A stretch of DNA of 64,000 nucleotides from Planctomycetaceae bacterium (lineage in GTDB: Bacteria > Planctomycetota > Planctomycetia > Pirellulales > Pirellulaceae). Where the stretch lies: positions 1 to 64,000 of the forward strand of contig JAHEBQ010000013.1 in the NCBI GenBank assembly GCA_024642205.1. Reading direction: 5' to 3'. Under the pieces are notes generated by a model, which did no database searches, was not told the origin of the DNA, and worked only from the letters and a program-made list of their open reading frames with translations. This document shows positions 1 to 64,000 of this stretch, piece by piece; position 1 is the first letter of the stretch, and every line of letters starts with the position of its first letter. The position numbers and the translations under genes were made by a program.

Positions 1-141
1 TGGCCCGTGCCTTTGTGGCATTTCATCTCGCTAACCGATGCGCAGGCAGGCAAGGTGCTGGATACCCTTGAACCCGATCCCCACGCCAACAATACCGTTG
101 ACGCCCCAACCGGTCTTTCACACAAGCCAGCTGTCAAATGA
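1..141 (+). CDS. 3' end of an unidentified protein (partial)
   Basis: An open frame in phase with base 1 runs for 46 codons to a TGA at 139-141. The tail contains HFISLTDAQAGKVLDTLEPD, which has ordinary protein composition but belongs to no family I recognise. The start lies outside the window. It converges on the minus-strand gene that ends at 186, which fits a true gene end here. Moderate to low confidence because only the tail is visible. Confidence 0.5.
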   Translation, partial: WPVPLWHFISLTDAQAGKVLDTLEPDPHANNTVDAPTGLSHKPAVK

Positions 142-185
142 CAAGCAAGCCGCAACAAAAATCCGGGCTGCCACTTCCGCCTGAT

Positions 186-899
186 TCAAGTACTCCGACG
201 TTCCGGACGACGACCGATCAACAACATTGCGAAGAAAACGGTTGTGATCCACATCAATGAGGCTGGCTCGGGAACAACTACCAGCTGCATATTGCTGAAA
301 ATCTGGGCGTGTAGACGAACGTCATCGTCGATGCTCGTATGCGTAATCGTCGGATCGTTGAAGAACACTTCGGTGTTGATGTTTGTCGCTCCCTGGACGA
401 AGGTTTCACCCTGCGGTTCAAAGAGCCCGGTACTGATCTGGTAGTAATTGTATCCGGCATGCACGTTGGCTGGTAACACGTTTCCGGGAGGCGATCCTAA
501 AGGGTTGTCGACCGACTCGATTTGAAATGTCAGGTCAACACTGATATTTTCCGGGGCCAAAAAAATTCCGGCGAGTTGAATTGCAGAACTCGCTCCGAAG
601 CTGTGACCAATGAGAAACAGTTTTTCGATATTGTCGAAACTGTTGATGAACTCCATCGCCTCCTCTCGCTGAGTGTATTCAAAGGCCTGACCAGAATAGG
701 TGACAGCAGGGAGGTTCGACGCAAAGCGATCTTTCAACGAGAGATTCAAGGCTTCCATTCCACTCCCTGCCACCGGTGAAAGAAAACCTGTGAACAGGAC
801 TGTCACAATATCCGCTCGTGCGGGATTTGCAGAGGCGGGAAAAATCGCTAATCCGCACAAGCACAAAAACTTCAGGAATTTTTTCGGCATGCTCATCAT
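186..899 (-). CDS. PEP-CTERM protein with lipase-like fold
   Basis: A 237-residue exported protein. The N-terminus carries a signal peptide (KKFLKFLCLCGLAIFPASA, cleavage near residue 28). Around residues 96-106 there is a GHSFGAS motif (G-x-S-x-G nucleophile elbow), preceded by LFLIG, as in alpha/beta hydrolases. The C-terminus is a PEP-CTERM sorting signal: VPEPASL, a hydrophobic segment, then arginines (RRPERR). Such signals are read by an exosortase, which removes the tail and leads to surface or matrix export. Three in-frame ATGs lie at 899, 896 and 890 and no clear ribosome binding site separates them. The catalytic Asp and His were not assigned, so hydrolase activity is inferred from the elbow alone. 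Confidence 0.85.
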   Translation of the reverse strand: MMSMPKKFLKFLCLCGLAIFPASANPARADIVTVLFTGFLSPVAGSGMEALNLSLKDRFASNLPAVTYSGQAFEYTQREEAMEFINSFDNIEKLFLIGHSFGASSAIQLAGIFLAPENISVDLTFQIESVDNPLGSPPGNVLPANVHAGYNYYQISTGLFEPQGETFVQGATNINTEVFFNDPTITHTSIDDDVRLHAQIFSNMQLVVVPEPASLMWITTVFFAMLLIGRRPERRST

Positions 900-1122
900 T
901 CACGGAGGTGCAATCGTCGTTGTCAGGCTCAAAGCAAATCAAGCGTCCGGATCCCGGATGTGTGTGCAAGTATAAGTGAACCAGAACTCTCCATCATTGT
1001 CAATTATTCCTTGAAAAAACGCGTCAGGTTTTGTCGCGAAGCTTTCGGAGTCAACGAACGGCCCGCGACGGATATTCCCACTTTTGACAAAGTTGGGCGA
1101 CGGCCCTGATTCTGGCAGGCAC
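900..1122. other. Non-coding stretch upstream of PEP-CTERM gene
   Basis: No convincing gene. It holds the upstream region of the minus-strand PEP-CTERM gene and leads into the repeat array that starts at 1123. Short open frames here lack family-like composition. Confidence 0.5.
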
Positions 1123-1575
1123 GTTGGGGACACAGGCACGTTGGGGAACACGTTGGGGACAGGCATTAATTGAAGGGCAGGGACGTTGGGGACAGGCATT
1201 AATCGTGGTTACGGACAAGAATTGGGGACAGGCACCAAATGGTCGTCGGGCTCATGATGGGAACTGGGGACCAGCGTCCTTCGCAGACCAGGGAACGGCT
1301 GGAACCAACGGATGGAGGGATGCGCGATGAATCACCGCATCGACCTTTTTTCAAGTTCATCAAGATCTGTAACATTGTTCCCGATCCGGCAATCAACGGT
1401 TCGTGGTGCGTTATTGCATGTCCCTTGGATTCCCTCGGTTGTTCATATGCCGTGACCTTGATGCCTGTCCCCTTATGTGTCATCGCGTTGATGCCTGTCC
1501 CCTTACTCTGATGCCTGTCCCCTTACTCTGATGCCTGTCCCCTTACTCTTGTGGATGCCTGTCCCCTTACTCTTC
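1123..1575. repeat. REP-like array of GGGGACAGGCA / TGCCTGTCCCC units
   Basis: The left cluster carries GTTGGGGACAGGCA-type units on the plus strand at about 1123-1140 (imperfect), 1152-1170, 1185-1203 and 1222-1236. The right cluster carries the reverse complement ATGCCTGTCCCCTTA at about 1460, 1490, 1510, 1530 and 1555; three of these form a 20-bp tandem with CTCTG between. The two clusters face each other across about 225 bp (1237-1460) with no recognisable gene. GGGGACAGGCA-type units are known at the borders of REP-associated tyrosine transposase and IS200-like genes. Here any such gene is absent or decayed beyond recognition. Confidence 0.8.
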
Positions 1576-1789
1576 CCCTGACGATTTGCCTCTGAGTTCT
1601 GATGAAGTTCCTGACAAAGCTGACCTTGGGTCACCCTTCTGAAACGTCACGACCAGTTCAACGGCTCCAAGCGAAGTGCGGTCCAGATTCGCAAAAAATG
1701 CTGGAACCGCTACTGTCGTCGGTTAGAATTCAGACGCGGAAGTCGATCATGCGACGACAATATCGCCATTTGGTTACGAGCCACAGTAA

Positions 1790-2806
1790 ATGACGGATGT
1801 TCGACCGAACGACATGCTCCAGCGATCGGCCTCCGAGTCGCCGAGCGTTTTCTGGTATCGAGTTGTCAGCGCGGCCGGCGTTGCGATCGTGCTTTTGCTT
1901 GCATTGATTCAGAGTTTTGGCGCGCAACCCTTGCAGTATCGAAGCTTGTATTGGCTGATCGCAGCCGTCATCCTGGTGCCGATTACGATCCGATTTGTTT
2001 TTCGGGACTCATGGAGGGCCCTGATTCAAACCCCGGATTTGCTAATTCCGTTCGGCATTGCCTGGTTTGCATCAAAGGCGTTGACATGGTTGGCTTTACT
2101 GCCGTATGTGGGCCGTTTTTTCCTGATCGGCTGGCAGGGCAATGTCGTCGGCGTACCGCTCACCGTTTCGAGCCAGGTGATTTTTAACGGGATTGTCTGG
2201 TCAGCATTCGCAAGTTGGCAAATTGAGTTAATTTGGCAATATCTCCGTCACGATCGCATCATTGATATTTCACTATGGCCGCCCATTCGCAGAGGATTTT
2301 GGCGAGCGTTTTCGATTTTGATATTGGGACATGGTGTTTTGCTGTTAGCGATCATTCCAGCCTTGGCGGCAGGCATATTCGGATTTCTGATCCTTGGCAT
2401 CCTGTGGAACGTTTTAACCGTTGCGCTGATGCCTGTTGCGATTTCCGGATCCCCTACGTTGATTCAAGGAATTCGAGACGGCTTGTTCACAAGCTGGAAA
2501 ATGAAACAAAACTGGTGGATTCAACTTGGCACCCAGTTGATGATGCTAGGAATCATGACCTACGTTTGGGCGATTGATCAAGAAGGCGGACGTTATCTTT
2601 CGGAGTCATCATTTGCGGTATCGGCATTTTGGGTCGGCGCGTTTGAAAACGACTTTCGATGGCATTCAAAATACATGGCGATGATCCATGTAGCCCCACT
2701 TCCATGGGCGGTCGCCGTGTTGGAGATGTTGTTTATCCTGCTTGCCATTTCGATGAAGATTTACGTGATCAAGAGACTACCGGTTGATTCCGAAGTCGCC
2801 CAATAA
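1790..2806 (+). CDS. Multi-pass membrane protein, unknown function
   Basis: A 338-residue integral membrane protein with about six to seven hydrophobic helices: near residues 25-45, 52-70, 83-115, 124-140, 180-225, 245-262 and 303-325. No transporter motif, catalytic triad or ligand-binding signature stands out. The sequence is rich in Trp and Ile and has a basic loop around the RHDRIID stretch. The ATG at 1790 overlaps nothing and has no strong ribosome binding site; a second ATG eight codons in is possible. It stands alone on the plus strand and converges on the M61 peptidase gene. Coding is well supported by length and hydrophobic periodicity; function is unknown. Confidence 0.8.
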   Translation: MTDVRPNDMLQRSASESPSVFWYRVVSAAGVAIVLLLALIQSFGAQPLQYRSLYWLIAAVILVPITIRFVFRDSWRALIQTPDLLIPFGIAWFASKALTWLALLPYVGRFFLIGWQGNVVGVPLTVSSQVIFNGIVWSAFASWQIELIWQYLRHDRIIDISLWPPIRRGFWRAFSILILGHGVLLLAIIPALAAGIFGFLILGILWNVLTVALMPVAISGSPTLIQGIRDGLFTSWKMKQNWWIQLGTQLMMLGIMTYVWAIDQEGGRYLSESSFAVSAFWVGAFENDFRWHSKYMAMIHVAPLPWAVAVLEMLFILLAISMKIYVIKRLPVDSEVAQ

Positions 2807-2975
2807 AAGCAAATCGAACGTCGCAAAACAGGCAGCACCAAATCGAACCACAGCGATCGATTCCGCAGTGCACTTCTTCCCGCCGGCAGCACGGGGGTCT
2901 TCGACCGGGACCGCAAACGAATGGGGCAGTCCTTTCACCAAACTGTGAATACTCTCACCCATCCCCGACAGCGAG

Positions 2976-4520
2976 TCATCGACCCGTAATCAGCGATTGG
3001 AATCTCTCTTTTTGCGATATGCCCGCACCAGAGTCCACCTGCAACTGCCAGGAAGATTTATCATTCTCGTTTGCGTCAGAGAACTTGAGCCCATACCAGG
3101 CAAGCGCCTGATCATATTCAAGTTCATCGGTCGAATAAATTGCGGATTGAAACCATTCCTGCAATGAAGCATCCGCGATTTCTTCGGCGCATTCCTGAAA
3201 CTCCTTCGCCGTGAATCCTCGTTTTCCGGAGTATTTGCTGTACGCCAGCCGGATTACATCGTCCAGATTTTTACGTCCCCGGGTTAATTCCCGAATTTTC
3301 GCATCCAGCAGAAAACCGGCAACCGGTCCCTTGGTGTAATAACTGATTGATTTATTTCGATCAACGCCCACCCCCGACATCCCTTTCGAGTCCCAGACCG
3401 TCAACGAAGCCTCGGCAAGCGACTGCTCCAAACGACCGGGTGCATTTTGCAAATCTCGGATGTGTTTTGAGATTGATGACAAGTAGCCATCGGCATCACT
3501 CAAACCGGCTCGCGCTACCAAGAGGTCCGCATAGTAATTGGTCAGTCCTTCAGCGATCCATAGTCCGTCGGTACGCGGACCGATCTCGTAATCGAATGGT
3601 CCCAGTTGGATGGGACGTAATCGCTTTACATTGAATGCGTGAAAATACTCATGACAAATGAATTGCAGCCAACCGCGGTTTACCGATTGGCTCGCCGTTA
3701 ACAGGGTGCTGTCCTTGTGTTCCAACCCACCTCCGCCACGCCGAAATACGTTGAGAAAATAATAATTTCGGAATGGCAATTCGCCCCAGAATCGATGATG
3801 TTCCTCAACAATCTTCTTGACTTTTTCGACGGCGTCAGCGGCGTCCCAATTTCCGAAATCTCCGACGTCGACCCAGTAATGCCTACAGCCGTTCACCTCG
3901 AATTCGACAATGGAAAGTTGCCCGGCGACAATCGGCGAATCGACAAGCTCGTCGTAATCAGACGCCCTGTAATGATGACTCCCTCCCAACCGAGGTAACG
4001 CCGTAGCGGACTTTGACCATCCATCTGGCAATTCCAGGTCCACCTCGTAGGGTCGAACCTGTTGTTCGATCCGTTTCACAAACGTTGGACATCCGTTTAA
4101 CGCCGCATACGAGTCGGTGACTTCATTCAGAGTTACAAATCCGCGACGACATTCAAGCTGGTAAGTGACCACGACAGCCGGCGCTTCGCCAGTGGTGATC
4201 TTCCACCGATTATTACGTGTACGTTCGACCTCCAGAGGTTCACCCGACACTGTTTTCGCTTCAAACCTGCTCAATTGTTCAGCGTAGTTTTGGATACTGT
4301 AAAATCCGGGGCTCCATACAGGCATCATCAAAACGATCGACTTCTGGCCCTCGGTTGGTACCGTCGCTTTGACCTCGACGGCCCGTTCCTGCGGCAGGAT
4401 CTTGAGACGGAAACTGATTGGTGCGAGCGACTGCGCATCACTCGCGGTTGCAAACCACGGTGCAGCCAACATCACAAACAGGAAAGACATTACAAGGTCT
4501 TGGGAGCGTCGTTTCACCAT
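2976..4520 (-). CDS. Secreted M61-family (glycyl aminopeptidase-like) metallopeptidase, no PDZ domain
   Basis: A 514-residue protein with a signal peptide (about residues 1-29, MSFLFVMLAAPWFATASDA). The zinc site is HEYFH at residues 290-294, followed by FNVKRLRP and GLWIAEGLTNYY, where E324 is the likely third ligand. The upstream GGGLEHKDS motif is also typical of family M61. Members usually continue after the ALAW.GL segment into a C-terminal PDZ domain. Here the chain stops about 35 residues after ALAWYGLKF, so the PDZ domain is missing. Peptidase activity remains plausible. It lies 155 bp downstream of the reductase gene on the same strand and could be read with it. Confidence 0.88.
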   Translation of the reverse strand: MVKRRSQDLVMSFLFVMLAAPWFATASDAQSLAPISFRLKILPQERAVEVKATVPTEGQKSIVLMMPVWSPGFYSIQNYAEQLSRFEAKTVSGEPLEVERTRNNRWKITTGEAPAVVVTYQLECRRGFVTLNEVTDSYAALNGCPTFVKRIEQQVRPYEVDLELPDGWSKSATALPRLGGSHHYRASDYDELVDSPIVAGQLSIVEFEVNGCRHYWVDVGDFGNWDAADAVEKVKKIVEEHHRFWGELPFRNYYFLNVFRRGGGGLEHKDSTLLTASQSVNRGWLQFICHEYFHAFNVKRLRPIQLGPFDYEIGPRTDGLWIAEGLTNYYADLLVARAGLSDADGYLSSISKHIRDLQNAPGRLEQSLAEASLTVWDSKGMSGVGVDRNKSISYYTKGPVAGFLLDAKIRELTRGRKNLDDVIRLAYSKYSGKRGFTAKEFQECAEEIADASLQEWFQSAIYSTDELEYDQALAWYGLKFSDANENDKSSWQLQVDSGAGISQKERFQSLITGR

Positions 4521-4675
4521 CAGTTTTTTCCCTATGTTGTGATGGAAGTTTCATTCAACTCCAAGCATATCCGAATCTGCCAGCGACGGCGACGGATCCG
4601 AATCGACAATGCTCATTGAATTCTGCAACGTGAAACCGGTGGGAAGCGCAATGTCGTCGACCGTTGACAGTTCAT

Positions 4676-5938
4676 CTAGTGTCGACCCTTTGTTTTCCCG
4701 GTCGATTCTAAATGCGCTGGTGTCAAGCGAGCCTGCTCTCTGTCAAACCGGCAATCGACGCATTCCCTTGTCGACTCCTGGAACGGGATCAACGCAGCTT
4801 GCTGGCGATGGAGGAACCAGTTGTCTACGACGACGCTTTGGGCAAACCAACGGGTTACCATCAGCCTGGCAGCAATCGTTTCCAGCCAGGAGACTGGCAG
4901 CCAGTTGACAGTTTGATACGGTTTGGGTGGACCCAGACGATCCAACAGGCGGGTACGATAGGCCGAAAGGGAATCGTGGCCATAATCCCCGTTTGCGTTC
5001 GCGATCACATCCGCAGCGATCATGGCGGATTCGACTGCCGGTCGGATCCCTTCACCACTTTGGGCATAGGCCAACCCAGCCGCATCACCAATCAACAATA
5101 CGCCTTCATCAAAAAGTGGGGGAATGGTCTCGGCATACAACTGGTAAGCGTGTCCGAGAAAATGGGGTGGAAGCGAATCGACCCGTTTGCGTTGCGATGT
5201 CACGAAATCACAAAACTCCTGAACATGGGACGACAGGTCCGTCTTGTCGATGCGACCCAGACCAATGTTCAAAAAATTACCTTTGCGAAAACACCATCCG
5301 TATCCTTTCAGATCGCGACAAAAGTAGAGTTCCGGTTTTTCCGGGTCGATGTGATTGCGGCATCGCTGTCGACTCGACATTTCGAACTCTACTTCCTTGG
5401 CATACACGACCAACGGGGGCGGCAAATCGAGTTCTGCGTCAGATTTCGCGGCCGAACCACGCAAATCCCTGTTGCCGCGAACGTATCGCGAGATCGGACA
5501 AAAATGACCTCCGGCTCCAATCACAACCGGCGCGATGAAGCTCTCGTTGATAACCCATTGGCCATTGGCACGTTCGATTTTCCTGACCGGAGAGTGATTA
5601 CAGAGAACTCCACTTTGCTTTAACAAATACTCATCGAATTCGATTCGCCGGATTCCGAAACTGACGGCTTCATGATAATCTGTATCGACCATCGGACCGC
5701 CAATCATGCCGGTACGAAACCCGGTAATGGGCTGCCAAGTATTGCTGCGCCGATAATCTGAGACGTCCATTCCCAACGCTTCAATGACCTGTGGCGTCAC
5801 CCAGCCAGCACAGGGTTTCACGCGCGGGAACACCTGCTTGTCCAACAGCTGGACCGTAAACCCCGATTTCTTCAGGCTTGCTGCACACGTTGATCCTGCC
5901 GGCCCGGCGCCCACGATGATGACATCCGAAGTTTTCAT
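4676..5938 (-). CDS. FAD-dependent oxidoreductase, geranylgeranyl-reductase-like
   Basis: A 420-residue flavoprotein. The N-terminus is a Rossmann dinucleotide site, VIIVGAGPAGST (G10, G12, G15), followed by VFPRVKPCAGWVTP, a PCAG motif characteristic of geranylgeranyl-reductase-like enzymes. Further on, LLIGDAAGLA with SGEGI downstream forms the second FAD contact seen in the same superfamily. The family reduces isoprenoid or other lipid double bonds using a reduced nicotinamide. I chose the ATG at 5938 because it overlaps the stop of the upstream cyclopropane-synthase-like gene as ATGA, indicating translational coupling; an ATG four codons earlier is also in frame. The pairing suggests joint action on membrane lipid acyl chains, which is inference. 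Confidence 0.88.
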   Translation of the reverse strand: MKTSDVIIVGAGPAGSTCAASLKKSGFTVQLLDKQVFPRVKPCAGWVTPQVIEALGMDVSDYRRSNTWQPITGFRTGMIGGPMVDTDYHEAVSFGIRRIEFDEYLLKQSGVLCNHSPVRKIERANGQWVINESFIAPVVIGAGGHFCPISRYVRGNRDLRGSAAKSDAELDLPPPLVVYAKEVEFEMSSRQRCRNHIDPEKPELYFCRDLKGYGWCFRKGNFLNIGLGRIDKTDLSSHVQEFCDFVTSQRKRVDSLPPHFLGHAYQLYAETIPPLFDEGVLLIGDAAGLAYAQSGEGIRPAVESAMIAADVIANANGDYGHDSLSAYRTRLLDRLGPPKPYQTVNWLPVSWLETIAARLMVTRWFAQSVVVDNWFLHRQQAALIPFQESTRECVDCRFDREQARLTPAHLESTGKTKGRH

Positions 5939-7332
5939 GACTCGCCCCAACTGTTGTACGGGCCATTCGCGGTGGCTGAATGATGATGATTGACTGTGTT
6001 CGAAGCCTGTTGACCGGTTGCGTCATAGAGATAATGGCGAGTTCGCATTACGTTATTGGAAACAGCATGCGAAAATACGACCTGGAATAACTGCAAATAG
6101 CCACTTTCAAATGCGGCTATCGAACCAGCCAGGTACATTCGCCACATGCGAACAAATTTTTCGTCAAACCGGTCACGAATCTGGTCCACGCAGCCTTCGA
6201 ACCGTGCAAGCCAATGGCGCAATGTTTGGGAATAGTGCAGACGGAGGTTTTCAACATCCAGCACCGAAAGCCCATTGGGTTCAAAGATCTGCATCATCTC
6301 GGCCAGCGAAGGAGGGTAGGCGCCCGGAAATATCCTCGCCTCCATCCAGGCATTGAAGGGTGCTGGCGAATTTTGCCCGATCGTGTGAATCAATCCGATT
6401 CCATCGGGTTTAAGACTGTGGCAAATCGTCTCGCCCAGTTGCCGATAGTTCTTGATGCCAACGTGTTCCAACATTCCAACAGAAGCGAATGCGTCAAACT
6501 TCCCATTGATGTTTCGCCAATCGTCCTGCAGAAACTCGATTTTGGCTTCCAGCCCCTCCTGCCGGGCGCGATCCCGGGCCCAGTCAATTTGGGCGCCGGA
6601 AATATTATAAGCCTTTACATTGACTCCATATTGTTTCGCCATGTGGATCGCTAACGCGCCCCAGCCACAGCCAGCTTCGACCACAGTCATCCCGCGTCGC
6701 AATCGCAACTTGCGACAGACGTAATCCATCTTGGCGATTTGAGCTGCCTCAAGTGAATCGCCAGAATGTTCGAAGTACGCGCAGGTATAAAGCATATTTT
6801 CATCCAGCCACAGCCGGTAGAAATCGTTTCCAATGTCATAGTGGTGAAAAACATTGTCCTTTGAACCGCGCAAACTGTTCTTGTGCGGTCGTCGCCATCG
6901 GTCAAGCAGTCGTTGCCCGGATGTCCGCACGTTACCACGACGGTTCATTGCAGCAAATATCTCCGTCAGGCACTCAAGCATGTCACCCTGAATTTCAAGA
7001 CGCCCGTTGGCGTAGGCTTCCCCGAACTGAAAAAGGGGATTCAGGACGATGGATCCGAGCGTCCGATAATCACGGATCCGGATCGTGCCGACTGGCTTAA
7101 CCGAAAACGGAGTGATTTCCCGGTCGCCGGGCAACACAAAACGGATCGGTGGATCTCCGTAGATCGCCAGCAATCGTCTCAGCAAGACGGAAACGAAACG
7201 ATGTGACTGCCCGATCGACCTCGTCGTTTCCTGATCAATGACCAGTGGCTCACCGTGGCAATTCGAGAATCTCGGAGTTTTCAGCGGTCCCGCTTCCGTC
7301 TTTGGCGTTTTGTTATTCAACAAATGGTTCAT
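5935..7332 (-). CDS. Cyclopropane-fatty-acyl-phospholipid synthase-family methyltransferase
   Basis: A 465-residue SAM-dependent enzyme. The CFA signature YDIGNDFYRLWLD lies at about residues 165-177 and YTCAYF at 182-187. The SAM site is VEAGCGWG (218-225), followed by AYNISGAQIDWA and the SVGMLEHVG segment of the active site. The C-terminal part (MYLAGSIAAFE, LQLFQVVF) also matches the family. It transfers a one-carbon unit from SAM to a double bond in a phospholipid acyl chain. The ATG at 7332 is preferred over the upstream TTG because AGGAA precedes it by about seven bases. Its stop overlaps the reductase start by four bases. Confidence 0.92.
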   Translation of the reverse strand: MNHLLNNKTPKTEAGPLKTPRFSNCHGEPLVIDQETTRSIGQSHRFVSVLLRRLLAIYGDPPIRFVLPGDREITPFSVKPVGTIRIRDYRTLGSIVLNPLFQFGEAYANGRLEIQGDMLECLTEIFAAMNRRGNVRTSGQRLLDRWRRPHKNSLRGSKDNVFHHYDIGNDFYRLWLDENMLYTCAYFEHSGDSLEAAQIAKMDYVCRKLRLRRGMTVVEAGCGWGALAIHMAKQYGVNVKAYNISGAQIDWARDRARQEGLEAKIEFLQDDWRNINGKFDAFASVGMLEHVGIKNYRQLGETICHSLKPDGIGLIHTIGQNSPAPFNAWMEARIFPGAYPPSLAEMMQIFEPNGLSVLDVENLRLHYSQTLRHWLARFEGCVDQIRDRFDEKFVRMWRMYLAGSIAAFESGYLQLFQVVFSHAVSNNVMRTRHYLYDATGQQASNTVNHHHSATANGPYNSWGES

Positions 7333-7957
7333 TTGCAATTCCTGAGAGATGAAAACGAACTTCGGTGATTAATGAATCCTTCCTTTCACGTCTCCCATGC
7401 CATTTCTCGCATATCCTCGTGGACATAATTTGCGTGTCCCAAGTCGACCGGCAGTAAAACCGCTGGAACTGACGCGACTGCTGACACGATCTGTACTTTT
7501 TGCCCCGGCCACCTTTCAACTGGATTGACCGACTGCACCGGAACTTCAATACCAGTCATTCCAGGTTTCGTGGTGGCTAATCGAACTACTGCAAATACAA
7601 TGCCACCGTTTGAGCGGGCAGCGATCAAACCATCAATGCCTCAACTGTGCTATTTCGCACGACGATCGTGTCCGATAGCCAATGAGCCTTGGACGGATTC
7701 GGTTAGCAGGTTGATCAACCATTTTCCTGTTGCTTAAACGAACCAGCTTGCGGTGAGTCATTTCAAATACGGACGAGATTAGGTCAGCGTCTGATCCACC
7801 AGGGGCGCCCGTCAACACAAGGTTGAGAGTTCCTTCCCTATCATGTAGGTTTAGCCTTTCGGGTTCGACAATGGATTCGTGATTCCCGGGGGGCTTCGCT
7901 GGCCACGCGTCGTTCCCGATCTCCCGACCTTTCACATCTGTCTGTAGGATGAATTCC
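7333..7957. other. Gene-poor stretch, possibly a decayed minus-strand gene
   Basis: Two minus-strand open frames, about 7959 down to 7633 (from an MEFILQTDV start) and 7628 down to 7386, have fairly protein-like composition in successive frames. Together they could be a frameshifted remnant. I recognise no domain in either. The region also contains the upstream regions of the divergently transcribed synthase and dehydrogenase genes. Confidence 0.3.
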
Positions 7958-8974
7958 ATGCGAGCGATGGTCCTCAAACAGATCGTTTCACTGGCGAAAA
8001 CAAATACTCCACTGGAGCTGGTTGAACTTCCCATACCAGTCCCAGGTCCTGGCGAGCTTTTGGTCAAAGTATCGGTGTGTGGAGTTTGTCATACGGAACT
8101 GGATGAGATTGAAGGACGGATCGTTCCGCCCAAATTGCCAATCGTGCTCGGCCATGAAATCGCAGGCAGAGTTCACCAGCTCGGTGAGAAATCGTCACGT
8201 TTCCAATTGGGTGATCGCGTTGGAGTCGGCTGGGTTCATTCATCGACAGGGCAACCGGACGAAAACCTGAGTCCGGAATTCCGAGCGACAGGTCGAGACG
8301 TTAATGGCGGCTATGCCGAGTACATGACCGTTTCGGAGAACTATGCTTACCCGATTCCGGAAATTTTCTCGGACGTCGATGCGGCACCGCTGCTCTGCGC
8401 TGGTGGAATTGGTTATCGAGCACTCAGGTTGACAAGAATCCGGAACGGCGATCTCCTCGGTTTGACAGGTTTCGGTGCATCGGCGCACCTCGTGCTGCAA
8501 CTTGCCAAGCACCTGTTCCCTGAATCAAGGCTGTACGTTTTCGCGCGCGACCCCGATCAACAGCAATTCGCGCGGGAGTTAGGTGCGGAATGGGCAGGCG
8601 CGACAGATGCGACACCTCCAGAGAAGCTTCATGCGATCATTGACTCAACCCCTGCCTGGAAGCCTGTGGTCGAAGCCCTCCGCAATCTTCGGCCAGGAGG
8701 TCGACTGGTAATCAATGCAATCCGCAAGGAGGATACTGACAAAGCTCGTTTGCAGGACTTGACCTACCATGAGCACCTTTGGAGTGAAAAAGAAATCAAA
8801 TCCGTTGCGAATATTACCCACTTTGACCTGGCTGAATTCCTGCCAATCGCCGGCAAAATCCCACTCAAACCAGAAGTTAGAGTTTTGCCATTGGAGCAGG
8901 CCAATCAAGCGCTTACGGAGATTCGTCACGGCGGCGCTCGTGGTGCTCGAGTGCTTCGCGTCAGCGTCGATTGA
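7958..8974 (+). CDS. Zinc-type alcohol dehydrogenase lacking the structural-zinc lobe
   Basis: A 338-residue medium-chain dehydrogenase. The N-terminal MRAMVL, the catalytic-zinc CGVCHTELD, and GHEIAGRV with GDRVGVGW are typical of the GroES-like domain. The middle has GLTGFGASAHL, a nucleotide-binding G-x-G-x-x-(x) region. The loop that normally carries four cysteines after the GW motif is shortened here: GWVHSSTGQPDENL runs directly to ATGRDVNGGYAEY and contains no cysteine. The catalytic zinc ligands remain, so the enzyme may be active without the structural zinc. I chose the ATG at 7958 because TAGGA lies eight bases before it and the family starts with MRAMVL; another ATG lies at 7949. 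Confidence 0.9.
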   Translation: MRAMVLKQIVSLAKTNTPLELVELPIPVPGPGELLVKVSVCGVCHTELDEIEGRIVPPKLPIVLGHEIAGRVHQLGEKSSRFQLGDRVGVGWVHSSTGQPDENLSPEFRATGRDVNGGYAEYMTVSENYAYPIPEIFSDVDAAPLLCAGGIGYRALRLTRIRNGDLLGLTGFGASAHLVLQLAKHLFPESRLYVFARDPDQQQFARELGAEWAGATDATPPEKLHAIIDSTPAWKPVVEALRNLRPGGRLVINAIRKEDTDKARLQDLTYHEHLWSEKEIKSVANITHFDLAEFLPIAGKIPLKPEVRVLPLEQANQALTEIRHGGARGARVLRVSVD

Positions 8975-9104
8975 CACGGGAATCATGAGTTTCCAGATCA
9001 ATACCCGTCGGTTGGACGATTCTTGACGGTCCCTGCCGCAAGGCCTGTCGAGTTGACCGTTTACGAAATTCTCCAGACCCGTTGTCAACGCTTTTGCCTG
9101 AAAA

Positions 9105-9896
9105 TCATCGGCGTGCCAATCCGGCAATACACGCCACGAACAGGAGCAATATTAACGAACGGGGTTCTGGTACCGCATCGATAACCTGGACCGAGCCAAT
9201 TCGAACATGGGACGATGCGACCGACGTGTCATCTCCAAAAAAGAGCAAGCTTGGATTGTCGTACGGATTGATGAAAGCGTTTACGCCGGACGGGTTATAG
9301 TTTCTTAAACCACCAAACAGAATGGAAACGCTGTTGGCGAACAATTCATAGCCATTTGCATCGACGACCAGATCATAGGTCGTCAGCCCGACCGTCGTGT
9401 CGAAATCGACGCCTTCGGCTTGAGTGAATCTTGAGTTCATCCCTTCACTCGCGTCGGCATACACCCAAACGCGATTCTCGAAAAATGCAAGTTCCAGACC
9501 CTGCAGATTCTCACTGATTGCAATCAAGCTGAATCCAGCTCGGTCATCAAGGCCGTCGCCATTGTCGTCACGAACGTTGTGGGATTCACTGATAACTTGC
9601 AAATCGAATCGAATCGTGAACCCTGCCGCTGCGTCGAGAACCGGCATGCCAGGGTGTTGGCTTCCACCATTGAATGGGCTTTCACTGAAATAGCCCGAAC
9701 TGTCGGCCTTGTCGGTCGAAGTGTCAAATTCGAGCAGTCCGCTGGAATTCGACTCGGTCGACGAACCGGTAATAATGCCAATCCAGCCCTGACTGCCGGG
9801 CGTTGTTCCCATCGAAGCATCATACAACACGACATCCGCGTTGGAATTGGACGCCAAAATCATCAGGAGCAGAGCAGCAAAAAGGATTGATTTCAT
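9105..9896 (-). CDS. PEP-CTERM protein, lectin-like body
   Basis: A 263-residue exported protein with signal peptide SILFAALLLMILASNSNA. The body contains a DDNGDGLDDRAG stretch, an acidic calcium-type turn, and beta-rich segments suggesting a concanavalin-like fold. It ends in VPEPRSL, a hydrophobic helix and ARR, a PEP-CTERM sorting signal for exosortase processing. It converges on the alcohol dehydrogenase gene and has no partner on its strand. Its ligand is not evident. Confidence 0.88.
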   Translation of the reverse strand: MKSILFAALLLMILASNSNADVVLYDASMGTTPGSQGWIGIITGSSTESNSSGLLEFDTSTDKADSSGYFSESPFNGGSQHPGMPVLDAAAGFTIRFDLQVISESHNVRDDNGDGLDDRAGFSLIAISENLQGLELAFFENRVWVYADASEGMNSRFTQAEGVDFDTTVGLTTYDLVVDANGYELFANSVSILFGGLRNYNPSGVNAFINPYDNPSLLFFGDDTSVASSHVRIGSVQVIDAVPEPRSLILLLFVACIAGLARR

Positions 9897-10370
9897 AGGG
9901 TTGCGTTGTTCAAAGTGGAAAACTGGGTTGAAAAAAGACTTGAAACCGAATTGCGATTGCCATCAAGACTGGCCTTTCCAGGCCTCATCACACGATCTGC
10001 GTTGGCAATGAGAAGAGCCGGATTCCTGCGATTCTCCCCAGTCCATTTTAATCAGCCGAATAGAAATGGGTGGCGTTGTTTCCGGGAATCGATCAAGTGC
10101 AGCCGAAATTTCCAGTGCGCGGCGGGGGTTTTTCAGGCCCAACGCTGCTCGAACCGGGCTTCGGGGCTTGGATCCTCCCGTTCAAATACCGTTCTTGAAC
10201 GCGACGACCCCAGGATATTTTTCGTTGGGTGATCACATGCGAACCGGAGCCCCAGGCCCGATCGTCGTAGCATCCAAAACGGTTCCCCAAAAAAAAAAGC
10301 AAAACAACTCCTTCTTACGTCAGCGTATCTCCGACTTGGTGAATCGGAGCCTTGATGATGACTTTCGTCG
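9897..10370. other. Non-coding stretch between two minus-strand genes
   Basis: No gene recognised. It contains the upstream region of the PEP-CTERM gene and an A-rich run near 10278-10290. Plus-strand open frames here have no recognisable domain. Confidence 0.45.
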
Positions 10371-10784
10371 TCATTGGGGGTTTGGCCCTCTTGGCTTGTT
10401 CTTTCTGCTTGAGCTTCGTTGGGTTTTCTTGCCCGCTTTCTGTTCGGTTGTTCTTCCTGGCTGGCTCTCTATCTTGTATTTCAGATCGATCATTCGCGTG
10501 TCCCGGAATTCACGGTACTCGTCGTTCCAAAGGTCATGGATCATCCGAATCGGTGCAACATTGAAAAACAATTGTCGTGTCCGCCCCGTTTTTCGGGAAA
10601 GAATCAAGTTGGCGTCACCCAAGACTCGTAAGTGCTTCATCACCGCGATGCGGCTGGTCTCGAAATGCTCGCACACGTCATTCACTGAGCATCCCGGTGA
10701 TTTTTTCACCAGATCCATCATGTGTCGTCGAGCTGGGTGAGCCAGTGCGTGAAACACCCGATCCATTAAATTTTTGCCATGCAT
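10371..10784 (-). CDS. ArsR-family winged-helix transcriptional regulator
   Basis: A 137-residue regulator. The start MDRVFHALAHPARRHMMDLV and the recognition region SVNDVCEHFETSRIAVMKHL are the classic ArsR winged helix; a wing follows at RKTGRTRQLFF. The C-terminus is a basic tail (KAGKKTQRSSSRKNK), probably disordered. No metal-binding cysteine pair (ELCVCD type) is present, so it belongs to the non-metal branch often paired with SRPBCC proteins; no such partner lies nearby. I chose ATG at 10784 rather than longer upstream frames because family homology begins there and an inverted repeat (10790-10805) lies just upstream. Confidence 0.88.
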   Translation of the reverse strand: MHGKNLMDRVFHALAHPARRHMMDLVKKSPGCSVNDVCEHFETSRIAVMKHLRVLGDANLILSRKTGRTRQLFFNVAPIRMIHDLWNDEYREFRDTRMIDLKYKIESQPGRTTEQKAGKKTQRSSSRKNKPRGPNPQ

Positions 10785-10789
10785 AACAA

Positions 10790-10805
10790 GTAACCAAAAT
10801 GTTAC
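10790..10805. promoter_or_regulatory. Candidate operator for ArsR-type regulator
   Basis: A perfect inverted repeat, GTAAC-N6-GTTAC, ends five bases before the regulator start. ArsR dimers commonly bind such dyads at their own promoters, so autoregulation is likely. Similar geometry (6-bp spacer) is seen at 36790-36809 beside the second ArsR gene. Binding is inferred. Confidence 0.5.
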
Positions 10806-11070
10806 ATATTGTAGCGGCGATTGTCGAAAGGAAAATCCGGAAAATGACCGAACCACAAGCAGAATGATTCAAAATCGAGCAGGCTCCCAATGGACTGACA
10901 CAAACGTCTTCGCGAAAATCGACCGTAGGCGAAAGAACGGATTTTTTTGTATTAGCGTCGATGTTGGTTCGCAACCAATCGGGTACAGTGGTGAGATTCC
11001 CAAGTCGACGAGCTTTCGGCAAGGAACCAAAAAACTGAGTATTAACGTAAAATAAAAAAAGGGGCAGACG

Positions 11071-11712
11071 ATGTTTGGTAGAATCACCTTGGTGCTGGTT
11101 TTGTCAGCGATAGTTTTAGGAAGTGTTACAGAAAACTCTGCGGCGTATGCGCAGGATCCGGAGGATGCAAAAGTGACGAATCAGGTTTATTTCGATGTTG
11201 AAATTGGCGGTAAAAAAACCGGTCGAATTGTGTTTGGACTGTTTGGAGAGACGGTACCAAAAACGGCAGAGAATTTTCGCGCGTTGTGCACGGGCGAAAA
11301 AGGCAAAGGCAAGTCGGGCAAGGAGTTGACGTACAAAGGAAGTTCGTTTCACCGCGTAATCCCCAATTTCATGCTGCAAGGCGGCGACTTCACGAGGGGC
11401 AATGGTACGGGCGGTGAAAGTATCTACGGGGAAAAGTTTGCCGATGAAAATTTTCAATTGCATCACACCCAGCCGGGATTACTGAGCATGGCCAATGCCG
11501 GACCTAACACCAATGGTTCTCAATTTTTCATCACGACCGTTCCGACACCGCACCTCAATGGAAAGCATGTCGTTTTTGGCAAGGTCATTCAGGGCATGGA
11601 CGTTGTTTCGGCGATTGAAGCAGTTGGCTCACCCCAGGGCCGGACTTCCGAAAAAGTGGTGATCACGGATTGTGGTGAATTGACGGGCGACGACAAAGTT
11701 GCCGAAAAATAA
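11071..11712 (+). CDS. Secreted eukaryote-like cyclophilin (peptidyl-prolyl isomerase)
   Basis: A 213-residue protein with signal peptide (about residues 1-27, ending AYAQ). The body is a full cyclophilin of the eukaryotic type: [35 protein letters not shown] with catalytic R95, NGSQFFI (149-154) and [10 protein letters not shown] (163-172). The insert [18 protein letters not shown] resembles eukaryotic forms more than the short bacterial PpiA/B type. The residue matching human CypA Trp121 is His161, a change known to weaken cyclosporin binding in other cyclophilins. It likely folds exported proteins. A GGGG-rich ribosome binding site precedes the ATG, and a stem-loop with T-run follows the stop. 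Confidence 0.93.
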
Positions 11713-11713
11713 G

Positions 11714-11734
11714 CGGAAAAAACATTTCCGTTTT
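11714..11734 (+). terminator. Weak intrinsic terminator after cyclophilin gene
   Basis: A stem CGGAAA / TTTCCG with a five-base loop is followed by TTTT, starting two bases past the stop codon. The stem is short and AT-rich, so termination is probable but weak. Confidence 0.5.
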
Positions 11735-12059
11735 GCGACGGTCTCAGGCTGCGTTTGCCCGGCTTTCGCCTGTTGTTTGTATCAGGCACTGTCGAAGTTT
11801 GATGTTTGCATGATCCAGATGGCTACGACCCAAGACAACGAAGAATGGAGCCGGTTGGCGTGAAAACGGCATTCTCACCCCGGTGGCCCCATTACGAATC
11901 GGAGTTGAATTGGAATCAAGTCGGTCACCTCAATCAAAATTCGAGGGTCGGGACCTCTGTCGCCAACGACGGAAATTTGAATAATGCGGGACCTGAGCCG
12001 GTTGGTTAACTCAATAATCAATCACCTGTCACTCTGATTCGAATAACGGACCTGAACCC
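11735..12059. other. Non-coding spacer upstream of sulfatase
   Basis: About 320 bp with no recognised gene; it should hold the sulfatase promoter. No clear -35/-10 pair could be assigned. Confidence 0.45.
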
Positions 12060-13613
12060 ATGTTCAAGAACTTGCGGTATTTTGTTGTCGTTGGTGTGCT
12101 GCTAGTCAACACGTCGCTCGACGCTCAAGACCACCCGAATATTGTCGTGATCATGGCCGACGACCTCGGATATGGTGACGTTTCCTGCTATGGTGCGACG
12201 GAATTGGAGACCCCCAATATTGACCGACTGGCGGCTCAAGGGCAACGATTCACCAGCGGCTATTGCTCGGCTTCGACCTGCACGCCGACGCGATATTCGA
12301 TGTTGACCGGTAACTATGCCTTTCGCAAAAAACGCACCGGGATCGCCCCCCCGAATGCTCCAGCTATCATCAAACCGGGAACGGAGACCATTGCTTCGCT
12401 CCTCAAACGCGCCGGTTATGCGACTGCCGTGATCGGAAAATGGCATCTGGGACTCGGCTCCGAGGGAGAAGGCAGGAGCACTGGTGGACCTGATTGGAAT
12501 GGAGAACTCAACCCGGGTCCGCTGGAAATCGGATTCGATCAATGCTTCCTTCTTCCGACCACCAACGATCGTGTACCACAGGTCTATGTCCAGAATCACC
12601 GTGTCCTTAACCTGGACCCCAACGATCCGCTGTGGGTCGGTAACCACAAACCCGCGGAGGATCACCCTACCGGGATTACACACCGCGACACGTTGAAGAT
12701 GGATTGGTCCCACGGTCACAACTCGACAATCCACAACGGAATCAGTCGAATTGGATTCTATACCGGCGGCCATGCGGCTCGGTTTCGCGATGAGGATCTG
12801 GCCGACAAATGGGTCGAGAAATCGAATGAATTTATCGAGTCAAACAAGGACAAGCCGTTCTTTCTTTTTTTTGCCTCCCACGACATACATGTTCCACGGA
12901 TGCCCCACGAACGGTTTCAGGGAAAAACAACACTGGGATACCGCGGTGACTCCATTATCCAGCTTGATTGGTGCGTGGGTGAATTGATAAACACACTTGA
13001 CCGGCTGAAACTGACAGACAAAACGCTGGTCATATTCTGCTCGGACAATGGTCCAGTTCTCGACGATGGATACAAAGACGGCGCGATTGAGAGAATTGGC
13101 CAGCACCGTGCCGCCGGAAAATACTCCGGCGGAAAATACAGCGTCTACGAAGGGGGTACACGGACTCCGTTCATTGCTCGCTGGCCAGGCCGGATTCAGC
13201 CTGGGATCAGCGATGAGTTGGTCTGCACGATCGACTTGGCTGGAAGCCTCGCCGCACTGACAGGGCAAGCGCTCGCGAACGAAGACTGCGTTGACAGTCA
13301 AAACGTGTTGGGCGCGTTGCTGGGGCAACCGGGCGCCAAAGGCCGCGATCATCTTGTTCAACAGGACAATGGAACCAGCGGCACTTACGGCCTGCGAGCT
13401 GGCAACTGGAAACTTCACCGTTACGACAAAAAAAGTGCGCGCAACGTCGTGGTGGAACAGGAACTTGCCAACACCAAGGTCCCGCAATTTCAATTGTTCA
13501 ATCTAGCCGACGATCCCGAAGAAAAAAACAACGTGCTGGCAACTCATCCCGACGTCGCCAAAGCGCTTCAGGCTCAACTGGCGAAAATTATCCAGGATGG
13601 CCGTAGCCGGTAA
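12060..13613 (+). CDS. Secreted sulfatase (arylsulfatase A-like)
   Basis: A 517-residue enzyme with a short signal peptide (FVVVGVLLVNTSLDA). The metal-site opening is IVVIMADDLGYGDVSCYG. The active site CTPTR begins at C74, within STCTPTRYSMLTGNY, and matches the C-x-P-x-R motif in which cysteine is converted to formylglycine. GKWHLG follows near residue 130, and IFCSDNGPVL near 325 supplies metal ligands. The C-terminus contains FNLADDPEEKNNV. It hydrolyses sulfate esters from carbohydrates outside the cytoplasm; the substrate cannot be read from sequence. It needs a formylglycine-generating enzyme, which is not in this window. Confidence 0.93.
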   Translation: MFKNLRYFVVVGVLLVNTSLDAQDHPNIVVIMADDLGYGDVSCYGATELETPNIDRLAAQGQRFTSGYCSASTCTPTRYSMLTGNYAFRKKRTGIAPPNAPAIIKPGTETIASLLKRAGYATAVIGKWHLGLGSEGEGRSTGGPDWNGELNPGPLEIGFDQCFLLPTTNDRVPQVYVQNHRVLNLDPNDPLWVGNHKPAEDHPTGITHRDTLKMDWSHGHNSTIHNGISRIGFYTGGHAARFRDEDLADKWVEKSNEFIESNKDKPFFLFFASHDIHVPRMPHERFQGKTTLGYRGDSIIQLDWCVGELINTLDRLKLTDKTLVIFCSDNGPVLDDGYKDGAIERIGQHRAAGKYSGGKYSVYEGGTRTPFIARWPGRIQPGISDELVCTIDLAGSLAALTGQALANEDCVDSQNVLGALLGQPGAKGRDHLVQQDNGTSGTYGLRAGNWKLHRYDKKSARNVVVEQELANTKVPQFQLFNLADDPEEKNNVLATHPDVAKALQAQLAKIIQDGRSR

Positions 13614-13790
13614 TCGTCTTCGGGCCAATAGCGAGGGGGATGCGCAACCGAGCTTCGCCTGCCGAAGGATGCAAAATTCAACCGTCCCCGGACCGAAGAA
13701 CCACTGCCCTGATCGATACGTTTTTTATTTCTTTGCATTTGAACCGAATGCAACCGTGCGTCGGTACGACACGATGACCGAATCGCCTGG

Positions 13791-14471
13791 CTATTTTCCG
13801 TCCGGAGTTTCGCTGTCGGCAGGCACTTCATCGACAAACGTCGCCTTCACGATGTAGTCGATATCGGGGAAATTCTTAAACACGTACTTGTTTCCTGACC
13901 TCGCCATCAAACCCTGGTCTGGCCTCTCTCCATATTCTGCATTGACCTTAATCACGTTCGCCATGCCTTCGACCACCTCCGCGAATGGTGAGAACCCCTG
14001 GGGGTCCAGGGATTCGGCATTGTCGCCATAGTTGATGAACAGTTGAGTGGAGCGAGTATTGGGTCCGGATTTTGCATAGCTAACCAATCCTGGCAGATTA
14101 CTCTGAATCACCGGCTCATCCGGAAATGCTCGATCCCAATATCTCGTCCCGGTCGGATCGCCATTCATTCCGAACTGTACCATGAATCCGGGGATGACTC
14201 GGTAAAAAGGGGCGCCATCGTAATATTGATGTTTGATCAGTTGATAGAATCGCTCCGCCCCGCGAGGAGCCCAATCTCGATGAACCAATAGCGTGAAATT
14301 TCCCGCGGTCGTCTCAAACTGGACCTTGAACTCGCCCTGATCCGGAGCCCCTTCCGTCGTGGTCTCACCCTTGGCCCAAGCGACCTCCGGAAGCTTGATT
14401 TCGAGATCGGTTGAAGTTGAACATCCGATCAACAGGACCACGATCAGTGCAGACTTAAAATAATTTGGCAT
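13791..14471 (-). CDS. Lipoprotein peptidyl-prolyl isomerase, bacterial cyclophilin type
   Basis: A 226-residue lipoprotein: the N-terminus ends in VVLLIGCST, a lipobox with cysteine near residue 16. The cyclophilin domain follows: FETTAGNFTLLVHRDWAP, FYRVIPGFMVQFG with catalytic Arg, GPNTRSTQLFINYGDN and FSPFAEVVEGM. It is probably anchored in the cytoplasmic or outer membrane and folds periplasmic proteins. I chose ATG at 14471 because a longer upstream frame lacks a signal sequence while MPNYFKSALIVVLL starts one cleanly. It is divergent from the DUF4261-like gene. Confidence 0.9.
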   Translation of the reverse strand: MPNYFKSALIVVLLIGCSTSTDLEIKLPEVAWAKGETTTEGAPDQGEFKVQFETTAGNFTLLVHRDWAPRGAERFYQLIKHQYYDGAPFYRVIPGFMVQFGMNGDPTGTRYWDRAFPDEPVIQSNLPGLVSYAKSGPNTRSTQLFINYGDNAESLDPQGFSPFAEVVEGMANVIKVNAEYGERPDQGLMARSGNKYVFKNFPDIDYIVKATFVDEVPADSETPDGK

Positions 14472-14723
14472 CGAAAAACCATTGCTTGTACTGGAACAAA
14501 TACGGAAAACCATCAACACAGATTTTCGCTCGATTCGGCAAATCGTCAATCGACGACCGAATTCGGTAAATTGACAGATTGACAGAATCGAATCCACCGG
14601 TTTCGAGTCCCCGGAAACCGGACGAGTTAAAGCAGCCACGAATCAGGACGCCAGATAAATGGTATCATGGTCTCCCGTCGTGGAATCGAAACTGTCGCGA
14701 ACAGGTTACTCTGGGAGTTTGAA

Positions 14724-15470
14724 ATGATCAATACTGTCAATCCAGCGATAGAAATCACGTTACGAATTCCCGGGACCTGGGAACATTTTGAGAAACTGAT
14801 GGAAGCGATTCCGGACGGTTTTCGAATTTCACCGGAAGCACTCGTCATGCCCGATGGCTCAGAGGTTTCTTTGATACCCCTGCAACCGGACCAGCAATTT
14901 GCCAGCATTTTCGCCCGTTCATGCCGGCAACCTGCGACTCGAGAAGAACTGGAGATCGTTAACCACTACACGGTCAATGTCGGATTAACGGGTCCCGGAG
15001 GATCGCTGGAAGCGGCACACCGAATGGTCGAGGCTGGGGCGGCGATTATTCGTGCTGGCGGCGGTGGCGTTTTCAACGACAACAGTGGCATTGCACACGG
15101 CGGACATGCCTGGCTGGAGATGGCCGACGATGGCAGCGCCGATGCATTGAGTTATGCATTTGTCGGAATCGTAAGAAATTCGCGAGCGCTTTTTACAATC
15201 GGCCTGCACGTACTCGGACGTCCGGATGTCTCCATCAGCCATTCCGAAGGAAACCTCGAATGTTCGGGCGACGCAATCATCGACATCATCCGCTACCTCT
15301 GCAACTCCGATCAAGCTTTCGAAGTCGGACATGTCATCGCCGACCTCACAGGACCACAATTCAAGGCGATCAAGTTAACGCACGATAAAATGAAACCGAC
15401 AAGCCCGATGCACAATCCCTGGGGACGGCTGGAATTGGTTTCGTATAAGGATATCGCACAGAATAACTAG
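14724..15470 (+). CDS. DUF4261-like protein
   Basis: A 248-residue soluble protein. The first half (IEITLRIPGTWEHFEKLMEA) is unassigned; the middle is Gly/Ala-rich (GAAIIRAGGGGVF). The last part, with GLHVLGRPDVSISH and a following SGDAIIDIIRYL, resembles the DUF4261 family, whose role is unknown; this match is tentative. No signal peptide or membrane helix is present. The ATG at 14724 is preferred over that at 14667 because GGGAG precedes it by seven bases. It converges on the ThiF-like gene. Confidence 0.75.
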   Translation: MINTVNPAIEITLRIPGTWEHFEKLMEAIPDGFRISPEALVMPDGSEVSLIPLQPDQQFASIFARSCRQPATREELEIVNHYTVNVGLTGPGGSLEAAHRMVEAGAAIIRAGGGGVFNDNSGIAHGGHAWLEMADDGSADALSYAFVGIVRNSRALFTIGLHVLGRPDVSISHSEGNLECSGDAIIDIIRYLCNSDQAFEVGHVIADLTGPQFKAIKLTHDKMKPTSPMHNPWGRLELVSYKDIAQNN

Positions 15471-15540
15471 ATGCGGCACGCCATCATTTGATCTCTGGTT
15501 TTACAGGGCAATCAAGGATTGTGAAACATCTCGCCCGACC

Positions 15541-16389
15541 CTATCCGTGGTTACGGCAAACCGAACAGTACTCAACCTTGTCCAGCGAAAATTCCTGGAA
15601 CGACATCTCGCGCAAATCAAAATGCAAGACGCGTCGCTCCAGCGTTTGGCCAAATCCCGCCAGCAACTTGATGGCTTCCATTGCGCCCATACAGGCAACT
15701 GTCCCGGATGTCGCTCCGAAGACCGGGAACTCGCGCTTCCAGTGCTCGGGAACCTCGGGCGTCAAGCATCGAAGGCAGGGCTTTCCACCTGCACTAAATG
15801 TTGAAATCGTCGCCGCGGTGTCGTACATCGCGCAGTTCACGTACGGTTTTCGATGGCGAACGCAGGCGTCGTTCATGGCAAATCGTTCCTGAAACATCGG
15901 CGCAGCACCTACGCAAACATCCACTTGAGGCACCCATTTTTCAGCCAATTCATCATCGAGGTTGGACGCGATCGGGACGACTTCCAGTCGCGGGTTAAGC
16001 TCCTTGAGTCGTTTTTCGATGGTTTCGATTCTTGGCTTTCCCAACCAGCCGTGAGTCATCAACAACTGTCGATTCAAATCTGAATGTTTGACATTGCCTG
16101 CGTGCGCAATGACCAGTCGTCCAACGCCAGCAGCGGCCAGTTCATACGCAACAACGCTGCCCAAACCGCCACACCGCGAAATCAAAACCGAGCTGTTTTT
16201 TAACCGGCGCTGGCCAATTTCACCAAAATCCGTCGTCCACATCTGCCATTGATAGGTTGCTTTTTCCTCATCGGTCAAGGATTCGGCAGGGGTTTTAGGA
16301 AGGTCGTCTAGCATGGTTTTCAAGTCTGGATTCAATCGTAGCCCATTGGCCTGCCACCGAACTGTTTCGGCAATCAACGACTTTAACAT
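15541..16389 (-). CDS. Divergent ThiF/MoeB/HesA-like adenylyltransferase
   Basis: A 282-residue E1-like protein. The nucleotide-binding loop is CGGLGSVVAYELAAAGVG (73-90), followed by DLNRQLL with conserved Arg107. Two zinc-binding pairs, C205-x2-C208 and C275-x2-C278, match the family. The position of the usual DCTDN motif reads GAAPMF (161-166), so the Asp required for adenylation in MoeB is missing. The N-terminal 50 residues are extra. Activity as a classical adenylyltransferase is therefore doubtful. It lies 47 bp downstream of the ABC-type ATPase on the same strand and may be cotranscribed. Confidence 0.85.
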   Translation of the reverse strand: MLKSLIAETVRWQANGLRLNPDLKTMLDDLPKTPAESLTDEEKATYQWQMWTTDFGEIGQRRLKNSSVLISRCGGLGSVVAYELAAAGVGRLVIAHAGNVKHSDLNRQLLMTHGWLGKPRIETIEKRLKELNPRLEVVPIASNLDDELAEKWVPQVDVCVGAAPMFQERFAMNDACVRHRKPYVNCAMYDTAATISTFSAGGKPCLRCLTPEVPEHWKREFPVFGATSGTVACMGAMEAIKLLAGFGQTLERRVLHFDLREMSFQEFSLDKVEYCSVCRNHG

Positions 16390-16436
16390 GATTGAATCGA
16401 ATTTGAACCCGAAAGTTCTGATGCCAATTGGAATCC

Positions 16437-17129
16437 CTAAGATCGATGGGACTCATTCGTTTCGCGCCCCTTTGAAACCAGAACCCCGTCTTTGATTTCC
16501 AACACCTGATCGGCTACCTCCTCAACTCTTGACTCATGAGTCGCCACCAGCACAGCCCCTCCGCCATCGGCATACGCTCGCATCGTCTCAAACACAAGCT
16601 GTGAGTTCTTTTCGTCCAGATTTCCTGTTGGCTCATCAGCGATAAGCAGCGCCGGTTCGTGTGCCAGTGCCCGGGCAAGTGCCGCACGTTGACGCTGGCC
16701 GTGACTCAGCATCTCCGGTTTGTGTGACGTACGTTCGCCAAGCCCCAGCTTTTCGAGCCACGATATCGCGCACAATCGCGTCACTCCTCGAGCCATTCGA
16801 AGATTGTCGACCAGATTCAAATACGGAACAAGCTCTAACGTCTGAAACAGGTACCCAATATGGTTCGCCCGATATCTTGCCCGCTGTCTTGCGGTTAGGG
16901 CAAACAGATCCTGGCCATTCAGTTTTACGACGCCCGACGTGGGACGTTGCATCGCTCCGCAGGCCATCAACAAGGTCGTTTTGCCACTCCCGCTTTCACC
17001 GCGAACTGCCAGGATACTTGAGGCTGCAACTTCAAAACTGATCTGATTGAGCACTTGCACCGCGCGTCCACGTGTCGGATAAACGTGACTGAGCCGATCT
17101 ATCTCAAGGACTGTTGTTGAATTGCTCAT
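16437..17129 (-). CDS. ABC transporter ATP-binding protein, LolD/MacB type
   Basis: A 230-residue ATPase. Walker A GESGSGKT is at 44-51, Q-loop GYLFQTLELVPYLN near 92-105, signature LSHGQRQRAALARAL at 141-155 (His replaces the first Gly of LSGGQ), Walker B LLIADEP at 161-167 and switch His198 (VATHES). The pattern fits the group that powers LolCDE lipoprotein release, MacB export or FtsX-type mechanotransmission. Its start shares one base with the stop of the FtsX-like permease gene, so the two should form one complex. Confidence 0.93.
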   Translation of the reverse strand: MSNSTTVLEIDRLSHVYPTRGRAVQVLNQISFEVAASSILAVRGESGSGKTTLLMACGAMQRPTSGVVKLNGQDLFALTARQRARYRANHIGYLFQTLELVPYLNLVDNLRMARGVTRLCAISWLEKLGLGERTSHKPEMLSHGQRQRAALARALAHEPALLIADEPTGNLDEKNSQLVFETMRAYADGGGAVLVATHESRVEEVADQVLEIKDGVLVSKGRETNESHRS

Positions 17130-18304
17130 CAGTTTTCCCTCCCGATCAATTCCGCAGGATTTTTCATCGCTGCAAGAATCGCGGGTAAACCGCTGGCAAA
17201 CGCCGCCAGCGCCGTGGCGATCAAACTGATGCGGGACACTGCCGTCCAGTCCACCAGCACTTGTTTACCAGTCGCAGCAAACAAGGGTCCACTGTGTGCC
17301 AACGAAACGGATGCGCCGATCGTGATTCCAATCGCGGCACCCACGATGGTCAGCATGACCGAGCGGAGTACGAACATCGTCACCAATCGTCCTTGTCCGT
17401 ATCCAACCGCTTGCAGGACGCCAACCTCCGAGCTTCTCTGAAACGAATTGAGACTCGAAAGTCCGACAATCGACAACGCGAGAAGAGCCCATAACGCGTT
17501 CTGTAACAACGAATCATTGTCACGGCTGAGGATGCGGATGCTTGACCGCGCTTCCGCCATTCTCTCCCGCCGCAACAACGTTGCCTGATCGGTTATCCGC
17601 GCCAGCTCGTTAGCCAAAATGACATCCGACTTGAGTCCCGTTCGTTCACATTGCTCATTCGTGCATTCAATTGCTTCGATTCGGCTGATTTCGCTGGTCA
17701 ATCCGAACAATGACTGGGCTGCGATCAAATCCATCAATGCAACGGCATCCTGCCAGGTGCCATTGGAACGATTGACCCGACTGACCCCGAACACCTGTCC
17801 ATTGATGCTGACTTTTGATGGCTCGTCGCGATCGACCCCTAACTTCTCGGCCAGGGTACTGCCCAGCTGAACCTCCCCATCAGGAATTGACCTTTGCATC
17901 GGTGCCTTCGGGCGGCCGGGCATCGGAATCGAAGCTGATATCCCGACAATTCTTGCTGTCGTGGACCGATTTCCGGCGGAACATACTGCCTCCCGTTCCA
18001 ACATTGGAATCAAATGGTTCAGAGAAGCGTTATGTGCTACTAGCTGGTCAATTAAAGCCACCGACATCGTGCGATCCGAATAGCCTCCCCGGCGGTAGTA
18101 TTCAAGCTGATCAACACCCGCTGGCAGGATGACGACATTGGAGCCGATGTCGCGTGCGTTGCGGCTGATCTCTTTTTGATAGCCGGCACTATTGACCGAG
18201 AAAAAAGTCAATGTGCCGGTTATCGAAGCCACTATTAGCGCCACCAGAACGCTGGACTTCCAGCGGTGCACGATTTCGAAAAGGGTGAGTACGACCGGGT
18301 TCAT
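17129..18304 (-). CDS. FtsX/MacB-type ABC transporter permease
   Basis: A 391-residue membrane protein with MacB/FtsX topology. One helix near residues 17-37 (VLVALIVASITGTLTFF) precedes a large periplasmic domain to about 265. Three helices follow (ALWALLALSIVGL, VLRSVMLTIVGAAIGITIG, ISLIATALAAFASGLPAI). The periplasmic part includes GRPKAPMQRSIPDGEV and VQLGSTLAEKLGV, the small-domain element of these permeases. It works with the adjacent ATPase in moving or signalling to an envelope substrate rather than forming an import channel. Confidence 0.9.
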   Translation of the reverse strand: MNPVVLTLFEIVHRWKSSVLVALIVASITGTLTFFSVNSAGYQKEISRNARDIGSNVVILPAGVDQLEYYRRGGYSDRTMSVALIDQLVAHNASLNHLIPMLEREAVCSAGNRSTTARIVGISASIPMPGRPKAPMQRSIPDGEVQLGSTLAEKLGVDRDEPSKVSINGQVFGVSRVNRSNGTWQDAVALMDLIAAQSLFGLTSEISRIEAIECTNEQCERTGLKSDVILANELARITDQATLLRRERMAEARSSIRILSRDNDSLLQNALWALLALSIVGLSSLNSFQRSSEVGVLQAVGYGQGRLVTMFVLRSVMLTIVGAAIGITIGASVSLAHSGPLFAATGKQVLVDWTAVSRISLIATALAAFASGLPAILAAMKNPAELIGREN

Positions 18305-18465
18305 GTTGCACTAGATTTCAGTTATCAAATTTGACAATTTGGCTTTCGGGGCTCAGTGTTAACTGACCGTCATCCGGGCCCCTGCCGCTGGCGACCAAAG
18401 GATCCGTGGTACGCCACAAAGCAACTTTGGATCGTCCCGAATTACAATAACCTGCCCATTGCGAT

Positions 18466-19683
18466 TCAGGCGGAATACCATTTTCCCAATCTGTAGACAA
18501 AAACAATAACCGACACGGCAGCCAGACCGACGAAAAGCGTCCACGGTATCGAAACACCTGGTGCAACATCCATTCCGGTATCTTCCAGTTTCATTGCTTT
18601 ATTCCGTTCCATCTTTTTATCTTCGCGTTCGCTTACTTGATTACCTTGTCGTTTTCCAGAATTCGGTGGCATGGATTTCTCGGGATTGGAAATCCTGTCG
18701 AGGTCATGAATGATCAGCCCTCCGCCCAAATCAACACGCGGTTGACCTGAGTTCTGTCCGAAATTACGCCCCCCGTTTTTCTGCATTATTTGTGCGACCT
18801 CGGCGATAACAAACGCAGATCTGGGATCGAAACTCAGGCTCAATTCTGCGGCTCGTTCTCGTTGTTTGTCCCAGCGGTGAATCATTTGAATTCCATACAG
18901 CCAATCACGATTCAGATCGCACTCGCAATCTTGACCACAAACACTGGCCCGGCCGACGAGCTTTTCTTGTTGGATATCTCCACCTACGAGAACTTCGCCC
19001 AACCGTCGCCCCTGGCCGTAGATGATTGCCACCGCAGGCCTTTCGGTCGGATCGATCCCTATCGACTGAAGCAACCATTTTTCCCTTCGCTGCTCTGCAT
19101 TCAAAATCGTTACCATTGCCGGCTCTTTTTCCGCCGGTTTCTCAAGCGTCCACATCTGTTTCTTGAGCTGCTCGATCGCCGCTGCTACGGTCGCCCGGGC
19201 CTCGCCGTCAAGTTGCTCGTTTCCAGATTCAACGATGACGAAGACACAAAGCGAATCGACGACCTGCGTCAGGATTTCTTCCCGCGCCGGAGAATTCAGA
19301 ACCGAATCCAGCACTACATTGAACGTCCCATTGGAATCGGTCGAAACTGGAATCGACATCCCTTCCATTCCAATCAACGCCATCGGTGGCAATGAATCCT
19401 TTGTCTCATTCGAGCCTCCCGGTCGATTGGCTTCCTTCGATCCTGGCTCAACCCAGACGTATCCAACATTGGAGCCTTCGAGCTTTGCCCTCAACATTTC
19501 ATTCCACTGCAAGAATTTCGAAGGGCTGATCTCGTCAGTCTTGGTCAATTGCAACTGCCACGCCTTTCCGTGTACGTTCACGAAAGCGACATCGCGGACG
19601 CTGTATTTGCATCGGACGGTGGACGAACCGAAAACGTGGCAGGTAACCAACAGGCAGGCAGAGACTGCGAGAATTCTTGACAT
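18466..19683 (-). CDS. Secreted, C-terminally anchored protein of unknown function
   Basis: A 405-residue protein with a signal peptide (MSRILAVSACLLVTCHVFG), an extracytoplasmic body and one C-terminal helix (IPWTLFVGLAAVSVIVFVY) ending KWYSA. The body contains a short cysteine cluster, CGQDCECD, and a basic, low-complexity linker near residues 355-380 (EREDKKMERNKAMK). A mid segment, VTILNAEQRREKWLLQSIGI, looks helical. I do not recognise the family. The ATG at 19683 starts the signal peptide. It sits between the PQQ/LamG gene and the permease on the same strand, suggesting a role with that exporter. Confidence 0.8.
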   Translation of the reverse strand: MSRILAVSACLLVTCHVFGSSTVRCKYSVRDVAFVNVHGKAWQLQLTKTDEISPSKFLQWNEMLRAKLEGSNVGYVWVEPGSKEANRPGGSNETKDSLPPMALIGMEGMSIPVSTDSNGTFNVVLDSVLNSPAREEILTQVVDSLCVFVIVESGNEQLDGEARATVAAAIEQLKKQMWTLEKPAEKEPAMVTILNAEQRREKWLLQSIGIDPTERPAVAIIYGQGRRLGEVLVGGDIQQEKLVGRASVCGQDCECDLNRDWLYGIQMIHRWDKQRERAAELSLSFDPRSAFVIAEVAQIMQKNGGRNFGQNSGQPRVDLGGGLIIHDLDRISNPEKSMPPNSGKRQGNQVSEREDKKMERNKAMKLEDTGMDVAPGVSIPWTLFVGLAAVSVIVFVYRLGKWYSA

Positions 19684-19787
19684 TCGTTTTTTATTCCGCC
19701 AACCACCCTGTGTCGACAAACCGTGACACCGAATATCGGACAATGAGTGCCCGGCCGACAATAACTCATTGTAACTTCCAGAGGTCA

Positions 19788-22700
19788 TCACTTTTGGGGG
19801 AATTCCTCATCGACACTGCGTGGCAAAAAACCCAATGAAGTCTCTAACCACGTGCCACAGGAGCATCCGCCACCTCCTTCGGCTGACAGCAGCATCCCTT
19901 GAGCTGGAACTACGCTAATCCAGCAATCCGTGCGGATCCGGTCAAACCGATTCACCTTCCGGGTGCGAACGTCCCACCAGGTCGTTTCCCCCAACCGCGC
20001 AAACATCCCGTTCTTCGATAACGCATAGCTTGCACACCCATGACCACCCGGAAAACCGCGATGAATCGTGGTTCCGTCGGCAAGGCTCAGGACTTCCGGC
20101 CGCAGATACATTAACTCACCTTGCATCGCCGGACGTGAAATATGCTTACCATGATGATTCGCTTCCCAGTCAACGGTCCGCTCCCATTTAGGTTTTCCGG
20201 TTTGCGGATCAAACGCGGCGACGGCAAAATGGTTTTTCGTGGCCTCGGACGCGACAGTGACCAAACAACGGTTTTCCTGCTCACCACCACCCGCCAGGTA
20301 AAGACTTGCGATGTGGCCGGCGAACATGCTCAGCGAATGTTGCCATTTCTTTTCGCCAGTCGCGACGTCCAGACAGACGAGTTTGCAGGCTTGGTCGGCG
20401 TTCAAGGAAATTCTCGGGTTGTCGGAATCAGGAAGTGCTTCCGTCGTGTTCTCAACAAAATAAATCCGGTCGTCCATCACGGTGATCGTTGGATGCAATA
20501 CCAATCCGTCATAGCGCCATTGGAGCTCTCCCGTCTCGGCGTCCATTGAAAACAACTGATCGCCTGCCACGATATGCGTATCATCTCCGCCGGTCGAATC
20601 GAACCACTGCGATTTGCCCCACCACTGCGTATAGATTGCCGACGAATCAACCACGGTACCGAACAACCGATTCTTGTAACAGCTGATAAAACCCCAGCTT
20701 TTACCCTGTGCTGACTTACCAGTTACCGGAATTTCGAATCGGCGGGTGATTCGGCCGTCTTTGCCGTCAACAAACCAGGCCTGATTCTCCGCGGCAACGA
20801 AAACACCGTTTTCGTCTGCACACCAGTTCGAACAATCATGCGGCACATTCCAACGCATCACGGTCGGCGCCTCGACGCTCCACAGAACGGTTCCGCTGTA
20901 GCTGTCCAGCGCAATCATTCTCTGCTGGCCTTGCAGGAATAAACGACCTCCAACCGCCAGTGGCGAAGGCTTGCGGTTTTGACGATCCGTTTGGTACCGG
21001 GGTCCCGGTCGACCAATCCACTGGGTGACCAAGTCCTCCCGGTCCGATGCGTTGGAAAGCGCTTCGCCGCCGAAAGCACTATTATCAGCCTGGCCGTACA
21101 TGTGGCTCCAAACGCCCGAGCCCTCGATCTCGCTGCGTTTCCAGATAACCGCCACGCCGTCGTGGAGAATTCCACCATCCGGCCTCACCAGTCGGCGACA
21201 ACGATCGTCGTCCTGTTGTGAGATCACGATCGATGCGCTGGCGGCCGGTAGCTGATTGATCGGAGTCACACAAACGCTCAAACCATTTCCGTAGACAATT
21301 TCTTTGTCCGCCAGCCACGACTGCCGAATTTCAGCCGCCGTCGATTCTTTCTCAACCACCAGCACGACATTGAACTGACTTTCAATTGCCAGTTGCCTGG
21401 CCCGTTCAACACCGTCGGCGCCGATGACGAACACCAACCCTCGCAGGTTAGGGCTTGCCAGGACCAATTTCTTCGTCGACTCCGACGGCTCTGCGACAAT
21501 TGCTGGCGACCAGTCAAAATGCGTGTCCAGAGAATAGCCTTCAGAGGCACGGGAATGCTCATCGACTCCATCCCGAATTTGATACTGCAATATTCGTCGG
21601 TGCGGCAATCCCTCCAGCATGATCTTGTGTTCCGTAACAGGCAAATCGTCCGCCAAGCGTCGAACCTCGCTTTCAGAAATCAGATCGACGACGGTCGCTC
21701 GATTCCCAACCGTACCGTATGTCAGTTCAACCTGACCTGGCCGAAGGAACCGAGCGTAGGGTCCCCACGAGACGAAATCGGACACAGACCCATTTGCATC
21801 GTCTCGAATTTCAAAATCAGCAGCGGACTCACGGAACGCTCGCGCGACATCGGTTGCCGAAAGCGCGGTGGAATAAATTCGAACCTCCTGCAGTGCACCG
21901 TCAAGCGGGTACGATTCGTTAGAATCCCGGTACGCGCCGATCGTAAAATAACGCCTGTCGGCGTAACTGATCGGACCGGTTTCGGACGTACTGTTTGCAG
22001 CCAGCGAACCGTTGACGTACAGACGCATCTCGCGTCCGTTGTAGGTTCCCACGACCTGGTTCCACGAATTCGGCTTAAACGCTTCCGTGGCAGACAGATA
22101 GGTCAAACCACTTTCGGTGCCTGCAATCGCCAGGCAAAAACAATCGCCTCGATAGCCGAGCAGCCACCCATGTTCCACGGAACCATCATCCTGGATACAG
22201 CCGGCAATCCCGCCCCATTCCTGCGGCTGATCAACGCGAACCCATGACTCGATTGTGATCGAATCGGTTGGCAGCCCCGCTGCGATGTTTTCCTCAACTG
22301 GAAACATCCCGCCGCGAAGTTGTACGGCTTCGAGTCGGTCTGACTTGTTGATCTGGACGATCTCAGCGTTCCCTTGAAGCTTAAGATCCGCATTCGACGA
22401 TTGGTCCTTGACGACAACGTGATCCAGGGTGTGGGTCACCTGCCCGTTTCGCTCGGTATTCTGCATGGCAGTTCGATGGAAGACCCAACGATGAAGCAAG
22501 TTCTTTTCCCGCACCCGCGCAACGCGTGGCGATTCCCAATTCTGTTCCCGAGTCACGTCAGCTTTCACGCCGGATTGCCCCGTTTGGGCATAAACATGGA
22601 TCGCGCCCGAATCCGTCGAAACGATTAAACGCCGACCTGCGACCATCAAACCAAACACCCGCCCATCTGTTTTGGCGGACCAAACCACGTGACCGTTGTC

Positions 22701-23819
22701 GGCATTAACCGCCGTAACGTGATCTCGGCCGCCTACGAACAGGGTCTTCCCAGCCAAAATCAGCTCGAGCGGCTCGTCGACCTCGCGGGACCACTTCAGT
22801 TCGTTGGTCATTCGGGAAGCAGCAAACAGCTTCTGTCCATCGATGACGAAGAAGTCCTCGCCGGAGACGACAATCGAACGTCCACGGGGAAATGACGCCA
22901 CCCGCTCCTTGCCTTTGAATACACCGACCTGGCCCGCCCGCGCCGCGCTGCCCCCTTCGGTCCGAACGACCTCACCCGTTTCGGTCAGCACAACCGTGAC
23001 CCCACCACCTCCGGGCAGGCTGCCGAGGCTCTTTCCATCTGTGCGATCAAACAGGTGAGGCGCGATACGACCTTGCGGAACGATCAGTCGATCTTCTGCG
23101 ACCAGTAGATTGCCCTCCAGCGTCGCGGCTTCATGCCGCACCGAGTATGTATTTTTCTTGTCATCCATACCGCCCGTTTCAGCATTGACTGCACAGATAA
23201 AAGACTCACGCCAGGGGAGGAAGGATGCTCCGAAATAGGCCAGCCCGTCACGAACGGTAATCCCCGTGCGGACCGGAAAGTAACTGATCAATCGATCGTT
23301 ATTGATTAGCCGTCTTTGATCGGCGCCCGCCTGCTTGGAAGGATTGAATTTCCAGACCAGCAAACCCGTTACTCGATCGACACAATAGGCGTTGCCGTCA
23401 TCGCATCCAAACAATACCCGGTCACCGTCGATTGTGGGAGCCAGCCGAATGGGTCCGCCTGCCATGAACGACCAACGCCTTTTGCCATCGGCAAGATCAA
23501 GTGCCATCAATGTGTCCTGGCTTGATGAGCCAAAGAAGACGGTTTCTCCATCACTGACCGGATGGAAGCAGGCATCGTACTGCCGCATCGCCGGAAGGTC
23601 GCGAATCCGGGAAAAAGCGTCCCACCGCGCGGGCCCGTCCCAAGCCGAACTGGGGGGCAGGGGAGACTTCCATTGCCAGGCAAGCTCAAGCCTGGCAGGC
23701 TCGAAATCTTCGCTCGTTACCCCGGATCGACCGTTGTCGAACCGAAACGTATTCCATTGCTGCCCGGCGAGATCGACAGGAATCGCCAGCATCACGATCA
23801 GGCACATTACTTTTTTCAT
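19788..23819 (-). CDS. Giant secreted PQQ-type propeller / LamG protein
   Basis: A 1343-residue exported protein, signal peptide ending VDLAGQ. Residues about 20-440 form a PQQ-like beta-propeller (WNTFRFDNGRSGV, MALDLADGKRRW, AVNADNGHVVW). A LamG/concanavalin domain lies at about 520-690 (ITIESWVRVDQ, GTYNGREMRLYVNGSL, ALQEVRIYSTALS). A central alpha/beta stretch (about 795-900, FVIGADGVERARQLA) follows and may be a degenerate Rossmann fold. A second propeller ends the chain from about 945 (MIALDSYSGTVLW, CLDVATGEKKWQHSL). PQQ itself need not be bound. It is probably an envelope or surface sugar-binding protein and is the first gene of the minus-strand series leading to the ABC system. Confidence 0.88.
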   Translation of the reverse strand: MKKVMCLIVMLAIPVDLAGQQWNTFRFDNGRSGVTSEDFEPARLELAWQWKSPLPPSSAWDGPARWDAFSRIRDLPAMRQYDACFHPVSDGETVFFGSSSQDTLMALDLADGKRRWSFMAGGPIRLAPTIDGDRVLFGCDDGNAYCVDRVTGLLVWKFNPSKQAGADQRRLINNDRLISYFPVRTGITVRDGLAYFGASFLPWRESFICAVNAETGGMDDKKNTYSVRHEAATLEGNLLVAEDRLIVPQGRIAPHLFDRTDGKSLGSLPGGGGVTVVLTETGEVVRTEGGSAARAGQVGVFKGKERVASFPRGRSIVVSGEDFFVIDGQKLFAASRMTNELKWSREVDEPLELILAGKTLFVGGRDHVTAVNADNGHVVWSAKTDGRVFGLMVAGRRLIVSTDSGAIHVYAQTGQSGVKADVTREQNWESPRVARVREKNLLHRWVFHRTAMQNTERNGQVTHTLDHVVVKDQSSNADLKLQGNAEIVQINKSDRLEAVQLRGGMFPVEENIAAGLPTDSITIESWVRVDQPQEWGGIAGCIQDDGSVEHGWLLGYRGDCFCLAIAGTESGLTYLSATEAFKPNSWNQVVGTYNGREMRLYVNGSLAANSTSETGPISYADRRYFTIGAYRDSNESYPLDGALQEVRIYSTALSATDVARAFRESAADFEIRDDANGSVSDFVSWGPYARFLRPGQVELTYGTVGNRATVVDLISESEVRRLADDLPVTEHKIMLEGLPHRRILQYQIRDGVDEHSRASEGYSLDTHFDWSPAIVAEPSESTKKLVLASPNLRGLVFVIGADGVERARQLAIESQFNVVLVVEKESTAAEIRQSWLADKEIVYGNGLSVCVTPINQLPAASASIVISQQDDDRCRRLVRPDGGILHDGVAVIWKRSEIEGSGVWSHMYGQADNSAFGGEALSNASDREDLVTQWIGRPGPRYQTDRQNRKPSPLAVGGRLFLQGQQRMIALDSYSGTVLWSVEAPTVMRWNVPHDCSNWCADENGVFVAAENQAWFVDGKDGRITRRFEIPVTGKSAQGKSWGFISCYKNRLFGTVVDSSAIYTQWWGKSQWFDSTGGDDTHIVAGDQLFSMDAETGELQWRYDGLVLHPTITVMDDRIYFVENTTEALPDSDNPRISLNADQACKLVCLDVATGEKKWQHSLSMFAGHIASLYLAGGGEQENRCLVTVASEATKNHFAVAAFDPQTGKPKWERTVDWEANHHGKHISRPAMQGELMYLRPEVLSLADGTTIHRGFPGGHGCASYALSKNGMFARLGETTWWDVRTRKVNRFDRIRTDCWISVVPAQGMLLSAEGGGGCSCGTWLETSLGFLPRSVDEEFPQK

Positions 23820-23984
23820 GGTCCACCTGTTGGAATTGACACCCAATCTTAACGCGTCGCCAACCCCAAGACATGCTGTATCAGTATTTATTCCCGATTC
23901 AACGCCGGCTTGGCAGCATGCCGGCATTTCTTGCGCATTCCTGGACGCCGGCGTGTGCCACGAAACAGCCCGACGAACGGCGAC

Positions 23985-25742
23985 TCAGGCTGCCAGCTCT
24001 TTGACGGAATTCCATTCCGGTTTGTACCATTTCAGCAACAGGCTCTGCCGGGCAAACCGATAATCCGTGACCGACCGAACGGGAAGCAAAAAGACCTCCA
24101 GATCTTCAGCCTGTCTCATCCAAAGCGCACGCGGCCCCGTCGGATCAAAAGTCGCGATCAGCCTTGACGCCAATTGGCCTGTTTCGCCTGCATACAACGG
24201 GCTGCCATCAAGTTCCCTGATCAGGTAAACGCCGGGGCCCTGGGAAATCGAATCAAAATCCAGTTCCGTCATCCGGCAACCCTGCCGCAATTTCAAGTTC
24301 TTTCTGTTGATCTCAGCAATGCCGAATTCCCTGGGCGTCCGCAGCATCGCTCGGCGCCTCGCATTGCTGCCCTCTTTACGTAACTTCAGCGCAGCCCAAC
24401 GATAATCCAGCGGCGGATATCCAGGAGCAAAACCACTGGCGATCTGATCAAACTGACCAGCGATTCGAGGATCACAAAACAACTCGTCCAGGCTCATGCA
24501 GTACTTATTGCTGATTTGCCGCCAGGCGATTTCGCTGGCGAACACAAACGGACTGACCTGCTTCCAGCCGATCTTTGTTGCCACATTGGTATCGACGTCA
24601 AACGATTTCAATTTGCCAGCCTTTCTAATCCGAAACAGAAACCTGTTTCGCTCGGCGCTGGTTCCAGGGACCGATAGCCGTTCGCAGGCCAGTTGAAAGT
24701 CGTCATTCAAAATCGGATCTGCAACAAGTCGATCAACCGAATAGCCTCGGTTGGAAACGGAAAACGCTTCAACGAGACCGGCCATTTCTGACGCAAGCTC
24801 CTCATGGATCGCTGACTCGCCCGGAAAAAGGCTCAAGGGCTCTTCCTGTTTCCGGGGTTTGCCTTTATCGGCATCCCTGGCATTGAGCGCGTTCATGCTG
24901 GGCTCTTCTGCGCCATCCAGTTTGTCCCCGATCGAAATTCCATCCAGCCGTTTTGTACCCAACCGGACGTAGTCTTTGGAAAGCTCAAATCCAAAGTACT
25001 CCCTCCCCAGTTTCTTCGCGACCGCCAGGGTTGTGGAGCTGCCGGAAAACGGGTCAATGACGACATCGCTTGGGTTGGAACATGCGCGAATGACTCTGCC
25101 AAGTAACTGCTCTGGCATCTGACAACCGTGAAACCCCGCCCGCTCCTTGAACGTGCCGGCGACGCGCGGAAAATACCAGGTATCCTCATCCGGGTTGAAC
25201 CCGTTCACCAATTCCTGCGGTCGCAAGATCCAGGTGTCGTCCGGCATTCGCCCCTCCGGATTCGCGCGCGTATCGTTGTAAACGAGGCGTCGTGCCGAGG
25301 GAACTCGTAAATCCATATCGGCGTGATTGAAAACGAAGTCTTGCCTGTCTTTGACAAAATGAAAAAGATGCGCGTGCGAACGAGTGAATTTTTTCCGGCA
25401 ATTGACTCCAAAGGTGTAATACCAAATTACCCAACTGCGACAATGAAACCCCAGGTTTTGGGCTTCGATTTTCAGCTCGGCCGCATACTCGTCACCTATG
25501 GCCAGCCAAAACGTCCCGTTGTCCTTCAGGACACGGTGAATCTCCGCCATCCAATCATGCGACCAGGCCAGGTATTGGTCATCACCAAGCCGGTCGTCGT
25601 ATTGATCGTATTTGAAACCGATATTGAATGGCGGATCCGCGAATGCCAAGTCAACCGAACCAGCGGGTACTTTCTTCAGTCCCTCAACACAGTCACCTTC
25701 GTGGATCTTCCCCAAAAACTTTGATACTTGTTTGGCCACCAT
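23985..25742 (-). CDS. Beta-class DNA methyltransferase with C-terminal GIY-YIG-like domain
   Basis: A 585-residue protein. DPPFNIGFKYD (motif IV, D36) precedes DPFSGSST (motif I, about 230-237) and FGFELS, the order of beta-class enzymes; a DPPF site suggests N6-adenine methylation. Residues about 285-490 are unassigned and could read the DNA target. The last 90 residues hold GPGVYLI (502-508), LYAGETGQLASRL (516-528, Arg527) and LLLKWYKPEWN to N578, which match the GIY-YIG nuclease pattern. The position of its metal-binding Glu appears to be Gln566, so cleavage may be lost. The ATG at 25742 has GGAGG upstream; one at 25790 adds 16 residues. No separate restriction gene adjoins it. Confidence 0.87.
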   Translation of the reverse strand: MVAKQVSKFLGKIHEGDCVEGLKKVPAGSVDLAFADPPFNIGFKYDQYDDRLGDDQYLAWSHDWMAEIHRVLKDNGTFWLAIGDEYAAELKIEAQNLGFHCRSWVIWYYTFGVNCRKKFTRSHAHLFHFVKDRQDFVFNHADMDLRVPSARRLVYNDTRANPEGRMPDDTWILRPQELVNGFNPDEDTWYFPRVAGTFKERAGFHGCQMPEQLLGRVIRACSNPSDVVIDPFSGSSTTLAVAKKLGREYFGFELSKDYVRLGTKRLDGISIGDKLDGAEEPSMNALNARDADKGKPRKQEEPLSLFPGESAIHEELASEMAGLVEAFSVSNRGYSVDRLVADPILNDDFQLACERLSVPGTSAERNRFLFRIRKAGKLKSFDVDTNVATKIGWKQVSPFVFASEIAWRQISNKYCMSLDELFCDPRIAGQFDQIASGFAPGYPPLDYRWAALKLRKEGSNARRRAMLRTPREFGIAEINRKNLKLRQGCRMTELDFDSISQGPGVYLIRELDGSPLYAGETGQLASRLIATFDPTGPRALWMRQAEDLEVFLLPVRSVTDYRFARQSLLLKWYKPEWNSVKELAA

Positions 25743-25850
25743 TTCCCTCCAGGATGATTGAGCCTTCGCTGGACCGACAAGCTGGCTCATTTGCGCTCAA
25801 GCAGACAATTTAACGACTTGCACGCTGAATTTCGAGTACTCGCAATCCAG

Positions 25851-26600
25851 TCAAAGGCGTGGCGATTCGGGCTCGGGCGTACTTCCATCGCAATTAACAA
25901 GTCCGTCGACACCACTGGCCCGCCATTGCAATCGAACCAAAGATCGGCCGGCAAGTGGATTCCATGACCGCCTCGGTGTTGGCCGTGACTTTGTTAAACA
26001 ACACATCCCCGACCGTTAACGTAAAGGCAACATTGGTTCCAGCAGGAACGAAAGTCAGGGAGCCAGTTCCGGCACCGGCGGATTCAGGAAAAAAGTTGAT
26101 TGCAACTACTTTCTTGCGTGGACAACCTTAATGGCCGAACCGCCGCCGGCGTCAGGGTTGCCGAATCACCCTGTTCGGCGTCCCCCATCCGGAACGAGAC
26201 CCGTTCCACGTCTTTGTTAAAACTGAATGAAATCGATTCACCGTCGTTGCCATCAAATCGTCGACTCTTGGCTCCGGGTGCGCCATGGGTGTAGATTCCA
26301 ATTCCTCCATGGTGATTCTCCAAGCCTCATCGTCCGTGCGTTTCCACCGTTTGTACTTCCCGACATCGTGATTTTAGTCCGCTGATCGTGGTGGATACCG
26401 ACCCCATCGAAAGCAGTGTCGATGCATCGGGAAAGGCATTCCAGTTTCCAGCATTGGATCCCTGAGAGTTACTTGCCGAATTTCACTCCCAAAGCTGATA
26501 ACAACGATTTCGGCGTAAAGCGATTGGCCAACGATTGTAGATAGCAGAACTAGCAGCCAATGGACAGGAAGTCGTATCCTTACAAACTTCCGTATTTGTC
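25851..26600 (-). pseudogene. Decayed PEP-CTERM-type secreted protein
   Basis: Coding-like pieces follow each other on the minus strand in different frames. A signal-like helix (PVHWLLVLLSTIVGQSLYA) lies near 26575. Then come SNSQGSNAGNWNAFPDAS near 26470, NHHGGIGIYTHGAPGA near 26310, SISFSFNKDVERVSFRMG, KVVAINFFPESAGAG near 26100, and TVGDVLFNKVTAN. A TPEPESP remnant lies at 25861-25881. At least three frameshifts separate them, so no full protein can be made. The layout (signal, beta-rich body, PEP box) matches the PEP-CTERM group. Boundaries are approximate. Confidence 0.65.
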
Positions 26601-26948
26601 GTTGATGCGAACCCGCTTCCGACAAGAAACAATTCGTTTGGGCAACCGAATTTTTCAGTTTTTCGTCAACATCCTGACGAACACGGGTCTTGCCGATTCT
26701 TCGGCTCCAGCGGCGCAGCCATGGCAGTGGGCCGCATTTGTGGATGATTTCGAGTCCAGTTAAATATCGGTTGCACGTTTGAGTTGGAAGAAATTCAGGA
26801 TAAGCGAAGGGAAATGAATACTCGACAGAGGCGTTCCGGCATTCCTCGCACGTATCAACAACAACTAAGGGTAGGGAGTCAAGAGTAAACAAAAGTTCCA
26901 GCTTCCTCACGCCCACCTGTTGCTGTTATGGATGATCAATGGCGGAGT
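26601..26948. other. Non-coding stretch between pseudogene and DUF900 gene
   Basis: No gene recognised. A minus-strand open frame crosses part of it and runs into the signal region of the pseudogene; its upstream portion lacks protein-like features. Confidence 0.4.
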
Positions 26949-28265
26949 TCATTTGTTTGACGCATTGAGGATTCCACCCGGATTGTTCACTCGTCGAGCC
27001 AATCGCTCCGGATAGTCGACGGGAAAACTCCAGAAGACTTCCTGCGGATCGCGGACGAGTTCCCGACTCGCTGGCGATCGACCAAGGATGAAGGAGCCGA
27101 TGTCGGAACTGACCCAGGGATCGCGATGAAAATAGCTGTGACCCAGGAAATTGCCGTATGCTTTTTCAGCCCGGGACGCGTCGACCATCTCAATATTGTC
27201 TGTAGCCTTCAGTACGTCCTTTTCCCAATCTTCGAGCTTTCCTACCGATCGCCCCAGACGTTTTTCGTCATGTAACAATTGAGAAAACTCAAGTGCCCGG
27301 TCTTTCGGCGAAGCATAAACGGCAATCCCCCGGGCGAGTTCGAAAAAACGATCGTGGATTGCATTGACGAACTCCATCAGGTCCATGTCCGGTGCCGCGA
27401 GTACCACGCGATCAATCCGGTATTTCTCGCGCACTTCGTCGGCCGAAAGGTTGTGCTCCAGCAAGCGAAGTTCTCGAAGTGCATTGACAACGATTGGCGA
27501 CCCGGCGCTATGAGCAATGATGGTAACCGAATCAAGATTGCATTCCTTTGCCAGGTTGACGATCAATCCCCGAAAGTGCCGGGTGCTGAATGTCGCGTTT
27601 CCCTTGTCGGCGATGTAACCCAGAACATTGGACTCGGAGGGCCATTCAAAACTGATCATCGCACCTTGCCGCCCGGTGTAATGGAATATTTCCGCCGCCA
27701 ACAACGTGTTCTCGATAAAGCTGGTGTTGTAACCATGCACAAAAATACAGACATTTCGATGATCACTGTTGTCGAGTTGCCGGTTCAAGGTCTGCACCCA
27801 GGGATTGTCGACATGCCTGACAACATCGTCTTTAACGAGCCATGGGTCTATTTTGACAGGCTCCGGATTCAACTCGATTCCCGCGAACTCAACCAGGGCC
27901 TTCTTCTTGTCACGGGCATCGACGGTTTCCAGGTACAACTCTTCTTGGGTCAGGCCGTCTCCAATTTTCACTTTTGCGATGCCGAGGGTTGGCGTGTGGC
28001 TTCGGTTGTTTCCAAATGGATCAAGCCCGTCCGGGTTGGACTTCAAATTTCGGCCACTGATCACGAAGATGGAAACGTCCGGATCCGACAACGCGTCAAG
28101 GCAAAGGGTCCCCGGATGTGACATCCCCAATGTCAAGGCAAGCGGGGTCGGCATGAGCACACGCGAGGGCTCTTCCGTCGATGCGCAACCGCCAAGCAAC
28201 AGTACCATCATCGACAGAATGGCACGTGGTCGGGCCGGTCGTAAGGAATGAATTGTCACCCGCAT
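26949..28265 (-). CDS. DUF900-type alpha/beta hydrolase lipoprotein
   Basis: A 438-residue lipoprotein: VLLLGGC gives a lipobox with Cys27. The DUF900 core follows: VCIFVHGYNTSFIENTLLAA, then GAMISFEWPSESNVLGYIAD, NFSTRHFRGL-like ATFSTRHF, and the nucleophile elbow IIAHSAGSPIV. The family is esterase-like; the substrate is unknown. The C-terminal region (SYFHRDPWVSSDIGSFI) is also typical and likely provides the catalytic His. It stands alone, upstream of nothing on its strand. Confidence 0.88.
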   Translation of the reverse strand: MRVTIHSLRPARPRAILSMMVLLLGGCASTEEPSRVLMPTPLALTLGMSHPGTLCLDALSDPDVSIFVISGRNLKSNPDGLDPFGNNRSHTPTLGIAKVKIGDGLTQEELYLETVDARDKKKALVEFAGIELNPEPVKIDPWLVKDDVVRHVDNPWVQTLNRQLDNSDHRNVCIFVHGYNTSFIENTLLAAEIFHYTGRQGAMISFEWPSESNVLGYIADKGNATFSTRHFRGLIVNLAKECNLDSVTIIAHSAGSPIVVNALRELRLLEHNLSADEVREKYRIDRVVLAAPDMDLMEFVNAIHDRFFELARGIAVYASPKDRALEFSQLLHDEKRLGRSVGKLEDWEKDVLKATDNIEMVDASRAEKAYGNFLGHSYFHRDPWVSSDIGSFILGRSPASRELVRDPQEVFWSFPVDYPERLARRVNNPGGILNASNK

Positions 28266-28760
28266 CCTTCAGCTCGTCATCGCATTCTTGGCATAACTCG
28301 ATCTCGAGAGCTTGATCGACATGTTCCAGTGCGCTTCCATTGAACCGCGAAAACATTGTCCCGCGCGGTTGCGGTCGATCATTTCAAGAAACAACGTTAC
28401 TTCGTTTAGTGAATGAAAACCCACATTGCGCGGACAAGACAAAGCCCAGGTATCCGTTCCATAATTGACCGGAGAGGGCGAGGATAATACTCGAATCCGG
28501 TCTTTCCCGACAAGGCCATTCCGCGAAATGAAAATCGACGTCGTCAGGGAAGTGTCACGAGTTCGCCAACGCGCCGGGCAGGTGGTTATTTCAAGCAGGC
28601 CTGGCAATTACCGGGATTCGAGGACCGAAAATCGAATCCCTATCCATGACGAATAACAACAAGAGGCAGAAGCACCTGCCGATACGAATACAACCCCGTT
28701 GGGCGTTTCGGCCGTTCGACGAATGGCCAGTTACAGCTTGCTGTTCTTGGTAAACAGACA
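28266..28760. other. Non-coding stretch, one doubtful short ORF
   Basis: A minus-strand open frame of 112 codons (28607-28269) ends just before the DUF900 start. It has no recognisable domain, signal or ribosome binding site and I do not count it as a gene. The rest shows nothing notable. Confidence 0.35.
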
Positions 28761-30281
28761 CTAGAGTTTCGGTGGCACCCAATCGGGAATGCCTTTTTCT
28801 TTCAACTGGGTTTCGTACATGACGGTTGCCGGTTGCTGTTTTGCGAAGGGCACGTTTTCGTTAACCATTAGCGGAACTGTTGCGTCCCACCATTTGTCAT
28901 ACTCCGTGCGGAGCCCGGCGATGACACCGGGATGTTCGGCCGCGACATCGTTTTTTTCGTACGGGTCAACGGAAATATCGTAAAGCTCCTGGTTGTTCAC
29001 AAATCGCCAACGAGTCGTACGAACGGCGCACTTTTTGTATTTGCTGAGATTGGGATCCTCGCCTTTTTCCCATCGGCCGACGTGGACAAACAGGTGCCGG
29101 TCCGCCCATTCGGATTTCGGATTCTCCAGCAACGGGACCAATGATCGTCCATCGATTTGCTGAATGTCGTCTGGAACTTCAACACCTGCCAACTCACAAA
29201 ATGTCTTGTACAGGTCGATATGCCCGGTCAATGCGGGGATGTCAACGTTTTCTCCGAGGACGCCTTTCCAACGCCAGAACGCCGGCACATGAGTTCCGCC
29301 TTCCCAGGGCGATCCTTTGCCCGACTTGAATCCTCCAGCGAATAATTGCTCCTGTTTTCCGTTTCGCTTTCCACTACGGGTCGACTGGCCGTTATCGGTC
29401 ATGAAAACCAACAGGGTGTCTTGCCACAGGTTCCACTCGTCCATTTTCTCCAGCAGGATGCCCATATTGTTATCGATATTTTCGATCATGCCGTAACGTC
29501 CCTGGGTGTTCTCATCCCACCCCATTTCCTTGAATCGTTTCTTGTATTTTTCCGGTGCGATCATCGGGCCGTGAGGTGCATTGGTGGTAATGTAGGTAAA
29601 AAATGGTTTTCCTTCATCGTGCTGTTTCTTGGTCCAACCCAATGCCGCTTCGAAAAAGACATCGGTGCAAAAGCCTTTCGTTTGTACCAGCGTATCGTTG
29701 TGGCGAATCACGTTATCAAAGTACTTTCCGGCCTTTTCGCGGTTCGGCGGATAATCCGCGCAGCTACCCGGGTAGGCTTGACCGATCCCGCCAGCTCCAT
29801 GAATGAAAACTTCACTGAAACCGCGACTGCCTGGCTGATAGGGTTCTTCGTCACCAAGATGCCATTTTCCGAAGATACCGGTCTCATAACCTGATTTTTG
29901 CAACAGTTGAGGAAACGTCGTGGTGCTGAGCGCCATTCGTTCTCGTTCCTTGATCGTGTGCGTGACTCCATTGCGAAATTCGTGCCGACCGCTGAAGATC
30001 GACGAACGCGAAGGAGAACAGGTCGGGCTGACGTGGAAGTCGGTAAATCGCGTCGACATCTTATAGAGTTGATCGAGGTTCGGAGTCTGGAGAATCGGGT
30101 TGCCCAGGCAGGAAAGATCTCCCATGCCTTGATCATCCGTCATGACCAAGATGATGTTGGGGCGTTTTCCCTTCAACGAACCTGAATGTCCAGGCGTTAC
30201 CTGCGCATCAACCATGGCGCCCGACAGAAAGACAAGAACCGCAAGGACGGAGAAGCGCCGGCACAACATTTTCATTTTCAT
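28761..30281 (-). CDS. Secreted sulfatase
   Basis: A 506-residue enzyme with signal peptide (LCRRFSVLAVLVFLSGAMVDA). NIILVMTDDQGMGDLSCLG holds the first metal-binding aspartates. The active site CSPSR starts at C88, within SPTCSPSRSSIFSGRHE, and is suited to formylglycine formation. GKWHLGD follows, and LVFMTDNGQSTRSGKRNGKQ carries the second metal site. YDISVDPYEKNDV precedes the C-terminus. It belongs to a different subgroup from the sulfatase at 12060: the spacing and tail differ. It probably acts on sulfated polysaccharide. Confidence 0.93.
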   Translation of the reverse strand: MKMKMLCRRFSVLAVLVFLSGAMVDAQVTPGHSGSLKGKRPNIILVMTDDQGMGDLSCLGNPILQTPNLDQLYKMSTRFTDFHVSPTCSPSRSSIFSGRHEFRNGVTHTIKERERMALSTTTFPQLLQKSGYETGIFGKWHLGDEEPYQPGSRGFSEVFIHGAGGIGQAYPGSCADYPPNREKAGKYFDNVIRHNDTLVQTKGFCTDVFFEAALGWTKKQHDEGKPFFTYITTNAPHGPMIAPEKYKKRFKEMGWDENTQGRYGMIENIDNNMGILLEKMDEWNLWQDTLLVFMTDNGQSTRSGKRNGKQEQLFAGGFKSGKGSPWEGGTHVPAFWRWKGVLGENVDIPALTGHIDLYKTFCELAGVEVPDDIQQIDGRSLVPLLENPKSEWADRHLFVHVGRWEKGEDPNLSKYKKCAVRTTRWRFVNNQELYDISVDPYEKNDVAAEHPGVIAGLRTEYDKWWDATVPLMVNENVPFAKQQPATVMYETQLKEKGIPDWVPPKL

Positions 30282-30820
30282 GTCTGTTCAAGTTGTTCGT
30301 GTTTTTGATCGGAAAGGTGTTGGGAGTCTTTTTTCCAACAGCAAGCTCGACAGTTTTCCCGCTTATTTTTAGCATGAACAGGTCATCGATTCACGAGCAC
30401 CTATTGGGTTGACTTCGATACTCGAGTGGGGAAAAAACCAGTTTAGCGGCTGGCGCGGGGGAAATGTTGCAACGGTAAAACAATTTGCGGCTATTTCCAG
30501 GTAACCACGATGCCAGCATGACATTTCCAAACTGAGCCGTTGGTCTCGGATTAGCCTTACAGACGTCGGCATTTTGCCGGTGGTCCTAGCCCGACGCGAA
30601 CGCCCTGGGACGACAGATTCAATGATCAACAAGTATTGAAACTCGCTCGAGTTGATTCGCGATCCACCGGGAGTTGGAAAAAAAGAGAGACGTAGGGACC
30701 GGAAAATTCATAGATTTCCGAACCCGCGACGCGTGTGCGGAACTCCGCGATCATTGTCCTTGCCAGCCTTTCCAGGCATCCCGGTTTGAAGAGCCTTGTG
30801 ACTGGTTTCACAGGATGTCA
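30282..30820. other. Non-coding stretch between sulfatase and CsrA-receiver genes
   Basis: About 540 bp without a recognised gene; it includes the sulfatase promoter region on the minus strand. No strong repeat or terminator was found. Confidence 0.45.
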
Positions 30821-31630
30821 TCAGGCGACAAGGACCTTGTTCGTCAGATGCTGGGCGATTTCGCAGACAAGATTTTTTGGCGAAAACGGTTTATCAAACC
30901 AGCGATCGACATTCACCACCCCAAACGACTCTTCTATCTCCTCCCGTTTCGCTCCACTTAGTGCGAAGATGCTTAGCCCGTTCAGCGATGGATTGGACCT
31001 GACTTCCTTGACAAATGCGGGACCATTGATTCTTGGCATCATCATGTCCAGCAACACAACGTCAGGCTTGGCGTGCATTGACAGGTAATCCAGTGCATCC
31101 TGCCCGTCTTTGGCAATGATTACTTCGAATCCGCTGACTTCAAGAAAGCCTTCCAGTAGTTTACGCTCGCAGGCTCCGTCTTCGACAATCAGTGCCTGGG
31201 TCGGGTTGTTCACCAATACGCCCGAAGCCTCCAGTACATCGTTCGCTTCGGATTCAAGTGACCGCAGTTCCTGGAACAAGTCCATCATGAATTGCTGCGA
31301 AGACTCGAGATTGACTTCGTCCACAGACTGACTGAGCTGGTTCAAAGAGGTGGCTGCCGAGGAAAGTCTGGCACGCATGATCTGCATCAGCTTGCACAAT
31401 TTCTGGTTGGATTGAAACAGGTCCGAAGTAAATTCGATGCCCTTTTTGCCAAAGGCTTCACCCTGGGTGGCAACTTTCTTGACCGCACATTCGTGCCGAA
31501 GAACTGGAATATCGGCAGGGGCGTTGATTCCGAGCCTGGTCTTGCGGCCCTGAATCTTGAGGACTTCAATCGAGATGCCAAGACTGGGAAAGAGAATTTG
31601 TTCAGATTCGCGGCGAGTCAACACGAGCAT
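30821..31630 (-). CDS. CsrA domain fused to a response-regulator receiver domain
   Basis: A 269-residue protein. Residues 1-48 are a near-complete CsrA fold: MLVLTRRESEQI, GRKTRLGINAPADIPVLRHE, with Arg45 matching the RNA-binding Arg44 of E. coli CsrA. A helical linker spans about 55-140. The receiver domain runs from about 145: acidic pair E150-D151, phospho-acceptor D195 in LLDMMMP, Ser225 (FALSGA) and Lys247 (FDKPF), all as expected for phosphorylation. No DNA-binding domain follows. AAGGAG lies six bases before the ATG at 31630; an ATG one codon earlier is in frame. It suggests translational control governed by a histidine kinase. Confidence 0.93.
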   Translation of the reverse strand: MLVLTRRESEQILFPSLGISIEVLKIQGRKTRLGINAPADIPVLRHECAVKKVATQGEAFGKKGIEFTSDLFQSNQKLCKLMQIMRARLSSAATSLNQLSQSVDEVNLESSQQFMMDLFQELRSLESEANDVLEASGVLVNNPTQALIVEDGACERKLLEGFLEVSGFEVIIAKDGQDALDYLSMHAKPDVVLLDMMMPRINGPAFVKEVRSNPSLNGLSIFALSGAKREEIEESFGVVNVDRWFDKPFSPKNLVCEIAQHLTNKVLVA

Positions 31631-31977
31631 CATATGCTCCTTAAGAATCGAGACATGGAAAGTAACTCAATTGCAGGGCGATCCAACAATGGATTCGGTG
31701 CCAATGAATCTGATTCAGTGTGCGGTATCAAATAATGCAATTGATGATGGACAATCAGATCAATGAGTATTTTTGCCAATTCGGCTGATTTCACCTAGAG
31801 CATATTTTCTGCTCACGATCTAACAAACCGCGTTGACTGGCGAACGATCACAAGATTCGCGGAAACACGGCATCCGGCTGGTCCTATTGGTGCTAGCAAT
31901 ATGGGTCCCTGCCACATAAGCTTGGGTTCTGACGGTCATGATCTGGTCTCAATTTTGAAGATGAAAAACGGACAACA
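31631..31977. other. Divergent promoter region of CsrA-receiver and L7/L12-like genes
   Basis: About 345 bp between divergent starts. It must hold both promoters and any CsrA-type leader sites. AAGGAG lies just before the minus-strand gene. No clear promoter boxes were assigned. Confidence 0.45.
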
Positions 31978-32490
31978 ATGGACAATCTTTCTGACAAAAC
32001 CCAGACTGCGATTCGGAAAGCAATCGCCGCGAACCAAAAAATCCTGGCAATCAAGCTGTACAAGGACGCGACCGGCACGGATTTGAAATCCTCGAAAGAC
32101 GCAATTGAATCCTTGGTATTCCGCGAAAGAGACGCGGAACATGACCGAATTTCAGATGACTCGCCCGGCGTCGATGCAGCCGAAATGGAGCTGATCCTCG
32201 ATGCGATTTTCCAGAGACGCAAGTTGGACGCGGTCAAGCAATACATGACGTCCACCGGACTTGGTTTGACATCCTCCAAGGAATTTATTGAGGATCTGAC
32301 GGAACAACTGAAGGAAGAATGCCCTGATCAGTTTCGACTGGCCTCCAGTGGTCGTGGCTGCGCATCGGTTCTACTCGTCTTGGTCATGATGGGGATCGTT
32401 TTTGCTGCCCTCTTGCCAGCCGCACCTCGCAAGGGCACGAACAACACTCAGGAGATCTTGAGTATTAGTCATAATCAGTTTGATGATTGA
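31978..32490 (+). CDS. Membrane protein with two L7/L12 C-terminal-like repeats
   Basis: A 170-residue protein. Two segments match the helical part of the ribosomal L7/L12 C-terminal domain: KILAIKLYKDATGTDLKSSK (21-40) and KLDAVKQYMTSTGLGLTSSK (82-101), each followed by an acidic helix. The canonical form is K-AIK--R-ATGLGLKEAKD-VE. A transmembrane helix follows near 128-147 (CASVLLVLVMMGIVFAALL), with a short tail. There is no ribosomal N-terminal domain. L7/L12-like repeats in non-ribosomal proteins probably serve as protein-binding modules; the partner is unknown. It is divergent from the CsrA-receiver gene. Confidence 0.83.
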   Translation: MDNLSDKTQTAIRKAIAANQKILAIKLYKDATGTDLKSSKDAIESLVFRERDAEHDRISDDSPGVDAAEMELILDAIFQRRKLDAVKQYMTSTGLGLTSSKEFIEDLTEQLKEECPDQFRLASSGRGCASVLLVLVMMGIVFAALLPAAPRKGTNNTQEILSISHNQFDD

Positions 32491-32556
32491 TCACCATCAA
32501 ATCCGTCGCGAGGTTTTTTCATTCACAAAGTGCCGTGTTTCACGCCGGATTCCACC

Positions 32557-32630
32557 TGTGACGGATTTCGCAAGCCGTCACATTCTGCCGTCATCGACGT
32601 TGGGACGGCCATCGTGATGGCCGTAGAATG
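32557..32630. terminator. Paired stem-loops between convergent genes
   Basis: TGTGACGG (32557-32564) pairs with CCGTCACA (32575-32582). Next, ACGGCCATC / GATGGCCGT form a second stem at 32605-32624, framed by CATTCT / AGAATG (32581-32586 and 32625-32630). They lie between the ends of two convergent genes and could stop or stabilise both transcripts. There is no T-run, so this is not a standard intrinsic terminator. Confidence 0.45.
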
Positions 32631-32846
32631 TTTACTGGTCCAGCACTTGGAACCTTTTACCGAGTTCATCCTCGAAGTTGTCATTGTCCGACAGCGTGAA
32701 ACAGACCTTTCGGTGATTTTGCCTGAGTCCGGTCAAAACACTGATCCATGGAGTTACTTTGCCGTCTGCGACAGGCCTCCATTCGGGACATCCAATCACG
32801 ACAGGGAGAATTCCAAAAAACGAACCTGAAAACGATGCCCAGTCTC

Positions 32847-35225
32847 CTAACGGCCACCTCTTCGAAACCGTCCTCTTGGCTCGGGTTGCTCGGGCGGCGT
32901 TGGTTTATAGTTGGGATCCTGGATCGACCGAACATCCATTGCCCACATGCCGCGACCGTGAGTCGAGATGACCATGATGTCCTCACGCGGATGGATTACC
33001 AAATCGGAAACAAACGTGGTTGGCAACTGATTTGCCAACACCTGCCATTGGATACCTCCGTTGTTGGAAACATAGACTCCCAAATCGGTTCCGACGTACA
33101 GGACATTCTTGTTTTTTGGATCTTCTCGAATCACATTGATCGGTCCGGATGGAATGTTTGCCACGATGCTTTGCCACGATTCCCCGAAATCAGTCGACTT
33201 CCAGAGATAGGGCGTCATGTCGTCATTGCGTTTTCCATTTTGCGACATGTAAACCGTTCCATCGGTATGCCGGGAAGCTTCGATCTGTGAAATCCAGCGA
33301 TTGGGCCTAATTCCGTTTTCAATTTCCTTCCAATTCGCTCCGCTATCATAAGTCACGTGGACATTCCCATCGTCCGTTCCGACATAGATCATTCCGAACT
33401 GAAACGGCGATTCCGAGATTGAAGAGATCGTCTGGTAAGGAATGTCCCCGATCTGGTCGACCAGGTTGTTCGTGAGGTCCGGACTGATTTTTCGCATGTC
33501 GTCGCCACGATTCATCGAGCGATACAGGAAATTCATCCCGTGGTACAACACCCGCGGGTTGTGTGGCGAGAGGATAAATGGTGCGATCCATTGACCTCGA
33601 ACCGGTGGATCCTGGGGGTCCGGCTTAGGCAGCAATTGCTTGCCGCGCGCGTTGGATTCAAGTTCTGATCGACTGATCTGGCCATAAAAGCCAGCGGAAT
33701 AGACAATGCTGGGATCATCGGGATCAATCGCGTGACTGCTACCTTCACCGCCAGGAGCACGCTCCCATTCCACTGGCCGCATTTGTCGAGTCCCATCCTG
33801 GTTCATCCGGATTGCGACTTCCCCCCGCATGCTGCCGTGGTCCTGGATGGAACCATACACGTGGAACGGAGAATCCATGTCGTACATCACGTTGAAAAAC
33901 TGCACGACCGGAATCTGATCGGTAAACAGGCGCCAATTTTTTCCGCCATCATAGGACAGGTTGATCCCGCCATCATTGCCGTTGATCAAGTAGTTGGAGT
34001 CATCTGGATTGATCCAAAGTGCGTGATGATCTCCATGCATTCCTCCCAACCGGCGAAACGTCTTGCCTCCGTCATTCGAAACATTCAGCGCCAAACCCAT
34101 GACGTAGACGGTCTCGGGGTCATTGGGGTCAACCCGGGTCTGGCCAAACACCCAGCCATACGTGGAAGACAGGCCCCGCATGTAGTCGTTTGAATCGCTG
34201 ACCATTCTCCAACTTTCGCCGCAATCGTCCGAGCGATAGACCTGGGCTCCCTTGATGACCTTGGACCGTGGACGACCATACGAGTCCGTTGCGTCTCCGT
34301 CCGGCTGTTTTTCGGCGATGTCATAGTTGTCGATAAACGTATAAAGCACATTGGGCTGGGTCGCACAAAGGTCAATTCCGATTCGCCCGCGGAATTTGGC
34401 TTCAGGTAAGCCTTCGTTAATCGGGTGCCACGTCTTACCGCCATCCGTTGATTTGTGGATTCCACTGCCGGCGTAGTCCGGATCGTTGCGAGGATCGTTC
34501 CAGCGTTTCCGGATTCGTTGCCACGTCGCCGCGTAGATGGTGTCGGGATTCTGTGGATCCATTGCCAAGTCAATAACACCCGTTTTCTCATCGACGTAGA
34601 ACACACGTTCCCATGTTTTTCCGCCGTCGACCGTTTTATAGAGACCGCGTTCCGGGTTATCCGTCCACTCGTGCCCCGAATCAGCGACGTAGACGACGTC
34701 CGGATTCGTGGGATGGACAATGATTCGCGGAATCGTGTGCGCAAATGTCAGTCCCATGTGCTGCCACGTTTTCCCGGCGTCAATTGACTTGTAAACGCCG
34801 GCTCCGGCCATCGAGCTGCGAAAAATATTTGCTTCGCCCAGCCCGATCCAAACGATATCCTGGTTGGAAGGAGAAATGGTGACATCACCAATCGAAGTTG
34901 AAATCCCGTGCTCAAAGACAGGCTTCCACGTCGTCCCTTCGTTATCGGTCTTCCAGACGCCGCCCGACGCCGTCGCCGCATATATCGAATACGTTTTTCC
35001 GCGCGGCGTCGTTGCAGCGATGTCCGTAACGCGTCCGCTGACATTGGTCGGACCCAGAAATTGCCACTTCAAATCCTTGTACTCCGAAGCTTCCTTCATC
35101 TCGACATGCTTTTGGTACCACGACAAACGATCGGCCGCTGACGTGTACTCCTGGGCAGGTGTGACCGTCGTTATACAAAGCCCAAGACTCAATGAAATCA
35201 GAAAACTACGTAATACCAGTGACAT
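32847..35225 (-). CDS. Secreted BNR/sortilin-like beta-propeller protein
   Basis: A 792-residue exported protein; signal peptide ends VTPAQE. Many repeats have the S-x-D-x-G-x-x-W (Asp-box) form: KTDNEGTTWKPVF, KSIDAGKTWQHMG, KTVDGGKTWERVF, KSTDGGKTWHPIN, KSTDFGESWQSIV. They suggest two sortilin/xyloglucanase-like propellers of about 350 residues each. Such proteins in planctomycetes are often annotated as glycosyl hydrolase or photosystem-stability-like; no catalytic pair could be assigned here. The C-terminus is Arg/Gly-rich (RGRFRRGGR). It has no operon partner. Confidence 0.88.
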   Translation of the reverse strand: MSLVLRSFLISLSLGLCITTVTPAQEYTSAADRLSWYQKHVEMKEASEYKDLKWQFLGPTNVSGRVTDIAATTPRGKTYSIYAATASGGVWKTDNEGTTWKPVFEHGISTSIGDVTISPSNQDIVWIGLGEANIFRSSMAGAGVYKSIDAGKTWQHMGLTFAHTIPRIIVHPTNPDVVYVADSGHEWTDNPERGLYKTVDGGKTWERVFYVDEKTGVIDLAMDPQNPDTIYAATWQRIRKRWNDPRNDPDYAGSGIHKSTDGGKTWHPINEGLPEAKFRGRIGIDLCATQPNVLYTFIDNYDIAEKQPDGDATDSYGRPRSKVIKGAQVYRSDDCGESWRMVSDSNDYMRGLSSTYGWVFGQTRVDPNDPETVYVMGLALNVSNDGGKTFRRLGGMHGDHHALWINPDDSNYLINGNDGGINLSYDGGKNWRLFTDQIPVVQFFNVMYDMDSPFHVYGSIQDHGSMRGEVAIRMNQDGTRQMRPVEWERAPGGEGSSHAIDPDDPSIVYSAGFYGQISRSELESNARGKQLLPKPDPQDPPVRGQWIAPFILSPHNPRVLYHGMNFLYRSMNRGDDMRKISPDLTNNLVDQIGDIPYQTISSISESPFQFGMIYVGTDDGNVHVTYDSGANWKEIENGIRPNRWISQIEASRHTDGTVYMSQNGKRNDDMTPYLWKSTDFGESWQSIVANIPSGPINVIREDPKNKNVLYVGTDLGVYVSNNGGIQWQVLANQLPTTFVSDLVIHPREDIMVISTHGRGMWAMDVRSIQDPNYKPTPPEQPEPRGRFRRGGR

Positions 35226-35877
35226 GCAGATACTCCAACAAATGTTTAACCAGGCAAACGCCTGAACGGGAAACCCATCGTCCGGCGATGCCGGCCCCGA
35301 GGTCTTTCAGCGACCCTACGATTCTAGACAGTTACAACACGAGATGCGAAGACTTGGCGACCGAAAATCTTGGCGAGTCGGCCATTCCAAGCCTGGACCG
35401 GCGGAGGTCCAGCGAACGGGTTAGACTCGTTGGTCCCATGATCCAATTCAGACATTTTCTTTGGTATTCCACTCGACATCAGGATTCAACCGTTCGATAA
35501 ATTACACAACGTTGCGGAGTCGCTCGCTCAATTGCCTGTCTTCGTCCCCTGCTGCGCTGTCAAATCCTATTCGCCAGTTTGCATTTGGAGCACGGTTTTG
35601 CAGGCACCAACGGATTCGTCATCCAATGATGTCCGATCAATCACCAATTTCCGGAGTTCTTCAACGAGCCAGCAGGTGCGTCGATTCGCCCCCCTGCGAC
35701 ATGAGATTGACTTGGTCCTGGTTCCGTTCAGGGCTGGATTGATGATCCTGCTTCCGGCGGACCGGCAAACCGTTATCTGGTTCGCCACGCGACAATCTTA
35801 CGTTGAAAGAACACGACCCGGTTGCCCCACCAAATTCAACCAGACTCTCGTCTGCATCGTTCGAGGTACAACAACTT
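35226..35877. other. Non-coding stretch, no gene recognised
   Basis: About 650 bp upstream of the BNR gene and downstream of the SRPBCC gene. Open frames on both strands are short or low in protein-like character. No repeat or hairpin of note. Confidence 0.45.
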
Positions 35878-36366
35878 CTATTTTCCGTCCTGACGAGTTC
35901 CGTTTTCAACGAACTCTTTCAATCCCTCCGCAAACAGCCCCGACCAACCGTCCTGTAACGATTGAACGCCCTCGAGGCCAATCTTGCCATGCAGGGCGTC
36001 GGTAACTTTGAGAATGCAGCCGGTCGCAGCTTCCTCCAGGGCCAGTTTTAAGTGGCTGACAAACGGTCCACCCCAGTCAGGCGCTACGTAGCCGACAAGG
36101 TAGACTTTGTATTCCTGGGGCAAGCAACACTGCACATGATACCAAAGCAATCCTCCTCCACCATCGCGTTTCTCGACTAGTCCCGAGCCGCCGGGAGTCG
36201 GGTCAAAGGTCACCACCGAACCCTTGCCGACCATGTGAAAATCCGGAAGCCACCAGACATTCGTTTCGTCAAAAATCGCTTTCCAAACCCGATCCGTTGA
36301 GGCCGCAATTGCAATCTCAAGTTCATATTGGATACAGCCTGAAGCAAGTGTTTTCGTTGCGGTCAT
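35878..36366 (-). CDS. SRPBCC (AHSA1/START-like) domain protein
   Basis: A 162-residue protein with the helix-grip pattern of the AHSA1 group: YELEIAIAASTDRVWKAIF, the central GSVVTFDPTPGGSGLVEKRD, VGYVAPDWGGPFVSHLKLAL and the C-terminal long helix (SLQDGWSGLFAEGLKEFVE). The fold binds a hydrophobic ligand or client in a cavity. It starts within the stop of the upstream ArsR-type gene (ATGA), so the two are coupled, a common pairing. Confidence 0.9.
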   Translation of the reverse strand: MTATKTLASGCIQYELEIAIAASTDRVWKAIFDETNVWWLPDFHMVGKGSVVTFDPTPGGSGLVEKRDGGGGLLWYHVQCCLPQEYKVYLVGYVAPDWGGPFVSHLKLALEEAATGCILKVTDALHGKIGLEGVQSLQDGWSGLFAEGLKEFVENGTRQDGK

Positions 36367-36791
36367 TGGTTCGTCCTCGCCTTCCCGGGTTTCTGATTTT
36401 CCGATTCTGATTTGAGCCTCGATTTTCGGTTCGCCATCCGGCTTTGTTTCGGCTGCCTGGCCTCACGCTCCTCAACGTAATCCTTGATTCGCGACATCGC
36501 GCTGGCCATTCCAGAAACATGGTTGCTGACCCAACGGTCACAGACACGTTGGATCGGAACCGGGTTGAGGTAATTCCAACGGACACGGCCTTCCCGGCGA
36601 ACGATAACCAGATTCGCATCCACGAGAACGCCCAAGTGCTTCATGACGTTGGTTCGACACAATCCTCCAAAGCGGGCGACGATTTCGCCCGTGGTTTGGG
36701 GCCGTTTTGCCAGACCATCGAGAATCTCACGCCGCGTGGAGTCCCCAAGCGCTTTCCAGATGGCGTCGTTTTGGGTCTGAGTGTTTCTCAT
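36363..36791 (-). CDS. ArsR-family winged-helix regulator
   Basis: A 142-residue regulator. IWKALGDSTRREILDGLAKR and TTGEIVARFGGLCRTNVMKH are the first helix and recognition helix, with the wing RREGRVRWNYLN after. The C-terminus is basic (RMANRKSRLKSESENQK). It lacks the metal-site cysteines of ArsR/SmtB and belongs to the group that controls SRPBCC genes. Its stop overlaps the SRPBCC start. The ATG at 36791 fits family start positions; a frame extending to 36815 has weaker support. An inverted repeat covers the start (36790-36809). Confidence 0.9.
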   Translation of the reverse strand: MRNTQTQNDAIWKALGDSTRREILDGLAKRPQTTGEIVARFGGLCRTNVMKHLGVLVDANLVIVRREGRVRWNYLNPVPIQRVCDRWVSNHVSGMASAMSRIKDYVEEREARQPKQSRMANRKSRLKSESENQKPGKARTNQ

Positions 36792-36809
36792 GTCACTGAA
36801 AGGTGACAT
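36790..36809. promoter_or_regulatory. Candidate operator of the ArsR/SRPBCC pair
   Basis: A perfect inverted repeat ATGTCAC-N6-GTGACAT lies over the regulator start codon. Its geometry matches the GTAAC-N6-GTTAC dyad beside the other ArsR gene (10790). Repressor binding here would block initiation. Function is inferred. Confidence 0.55.
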
Positions 36810-37046
36810 AACCAATCCCGCCTGTCAACCTCCTGTCACGAGATACGGGCAAGCCAATCGGCGCTTCAATGTCTCCCAATCGCGTATTGATTTGCGTCGT
36901 CAACAATTCCCGGAATCTCCGCGGCATTGCGAACGAGTGATACTCACCCGGGGCTGGTTACCGACATCGTGCGCCCGGAATTCTCGATAGCCGCGTACCT
37001 CAGCCACACGCCGAGTACCCAGCACTGAGTTCCAGATTGACACAAC

Positions 37047-37874
37047 CTAATCGCTTTCGGCTTGAAATGCGCTCCAAGCCGCTTTTTCCAATCTTTGGTA
37101 ATGTTCCGGAAATGAAGTTGACTCAAAACCTGGCGTCCGAACAGGACTTTCGAGCGTGATCATCGCATAAAACACACACGCGTTGAGGTAGGAACCTGCC
37201 GGAGAGGCGTGATTTCCATCGGCGGCGTATAGCTGGTTTTTATCGGTGACAGAAGCCGCCGCCCATGCTTCGCCAATCGGCGCGACCCGGGCCCCCGTTT
37301 TCTCGGCAATGGAGTTGTGAATCAACTTGATGCGGCGGTACTCGTCGGGAACTCCGGCGCGACTCCATTCGGGATACATCAGGATCTTGGCGCCAGAATC
37401 AGTTGCAACTTTGGCAAGCTGCATTGCGCCGTCGATGGGATAGGTATACTTCCCCGTGGTACTGTATTTTTGGGCCTGCAGGACGACATAGTCCCATTGT
37501 CCCGCTCTGATCAATTCCAGCGTCGATGATGTTTGGGAATGGTCCACCAGGAATCCACTGAAGGGTGCGTTCCGTATCAACGTTTTTGTCTGGGGTCGAT
37601 GTCGCTTGAAAATGTCGGTTAACAATCTGGGGATCGGCGTTGAATGACTGTTGCCAATGAACAAGACACGAATCTCGCCGGCTTGTTTCTTTCTTGCATT
37701 TCGTTGAGCACCCACCGAAGCCAATTGATGCAATTCGGGAATCGAAGTGCGTGTAGCAGCCGCGACATCATCCCGGGACGAAGTTTGCCTTCCGGGCCAA
37801 CTGGATTGACGGCAACCAATTAACAGCCAAAACAGGATGAGACCGACTGCGTATCGCGGAATGAGAGTTTTCAT
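37047..37874 (-). CDS. SGNH-fold lipoprotein hydrolase
   Basis: A 275-residue lipoprotein; LLIGC gives Cys21. Block I is FIGNSHS (Ser76 candidate nucleophile in a GNS context), and block V is DGNHASPAGSYL with the catalytic Asp/His. The middle contains DYVVLQAQ, typical of related deacetylase-like SGNH families. It probably removes acyl groups from carbohydrate. The start at 37874 begins the signal; an upstream frame start at 37904 is less likely. It is not linked to a neighbour. Confidence 0.83.
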   Translation of the reverse strand: MKTLIPRYAVGLILFWLLIGCRQSSWPGRQTSSRDDVAAATRTSIPELHQLASVGAQRNARKKQAGEIRVLFIGNSHSTPIPRLLTDIFKRHRPQTKTLIRNAPFSGFLVDHSQTSSTLELIRAGQWDYVVLQAQKYSTTGKYTYPIDGAMQLAKVATDSGAKILMYPEWSRAGVPDEYRRIKLIHNSIAEKTGARVAPIGEAWAAASVTDKNQLYAADGNHASPAGSYLNACVFYAMITLESPVRTPGFESTSFPEHYQRLEKAAWSAFQAESD

Positions 37875-38455
37875 GGCGATTTCGAACTTCAGGTTTGAGC
37901 CCAACCGCCACGCTCTGGATGTTGCAAAACGGTTTGCCGCATTCGCCAGTTTACTCGTCTCATCGCAAGCCTGTCAAAAACTCGGACACCAAAATTTCTC
38001 TGCTTCACCAGCGGGCAAAACGCGGGCTTGCAGGTCGCGTACCGAGTGCCGGCTCATATGCAATTCAACGCCGGGGATTGAGGCTCTGCTATCCGAGTGT
38101 CGAATTTCCTTTGACTCGCGACCAGAAAACCATGTGGCAAGCCTTTTTTGCCGGCCAACGCTGGTCACCACTGATTCGAAAAAGCAGCCAGTCAATCGGA
38201 CGGCTCGAGTGATTCGGACGGCTCGAGTGATTGCCTGGTTCCCCGTCGTATTCGGGCGGCAACTCGCGAAAATTAGCATATTCTTTTCTGGATTTGTTTT
38301 GATTGTCGATGTTGAACGTTGGACCACCGATTATGATCGCTAATGACCCCTGAATATTCTTGCGTATTTGCGCTACAATCCGTTCTGGTGTCACGCATCC
38401 TGTTTCAGTGGTTGCACTCTCGCAACGATCGACATTTGGCACCTGTAACTTCTTC
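37875..38455. other. Non-coding stretch with short tandem repeat
   Basis: No gene recognised. An 18-bp unit TCGGACGGCTCGAGTGAT is present twice in tandem at 38196-38231. The rest contains promoter regions for the divergent genes. Confidence 0.5.
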
Positions 38456-39442
38456 ATGATTGAGATCCAGAAAATGCAGAATCAAGAGACATTTGACTGT
38501 GGTGTTTTATTGAAAGGTCCTTTGCTGTTCTGCCTTTGCGTTTTCTTTTTTTCCGGAACTGTCGCGGCTCAGGATGAAACTCCCAGGGAAAACGACGACT
38601 CAAATCCTCGACTGGAAGATTGCCGAGATGGAAATGACGTCACGGTAAACCAGCTGGTATCCGACCTTGCCCGCTGCGATGTCGTTTTTCTTGGAGAGCA
38701 GCATGACAATGACTCCGGCCACCAGTTTCAGCTGGACGTAATTACGGAGCTTGTGAACCAGGGTCGCTCGGTCGTCATTTCGACGGAACAGTTTGAACGA
38801 GACGTGCAGGGAGCCGTCGATGACTACCTGAGTGGTCGTATTGACGAAGATTCATTTCTGAAAGCTTCGCGACCGTGGAAAAATTATCCGCAACATTATC
38901 GCCCAATTATTGAATTCGCCAAAGACCACAAGCTGCCCGTATTGGCCGCTAATGTTCCTCGTCGAATTGCCTCCGATGCATCGAGTGGCAAGGAACTTGC
39001 CCTGGCCGACATTCCATTTGTGCCGCGCAAATCAACGACGACCAAAAACGCGTATTGGCAGAATTTCTCTGCGACCATGAAAGGCCATTTGGGTGCCGAT
39101 GGGGATGAAAAGCTTAACCTGTTCTTTGCGTCCCAGTGCCTCAAAGACGATTCAATGGCCGAGGCGATCACCGATTTTCTGGCGACGAATTCGCATGACC
39201 GAAAGATTGTCGTCCACTTGTGTGGTCACTTTCATTCGGATTACGGGTTGGGGACGGTGTCCAGAACGCTGCAGCGCAACCCGCTGCTTCGGTTCACCGT
39301 CGTGACGATGGAAACACCATCGGCAGACAACAAACCAGCCGACATCGAAAAAATCCGCTCGCGCGGGCACTATGTATTTTGGTCGACCATCAATGCGAAA
39401 ACGGATGAGCCAGCGAGTGAAAAATCCGACGATCAGCCATAA
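38456..39442 (+). CDS. ChaN-like (haem-uptake Tiki superfamily) secreted protein
   Basis: A 328-residue protein with a signal region near residues 15-35 (LLFCLCVFFFSGTVAAQ). FLGEQHDNDSGHQFQLD is the characteristic metal-binding opening of the ChaN/Tiki superfamily; ISTEQFERDVQ, YRPIIEFAK and IVVHLCGHFHSDYGLG supply further ligands. ChaN of Campylobacter binds haem; other superfamily members are metal-dependent proteases. Which role applies here is unclear. The start is ambiguous between the ATGs at 38456 and 38474. Confidence 0.85.
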   Translation: MIEIQKMQNQETFDCGVLLKGPLLFCLCVFFFSGTVAAQDETPRENDDSNPRLEDCRDGNDVTVNQLVSDLARCDVVFLGEQHDNDSGHQFQLDVITELVNQGRSVVISTEQFERDVQGAVDDYLSGRIDEDSFLKASRPWKNYPQHYRPIIEFAKDHKLPVLAANVPRRIASDASSGKELALADIPFVPRKSTTTKNAYWQNFSATMKGHLGADGDEKLNLFFASQCLKDDSMAEAITDFLATNSHDRKIVVHLCGHFHSDYGLGTVSRTLQRNPLLRFTVVTMETPSADNKPADIEKIRSRGHYVFWSTINAKTDEPASEKSDDQP

Positions 39443-39923
39443 CGACGAACCAAGGTCCGACGCTCGGCATGACCGTTCGGTATGGCGTGGGGTCGATTTG
39501 GAAATGTCGACCAGTTCCCCTCGGTTGACTTCATTTGCCGGTTCCTAACCCTCGTGTTCGAATCAGCCTCCCTCCAGCCGTTTGTGGCTCTTCAGCTACA
39601 GGAATTCCAGGTTTCCGACGACAACTTCGCACCCGCACTGGATCAGGCGATTCAATTGAATGGTCTATTATTCCGGTTGATTGAAGAGACTCGTCGCGAA
39701 ACGATTGAAGTCAGCAATGGATGCGAAGGAAGTCGCGTTTTCCTAGATCAGTCGATGTGACTTGCCTGTCATCGCCGGTCCTGGCTTGATGATTGCCATG
39801 TTCATTACTTTGCTGCTCTGACCTGCCTGTTAACCGCGTTACCGACAAACCAGCATTCGCGGCAAATGCTATGATGGTGCTTTGAAACTGGCCCCCATTA
39901 CAAGCCAATCAAATGTCATCCTG
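39443..39923. other. Non-coding stretch upstream of histidine kinase
   Basis: A plus-strand open frame of 92 codons starts at 39482 but has no recognisable domain. I leave it out. The region should hold the kinase promoter. Confidence 0.35.
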
Positions 39924-41744
39924 ATGCCTCCAACAACACCCACGACATCCAGAATGGTCGCCAAGCGCCAGTGCGCGACGATCGGAGCGTTTCTCGTTAT
40001 ATTTGCTCTGGCGTTACTCGTTTTATTCGTCAAAGACCGGCAGCGAGAGTGGCGATTGCGTGTTGAACAATCCGACCACCGGTTGGAACTGGCTTACGAG
40101 TTGATTACGCGGGACCTGGGGCGGGTTCGTTCCGACATTCTTAATCTGGCCAGTCAACGCAGTGTTCAAGAGTTTGAGATCGCCAACGAGGATTCAAGAA
40201 AACGGGTCGAAACGGAATTCGGCAACTTTCTTCGCTTCAAGCAAACATACCAACAACTGCGTTTACTCGACGTCCAGGGGCTTGAACGTGTCCGAGTCGA
40301 TCTGCGAGATTCGGTTGTTAGCGTCATTCCCGATTCGGAACTGCAGGACAAGAAAGACCGTTACTATTTTCGGGAATCGCTGGGGTTGAATGAAGGCGAC
40401 GTTTTTATTTCGGAGTTTGACCTGAACCAGGAACATGGATTGATTGAGCAACCGCTTAATCCCGTGGTTCGATTCGCAACTCCCATCCACCATTCCAATG
40501 GAAAACTGGAATCTCTGCTGGTGGCCAATTATCTCGGAGCACCTCTACTCAATGACCTGTCGGAAATATCTCTACCGGGAAAAACATTCGTGATTCGAGA
40601 AGACGGCCAGTATTTGCTGGGGCCGCAACGGGGCGACTCCTGGGGTTGGCTGCTCGACCATTCAAGGACCTTTGGTTCGCATTTCCCTGACGCCTGGAGT
40701 CGCAAGCAGGCACTCCAATCGGAATGCACGTGGACCCCTGAGGGTGCATTCGCGTTTCGAAAAATAGAAATGCAGCGATTCGGGCGTGCGCGAATGGATC
40801 AAAGCCGCGCGGGCAATCAACTGTTACTCGTTTCGTTTCTTCCCGCTGCGGAAGTTTTTGCGACATCGAACCAGTTACTCAATCGTCTCCTGATCCTGGC
40901 AGCGATCATGATTTTGCCATTGTTCATACTGACCCGCTTCTGGGCAGAAGCGACGGTTCGACGCCAGCAACAGAATCTTTTGATCATCGCATCGGAGAAG
41001 AAACTAAGAGAACTTTCTTTCCGCCTGGTGCGAATCCAGGAAGAGGAGCGACGCGCAATTTCTCGAGAAATCCATGACCAGCTGGGGCAACAGGTAACGG
41101 CGATCAACCTGGATCTGAAATTGGCTCAGCGTGAGTCTGGCTCCGATAAAAATAACACTCAACTCCAGCGAGCCATTGGTGAAAGCGAGCAACTGCTCGA
41201 ATCACTTCACCAGTTCGCCATGCGAATTCGTCCCGTTGAACTGGATGACCTGGGTCTGCACGATGCCGTCGAAAGCCACCTTTGGGAGTTTCAGAACCGA
41301 ACCGGAATTGAGTTTGATTTCAAATCGAATGTAGATTCGCTGACGATATCCCCCATGATCGCGGAAAACGTCTACCGGTTGGTGCAGGAATCGCTGAACA
41401 ACGTGTTGAAGCACGCCAATGCGAAGTACGTTTGCGTTTCGATTGAGCGTGTCGACAAGCAGGAGACGAATGGTTGCCCGGGTGAAACCGTTCTGAAAAT
41501 GGTTGTTGAAGATGACGGAGTCGGTACATCCAACCCAATGAAAAATCAGCCAGGAGAGAACGTATCGCCGGTTGGCCAATCCCGACTGGGACTGCTGGGG
41601 ATGAGGGAGAGAGTTGATCTGTTGGGTGGTACGTTTGAGTTGGCGTTCGGAGCCGAAAGCGGAACGACCGTCAGCGTTACGGTCCCGCTCAACGATTCCG
41701 CCGACGTCAGGCCCCCTGATTCGCGCAATCTGGAAAGGGAATGA
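39924..41744 (+). CDS. Membrane sensor histidine kinase, NarL-partner (HisKA_3) type
   Basis: A 606-residue kinase. Transmembrane helix 1 lies near residues 19-40 (IGAFLVIFALALLVLFV), an extracytoplasmic sensor of about 285 residues follows (Cache-like, YFRESLGLNEGDVFISEF), and helix 2 is near 325-345 (LLILAAIMILPLFIL). The dimerisation motif EEERRAISREIHDQLGQQ carries His384. The ATPase domain has RLVQESLNNVLKHANA, VVEDDGVG and SRLGLLGMRERVDLLGG. It is coupled to the response regulator downstream, whose start follows the stop by one base. A TTG at 39882 extends the frame but lacks support; ATG at 39954 is possible. Confidence 0.92.
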   Translation: MPPTTPTTSRMVAKRQCATIGAFLVIFALALLVLFVKDRQREWRLRVEQSDHRLELAYELITRDLGRVRSDILNLASQRSVQEFEIANEDSRKRVETEFGNFLRFKQTYQQLRLLDVQGLERVRVDLRDSVVSVIPDSELQDKKDRYYFRESLGLNEGDVFISEFDLNQEHGLIEQPLNPVVRFATPIHHSNGKLESLLVANYLGAPLLNDLSEISLPGKTFVIREDGQYLLGPQRGDSWGWLLDHSRTFGSHFPDAWSRKQALQSECTWTPEGAFAFRKIEMQRFGRARMDQSRAGNQLLLVSFLPAAEVFATSNQLLNRLLILAAIMILPLFILTRFWAEATVRRQQQNLLIIASEKKLRELSFRLVRIQEEERRAISREIHDQLGQQVTAINLDLKLAQRESGSDKNNTQLQRAIGESEQLLESLHQFAMRIRPVELDDLGLHDAVESHLWEFQNRTGIEFDFKSNVDSLTISPMIAENVYRLVQESLNNVLKHANAKYVCVSIERVDKQETNGCPGETVLKMVVEDDGVGTSNPMKNQPGENVSPVGQSRLGLLGMRERVDLLGGTFELAFGAESGTTVSVTVPLNDSADVRPPDSRNLERE

Positions 41745-41745
41745 A

Positions 41746-42396
41746 TTGAGTATTTTGAATCCAATTACTGTTGTCCTGGCAGACGATCATGCCATGGTTC
41801 GCGAATCTCTCGCAAGGGTGCTGGACGCCTGTGACGAGATTTCGGTCGTCGGGCAAGCCGGCGATGGTGTGGAATTGCGGTCGGTCGTCAGCCAGAAAAA
41901 GCCGCAGTGCCTTGTAATGGACTACTCGATGCCAGCTCATGAGCCAACCAGTGTCATCAAGGACCTACTCGGTGAATTCAAGGCCCTCAAGATATTGATG
42001 CTGACCGTTCACGAGAACGTCCATTATGCCGTTCGCACACTGGAAGCCGGTGCCCACGGATATCTGATCAAATCCGCAGCGGTAGAAGAACTGGTCGAAG
42101 CGATTTGCACAATCAGGGAAGGAAACGTTTATATCTCGAAGAAAATTTCACCGGATGTCTGGGCGCAATTACGGCGCCCCAAAGGGCGACGTAATGGATT
42201 GGAGGCGCTTTCCCAGCGTGAGTTCGACGTTTTGAGAATGCTCGGTAATGGTGCCACCTTGCAGCAGTGCGCTCTCGAGTTGGAGGTCAGTGTCAGCACG
42301 GTGTCGACCTATCGAAGCCGGATCATCGAAAAACTCAACCTCGCGACGACCGCCGACCTGGTCAGATTCGCGATCGAAAACAAATTGGTTAACTGA
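41746..42396 (+). CDS. NarL/FixJ-family response regulator
   Basis: A 216-residue regulator. The receiver domain has D13-D14, phospho-acceptor D59 (MDYSMP), T87 (MLTVHE) and K109. A LuxR-type helix-turn-helix follows (about 153-200): LSQREFDVLRMLGNGATLQQ and STVSTYRSRIIEKLNL. The most likely start is TTG at 41746, one base after the kinase stop, with AAAGGGA before it; no in-frame ATG precedes the receiver domain's first strand. It forms a two-component pair with the kinase; target promoters are not evident. Confidence 0.9.
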   Translation: MSILNPITVVLADDHAMVRESLARVLDACDEISVVGQAGDGVELRSVVSQKKPQCLVMDYSMPAHEPTSVIKDLLGEFKALKILMLTVHENVHYAVRTLEAGAHGYLIKSAAVEELVEAICTIREGNVYISKKISPDVWAQLRRPKGRRNGLEALSQREFDVLRMLGNGATLQQCALELEVSVSTVSTYRSRIIEKLNLATTADLVRFAIENKLVN

Positions 42397-42669
42397 ATAT
42401 CTCGGCAAGAAGACGGAAACAGCCTCCGGAATCAATTTGGTAAAATGGGAGCTTCGATTGGGCTTGCAAAACCCGAACAACTCACCCCAGTCTGAAACGG
42501 TACGATCAGGAACTGCCCGTGATTGAAGAACCGACTTCCTTTCCCCGCATTAGTTAACGATCGGCACTCGAAAATCAATCGTTCGGCCAACTTCCGCAGA
42601 CGAGGTACGTTGACATGTGAATCGCGTTTGAATTCAATCGAACTCAAGCGCGCTTTTTGAATCATGAAA

Positions 42670-44100
42670 TCACCGTGGCCGCTCATCGATCAGAAAGGCT
42701 CGTGCGCCAGACGCTTCGGGATCACCCCAGCCATAAAACAATAGCATGCCATTGACGATCTGCCCGCCGGGCCTTCGAACCGGCTGAACGTTATTGTATC
42801 TCCAGCCCGGGTACTTCGAACTGTCCGGCGTCAAGTCGCGAATTTTCGTCCAGGTGCTCCCCTGATCGGACGAAATCCACTCTTCCATCCTGCCGCCGCC
42901 ATGTTTATCCATGTACTGATCGGAGCTCAGGTAATCTTCACCAACGATGACGAAGGCGTGCAGCCTGCCATGTTCATCGCGATCCAGGTGGCAACTATTC
43001 CACTGATGGCTCGATTGTGTAATGAGTGTCTGTTTCCAGTTGTCATTTTCGCGTCTCACAAAATAGTAAGCAGTGTCTTCCTTGGAAGAATCGCCGGAAA
43101 GGACATGCAGGAATTCCGGATTCCCCTGATTGTCGAGAGAGATCGCGGGTGGAACGCCGGCTCCACGCCACTGAGTATCCCAAATCCTGCAGTTGGCATC
43201 GGCGTAGTCAATATCGATCGGTGTTTTCAAAATCCGGCCATCGGCGTTGGCGACCTCGTTCGTTTGCAGGTCAATCTTCACATAGTACAAATTGTATTTC
43301 CATTCGTTACTTACCGATTCGTTGTATCGCGGGTTGTGAGACCTGACTTCGTCGCTCCGAGCTGGATCGGAGTTTTTTACATCATCGTATGTCATAAAGG
43401 CGACATGCAGGAATTTGCCGTCGTCGCTCAGTAGTTTTGTCTGGTAGGACGACCAGTCCAGTCTCCCCTTGATGTCCATATCCGTAACATCGTTCGCTGG
43501 CCCGGTCCACGTTTTTCCATTGTCATCGGTCGTGCGATAAGTCCACGAGCTGGTATGACCATCAGTACGGTAGTAAATCAGCTCCTTGCCGCCGCAGATA
43601 TTAAATACGCACGGATAGGAAATCTTGGGAACGATTTGGGGCAACGTATTCCAGTCCGCGAGACGTTTTCCGATCGACCCGGGCTTTCTGGAAATCAAAT
43701 GCGTGCCGGGAGTTTTGTGGCATCCTGACAGAACGTGTAAATACCCGTCTTCATCAGCCCAGATCACCGGACCATAATGGTGATCACTACTCGGTTCCCC
43801 GAGCGTCACGATATCCGAAAATGAACGTGTTGCGGGATCATAGGTGATCGCCATCGGTACCGTCTTGAATTTGGATTTTCCGGAATTGTCTCCACCGGCA
43901 TTAAAAACGATATGCAGTTTGTCATGGAGATAAACAGACTGAGGTCGTTGCCGGCGATCATACATCATCTTGATTTGCCCACCCTCACCAAACGACAGAG
44001 GGTCTGTTGGCAGGTCCTGAGCTGCATTCAATCGAGCCCCATCGAAACAACAACCGAGTAGCATCAACAAGAGAACACTGAACGATTGACAACCATTCAT
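42670..44100 (-). CDS. Secreted BNR-type propeller protein
   Basis: A 476-residue protein with a signal peptide (FSVLLLMLLGCCFDGARLNA). It contains beta-propeller motifs: HLHVLSGCHKTPGTH-type loop LHVLSGCHKTPG, TTDDNGKTWTGP, DEHGRLHAFVIV and ISSDQGSTWTKI. The pattern YYGPV-like HHYGPVIWADEDGYLHVL is typical of BNR_4 family proteins that bind or cleave polysaccharide. No catalytic residues were assigned. An upstream in-frame start at 44190 lacks a signal; ATG at 44100 is chosen. Confidence 0.85.
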   Translation of the reverse strand: MNGCQSFSVLLLMLLGCCFDGARLNAAQDLPTDPLSFGEGGQIKMMYDRRQRPQSVYLHDKLHIVFNAGGDNSGKSKFKTVPMAITYDPATRSFSDIVTLGEPSSDHHYGPVIWADEDGYLHVLSGCHKTPGTHLISRKPGSIGKRLADWNTLPQIVPKISYPCVFNICGGKELIYYRTDGHTSSWTYRTTDDNGKTWTGPANDVTDMDIKGRLDWSSYQTKLLSDDGKFLHVAFMTYDDVKNSDPARSDEVRSHNPRYNESVSNEWKYNLYYVKIDLQTNEVANADGRILKTPIDIDYADANCRIWDTQWRGAGVPPAISLDNQGNPEFLHVLSGDSSKEDTAYYFVRRENDNWKQTLITQSSHQWNSCHLDRDEHGRLHAFVIVGEDYLSSDQYMDKHGGGRMEEWISSDQGSTWTKIRDLTPDSSKYPGWRYNNVQPVRRPGGQIVNGMLLFYGWGDPEASGARAFLIDERPR

Positions 44101-44390
44101 CCTGATTCGATCCGGCTGGATTTTTGACGCCCCATGACAAGAAGTAACGTCGTCAGCGAACATTTGATGCATTTGATTGAGCCCCTTCACGCTACGGTCG
44201 CGTACGACCTCTTCCGCCTATTACCGGATTGTAAGGCAATTCTCAAATTTCAACCATAAGGTTGCGGTTGATCATGAACCATCGCGAGCGCCGGGGATCA
44301 CCGGATTGTCTGATCCGAATCATGTCGGCAGCGTCAATGTTGGTTACACTAGTGCCTTGTCAGAAAATCCCAACCTCGGAGACATCACGC

Positions 44391-45767
44391 GTGCTGCGAA
44401 TCCATGCCATTCTGACGTTGTTCGTATTGTGTTTTCCCTCCCACCTGTCTGCGGACGATCCGATTGAAGTCGGTATGCGCCGCGAATTGTTCGTGGATGA
44501 TCACCTGCTTGAGTCACTTTCTTCCGGAGTGGCGTTACAGGTTCAACAACCGGTGCCCCGGGATGTTGTATTGGTTACCGGGGAACCCTGGGAGGGAAAC
44601 ACGTGCGCATATTACACTGTCTTTCAGGACGGTGATCTTTACCGAATGTACTACCGAGGTTCGCATTCGGTTAACCAAAAATCGGTTCACGAAGAAGTTA
44701 CATGCTACGCCGAAAGCACCAATGGAATTGTCTGGACGAAACCCAAACTTGGCTTGTTCGACTGGGACGGCTCCAAAGACAACAACATCGTTCTGCGCGG
44801 AATCGGGACACACTGCTTTGTCGCCTTCCGCGACGAAAACCCGAATTGCCTCGCTGAGGCAAGGTACAAAGGCATCGCACGAGGACGGCCGGTCGGAAAG
44901 AAGGGCCTTTACATCTACCAATCACCAGACGCGATCCACTGGTCGTTGATTAAAGACGAACCGGTCATTACCGAAGGATTCTTTGATTCCCAAAATCTCG
45001 CATTCTGGGATCCGGTTTCCAAAAAATACGTCTGTTACTATCGAACGTTCGTCGACAACGTGCGTTCCATCATGATGACGACATCGGACGATTACGTTAA
45101 CTGGACAGAGTCGGCGCTTCTAAAATACGGCGACGCACCAGTTCAGCATTTGTACACCAACGCGATTCGGCCGTATCCGGATGCACCGCATTTACGGATC
45201 GGCTTTCCAACACGGTTTTCCCCCGAAACCCAGCAAGTCGAGCCGCTCTTCATGTCCAGCCGCGACGGCCTGAATTTCCATCGCTTCGACGAAGCGATCA
45301 TTCCGCGAACCGCTCCAAAAGAACGTGATGGTAACCGTAGTAACTACATGGCAAACGGGTTACTGAAACTTCCGGATCTCCCTGAGGAATGGTCCGTCTA
45401 TGCCACCGAAGGTTACTACTCCGGACCCAACAGTCGTCTTCGTCGGTTTGTTTACCGAATGGACGGTTTTGTCGCGCTATCTGGCAGTGGCGAGGTTCTG
45501 ACAAAGCCGTTTACGTTTATCGGTGATTCAATGAAATTGAATTACAAGTGTTCCGAAGGCGGGTTCATACAGGTTGAACTGTGTGACCAGTCAGGCCAGC
45601 CAATCGAAGGCCTGGCGGGCAATGATTGCCAACTTACAGGTGACGCGACCAATCAGAACGTCAGCTGGATGTCAGGACAAACGCTGGGCAAGCTATCCGG
45701 CACGCCGGTTCGGCTCCGTTTCATATTGAAGAACGCGGAATTATTTGCACTGCAATTTGGCAAGTAA
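44391..45767 (+). CDS. Secreted five-bladed propeller, glycosidase-like
   Basis: A roughly 458-residue protein. The GTG at 44391 begins a good signal peptide (LRIHAILTLFVLCFPSHLSA) and GGAG lies nine bases upstream; a longer open frame starts at 44262. The body has YTVFQDGDLYRMYYRGSH, CYAESTNGIVWTKPKLGLF, FRDENP and FWDPVSKKYVCYYRTF, a pattern of five-bladed propellers resembling GH43/GH32-like folds. Acidic catalytic positions were not assigned. The C-terminal part (FGFIQ-type SEGGFIQVELCDQSG) is a small beta domain. Divergent from the BNR gene. Confidence 0.85.
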   Translation: MLRIHAILTLFVLCFPSHLSADDPIEVGMRRELFVDDHLLESLSSGVALQVQQPVPRDVVLVTGEPWEGNTCAYYTVFQDGDLYRMYYRGSHSVNQKSVHEEVTCYAESTNGIVWTKPKLGLFDWDGSKDNNIVLRGIGTHCFVAFRDENPNCLAEARYKGIARGRPVGKKGLYIYQSPDAIHWSLIKDEPVITEGFFDSQNLAFWDPVSKKYVCYYRTFVDNVRSIMMTTSDDYVNWTESALLKYGDAPVQHLYTNAIRPYPDAPHLRIGFPTRFSPETQQVEPLFMSSRDGLNFHRFDEAIIPRTAPKERDGNRSNYMANGLLKLPDLPEEWSVYATEGYYSGPNSRLRRFVYRMDGFVALSGSGEVLTKPFTFIGDSMKLNYKCSEGGFIQVELCDQSGQPIEGLAGNDCQLTGDATNQNVSWMSGQTLGKLSGTPVRLRFILKNAELFALQFGK

Positions 45768-45793
45768 CGCCGGAGTTCAACGGCGAAGCGAGT

Positions 45794-46213
45794 CTACCTG
45801 GTGTTGAGCTCAAGCATGGCCTTGCCCATCGCGCGCGGGGAGTTCGTCGTCGAGGTCTTCAAGTACATGTTTGACATGGCCGAGGTACCCAATCCAAACA
45901 TCGCGAACGATCCACTTGCCATCCTGTCGATGGGGTGCTTGAATTGATCAGCCGTGCTGGAGTTCTTGACCGGGTATCGGAGTGTTTCCTGACCGTCGTT
46001 GTGGCTGCTGTCGGGAATCTCGACGGCCCCGCCACCCTTCATAATCGACGGTCCCGCCAGGATGAACACCTTGAAAGGGCAAACCGTAGTTTGGCTGTTC
46101 TGGCCAAAGATGGCCGGAACCAACGCCGCCAGCGACAGTAGTGCGATCAGGAAAATTTGCAGGGCTGAAAATCTCCTCTGTTGCAGGCAAAACAAAATCA
46201 GCCCAGCTATCAT
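45794..46213 (-). pseudogene. Decayed sialate O-acetylesterase (SASA) fragment
   Basis: A signal-like helix (LQIFLIALLSLAALVPA) is followed by KVFILAGPSIMKGG, matching KVFILAGQSNMEGK of the intact gene at 61218. KNSSTADQFKHPID follows, then a frame change: DGKWIVRDVWIGYLG reads in another frame, as in the family's WIVRDD segment. It ends at 45810-45812 in that frame. About two thirds of the normal protein is missing, so it is a truncated, frameshifted remnant. It neighbours a sulfatase remnant. Confidence 0.75.
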
Positions 46214-46312
46214 CCTGACCAGGCCGAAGGCGACTGCAGGATCTACTTTCCAATGGCTGAAGGCTGAAACTACCTTGACGAGTGGCAAAGTCGTTTCATC
46301 AAGCCCGCTCGG

Positions 46313-46855
46313 TCAGGATGATACGCGAGTGACGAGAGTTGTCTGCTGGTTCCGGTTCAGTTTCTTCGCTTCCATCGCGACGTCGCGTCTCCGGATCACA
46401 TCGAGTTTAGTCTCGTGCCCTTCGTCACCCTGCTGATCGATCCTTTGTTTCAGCTTGCGCTTGAGTTCTTCGAAGGTCGCTGAGTGCTGAGGACTTTCAT
46501 TCAGTTTATTGAGTTCGAAAGGAAACTGCTCCAGATGTAGAGCTCTTCACGTGGACGGACGAGGTATTTGTCGACCAACCTGGTCGGGTTGCTCTTTCCA
46601 GCATCCGCCGCCTCAGACCAGGAGAAGAAAAACCGCTCCGGGGCAGCGATAACAAAATGGCCGCTGAACATCACCTTCGAATTCTCGTTGATGATGTACC
46701 TGTAGCGTTCGTTTCTCGGCGATCGCAACAGGTAACCTGTTTCCGGAGTCCCAATCGCGTTGGTCTGCGCATGCGCGCCAAAGGCATATTTGTTGGGCGA
46801 GTTACCTTTAACGGGCAATTTATCTTGGAAGCATGCTGGAAAATGCACAACCAGT
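46313..46855 (-). pseudogene. 3' fragment of a sulfatase gene
   Basis: The minus strand encodes KYAFGAHAQTNAIGTP, LLRSPRNERYRYIINENSK, FFFSWSEAADAGKSNPTRLV and RPREELY, which match the C-terminal part of heparan-N-sulfatase-like enzymes. A frameshift near 46532 moves FELNKLNESPQHSATFEEL and IDQQGDEGHE to another frame, ending at 46313. The N-terminal two thirds, including the active-site cysteine, is missing. The fragment stops where the repeat element at 46856 starts. Confidence 0.8.
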
Positions 46856-46973
46856 GCAGCGTCAAGATTTGATTCTTGGGCAGTGGACGAGGTCCCGAGT
46901 CTCTGCGTTTTCTTGTTGAAATGAACTCGTGACCTCGTCCACTGCCCAATCCTCATTCTTAGCTGTGACAGAA
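46856..46973. repeat. Dispersed ~118-bp element, copy A
   Basis: Begins GCAGCGTCAAGATTTGATT and ends AGCTGTGACAGAA. A perfect 19-bp inverted repeat, TTGGGCAGTGGACGAGGTC, lies at 46876-46894 and 46931-46949. Copy B at 61018-61136 shares both ends and nearly the same length. The right end lies two bases from the stop codon of the Gfo/Idh gene. No ORF is encoded, so it would need help from elsewhere to move. Confidence 0.78.
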
Positions 46974-46975
46974 CA

Positions 46976-48358
46976 CTAAGTTTCGATTTCAAAGCCTTTG
47001 CGTTTATCGCGGCTAACGAAGCTTTGTGCTTCGTCGTCACCGGTGACTTGTTCCAATTTGGGATCCCAGTTGATTCTCCGGCCAAGCCGAATGGCGATTC
47101 CGGCAAGGTGACATGTCGACAAGGCGCGATGGTGACTGAACACATCCGAGACAGGTTCCTTACGGGAAGCAACCGCATCAAAGAAATTCCGAAAGTGATC
47201 GGTTAGAGCTCGATCCTTGTAGACCTTTTCGACCGCGCCCGCGGGCAGTGGATTTGAAACAAGTTCCTCAACCGGTTTGCCGCTCAGTCGGCCTCGATTG
47301 GCAAAAATGCGTCCCTCGGTACCCTCGAACAGGATTCCGTTGTCCAGGTCATGGCGAATCGTCAACTGCATGCCATCAGCATAATCCGCGTTGATCAAGA
47401 ATTCCGTCGCCGTGTTGAACTGATTGTCCAGCGTCGGATAGCCGTTCTTGAACGGGACCGGATGTTTCGCCATCACCGGATCCACACGGACGGGACCGGT
47501 GTTGGTTTTGTCCATCGCCCAGGTGGCAATATCAACATGGTGAGCACCCCAATCCGTCAGTTTGCCACCAGAGTATTCATACCACCAACGGAATTCATAA
47601 TGGCTGCGAGACCAACCTTGGGTCTCGCCGAAGTCACCGTCCTTCCGTCTGAATTTCACATCGGGCGTTGGGCCTTGCCAGAGATTCCAATCGAGCGACT
47701 TGGGCGGGTCAACGACAGGGAGTTCGGGACTGGTCGGCGCACCTCCAACGCTGCAGGTAACATGTTTCAGCCTGCCGATCCTCCCGTCACGGATCATCGC
47801 GATCGCATCGAGAAACATTCGCGAACTACGCTGCTGGGTTCCGACTTGCACGATGCGCCCGGTCTGGCGACAAACTTCGCTCATCTGTTGCCCTTCGGCA
47901 ATCGTGAGCGTCATGGGCTTTTCGCAGTAAACGTCTTTCCCCGCAAGCATGGCTTCGATCGCAATTTTGGCGTGCCAATGATCGGGGGTCGAGATGTGCA
48001 CGATGTCGATGTCGTCGCGATCGATGATCGCCCGATAATCCGCAACAGCCTCGGCAGCGGTACCAGACCAGTCTTTGACCAGCGCTGCGGCCCGCTCACG
48101 GCGGTCAGAATCGGCGTCGCAAACGGCAATCACGTCTCCGTACTTGGGAAACTCCTTTCCCGAACCATAGGTCCCCGTCAATCCGGTCGCGCGGTGATCC
48201 CAACGACTGCCGGTCCCGATGGCCGCGATCCGTGGGCGATCGTTGGCACTCGAAAAACCGAATGCGCGACCGACAAGCCCCGTCCCAATCGCGACACCTG
48301 CAGAAACAGAAGTCTTTTTGATAAAGTCCCGTCGATTCAAATAGCGGGAGGTAGTCAT
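46976..48358 (-). CDS. Tat-exported Gfo/Idh/MocA-family oxidoreductase
   Basis: A 460-residue protein with a twin-arginine signal (NRRDFIKKTSVSAGVAIG). The Rossmann part follows: IAAIGTGSRW, VIAVCDADSDRRER, ISTPDHWHAKIAIEAMLAGK and DVYCEKPMTLTIAEG, where EKP carries the catalytic Lys. Further on, WWYEYSGGKLTDWGAHHVD is the usual substrate-side motif of the family's secreted planctomycete form. It likely oxidises or epimerises sugars, possibly anchored near sulfatase and esterase partners. The ATG at 48358 is chosen because the Tat signal begins there; a longer frame is unlikely. Confidence 0.93.
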   Translation of the reverse strand: MTTSRYLNRRDFIKKTSVSAGVAIGTGLVGRAFGFSSANDRPRIAAIGTGSRWDHRATGLTGTYGSGKEFPKYGDVIAVCDADSDRRERAAALVKDWSGTAAEAVADYRAIIDRDDIDIVHISTPDHWHAKIAIEAMLAGKDVYCEKPMTLTIAEGQQMSEVCRQTGRIVQVGTQQRSSRMFLDAIAMIRDGRIGRLKHVTCSVGGAPTSPELPVVDPPKSLDWNLWQGPTPDVKFRRKDGDFGETQGWSRSHYEFRWWYEYSGGKLTDWGAHHVDIATWAMDKTNTGPVRVDPVMAKHPVPFKNGYPTLDNQFNTATEFLINADYADGMQLTIRHDLDNGILFEGTEGRIFANRGRLSGKPVEELVSNPLPAGAVEKVYKDRALTDHFRNFFDAVASRKEPVSDVFSHHRALSTCHLAGIAIRLGRRINWDPKLEQVTGDDEAQSFVSRDKRKGFEIET

Positions 48359-48967
48359 TTCGGTTGCTCCGTAGCGAATCGTAGTGCGGTGGAGTGTGAG
48401 TGTAACGGTTGAGGGATTGAAATAACATTCGGTCCGATCCGGATTTCCCCTATTCGAGGGAAAAAGCAGAACTCGTTTGCGAGATCCGACCTGTGAGGCC
48501 ATCGTCAATTCACGTCGTACTGGGAGCCGATTGGATTTGGAGCGTGCCTCCGACCAGAGACAAACCGGCGTCGGAACTGGTGCCGTCGTCGACAAAGTGA
48601 TCGTACCGATCCACGGGTACTCCGTTCCGCTCTCCAAAACCATGTTAATGACGGCCAAACTGCTCATACCCAATGGCCCGCCATTATCCCAATTGGCTTC
48701 ATCCCGCCAGTTCCTTTAGGCATCACGGTTGATCTTCGTCGTCGCTCTACCCCAACACAATCGCGGGCCGTTTTTTCCTCAAACCACTGATCCCGGCATG
48801 CCGACCCAAGCGAAAGCCATGATTTTCGCAACAAATAATCTGCTTTTTTATCCTTGCCACGTCTTTACGACAACCAAGGGTCGCCTAGTTTCAAATTGCG
48901 AATTCGTCGATAGCGATCTCAAGGCCCAGGCGATTCAAAACCACAATAACAACCGTCTTAAAGCTGG
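48359..48967. other. Non-coding stretch upstream of Gfo/Idh gene
   Basis: No gene recognised. It contains the oxidoreductase promoter region on the minus strand and the tail of the decayed gene that follows. Confidence 0.4.
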
Positions 48968-49431
48968 CTATCGACGGCGACGCGAATACGGAACAAGCGA
49001 CAACAGACCGAGGAATGCCACCGAACCGGGCTGCGGGACCGAGGTCACGCGAAAGCCGTTGAACCGCCATGGCACATCGTGGGTGTTCTGAGCGAAAAAC
49101 CTCGGGCTCATTGAATGTTTGAATAATGAAACTCAACCCCGGCCCCTCGATTCCCGATATCGCATTGCCTCCTTTGTCCAATATTCGGTTGGAAACATCA
49201 CCACCAAGCGCAAGATGATGGAAAACCGTACCGGACGAAGTCCTGCTTCCCTGGCCACCAAACTGGACAGGTGTTCCTTCGGTATCGGCGATACCGATCG
49301 GATTTGAGTAGTTGTCGTGGTTTCCCCATGGTCTCCAAGTGACGATGTTGACCGCGCCTGCCATTCGGAGTGAAACTGAATGCAAAAAAAGCCGCACAGG
49401 CAAAAGTCAACAATCTTTTCATTGCGGTCAT
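48968..49431 (-). pseudogene. Decayed PEP-CTERM protein gene
   Basis: The minus strand starts MTAMKRLLTFACAAFFAFSF, a signal peptide. A frame change near 49370 leads to GAVNIVTWRPWGNHDNY and FGGQGSRTSSGTVFHHL. A second change after IQTFNEPE leads to DVPWRFNGFRVTS and VPQPGSVAFLGLLSL ending in YSRRRR, a PEP-CTERM-like tail (PQP instead of PEP). A TTTTTTT run lies near the first change. At least two frameshifts make a full product unlikely. Confidence 0.75.
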
Positions 49432-49644
49432 TCTCAAGGGTGCAATGGATTTTGAACCGGGAAAAATGGCATGTCTAATTCAGAATGGAATCTCGCTCAA
49501 ACTTTTTTTCGGCTCCAGAATCTTCACACCAAAAAAATCGAAATAGTTCGCTCCGAAACTCCCACCCGAATGAGAGTTCTGGAGGATTGCCTCCAACGCC
49601 AGCAACCACAGAGGGAAATCACGAAAAATTCGGCCATTCGAACG

Positions 49645-52600
49645 TCACTGACCGGTCGTCTCACGTTTTAGTTGCTCCAGAGTTGAGGGCCCACCCCGGT
49701 TAATCGAGATCAAGAATTGCACCAGGTCAAGAAACTGCTCACGGTTTTCCAGCTGGTTGACCAATCCGGCCGGCATCGCCGAGACGTTGCTCTGCCTGGT
49801 TTCATCAATGTCGCTTTGGGGGATACTGAGTTCCGCGCCCCCCGCTGGCTCGCGGATCACCAGGGCATCGTCGTTTTCGCGAATTTGAAAACCGGTTACT
49901 ACCAGGCCGTCGATGGTCATGATGATTGTCTGCAAAAACTCCTTGCGAATCTCTCTGGACGGATCCAGGAGTGATTCAACAAGAAACGGATCGGTGACTC
50001 CCTCTCTCTGGGCTGCAAGATCCGGGCCCAGTCGCTCACCCTGCACGGGGTCATGACATTTCGCACAGGAAAGGGTCTGCTGATAGAAAAGTTTCGCGCC
50101 CCGAAGGGCGTTTCCTTCACGGGCCGCCAGTCTGGCCAACGTAGCCGAGTCCATTTCCGCCAATTGCTCGGACAACGAAATCAGTGGTTTGTCTCTCGTC
50201 GAAAGTCCCTGGATCGAAAGTTCGTGAATCGACCAGTACTTTGAATCGGACTCTCCCGTTTGTGTTATCCGAAGATGTCGAGTTGCCACGGGACTGTCCA
50301 GTTCAATTTCCGTGACCGGCACGTCACCCTGTCCCTTGGCAACGGGATCACCCCAGGACTGTCCGTCGGTCGAAACGTGGACGACAAATCCACGAGGATA
50401 ATCCATGTCCGAACCACGCGTATCAAGGGTCAATGACATGACTTTGACCGGTTCCGGCAGTTCGATGGAAACCCACATCCCGGGTTTTTGTGTTGTGCCT
50501 GTATCCCAGCGACTGCCTGGATTTCCATCGAGCGAGTTTCTCAGGTTGTTTTCATTGTGGCTTGCCGAAAGTTTCCAATGGTCGCGATCCTCAATCGCGG
50601 GAGGATCGAAATAAGTGAGTTCTTTCAGCGTCCACGGGCCCACGTGCTTCTGTGATTCGATTCTGACCCGCGCGACATCCGAAGCCTCAACCAGGGAGGC
50701 TTTATTTTCCCAGTTGTTGCGGATGTAATTCGCCACGTCGGCGATCCAGCGGTCATCGTTGGCGCCCATCGGCAACATCAACCCAGCTGAGTAAACATTG
50801 CCTTCGACGGGTCCCATCAAACCGTGGAGCAGGATTCGGTTCAACCGCTCCTTGTGACCGACAACTCGCGCCGATCCAGCGAGCGGAGGTGCCAACCTCA
50901 AGCCGTCCTGGTCAGGCGAAGGCTGTCCCTTTCCGTTCTCGCCGTGACAGGTCGTGCACAACGTCGTGTAAATGGCTTTACCCCGAACAACGGACTCGGC
51001 CAGGGCTTTGTTGCGCTGCCGCATTTCTTCCAGCCGTTTTCGTTCCACGATCATTGCCTCGACCCGGGCTTTCATCTGACCGGCAATGGACTGGATCGAA
51101 TCGTTGTCGGGGTGTGATTTCAGAACGTCTGCGACGATTGCCTCGGCCTCCGGGTGGCCCCCTCGTGACACCGACAACAAGGTTTGAATCGCGACATTGG
51201 GATCCGGGTCGCGGGCAAGTCGATGGAGTTGAAGATCAAGCGATCGATCTCCGGCCATTTGCAATTCGGAGATTCGAACTGACGCCGCCCGAACACGGCG
51301 ATCGGGGTCGACGCATCCGTCGGCGAGGAGTTGGGAGCTGACCGCGTCAAGTCCTTCCAGGGTCCACAGGGCATGCAACCGACCCAACGGGTTTTGGCCG
51401 TTCCGCGCAAGATCTTCCAACGCACCGACGACGCTTTTGTCGCCGTGCAATACAATCAGCTTTTGGGATTCGCTTCGCCACCAGCCGTTGGGATGTGACA
51501 AATGGGATACCAGCTGAGCGGGCGTTTCGTCCAACATGCGAGGCTGGGGACCGCGGTTGGTCGAGTCATGGTCGACGCGAAAAATCCTCCCTCGCCCAAT
51601 GTTTTTTTCAAGTTCGTATTCCTGTACGATGCCGCGCAGATACGAGCCCTCATTGACCCAGTTTCCCTCCTGGATAATCCCGCGGTACATATCAACGATA
51701 TACAGGCAGCCATCGGGACCAGTAGCACTGTTGACCGGCCGGAAATTTGGATCCCGTGCGGCAATGAACTCTTGTTGGTCGTACGCATTGGAAACGATGA
51801 TCCGGCCGTTGTCATTGGTGACTTTCGCGCGTCGAATCAATCGCCCAACCGGTTCCGGAATAATCAAATCACCATTGAAATCAGGCGGCATTCGGTCACC
51901 CCGATAAATGGATTGACCGCAGCAGCCGGTAAATTTATTGAGTGTATTGTCGTCTCGCACCCGTCCTCGGCCACCCTGGACATCGGGAACATTATCGATC
52001 GGAAAAACATCGCGAAAACCGGGAGCCTGTTCGCCCGGCAGCGAAAGCTCTCCATAAATAATCGGCTGCTGAAAATCCATGGCGGGATTTTCACCTCCCG
52101 CAGTCGAATAAAAGATCCGCCCGACATTGTCGTGAGTCAGACCCCATTGCCCGCTTCCATGTGGCAACGGCTCCAGCACGACCTGTCCCGTCGTGAATCG
52201 GTAACGGTGGCTTGAGTACGTCGTGTATATCCAGTTATCGATATTCCAGATCAATCCACTGGGTTGGTGTTCGAGGTTGCCTCCGCGATCGCCGCCTTCG
52301 TGCCACATTTCGATTCTGTCGGCGACGCCATCATTGTCGGTGTCCTGGTAGCTTTTAAGGTCCAGCGTGTTGGTTTCACGGATGATGACTCGATCCAGCA
52401 ATGGCAAGACCATGCGCGGCAAAACGAGATTGTCCGCAAATACCGTGTGCTTGTCATAAACGCCGTCGCCGTCAGTGTCTTCGTGACGAGAAACACGACT
52501 GGTAGGCGAGAAAGCGTTATTACCGTCAATGTCCTGCATATATGTCCGCATCTCGACAACGTAAAGCCGACCGTTGCCATCCCAGGCAATCGCCGAGGGT

Positions 52601-52782
52601 TCGTGAATATGCGGCTCAGCAAGAACGGGCACGAGTCGAAATCCCGGTTGGATCTCCATCGTCGCGATGGATTGCTCGGGTGAAAGCGGCGGGGCTTTAG
52701 AGCTTTGATCGTCTGCAATTACCGCGCTCGACACCAACGTGGCAGCGGCGATGAAGGTCATCTGTAGTCGATTCATTGCCAT
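49645..52782 (-). CDS. PVC-type haem-binding protein with propeller, cytochrome c and discoidin domains
   Basis: A 1045-residue secreted protein (signal peptide QMTFIAAATLVSSAVIA). The first part is a beta-propeller of the type seen in PVC haem-binding proteins (GRLYVVEMRTYMQDID, DTDGDGVYDKHTVFAD, GPDGCLYIVDMYRG). HEAT-like helices follow. A cytochrome c motif CTTCHG begins at C609, a discoidin-like domain (PVKVMSLTLDTRGSD) lies at about 790-860, and a second motif CAKCHDP begins at C906. The family's role is not established; it probably carries out electron transfer or oxidation in polysaccharide breakdown. ThuA lies directly upstream on the same strand. Confidence 0.92.
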   Translation of the reverse strand: MAMNRLQMTFIAAATLVSSAVIADDQSSKAPPLSPEQSIATMEIQPGFRLVPVLAEPHIHEPSAIAWDGNGRLYVVEMRTYMQDIDGNNAFSPTSRVSRHEDTDGDGVYDKHTVFADNLVLPRMVLPLLDRVIIRETNTLDLKSYQDTDNDGVADRIEMWHEGGDRGGNLEHQPSGLIWNIDNWIYTTYSSHRYRFTTGQVVLEPLPHGSGQWGLTHDNVGRIFYSTAGGENPAMDFQQPIIYGELSLPGEQAPGFRDVFPIDNVPDVQGGRGRVRDDNTLNKFTGCCGQSIYRGDRMPPDFNGDLIIPEPVGRLIRRAKVTNDNGRIIVSNAYDQQEFIAARDPNFRPVNSATGPDGCLYIVDMYRGIIQEGNWVNEGSYLRGIVQEYELEKNIGRGRIFRVDHDSTNRGPQPRMLDETPAQLVSHLSHPNGWWRSESQKLIVLHGDKSVVGALEDLARNGQNPLGRLHALWTLEGLDAVSSQLLADGCVDPDRRVRAASVRISELQMAGDRSLDLQLHRLARDPDPNVAIQTLLSVSRGGHPEAEAIVADVLKSHPDNDSIQSIAGQMKARVEAMIVERKRLEEMRQRNKALAESVVRGKAIYTTLCTTCHGENGKGQPSPDQDGLRLAPPLAGSARVVGHKERLNRILLHGLMGPVEGNVYSAGLMLPMGANDDRWIADVANYIRNNWENKASLVEASDVARVRIESQKHVGPWTLKELTYFDPPAIEDRDHWKLSASHNENNLRNSLDGNPGSRWDTGTTQKPGMWVSIELPEPVKVMSLTLDTRGSDMDYPRGFVVHVSTDGQSWGDPVAKGQGDVPVTEIELDSPVATRHLRITQTGESDSKYWSIHELSIQGLSTRDKPLISLSEQLAEMDSATLARLAAREGNALRGAKLFYQQTLSCAKCHDPVQGERLGPDLAAQREGVTDPFLVESLLDPSREIRKEFLQTIIMTIDGLVVTGFQIRENDDALVIREPAGGAELSIPQSDIDETRQSNVSAMPAGLVNQLENREQFLDLVQFLISINRGGPSTLEQLKRETTGQ

Positions 52783-52955
52783 AATGGGATTTCGGAAGGT
52801 TCGTTGCAATCTGGTTGATGATTCAATTGCCGAAAGGGCAATTGGTTGACATGATACATGCAACTCATTGGCAATCGCCAATCAATTCGGCCAAAATGTG
52901 CGGTTCGACTGTCTCAAAGAGTCGCAAAATTGTGGCCTGCATTTAACGCTGATTG

Positions 52956-53828
52956 CTATTTCGTTTTGTCCCCACGTTCGATATTCCAGGTAGCAACCTC
53001 CCTGTGGGCTTCCGGTAGCGGTCGGTCGACAGCCCAGTGGACGCTGTTGAGCAGCATGCGGGTGAATCCAGGACTGGCAAAGTCGGCTGGATGCCCGAAC
53101 GAGGTTCCAAACACCTTGCCGCCCCACTCGTTTTGCCACGCCCAGGCAACGATGTCGGATTCCGATTCGTTCACACGAACCGGGCCAAACCGCTTTTCGA
53201 GTAATCGGGCCTTACCGGTTCCGGTCCCGGTCACCAGTGGAATGCAGCCGCCTTCCAGACGCGTCAGATAAAGTGTCCCCTGCGATTCCCATTCGGTTTC
53301 GCTCACGTGCGTCATGATCGGGTGAGACTTGTATTTCGGCACGACACTTACGTGGGTCATACCGGATTGATGAACGATATAAGGTGTGCCGATCACGCGC
53401 CGACCGAAATCATCATTCCAGGCAAAACGCGGATGTTCCTTGTCGTACTTGAACGAGTGAGTGGTCGTTCGCAGGGCAATGATCGGCTTGCCAGCCTTGA
53501 CGAAGTTCTCGATGTGCATCCATTCGTTGTCTGGCAGCTTCAAAAAACGCATAAACAGAATCGCAACGTCCGCTTTGTCCAGGGCTTCGATTCCTGGAAG
53601 CACGTTTTCGGTTTTCTTTTCCGGATCACCTTCTCCCATCACGAGCGTGGTACGAAAGCCAAATCGCTCAAGCTCGTTTGCGAACAAGGGCAGAGAACGC
53701 TCGGGCGAGTAGTGCGTTGTGCCGACGACAAGCACGACGTGCGGTTGTTTGTCCTGCGCAAAGACGGTGCCACAAAGGAGCATCGCAACGCCAAATACAA
53801 TAATCAATTTGAATTCAATCTGAAGCAT
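52956..53828 (-). CDS. Secreted ThuA-like domain protein
   Basis: A 290-residue protein with signal peptide (LIIVFGVAMLLCGTVFA). HVVLVVGTTHYSPERSLPLFA, ADVAILFMRFLKLPDNEW, GKPIIALRTTTHSFKYD, and HVSETEWESQGTLYLTRL are typical of the ThuA domain, a glutamine-amidotransferase-like fold linked to sugar use. The C-terminal GGKVFGTSFGHPADFASP gives the usual His. It lies 173 bp upstream of the haem-binding gene on the same strand, and downstream of the other large haem protein; such clusters recur in planctomycetes. A related protein lies at 62538. Confidence 0.9.
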   Translation of the reverse strand: MLQIEFKLIIVFGVAMLLCGTVFAQDKQPHVVLVVGTTHYSPERSLPLFANELERFGFRTTLVMGEGDPEKKTENVLPGIEALDKADVAILFMRFLKLPDNEWMHIENFVKAGKPIIALRTTTHSFKYDKEHPRFAWNDDFGRRVIGTPYIVHQSGMTHVSVVPKYKSHPIMTHVSETEWESQGTLYLTRLEGGCIPLVTGTGTGKARLLEKRFGPVRVNESESDIVAWAWQNEWGGKVFGTSFGHPADFASPGFTRMLLNSVHWAVDRPLPEAHREVATWNIERGDKTK

Positions 53829-54176
53829 TTCTATTTTCCCCATCAAAACAATCCTTTGTCGGCCGAACGTTTCGTGAGCGGCACACCGGCGTCATGAAGA
53901 GTCGCCGCAACATGTTTGCGGACCCTAACCAGTATTTTGTCACAGTTCAATTTTCGGCAAGAGATTCGCGTCTCGTAAATCGTCGCCATTGACTTCGTGA
54001 ATGTGCGCTCACTCACGAAGTCAATGGCCACGTACCAGGCTCACCCCGCGGATTCGGTCCGCTCGCAGGAAGTGAGATTTCCAGTTGGCTGAGAATAACG
54101 CGGCATACCACTTTTCTGCAGAAAACGAATTCAAAAGTCTCGACTCGAGAATTGAACTGTGAAAGAACATCACATT
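53829..54176. repeat. Spacer with inverted ends and a perfect 16-bp hairpin
   Basis: GTCACAGTTCAATT (53939) and its inverse AATTGAACTGTGAA (near 54142) flank a roughly 200-bp stretch between two minus-strand genes. Inside, GCCATTGACTTCGTGA (53985-54000) pairs perfectly with TCACGAAGTCAATGGC (54013-54028) around a 12-base loop. Its outer ends resemble the AGCTGTGACAGAA ends of the element at 46856. There is no T-run, so it is not a simple terminator. Confidence 0.6.
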
Positions 54177-57100
54177 TTACTGACCTCCTTCGATCTTGTA
54201 TCTCGCCCGGTTTATCAGATCGTCGATCAATTCGACTCGCAGATCTTTGGCGCCGCGCGTCTTGGCATCGACCAGGATCGTCAGTTCGTGACTCCCCTTG
54301 GTCAGGTCAAAGCTAACGCTGGTTACGCCTCCCAATTCGACTTTGTCCAGCCAGACTCGAAGACCGACGTCCGAGTTTACGTTGAGGCTGGCTTTGCCCG
54401 CCTGTTGAACGTTGATCACGCCCCTGACAAACGCTGATCGCTCGGTGGAGAATTCTTCCGCTGGCAATTCGCCGCGAACCATGCTGTACGCTGGAACCCA
54501 GTTGGCATCCTCGGTGACCGACTCCAGAGTCAATTCACTTGCCGGACGCGCGTCGGATAAAACCCGCCACCGACGAATGACCGGTTTGGTGGTTGTCATG
54601 TACCGGCCGGGCCGACCGAGTTTCGAAAGGAAACACGCCAGGTCAAGAAATTCCTGTTTGTCGGCAAGGTTTTCGGCCAATCCGGCAGGCATCAAAGAAG
54701 CACCTTGTCGAATCGAGTCGATGTCGTCCCTGAGAATCTTGATCGATTCGGTCTTGCCCGGATCGTAAAGAACGATTTCCTTGTCGTCTTGAAACGTAAT
54801 CAACCCTGTCAACAATTCGCCGTCAAGCGTTCCTATTACAAACGTCTCGTAATGCTCGGCAATCGTATTGTTCGGACGAAGAACGGAATCCACGATATAG
54901 GCCGCAGTCGAAGCCGCGCCAACAGCGGCAAGATCCGGCCCGGTGCTGGGACCGACTTGAGCGATGCCATGACAGCTGCTGCAGGCAAGTACTTTACGAC
55001 GATAGATTCTTTCGCCCCGCTCCGCGTCGCCATGGGCGGTCACTTCCGCCGCCAGTTCTTCGACATTGGAATTCAGCAGATCAACCAGCAACGATGGGTT
55101 GAGTTTCAATCGAAAGTGATTTGCCAACTCCAATGGCATCGTGCCCGTTCGGTTGAAATAACCAGTGATTGCGGCTGAGACCGCGTGGTGGGGAGGAGCG
55201 TTGGTCAACGATTTGCCCAGCACGTCGCTGCCTCCAGGCCGGTTGATAAATGCTTCTACAAGTCCAATCATATTCACGTCGCCATTTTCGATCGTGAGGA
55301 TGTCGGCTGCGATCTGAGCTGCCTGTTCCAATTCCTTTACGGCCAGGCCATGGACTGCGATTGCCCGAATGCGTGCGTCATTAGATTCGCTTGCCATCTC
55401 TTTCAGGGCGATGAGCCCGTCACGGGAACTAATTTCGCCCAGCGCTTCGGCCGCGGCGATCCGAATTTCGTTTGACTTGCTGGCATCGTTGAGCAATTTG
55501 ATAATGCGAGGCACGGCAGCCTCGATCTTCCAGGCAGCCAATGTGTCGAGCGTCGGAATCACGAGTTCCGGGACGTTACCACCGAGCAAGCCCGATATCG
55601 GGGCTACTTTCCTGGAAAAATTAAACTGCTTTCGCCGACCGATCGAGCTCAACGACTCAAGCATCGCGATCGAAACTTCCGATGCGAGATGATTGCCTGG
55701 CTTTTTCAGAGCTCGAATGACCTGGTTGAGGCTGGCCGCGTCAGGTTTTTGCATGAACTGCGTTCGAATCAACTCGATCTCAGCGGAGGTACCGGAGCCT
55801 TTTTTCAACAAGTCGGCCAATCGAATTTCGACTCCGACACCCGCGAGCCGTTTTGCATAGTCCGCATGTTTTGAATCAGCAAATTGCAACTCCGGCGTAA
55901 TCGTATTTTCCAGCGCCTGGATTGTCTGCGCAAGGGCCGCATCAATGAACGGGTCCTGCGGATGATCGATTACCTGCATCGCAGCCACCAGGGCCCTGCC
56001 ATCCGGAATAAACCCCGCGGACAACACGGATTCAAGTCGCACGCGAGGAAACGGATCGTTGGCTGTGCGCTGGATCAAGTCAACCGGGTTGGACAACTCC
56101 GGATACCAATAACGGATGATTCGGGTGGCGGCGGCGCGAGCCTGGCCGGATTTTGCCTGGAGCGATTTTTGCAATGTGGCCTCGCTCGTTTCTCCGATGT
56201 TCTGGAACGCCCAGAGCGCTTCGATGAGATGGTGCTCGTAACCCGGTTCGGAAGCATCGAGCGCTCCGACCCATTTTTCAATTGCCGCCACGGCGTCCGA
56301 TGGGTCGTGTTCGCTGATTACTTTCCTGGCGTAATGCCGCGTCCATGTGTTGGAGCTTTTCAGTTGATCAAGCAGTTCCGGCAGCGATTGGCCGACGAGT
56401 TTTGGCTTTTCGGCCAGCGGCCGGTCCTTAGCCGTGATCCTCCAGATTCGACCATGCTCATGATCGCGACGTGGGTCGCGAAAATCATGACCCGCGTGAT
56501 TGATAATCGAGTTGTACCAGTCGGCAATATAGACCGCACCATCGGGTCCAATTTTGACGTCCACAGGGCGAAAATTCGGATGACGCGAGGAAATCAGCGG
56601 CGGAAGCACGTTGGCGTTAAATCCCGATCGATCTTCGGTAAATTCGTAACGGATGACAGTTCGACTTTTGAAGCGACCGCTCATCAGTTGGCCCTGCATT
56701 TCCGGCGGCATATGCGATCCAGAAATCAAGTCACCGCCGCATTGCTTTTCCGTTTGAGTCATGACGAACGGACGGAGTTTTTGAACGCCGTTGCCCGTCG
56801 AAGGGGTCAGGAAGCTGATTCTCGGATTGTCGACAAGGAACGATTGACCCCACTCATCGAACACATGGCCCCAGGGATTACCGACGCTCACATTGGCAAA
56901 AATTCTCAGCTCACCCGTTCTCGGATTGAACTGGTAGACACCACCGTTGACATTGCGAACGGTACCGTACGGAGTCTCGACTTGCGTATGGAGAAACAGA
57001 CCTTCCTGGAAATAGATCCAACCACCGGGCCCGCGTCGCCAGGCACTATTGGTGTGGTGGCTGTCTTCGATTCCAAACCCCGTCAAAGCAATTTCCCGAA

Positions 57101-57623
57101 CATCTGCAACGTCATCGCCGTCGCTGTCTTTCAAAAACAGAACATGCGGTGATTGGGCAACGAAGACGCCGCCGTTGGCAAGCTCCAAACCGGTTGGCAA
57201 ATACAGCCCGTCCGCAAACACCGTTGATTTGTCTGCCCGTCCGTCATCGTCGGTGTCCTCCAGCACGATGATTTTGTCGTTGGCTTTTTCTCCCGGCTTG
57301 AGTTGCGGATACGCCCATGAACAGGCGACATACAGTTTTCCGTCAGGCGCCCACGTCATGTGCACCGGGTTGGCAATCATCGGGTCGGTCGCAAACAGGT
57401 TGACTTCAAAACCATCCAACAAGTCGAAGTTTGCTTTCTCTACTTCCGGGTCATGATTATTGACCAAATCCAGATCGGCCACTGCCAGGTTTTTGACCTT
57501 TTCGATCGGCACCAGATCCTGCGCTTTAGCCCGCCGGGCAAAAACACCTGCCTCCAAGACCAGCAACATGCAGGCAACAAGTGCAGGCGTGAAAATCATG
57601 CAATCAAATCGAAGGCGAGTCAT
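54177..57623 (-). CDS. PVC-type haem-binding protein with HEAT repeats and C-terminal sugar-binding-like domain
   Basis: A 1148-residue exported protein (signal region near residues 10-35). The N-terminal propeller has the same form as the other haem protein (DGKLYVACSWAYPQLKPG, DTDDDGRADKSTVFADGL, GPDGAVYIADWYNSII). A long HEAT-repeat zone follows (NEIRIAAAEALGEISSRDG). A single CSSCHG motif begins at C881. The final 130 residues (ASLNVNSDVGLRVWLDKVEL) resemble a PA14-like carbohydrate-binding domain. It begins three bases after the stop of the SGNH gene, so the two form an operon. Confidence 0.92.
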   Translation of the reverse strand: MTRLRFDCMIFTPALVACMLLVLEAGVFARRAKAQDLVPIEKVKNLAVADLDLVNNHDPEVEKANFDLLDGFEVNLFATDPMIANPVHMTWAPDGKLYVACSWAYPQLKPGEKANDKIIVLEDTDDDGRADKSTVFADGLYLPTGLELANGGVFVAQSPHVLFLKDSDGDDVADVREIALTGFGIEDSHHTNSAWRRGPGGWIYFQEGLFLHTQVETPYGTVRNVNGGVYQFNPRTGELRIFANVSVGNPWGHVFDEWGQSFLVDNPRISFLTPSTGNGVQKLRPFVMTQTEKQCGGDLISGSHMPPEMQGQLMSGRFKSRTVIRYEFTEDRSGFNANVLPPLISSRHPNFRPVDVKIGPDGAVYIADWYNSIINHAGHDFRDPRRDHEHGRIWRITAKDRPLAEKPKLVGQSLPELLDQLKSSNTWTRHYARKVISEHDPSDAVAAIEKWVGALDASEPGYEHHLIEALWAFQNIGETSEATLQKSLQAKSGQARAAATRIIRYWYPELSNPVDLIQRTANDPFPRVRLESVLSAGFIPDGRALVAAMQVIDHPQDPFIDAALAQTIQALENTITPELQFADSKHADYAKRLAGVGVEIRLADLLKKGSGTSAEIELIRTQFMQKPDAASLNQVIRALKKPGNHLASEVSIAMLESLSSIGRRKQFNFSRKVAPISGLLGGNVPELVIPTLDTLAAWKIEAAVPRIIKLLNDASKSNEIRIAAAEALGEISSRDGLIALKEMASESNDARIRAIAVHGLAVKELEQAAQIAADILTIENGDVNMIGLVEAFINRPGGSDVLGKSLTNAPPHHAVSAAITGYFNRTGTMPLELANHFRLKLNPSLLVDLLNSNVEELAAEVTAHGDAERGERIYRRKVLACSSCHGIAQVGPSTGPDLAAVGAASTAAYIVDSVLRPNNTIAEHYETFVIGTLDGELLTGLITFQDDKEIVLYDPGKTESIKILRDDIDSIRQGASLMPAGLAENLADKQEFLDLACFLSKLGRPGRYMTTTKPVIRRWRVLSDARPASELTLESVTEDANWVPAYSMVRGELPAEEFSTERSAFVRGVINVQQAGKASLNVNSDVGLRVWLDKVELGGVTSVSFDLTKGSHELTILVDAKTRGAKDLRVELIDDLINRARYKIEGGQ

Positions 57624-57626
57624 GGC

Positions 57627-58883
57627 TTACTTACTTATTTTGGGCTCAAGTGTCCAAGTTTCGTTTCTGGAAGGTTGTAAAATGCTGGAAAGATCTCTGT
57701 CCTGCTCACCAGCAATTCGAAACCACTCGATTAACTCTGCCGGCAATGCGCGACCGCTGGGGGACTTCCTGCGTTCGCCGACGATGTGGACCTGATTCAA
57801 CGCTCGCCAACCGTGAAAGTATTTTAAGTTCTTTTCGTTGACCGATTTCCGGTAGGCTTCAAGTTGTCGATGACGTGGCGTCGAATCAATGATGACACCC
57901 GCAGACCATTGTTTGTCCGTGGCCGTGATCGACTGGCCTCCCGGAAAACGTAAACAGTGGATCCCGGAGGGGAGTGATCGGATCGCGATCTGATCCTGAA
58001 ATCGTCGCAGCGAAGCATGCACGGTACTGCCCTCGGGAGGTGCCAACGTTGGCCAGGCGTTTGCTTCGACATTCCAGGACAAACCGGTTTCCGTTCGGTC
58101 AATTTGATTGATCCTGCCACCTTCCGCCTGGATTGGCTGCCCGCCACCATCCAACACCAGGTGCAGTGGCCGATTTCCGGGAATGAGTTCATCAACGAGA
58201 ATCTGGCTGATCGCCCAATAGCCGTAAGCGCTCAAGTGAATTCCGTTACTGGTCAGCCGCGAACCGTCGGACTGGGCCATGAGCGCCTTACTCGGTGCAA
58301 AAAGATCCACAAACGGAATTCCGAGTTCCGCGGAAACCCGCCTCATTTCTTCGGTGTAGTTTCTCAAGTCGTTGTTACGCTGGTGGACATCGACATGGCT
58401 TGATGCAACATCCTCGTGAGCGGTAGGCGACACAAGAATCAACCGCGGGGCCAATACGCCGTTGTACGTTTGACTTCGATAATGTTCGGCAAGGTTTTTC
58501 AGGTCGTTGCCAAATGCTGCCAGCCCGCCATCTCCGGCAAACGACTCGCCCATTCCGAAACAAAGAACAATCACGTCCGTTTTGTAATCACTCAGCCAAT
58601 GGTCTTCGCTGGCGAAATTGTCCGGCCGAGCGCGATCCGTCAATGTGTCGCCTGCCCAGCCAAAATTTCGGACCATGATGTGCTTGTCAGCGCAGCGATG
58701 TCGCAATAACGTTTCAGAATAGCCATGTAGATGCATCAGGTCGGCAAAAGCACCACCGACAATCGCGACGCGATCTCTTTCCTGAAAGGACTGCCCGTTG
58801 ACTGGAGACTTCGCCAACCCGACGAACAGGACCGCCAGCACAAGATTGAAAATAGATCGAATCAAGAAACAGGAGTGGTTCAT
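57627..58883 (-). CDS. Secreted SGNH/GDSL-like protein lacking the usual serine
   Basis: A 418-residue protein with signal peptide (FNLVLAVLFVGLAKSPVNG). The fold is SGNH-like: RVAIVGGAFADLMHLHGY is in the place of block I, VRNFGWAGDTLTD is block II, VLCFGMGESF block III and SNGIHLSAYGYW block V with the His. Block I lacks the G-D-S serine; the matching position appears to be Ala. It may bind rather than cleave. It starts the two-gene unit with the haem-binding protein. Confidence 0.82.
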   Translation of the reverse strand: MNHSCFLIRSIFNLVLAVLFVGLAKSPVNGQSFQERDRVAIVGGAFADLMHLHGYSETLLRHRCADKHIMVRNFGWAGDTLTDRARPDNFASEDHWLSDYKTDVIVLCFGMGESFAGDGGLAAFGNDLKNLAEHYRSQTYNGVLAPRLILVSPTAHEDVASSHVDVHQRNNDLRNYTEEMRRVSAELGIPFVDLFAPSKALMAQSDGSRLTSNGIHLSAYGYWAISQILVDELIPGNRPLHLVLDGGGQPIQAEGGRINQIDRTETGLSWNVEANAWPTLAPPEGSTVHASLRRFQDQIAIRSLPSGIHCLRFPGGQSITATDKQWSAGVIIDSTPRHRQLEAYRKSVNEKNLKYFHGWRALNQVHIVGERRKSPSGRALPAELIEWFRIAGEQDRDLSSILQPSRNETWTLEPKISK

Positions 58884-59582
58884 GAAGGCTGCGTCCAGCA
58901 AATCTCGTGGTCATGGTTGCCATCGGTTGTTCATCGTAGCGTACTTGACCGGGTTTGGGAAAACGACAATGGAACTCAATTGGACGGGCATCCCGTCACT
59001 TAACGCCGACCGCAGTGTTCTCTTGAGTCGTTGAAGCAATTTGTCTCGGGATTCACAGGTTTTGTCACCCACATAGGCCATTGGGCTCGACACCAGGACC
59101 ATTCTTTGCCGGACGTAGTTCGTCCGCAGGACTTAAGTGCCAGCCAGCTAAATCCGACTTGTCCAATTGTCTGATCCCAGAACGGACCATTGACAGCCGG
59201 TACGACAATGACAGCACCGGCTTTCGAACGAACCAATCACGAGGGCAAACAGCAACGGATACCTTTAACCAACGGGTTCCCCGTGTCAAAGGGGTTGGAA
59301 CCTGGAGTCGATGACGTGTTTGCGGGTAGCGTCAATGCAACTTTCCGGCGACATTCAGTCCACGTTGAAACAGGTTCGGCGTCCAGCCCCGACTCACGAA
59401 ACCCGATCATGCCACCATTGTCACCGTGACGGTATCGAAGTGTATCCCGACATTGCCGTCGGATTGAAGAAAACAAATTTCGCATCCGGCAAACTTCCAG
59501 TAATGTCATGAGGTAGACTACGTATTCGACTTCTAACAGGAAACCTCGTTGGCCGCCAACTCGAAGGAACAAGGATAACGCA
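58884..59582. other. Non-coding stretch between divergent genes
   Basis: About 700 bp. Minus-strand open frames at 59000-59236 and 59237-59572 have mixed composition and no recognisable domain; they may be remnants of a gene. The promoters of SGNH and PQQ-type genes lie here. Confidence 0.4.
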
Positions 59583-61016
59583 ATGCAGTTTCGAACGGGA
59601 CAATCTACACTGGCAACTGGCTTGATATGTGCCGGCTTGTTGTTCGCAAGATCAACTTCGGCTCAGCAAGCACCCTGGCCACAATTTCGAGGCCCTCAAG
59701 CAAACCCGGTGGCAGAAAACAGACAACTCCCCGTGTCCTGGTCAGCCACCGAAAACGTTGAATGGTCTGCCGACATTCCTGGTCGCGGATGGTCCTCTCC
59801 AATCGTCGCCGGTAACAAGGTTTTCTTGACCACCGTGACGACGGAGGGAAAATCAAAACCTCCTCAGGTCGGCACCGAATATAGTAACGAATACGTCGCA
59901 GAATTGATGAAACAGGGACTGTCGGAAGAAGAAGTCGAAAAGAAGGTAACCGAGCGAGACATTGAATTGCCGAACGAGGTCTCGCTGCATTACTTCCTGT
60001 ATTGCCTTGATATCGAATCCGGCAAGGAACTTTGGAAGCAGGAATTCTATGCAGGCAATCCACCCACTGGCCGACATCGCAAAAACAGTTTCTCATCCGA
60101 GACACCCGTCACGGATGGCAAACATGTCTTTGTCTACGTTGCGAATCTGGGTTTGTATGCATACGACCTGGAAGGCAATCGGGTTTGGACCCAAAAGATG
60201 GAATCTCATCCGATCTACTTCGAATTTGGAACGGGCTCGTCACCGGTCCTGAGCGACAACCAGCTGATGATCGTCCACGACAATGAAGAACACAGCTTCA
60301 TTGCGGCCTACGATCCCGCAGATGGCAACCTGATTTGGCAAACCGACCGGATTCCACTGGAAGAAGCAACAGCCGATATGCCAAAATCCGGGTGGGCAAC
60401 GCCATTTGTGTGGAAGCACAAGCTTCGAACCGAGATCATCACGGTAAGCCCTGGGGTTGCGATCAGTTATGACGTCGATGGCAAAGAACTATGGAGGATG
60501 AAGGGCATGTCGATGGGTCCTGCGGCGAGCTCGTTTGTTGCCGATGGATTGCTCTATCTCGACGGGGGGAAAGCAAAGCCGATGTTCGCGATTCTGCCGG
60601 GAGCTACAGGCGACATTTCACTGGACGCGGATACACTGAAGAGTGAATTCGTCGCCTGGTCTCGACCACGTGCAGGCACCTATATTCCGACACCGGTTGT
60701 GTACCAGGGAGGATTGTACATCGTCCACGACAATGGCATCATTTCGAGGTTTGACGCAAAAACCGGTGAGGAATCGTTCAAGGAGCGGATCAAATCCACC
60801 GGAGCGGATTTTACTTCCTCGCCCTGGGCCTACAACGGGTATGTTTTCTGTTTAAGCGAACAAGGCGATACGTATGTCTACCAGGCTGGCAAAGAGCATA
60901 AATTGCTTCATGTCAATTCGCTGGGCGACATGTGCATGGCGACCGCTGCCATTGTGGACGACCGACTCATGATCCGAACAGAAAAACACCTGTATTCCAT
61001 CCGCAAGAAGAACTAG
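59583..61016 (+). CDS. Secreted PQQ-type beta-propeller protein
   Basis: A 477-residue exported protein; signal peptide ends STSAQQ. PQQ-like blades: WSSPIVAGNKVFLTTVTTEG, YCLDIESGKELWKQEF, AYDLEGNRVWTQKM, AAYDPADGNLIWQTDR and RFDAKTGEESFKERI. No PQQ-dependent dehydrogenase active-site motif was seen, so it is more likely a binding or assembly protein. The repeat element copy B begins two bases after its TAG stop. Confidence 0.9.
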   Translation: MQFRTGQSTLATGLICAGLLFARSTSAQQAPWPQFRGPQANPVAENRQLPVSWSATENVEWSADIPGRGWSSPIVAGNKVFLTTVTTEGKSKPPQVGTEYSNEYVAELMKQGLSEEEVEKKVTERDIELPNEVSLHYFLYCLDIESGKELWKQEFYAGNPPTGRHRKNSFSSETPVTDGKHVFVYVANLGLYAYDLEGNRVWTQKMESHPIYFEFGTGSSPVLSDNQLMIVHDNEEHSFIAAYDPADGNLIWQTDRIPLEEATADMPKSGWATPFVWKHKLRTEIITVSPGVAISYDVDGKELWRMKGMSMGPAASSFVADGLLYLDGGKAKPMFAILPGATGDISLDADTLKSEFVAWSRPRAGTYIPTPVVYQGGLYIVHDNGIISRFDAKTGEESFKERIKSTGADFTSSPWAYNGYVFCLSEQGDTYVYQAGKEHKLLHVNSLGDMCMATAAIVDDRLMIRTEKHLYSIRKKN

Positions 61017-61017
61017 C

Positions 61018-61136
61018 GCAGCGTCAAGATTTGATTTTTGGGTGGCGGACGAAGTCACGATCCCGGTGATCCATAAAACGCCAGGACCCGTAGCCTCGTC
61101 CATTACGACCAACTCCGATTCCGAGCTGTGACAGAA
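61018..61136. repeat. Dispersed ~118-bp element, copy B
   Basis: Starts GCAGCGTCAAGATTTGATT and ends AGCTGTGACAGAA, as in copy A at 46856. Length is 119 bp against 118. The internal inverted repeat is weak (GCGGACGAAGTC versus the reverse of GCCTCGTCCAT). It begins two bases after the PQQ stop codon. Lies downstream of the PQQ gene and of the SASA gene's end, between convergent genes. Confidence 0.78.
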
Positions 61137-61217
61137 TACCAGCGTGAAATCATTTGATTCGTTTTCCGGTGCCTGGAAATTTCATCCAATGGCAAAACGC
61201 GGCATGGGAGCATTCCA

Positions 61218-62282
61218 TTATCGATTGTTCTTCAACATTTCCACCATGGCTTGACCCATGGATTTTCCGATGCGGTTAAACCAGATCGCACTGCCCAGGT
61301 AGTGGTAGGCGTGGTCGCCGCCGGTTAGTTGCCACTCTTCGAATCTCTCTTTCCACTCCGGATAGAGTTGCTCGGCTGCCTTGTCGACCAGTTCGTCTGT
61401 CCGAACTGCCTTGACGTTTCCTTCGAATTCCGGGATCTCCTCCATGGCGAGCTGGGCTTTCTGAATCGTCAACATTGCACCCGATGCAGGCTTCGATCCG
61501 TTTTGTCCCATCACGCCAATAACAAATGGAAGTTCAGGCTGACCCAGGTCTTTCCTTACGTCATTGATAAAGTGCTTCATGTTCGACGCGTACTCGTCCT
61601 CGGCGCCGTATTGATCATTCCAACCCTGGAACCAGACAAATCCCGCCAGTTCCAGCTTTTTGCCTTTCAGCTCCGGAAACATGGTCTCGAAGTTCTGGAA
61701 GGTGTCATGGACTTCAGCCATCATGTTTCGATAGGATGAACCATAAGGCAACTTGATATCGTCCATCGTTGGAATTGGGTCGTTTTTCTGGTTCTTCTGG
61801 TTGTTGTCTCTGGTCCGTTTCTGAGCTTGATCCAGTTCAGCCTGGAGTATTTCGTCACTCGGCAATCCCGCCGATGGTGAACGAAAGAGCTTGAACAGCG
61901 AATGCCCGCCCCAGGCCGGTTTGACCAGAATGACCGGTTCGTCAAAGTAATTGCCCATCGCGTTGCCGAATTCCAGTTCGACGCCAGTTCGGTCCGGAGA
62001 ACCGTACCCGATCGTGAGCGGACCTTTGCGGCCAAGAAATTTGATAAAGACATCGTCGCGAACGATCCACTGACCATCCTTGCGCAGGTGCTCGAACAAA
62101 TGCCTGGTCTTTTCATCGGTTGCCTGGTGCTCGAGCAGCTTGTTCGGGGCCTTTCCTTCCATGTTCGATTGGCCTGCCAGAATGAATACCTTGACCGTTC
62201 CATTATCCTGAGCAGACGATTCCGAGACAAATGTCGCAACCAGCATCAGGACCAGGACGAAACCATTGAAGAAAATTCTCAT
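61218..62282 (-). CDS. Sialate O-acetylesterase-like (SASA) secreted esterase
   Basis: A 354-residue enzyme with signal peptide (FVLVLMLVATFVSESSA). KVFILAGQSNMEGKAP carries Ser39 of block I; VILVKPAWGGHSLFKLF, FVWFQGWNDQYGAE and GGDHAYHYLGSA give the later blocks with catalytic Asp and His. It likely removes acetyl groups from sugars. Similar to the decayed copy at 45794. The ATG at 62282 begins the signal peptide. Divergent from the ThuA gene. Confidence 0.92.
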   Translation of the reverse strand: MRIFFNGFVLVLMLVATFVSESSAQDNGTVKVFILAGQSNMEGKAPNKLLEHQATDEKTRHLFEHLRKDGQWIVRDDVFIKFLGRKGPLTIGYGSPDRTGVELEFGNAMGNYFDEPVILVKPAWGGHSLFKLFRSPSAGLPSDEILQAELDQAQKRTRDNNQKNQKNDPIPTMDDIKLPYGSSYRNMMAEVHDTFQNFETMFPELKGKKLELAGFVWFQGWNDQYGAEDEYASNMKHFINDVRKDLGQPELPFVIGVMGQNGSKPASGAMLTIQKAQLAMEEIPEFEGNVKAVRTDELVDKAAEQLYPEWKERFEEWQLTGGDHAYHYLGSAIWFNRIGKSMGQAMVEMLKNNR

Positions 62283-62537
62283 CTTTGTTACTCGTTCAAT
62301 ATGGAATGGACTCTGTATTACACCACTTGATTTTGCCAACACCTGTAGCATTCAGTCTAGTGGATCAGTCAGATCCGGGCGTTTAGGATGGACTGTTCCT
62401 GGGAATTTTGTTTCCCGAAGCAGGATGGGTGGCTTGCGGCCGCGATCATGTAAAAGCGAGTGAATTCCCATCCGATTGAATTCCGTTTCGCCTCTTCGGC
62501 ACGTCCTTTCGTTTTCGAATCAAGAGTTGAGCCTGAC

Positions 62538-63572
62538 ATGAGAATGCACCTGATCCTGGGATTATTCGCTGTTCTGACCCCCGTTGCTGCGATGGCACAG
62601 TCCATTCCGGAAAGCCCAAATTGGTTAACTTACCGAGGGAACAATGGGGCAGGCAACCGTAAACGCATCGTCCTCATCTCTGCAGACCAGGAATATCGGA
62701 GCGAACAGTCGATGCCGATGTTGGCCAGGATTTTGGCGACGCGACACGGTTTCGACTGTACAGTCTTGTTTGGCGTCAATGAAAAGGGACAAGTTGATCC
62801 CACGATGCCGGTTTATCCAGCCAAAGGACAAGAAGACAAATTCAAACACCACAATATTCCGGGTCTGGAACATCTCGACAAAGCCGACTTGGTTATCTTT
62901 TTCACCCGTTTGCTGACTCTGCCGACAGAACAGCAGGAACAGATCGTTCGCTACATCGATTCGGGCAGGCCGATCATTGGCTTGCGGACTGCGAATCATG
63001 GATTCCGCAATAACTTGCCCTACAAGATTAATGGCAAGCAAATTCAATTCGGCGATGACGTACTGGGAGGCTCGTTCCGGGGTCACCACGGCAATTGGCA
63101 TCAGGACTCGACGCGTGGAGACATTGTCGAAGCCATGCAGGATCATCCGATCCTCAAGGGTGTCAAGGATATTTGGGGCCCCTCGGATGTGTATCGAACT
63201 TACAAGGAAGGGGGTCACCTTCCGGAAGGCTGCACAGCGCTTTTATATGGTCAACCATTGATCGGCCGCCAACCGGGAGGCAAAGCTAATCCCGAGAAAG
63301 AGCCACTGCCGATTGTGTGGATCAAGAATTGGCAGACCAGCGATGGAAAATCCGCCCGCGTGTTTCATTCCACCATGGGGAGCGCCAAGGACTTCGAGAA
63401 CGCCGGGCTGCGACGACTGTTAATCAACGCGTCCTATTGGTGCCTTGGTTTGGAAGATCAGATCTCGGCGGACGGTAAGGTTGACTTCGTCGGTCCCTAC
63501 TCGCCCCTGACCAGTGGTTTTGACTATGAAAAAATCGGCGTGATTCCTGGATCGCCGGACACATACCGGTAG
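62538..63572 (+). CDS. Secreted ThuA-like domain protein
   Basis: A 344-residue protein with signal peptide (MHLILGLFAVLTPVAAMA). RIVLISADQEYRSEQSMPML, ADLVIFFTRLLTLPTEQ and GRPIIGLRTANHGFRN are ThuA-domain motifs; the family overlaps with glutamine-amidotransferase folds and sugar metabolism. It is longer than the protein at 52956 and has HHGNWHQDSTRGD insert. Two close ATGs (62538, 62544) are possible starts. It stands alone. Confidence 0.9.
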   Translation: MRMHLILGLFAVLTPVAAMAQSIPESPNWLTYRGNNGAGNRKRIVLISADQEYRSEQSMPMLARILATRHGFDCTVLFGVNEKGQVDPTMPVYPAKGQEDKFKHHNIPGLEHLDKADLVIFFTRLLTLPTEQQEQIVRYIDSGRPIIGLRTANHGFRNNLPYKINGKQIQFGDDVLGGSFRGHHGNWHQDSTRGDIVEAMQDHPILKGVKDIWGPSDVYRTYKEGGHLPEGCTALLYGQPLIGRQPGGKANPEKEPLPIVWIKNWQTSDGKSARVFHSTMGSAKDFENAGLRRLLINASYWCLGLEDQISADGKVDFVGPYSPLTSGFDYEKIGVIPGSPDTYR

Positions 63573-64000
63573 TTCAATTGGATTAGATGGCTTGCGGTTC
63601 CTGCGGATTACGACTGGCCAGGCGTGGGGGTGAATATAGGTTTGACCCTTGACCTGCTGGAATAAAGGAAATTCATGCGTGAGAGAAGCATTCAATCTGT
63701 TTGTCGCCCTGCCGCAAATGAATCGATTTAACCGATCTGTGTCTAAGCCGTGTATTTCCATCGCAGTCGCACTTTGTCCAATTTGAATTTTATGGCGAAC
63801 GGGACTCCTGGATCGCATGACGGCCAGTTTCGGACCGTATTCGCATCATGCGAAGGATTGTGCACAGGCCCGTGTCCATGGTGCAGACCGGATTCCCCTG
63901 TCATGGATCGCGTTTTCGTGGCCACTGAAAATTTTCGAGCGACGTGTTGCGATCAACCACTTCGCCACCGGGCAGGTTATTGAGTGCGTGTCGATTCGTC
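63573..64000. other. Non-coding end of window
   Basis: No gene recognised in the last 430 bp. Short open frames on both strands show no recognisable domain. Confidence 0.4.

Follow-up and report, generated by a model that had tools for sequence, protein, structure and literature searches.

The window, the whole 64,000-nucleotide stretch of DNA analysed here, carries on its minus strand a gene in which a DNA methyltransferase is joined to a GIY-YIG-like nuclease domain. The question raised by this locus is whether the protein is a single-chain restriction-modification enzyme with altered chemistry, or a methylase carrying a dead nuclease fold, the two alternatives that a sequence-only reading had left side by side. 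From its first ATG the open reading frame encodes 601 amino acids, and this numbering is used throughout; Gln566 of the earlier reading, which started from Met17, is Gln582 here. The alternative start, ATG at 25742, gives a 585-amino-acid protein, which is plausible because nine of the 13 closest relatives first align at residues 16-18. The features of the gene are as follows.

23985-25790, minus strand: fused gene, encoding a DNA methyltransferase, a duplicated helical domain and an inactive-looking GIY-YIG domain (601 amino acids from the first ATG)
24933-25709, minus strand: predicted beta-class N6-adenine-type DNA methyltransferase domain, residues 28-286 (PF01555, M.MboIIA match, motifs)
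24789-24932, minus strand: variable linker, residues 287-334 (mean pairwise identity 0.31 across the fused family)
24321-24788, minus strand: middle helical domain, residues 335-490, formed by a duplicated helical unit
24603-24752, minus strand: helical repeat 1, about residues 347-396 (hhalign against repeat 2)
24357-24506, minus strand: helical repeat 2, about residues 429-478 (hhalign against repeat 1)
24000-24248, minus strand: GIY-YIG fold, residues 515-597 (fold match, profile alignment)
24045-24047, minus strand: codon CAG of Gln582, at the position of the catalytic Glu (UvrC Glu76)

The N-terminal part of the protein matched Pfam family PF01555 over residues 46-278 with an E-value of 2.6e-50 (171.8 bits, for a cut-off of 26.7). 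Motif IV (DPPF, residue 52) lies ahead of motif I (DPFSGSST, in the context DPFSGSSTT, residue 246), which is the beta-class order, as first noted from the single sequence; DPPF was present ahead of motif I in all 80 readable rows of the fused family. DPPF is a mark of adenine methylation. By its PF01555 score, motif order and DPPF, the methylase of the window protein is assigned to the beta-class N6-adenine DNA methyltransferases. M.MboIIA (260 amino acids), which functions without a helical and GIY-YIG tail, was aligned end to end with it (query residues 26-279 against chain residues 4-251, E = 7.7e-24). Between motifs IV and I, the 15-residue windows had a mean identity of 0.60-0.96 in the fused family, with one exception at 0.46.

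No GIY-YIG domain was detected by Pfam in the single window protein, and a search with this protein alone gave a weak UvrC match (E = 0.0035). A tail-family profile (A2), built from the tails of 70 fused proteins together with 12 stand-alone relatives, matched UvrC GIY-YIG chains of the PDB at E = 3.3e-9, and in the profile alignment Gln582 is paired with Glu76 of T. maritima UvrC (counted back from Asn88). The AlphaFold2 model of residues 325-601 had a mean pLDDT of 94.6, and the nine best Foldseek matches of this model were all UvrC GIY-YIG domains (probability 1.00; TM, normalised by target length, 0.66-0.72), although their E-values were weak, the lowest being 0.012. The tyrosines of GVY (522) and YAG (533), Arg543 and Asn594 are retained, and Glu is replaced by Gln582. 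With its GIY and YIG strands, its Arg and its C-terminal Asn, the tail belongs, by sequence and by predicted fold, to the GIY-YIG superfamily; without the metal-binding Glu it would not be expected to be an active nuclease. The earlier proposal that the methylase is joined to a GIY-YIG fold in which Glu has become Gln is thereby confirmed in its main points. The middle helical domain (335-490) had no match in Pfam, NCBIfam or the PDB; it is made of a duplicated unit (the two repeats aligned to each other by hhalign with probability 97.1, E = 5.5e-11), which appears as helices in the AlphaFold2 model.

The window protein was searched against one genome each of 84,980 species, which gave 421 relatives. 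The best 80 were retrieved; all those placed to phylum or lower were Planctomycetota, and two were labelled just 'bacterium'. The methylase and the helical domain share one open frame in all 80. At the Glu site, the window protein and these 80 relatives have Gln in 59 cases, Arg in 11, Lys in six, Tyr in two, and Cys, His and Ala in one each, and none has Glu. Addition of further genomes and removal of 34 duplicate rows gave a non-redundant set of 93 fused copies, with 71 Gln, 11 Arg, six Lys, two Tyr, one Cys, one His, one Ala and again no Glu. The other residues are mostly kept in the fused tails (Tyr in 87 and 84 of the 93, the Arg543 position in 86, the Asn594 position in 92). By comparison, the 23 non-redundant stand-alone copies have Glu in 20 of the 21 that are readable at the site and Leu in one, the two cut-off copies being unread, and His at Arg+4 was found in 20 of the 23 stand-alone rows vs 14 of the 93 fused ones. 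The helical domain has columns that are invariant across fused and stand-alone rows; in the fused family its mean pairwise identity is 0.43-0.44, and that of the GIY part 0.24-0.29.

The same helical and GIY module also ends Eco57I-type methylases (PF07669) in three loci (L146, L147 and L148; open frames of 1113-1645 amino acids). In these three, the GIY fold is degenerate and the Glu site is Arg; the module has thus been joined to a methylase a second time. Glu is missing in both kinds of methylase fusion and present in 20 of the 21 readable copies without a methylase. Two other loci encode a HicB-like domain (PF05534) followed by the helical and GIY-YIG module (L142, 1386-2660; L157, 3911-5098, the same gene as L122); the Glu site is Leu in L142 and Glu in L157.

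The statement that no partner nuclease gene adjoins the methylase holds for the window but fails in relatives. Directly downstream of the fused gene, 12 of the 80 loci have a separate gene for a protein of about 260 amino acids related to window residues 339-594. Among the 71 loci with at least 900 nucleotides of downstream sequence, 11 have this linked gene and 60 have the tail without a linked nuclease. In the 12 pairs, the two genes overlap by 4 nucleotides in seven cases and by 1 nucleotide in two, are separated by 6 nucleotides in one, and lack an ATG near the expected start in two (where several starts were possible, the ATG nearest the fused-gene stop was chosen). Glu is retained in all 11 complete linked copies, and the two linked proteins that were scanned both scored above the Pfam GIY-YIG cut-off. 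A structure model with one stand-alone protein as query (pLDDT 90.0) matched UvrC at E = 7.7e-4; its match to R.Eco29kI (entry 3mx4, titled 'inactive variant E142Q') was weaker, at E = 0.072. With an adjacent nuclease-like gene that carries an apparently complete catalytic set, the paired relatives would be classed as Type II restriction-modification loci, and the closely coupled genes look like such a system. In three genomes with the tailed form (G052, G203 and G324), the pair may belong to a separate system, because two matches to the core methylase described below were found in each.

Conservation of the two forms was compared in 11 of the 12 pairs (L025, in which the nuclease is cut off, was omitted). 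The methylase had a mean pairwise identity of 0.69. For the helical and GIY domains the values were 0.43 and 0.24 in the fused tail, and 0.52 and 0.57 in the stand-alone protein. Thus, the GIY domain is held when it stands alone and drifts when it is fused, and the helical domain is held in both. In these 11 pairs, identities of fused tails and of stand-alone proteins correlated (Mantel r = 0.64, p = 0.0023), and no significant correlation was observed between methylase and stand-alone protein (r = 0.26, p = 0.12). Gene conversion between the fused tail and the neighbouring nuclease was rejected, as identities within and between loci were about equal (0.385 and 0.393 for the helical domain, 0.244 and 0.245 for the GIY domain). 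In an unrooted tail tree of 96 rows below 80% identity (from 119), a branch with support 96 separates the fused copies from the rest and another (84) sets apart the linked stand-alone copies, which is consistent with a single joining of tail and methylase.

The methylase itself proved to be far more widespread than its tail. With the tailless methylase of locus L171 as query (E <= 1e-60), a core methylase was found in 267 of the 297 genomes sampled from the class of the window (about 90%), a class taken from the named relatives to be Planctomycetia, nearly all the matches listed having 62-70% identity. In a phylum sample of 148 genomes it was present in 16 of 16 class members and in 11 of 132 others (52-59% identity), and 27 of 28 genomes of the window's genus had a methylase match above 250 bits. 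A linked nuclease of the tail family was found in five of the 297 class genomes, one of them partial. In the relevant part of Blow et al. (2016, PMC4752239), a methylase is counted as conserved if more than half of the species have an orthologue; the planctomycete enzyme is present in more than half of its class as an orphan with respect to the nuclease family of its tail. Both this class-wide core status and the partner nuclease gene of some relatives had been missed when the window was read by itself.

The stand-alone profile (E <= 1e-10) matched in 71 of the 297 class genomes and left 226 without a tail-family match. In 60 of these 71 genomes the match lies inside an open frame of 519-828 amino acids, the size of the fused form, the methylase being confirmed only where the locus was read. 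The best 30 methylase loci of the class search comprised six fused and 24 tailless forms. A set of 38 tailless enzymes (24 from these best loci, 11 picked and three from the genus; fragments L175 and L178, cut off or fused, were excluded) had a median of 46 residues after the methylase domain, and 36 of the 38 ends were net positive. One core methylase (L222, 1737-3716) has a lysine-rich C-terminal end of 384 residues with a net charge of +93, reminiscent of histone-H1-like tails. On an unrooted methylase tree, built from hand-picked rows (49 of the 81 tailed ones and 38 tailless) and with 38 of 83 inner branches open, presence of the tail changes 16 times, at least five of these changes being forced by well-supported (starred) branches. 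The tailless L171 enzyme, the end of which is net negative (-3), falls inside the window's own starred clade of eight rows. The tree points to repeated gain or loss of the tail, and horizontal transfer rather than loss is possible.

In the window's own genome, the stand-alone profile (E <= 1e-5) matched only two genes, the fused one and a second on another contig. The whole-genome profile search found no tail-family nuclease beside the window gene, and no Pfam nuclease was detected among six neighbouring open reading frames, two of which have no Pfam match of any kind. As judged from these searches, the window locus has no nuclease gene beside the methylase, as a Type II restriction-modification system would; a partner may have escaped detection, since the assembly is 92.5% complete. 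Within the genus, stand-alone matches were obtained in 14 of 28 genomes; they score below the linked copies and lie on contigs other than that of the close methylase, 437 kb away from it, or in a genome without a close methylase.

A gene of the window's genome (L158, 6338-7303 of contig C154) encodes, as do L119, L120, L121 and L176, a helical and GIY-YIG protein with an apparent signal peptide (by eye) and a complete catalytic set, possibly an exported nuclease. L158 was rejected as the partner nuclease: it is on another contig, has the apparent signal peptide, and has kin in genomes G374 and G427, which lack a tailed methylase. Kin were also found in G439 (83% complete), which has no close methylase. 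In G427 (C1, about 2390621-2398780), an exported-looking stand-alone gene lies about 6.6 kb from a tailless core methylase, an observation that counts against dropping L158.

Genes for a DUF900 hydrolase, a sulfatase and a 792-amino-acid protein (about 26.9-35.3 kb in the window) are also found near the methylase in L003 and L005-L009, and partly in L004, in a changed order. This fits local rearrangement around a long-resident chromosomal gene better than a recent acquisition. In the same region, 30821-31633 (minus strand) encodes a 270-amino-acid protein that combines a CsrA domain (PF02599, 2.3e-13) in its N-terminal part with a response-regulator receiver domain (PF00072, 4e-17) in its C-terminal part, apparently an RNA-binding regulator joined to a signalling domain. 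An origin from mobile elements was considered and rejected. No phage record matched the tail at E <= 0.01; 14 stretches of viral contigs fit a search pattern, but no member of the stand-alone family or relative of it is encoded there; 2364 plasmid records matched and none covers 80% of the protein, the 15 listed being aligned to the methylase part. Most of the annotated plasmid matches listed are yhdJ (34-37% identity).

We consider it probable that the window protein is a solitary m6A-type methylase derived from a former restriction-modification pair, the nuclease of which was lost, and that a dead paralogue of this nuclease was kept as an accessory tail. Several elements of this proposal are directly apparent in the sequences: the domain order, the loss of Glu, the nuclease-like neighbour in relatives, the core status of the methylase, the clade formed by the tails and their repeated gain or loss. 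The methylase domain alone would recognise and methylate its site. The tail would be a paralogue of the nuclease still encoded directly downstream in some relatives and, without the metal-binding Glu, would not cut. Its likeliest role would be accessory DNA binding, providing the methylase with extra DNA contacts. In the window lineage the partner nuclease would have been lost and the methylase would stay as an orphan, presumably epigenetic; the pair would have come first and the losses later. Fused tails are barely basic (median net charge +1 for the helical domain and +2 for the C-terminal part), so that DNA binding by the tail is suggested by nuclease homology and fold.

Other roles can be proposed for the tail. 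It was initially suggested that the middle region is a new target-recognition domain; the helical domain, either by itself or together with the dead GIY domain, would then set the methylated sequence, and the nuclease would find its site through the same module. Such a role would account for a module that is common to methylase and nuclease, that is also found on an Eco57I-type methylase in three genomes, and that is more variable than the methylase domain, as recognition domains are. Nevertheless, tailless orthologues are common (24 of the 30 best loci, and 226 of 297 class genomes without a tail-family match), the methylase is matched end to end by the tail-free M.MboIIA, and the stretch of the methylase between motifs IV and I is itself highly conserved; the suggestion is weakened by these results and we regard it as unlikely. 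To the same limited degree we would credit a protein-docking module, in which the dead GIY domain would have a protein as its partner, either the live nuclease or some other, and not DNA. The gene overlaps and the parallel divergence of fused tail and nuclease (r = 0.64) agree with docking, but the tail is kept in the window and in the 60 of 71 loci without a linked nuclease, so pairing with that nuclease is not its sole role. In a more elaborate scheme, which we rate somewhat lower, dead tail and live nuclease of the paired loci would form a mixed complex via their helical domains; the methylase would hold the cutter at unmethylated sites and release it after methylation, and in orphan lineages the dead half would persist as a clamp that retains a class-wide epigenetic methylase at its sites.

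The tail might also be a neutral leftover with no function, as the many gains or losses and the low identity of the GIY part (0.24-0.29) could suggest. Against this, the helical domain has a mean identity of 0.43-0.44 and invariant columns, Asn594 and Arg543 are kept in 92 and 86 of 93 fused copies, the predicted fold is confident, and methylase and helical domain stay in one frame in 80 of 80 relatives; this explanation is, we think, rather improbable. Finally, a single-chain restriction-modification enzyme with altered GIY-YIG chemistry, in which Gln or another residue would replace Glu, appears very unlikely. Both Tyr and the Arg are indeed mostly kept in the fused set (87, 84 and 86 of 93), but the site accepts Gln, Arg, Lys, Tyr, Cys, His and Ala and never Glu, His at Arg+4 is infrequent in fused copies (14 of 93, against 20 of the 23 that stand alone), and conservation of the GIY domain is low in the fused form (24%, against 57% for the stand-alone form). 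The Glu that would be expected of a Type IIC/IIG single-chain enzyme is absent. Hence, of the two original alternatives, a dead-looking nuclease domain carried by a methylase is retained and altered chemistry is not.

The phenomenon is real and goes beyond a single-protein curiosity; its known elements are an orphan methylase and a pseudo-nuclease. One class of bacteria shows a series, from a dead-tailed methylase with a live-looking nuclease, to the same without the nuclease, to a methylase without the tail, and with this series the origin of orphan methylases from restriction systems becomes directly testable. A methylase present in about 90% of sampled class genomes, for which no described function was found, is a candidate core epigenetic enzyme of bacteria known for their unusual cell biology. 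The replacement of Glu by Gln that occurs naturally here is like the one by which R.Eco29kI was inactivated in the laboratory, Glu142 of which we take to be the equivalent of the tail's catalytic Glu. Among open-licence papers, a weak basis for claiming absence, no description of a class-wide or tail-bearing planctomycete methylase was found, and the words 'Planctomyc' and 'Pirellula' are absent from the main text of PMC4752239.

Compared with known enzymes, the window methylase has the domain, motif order and length of the beta-class adenine methylases YhdJ, M.MboIIA and M.RsrI; these lack the helical and GIY-YIG tail, and alignments with them end near residue 286 (at or before 328 for the listed plasmid matches). 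It is below the NCBIfam cut-off for CcrM (NF050803, 124.4 of 830 bits), and is therefore not a CcrM equivalog, and below that for PRK11524 (172 of 292 bits). The nearest solved relative of the tail, in sequence and in fold, is the N-terminal GIY-YIG domain of UvrC, in which the site of Gln582 is Glu76 and which has other partner domains. Conserved orphan Type II methylases, that is Dam, CcrM and the families treated in the relevant part of PMC4752239, likewise have no nearby nuclease and are retained class-wide, as is the present enzyme (267 of 297), which differs from those described there by its dead nuclease tail. According to PMC3039593, the stop of the gene for R.Eco29kI, a GIY-YIG restriction enzyme, overlaps the methylase start, and gene overlaps are also seen in paired loci here; the fusion of R.Eco29kI with its methylase described in that work was made in the laboratory and cuts, whereas the window fusion is natural and lacks Glu. 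The DnmA-YeeB-YeeC system of Bacillus subtilis is similar in that DnmA was judged by its authors to be an orphan methylase from a restriction-system relic with a GIY-YIG/T5orf172-family neighbour; as presented in the corresponding part of PMC9973331, it differs by an MmeI-like methylase, a helicase partner and no fused dead nuclease. Lastly, the Slx1-like GIY-YIG domain fused to an NPPY methylase in Lactobacillales, as outlined in the pertinent section of PMC1564403, is also a case of a methylase fused or adjacent to a GIY-YIG domain, in which both the methylase family and the GIY-YIG family are other than those of the window protein.
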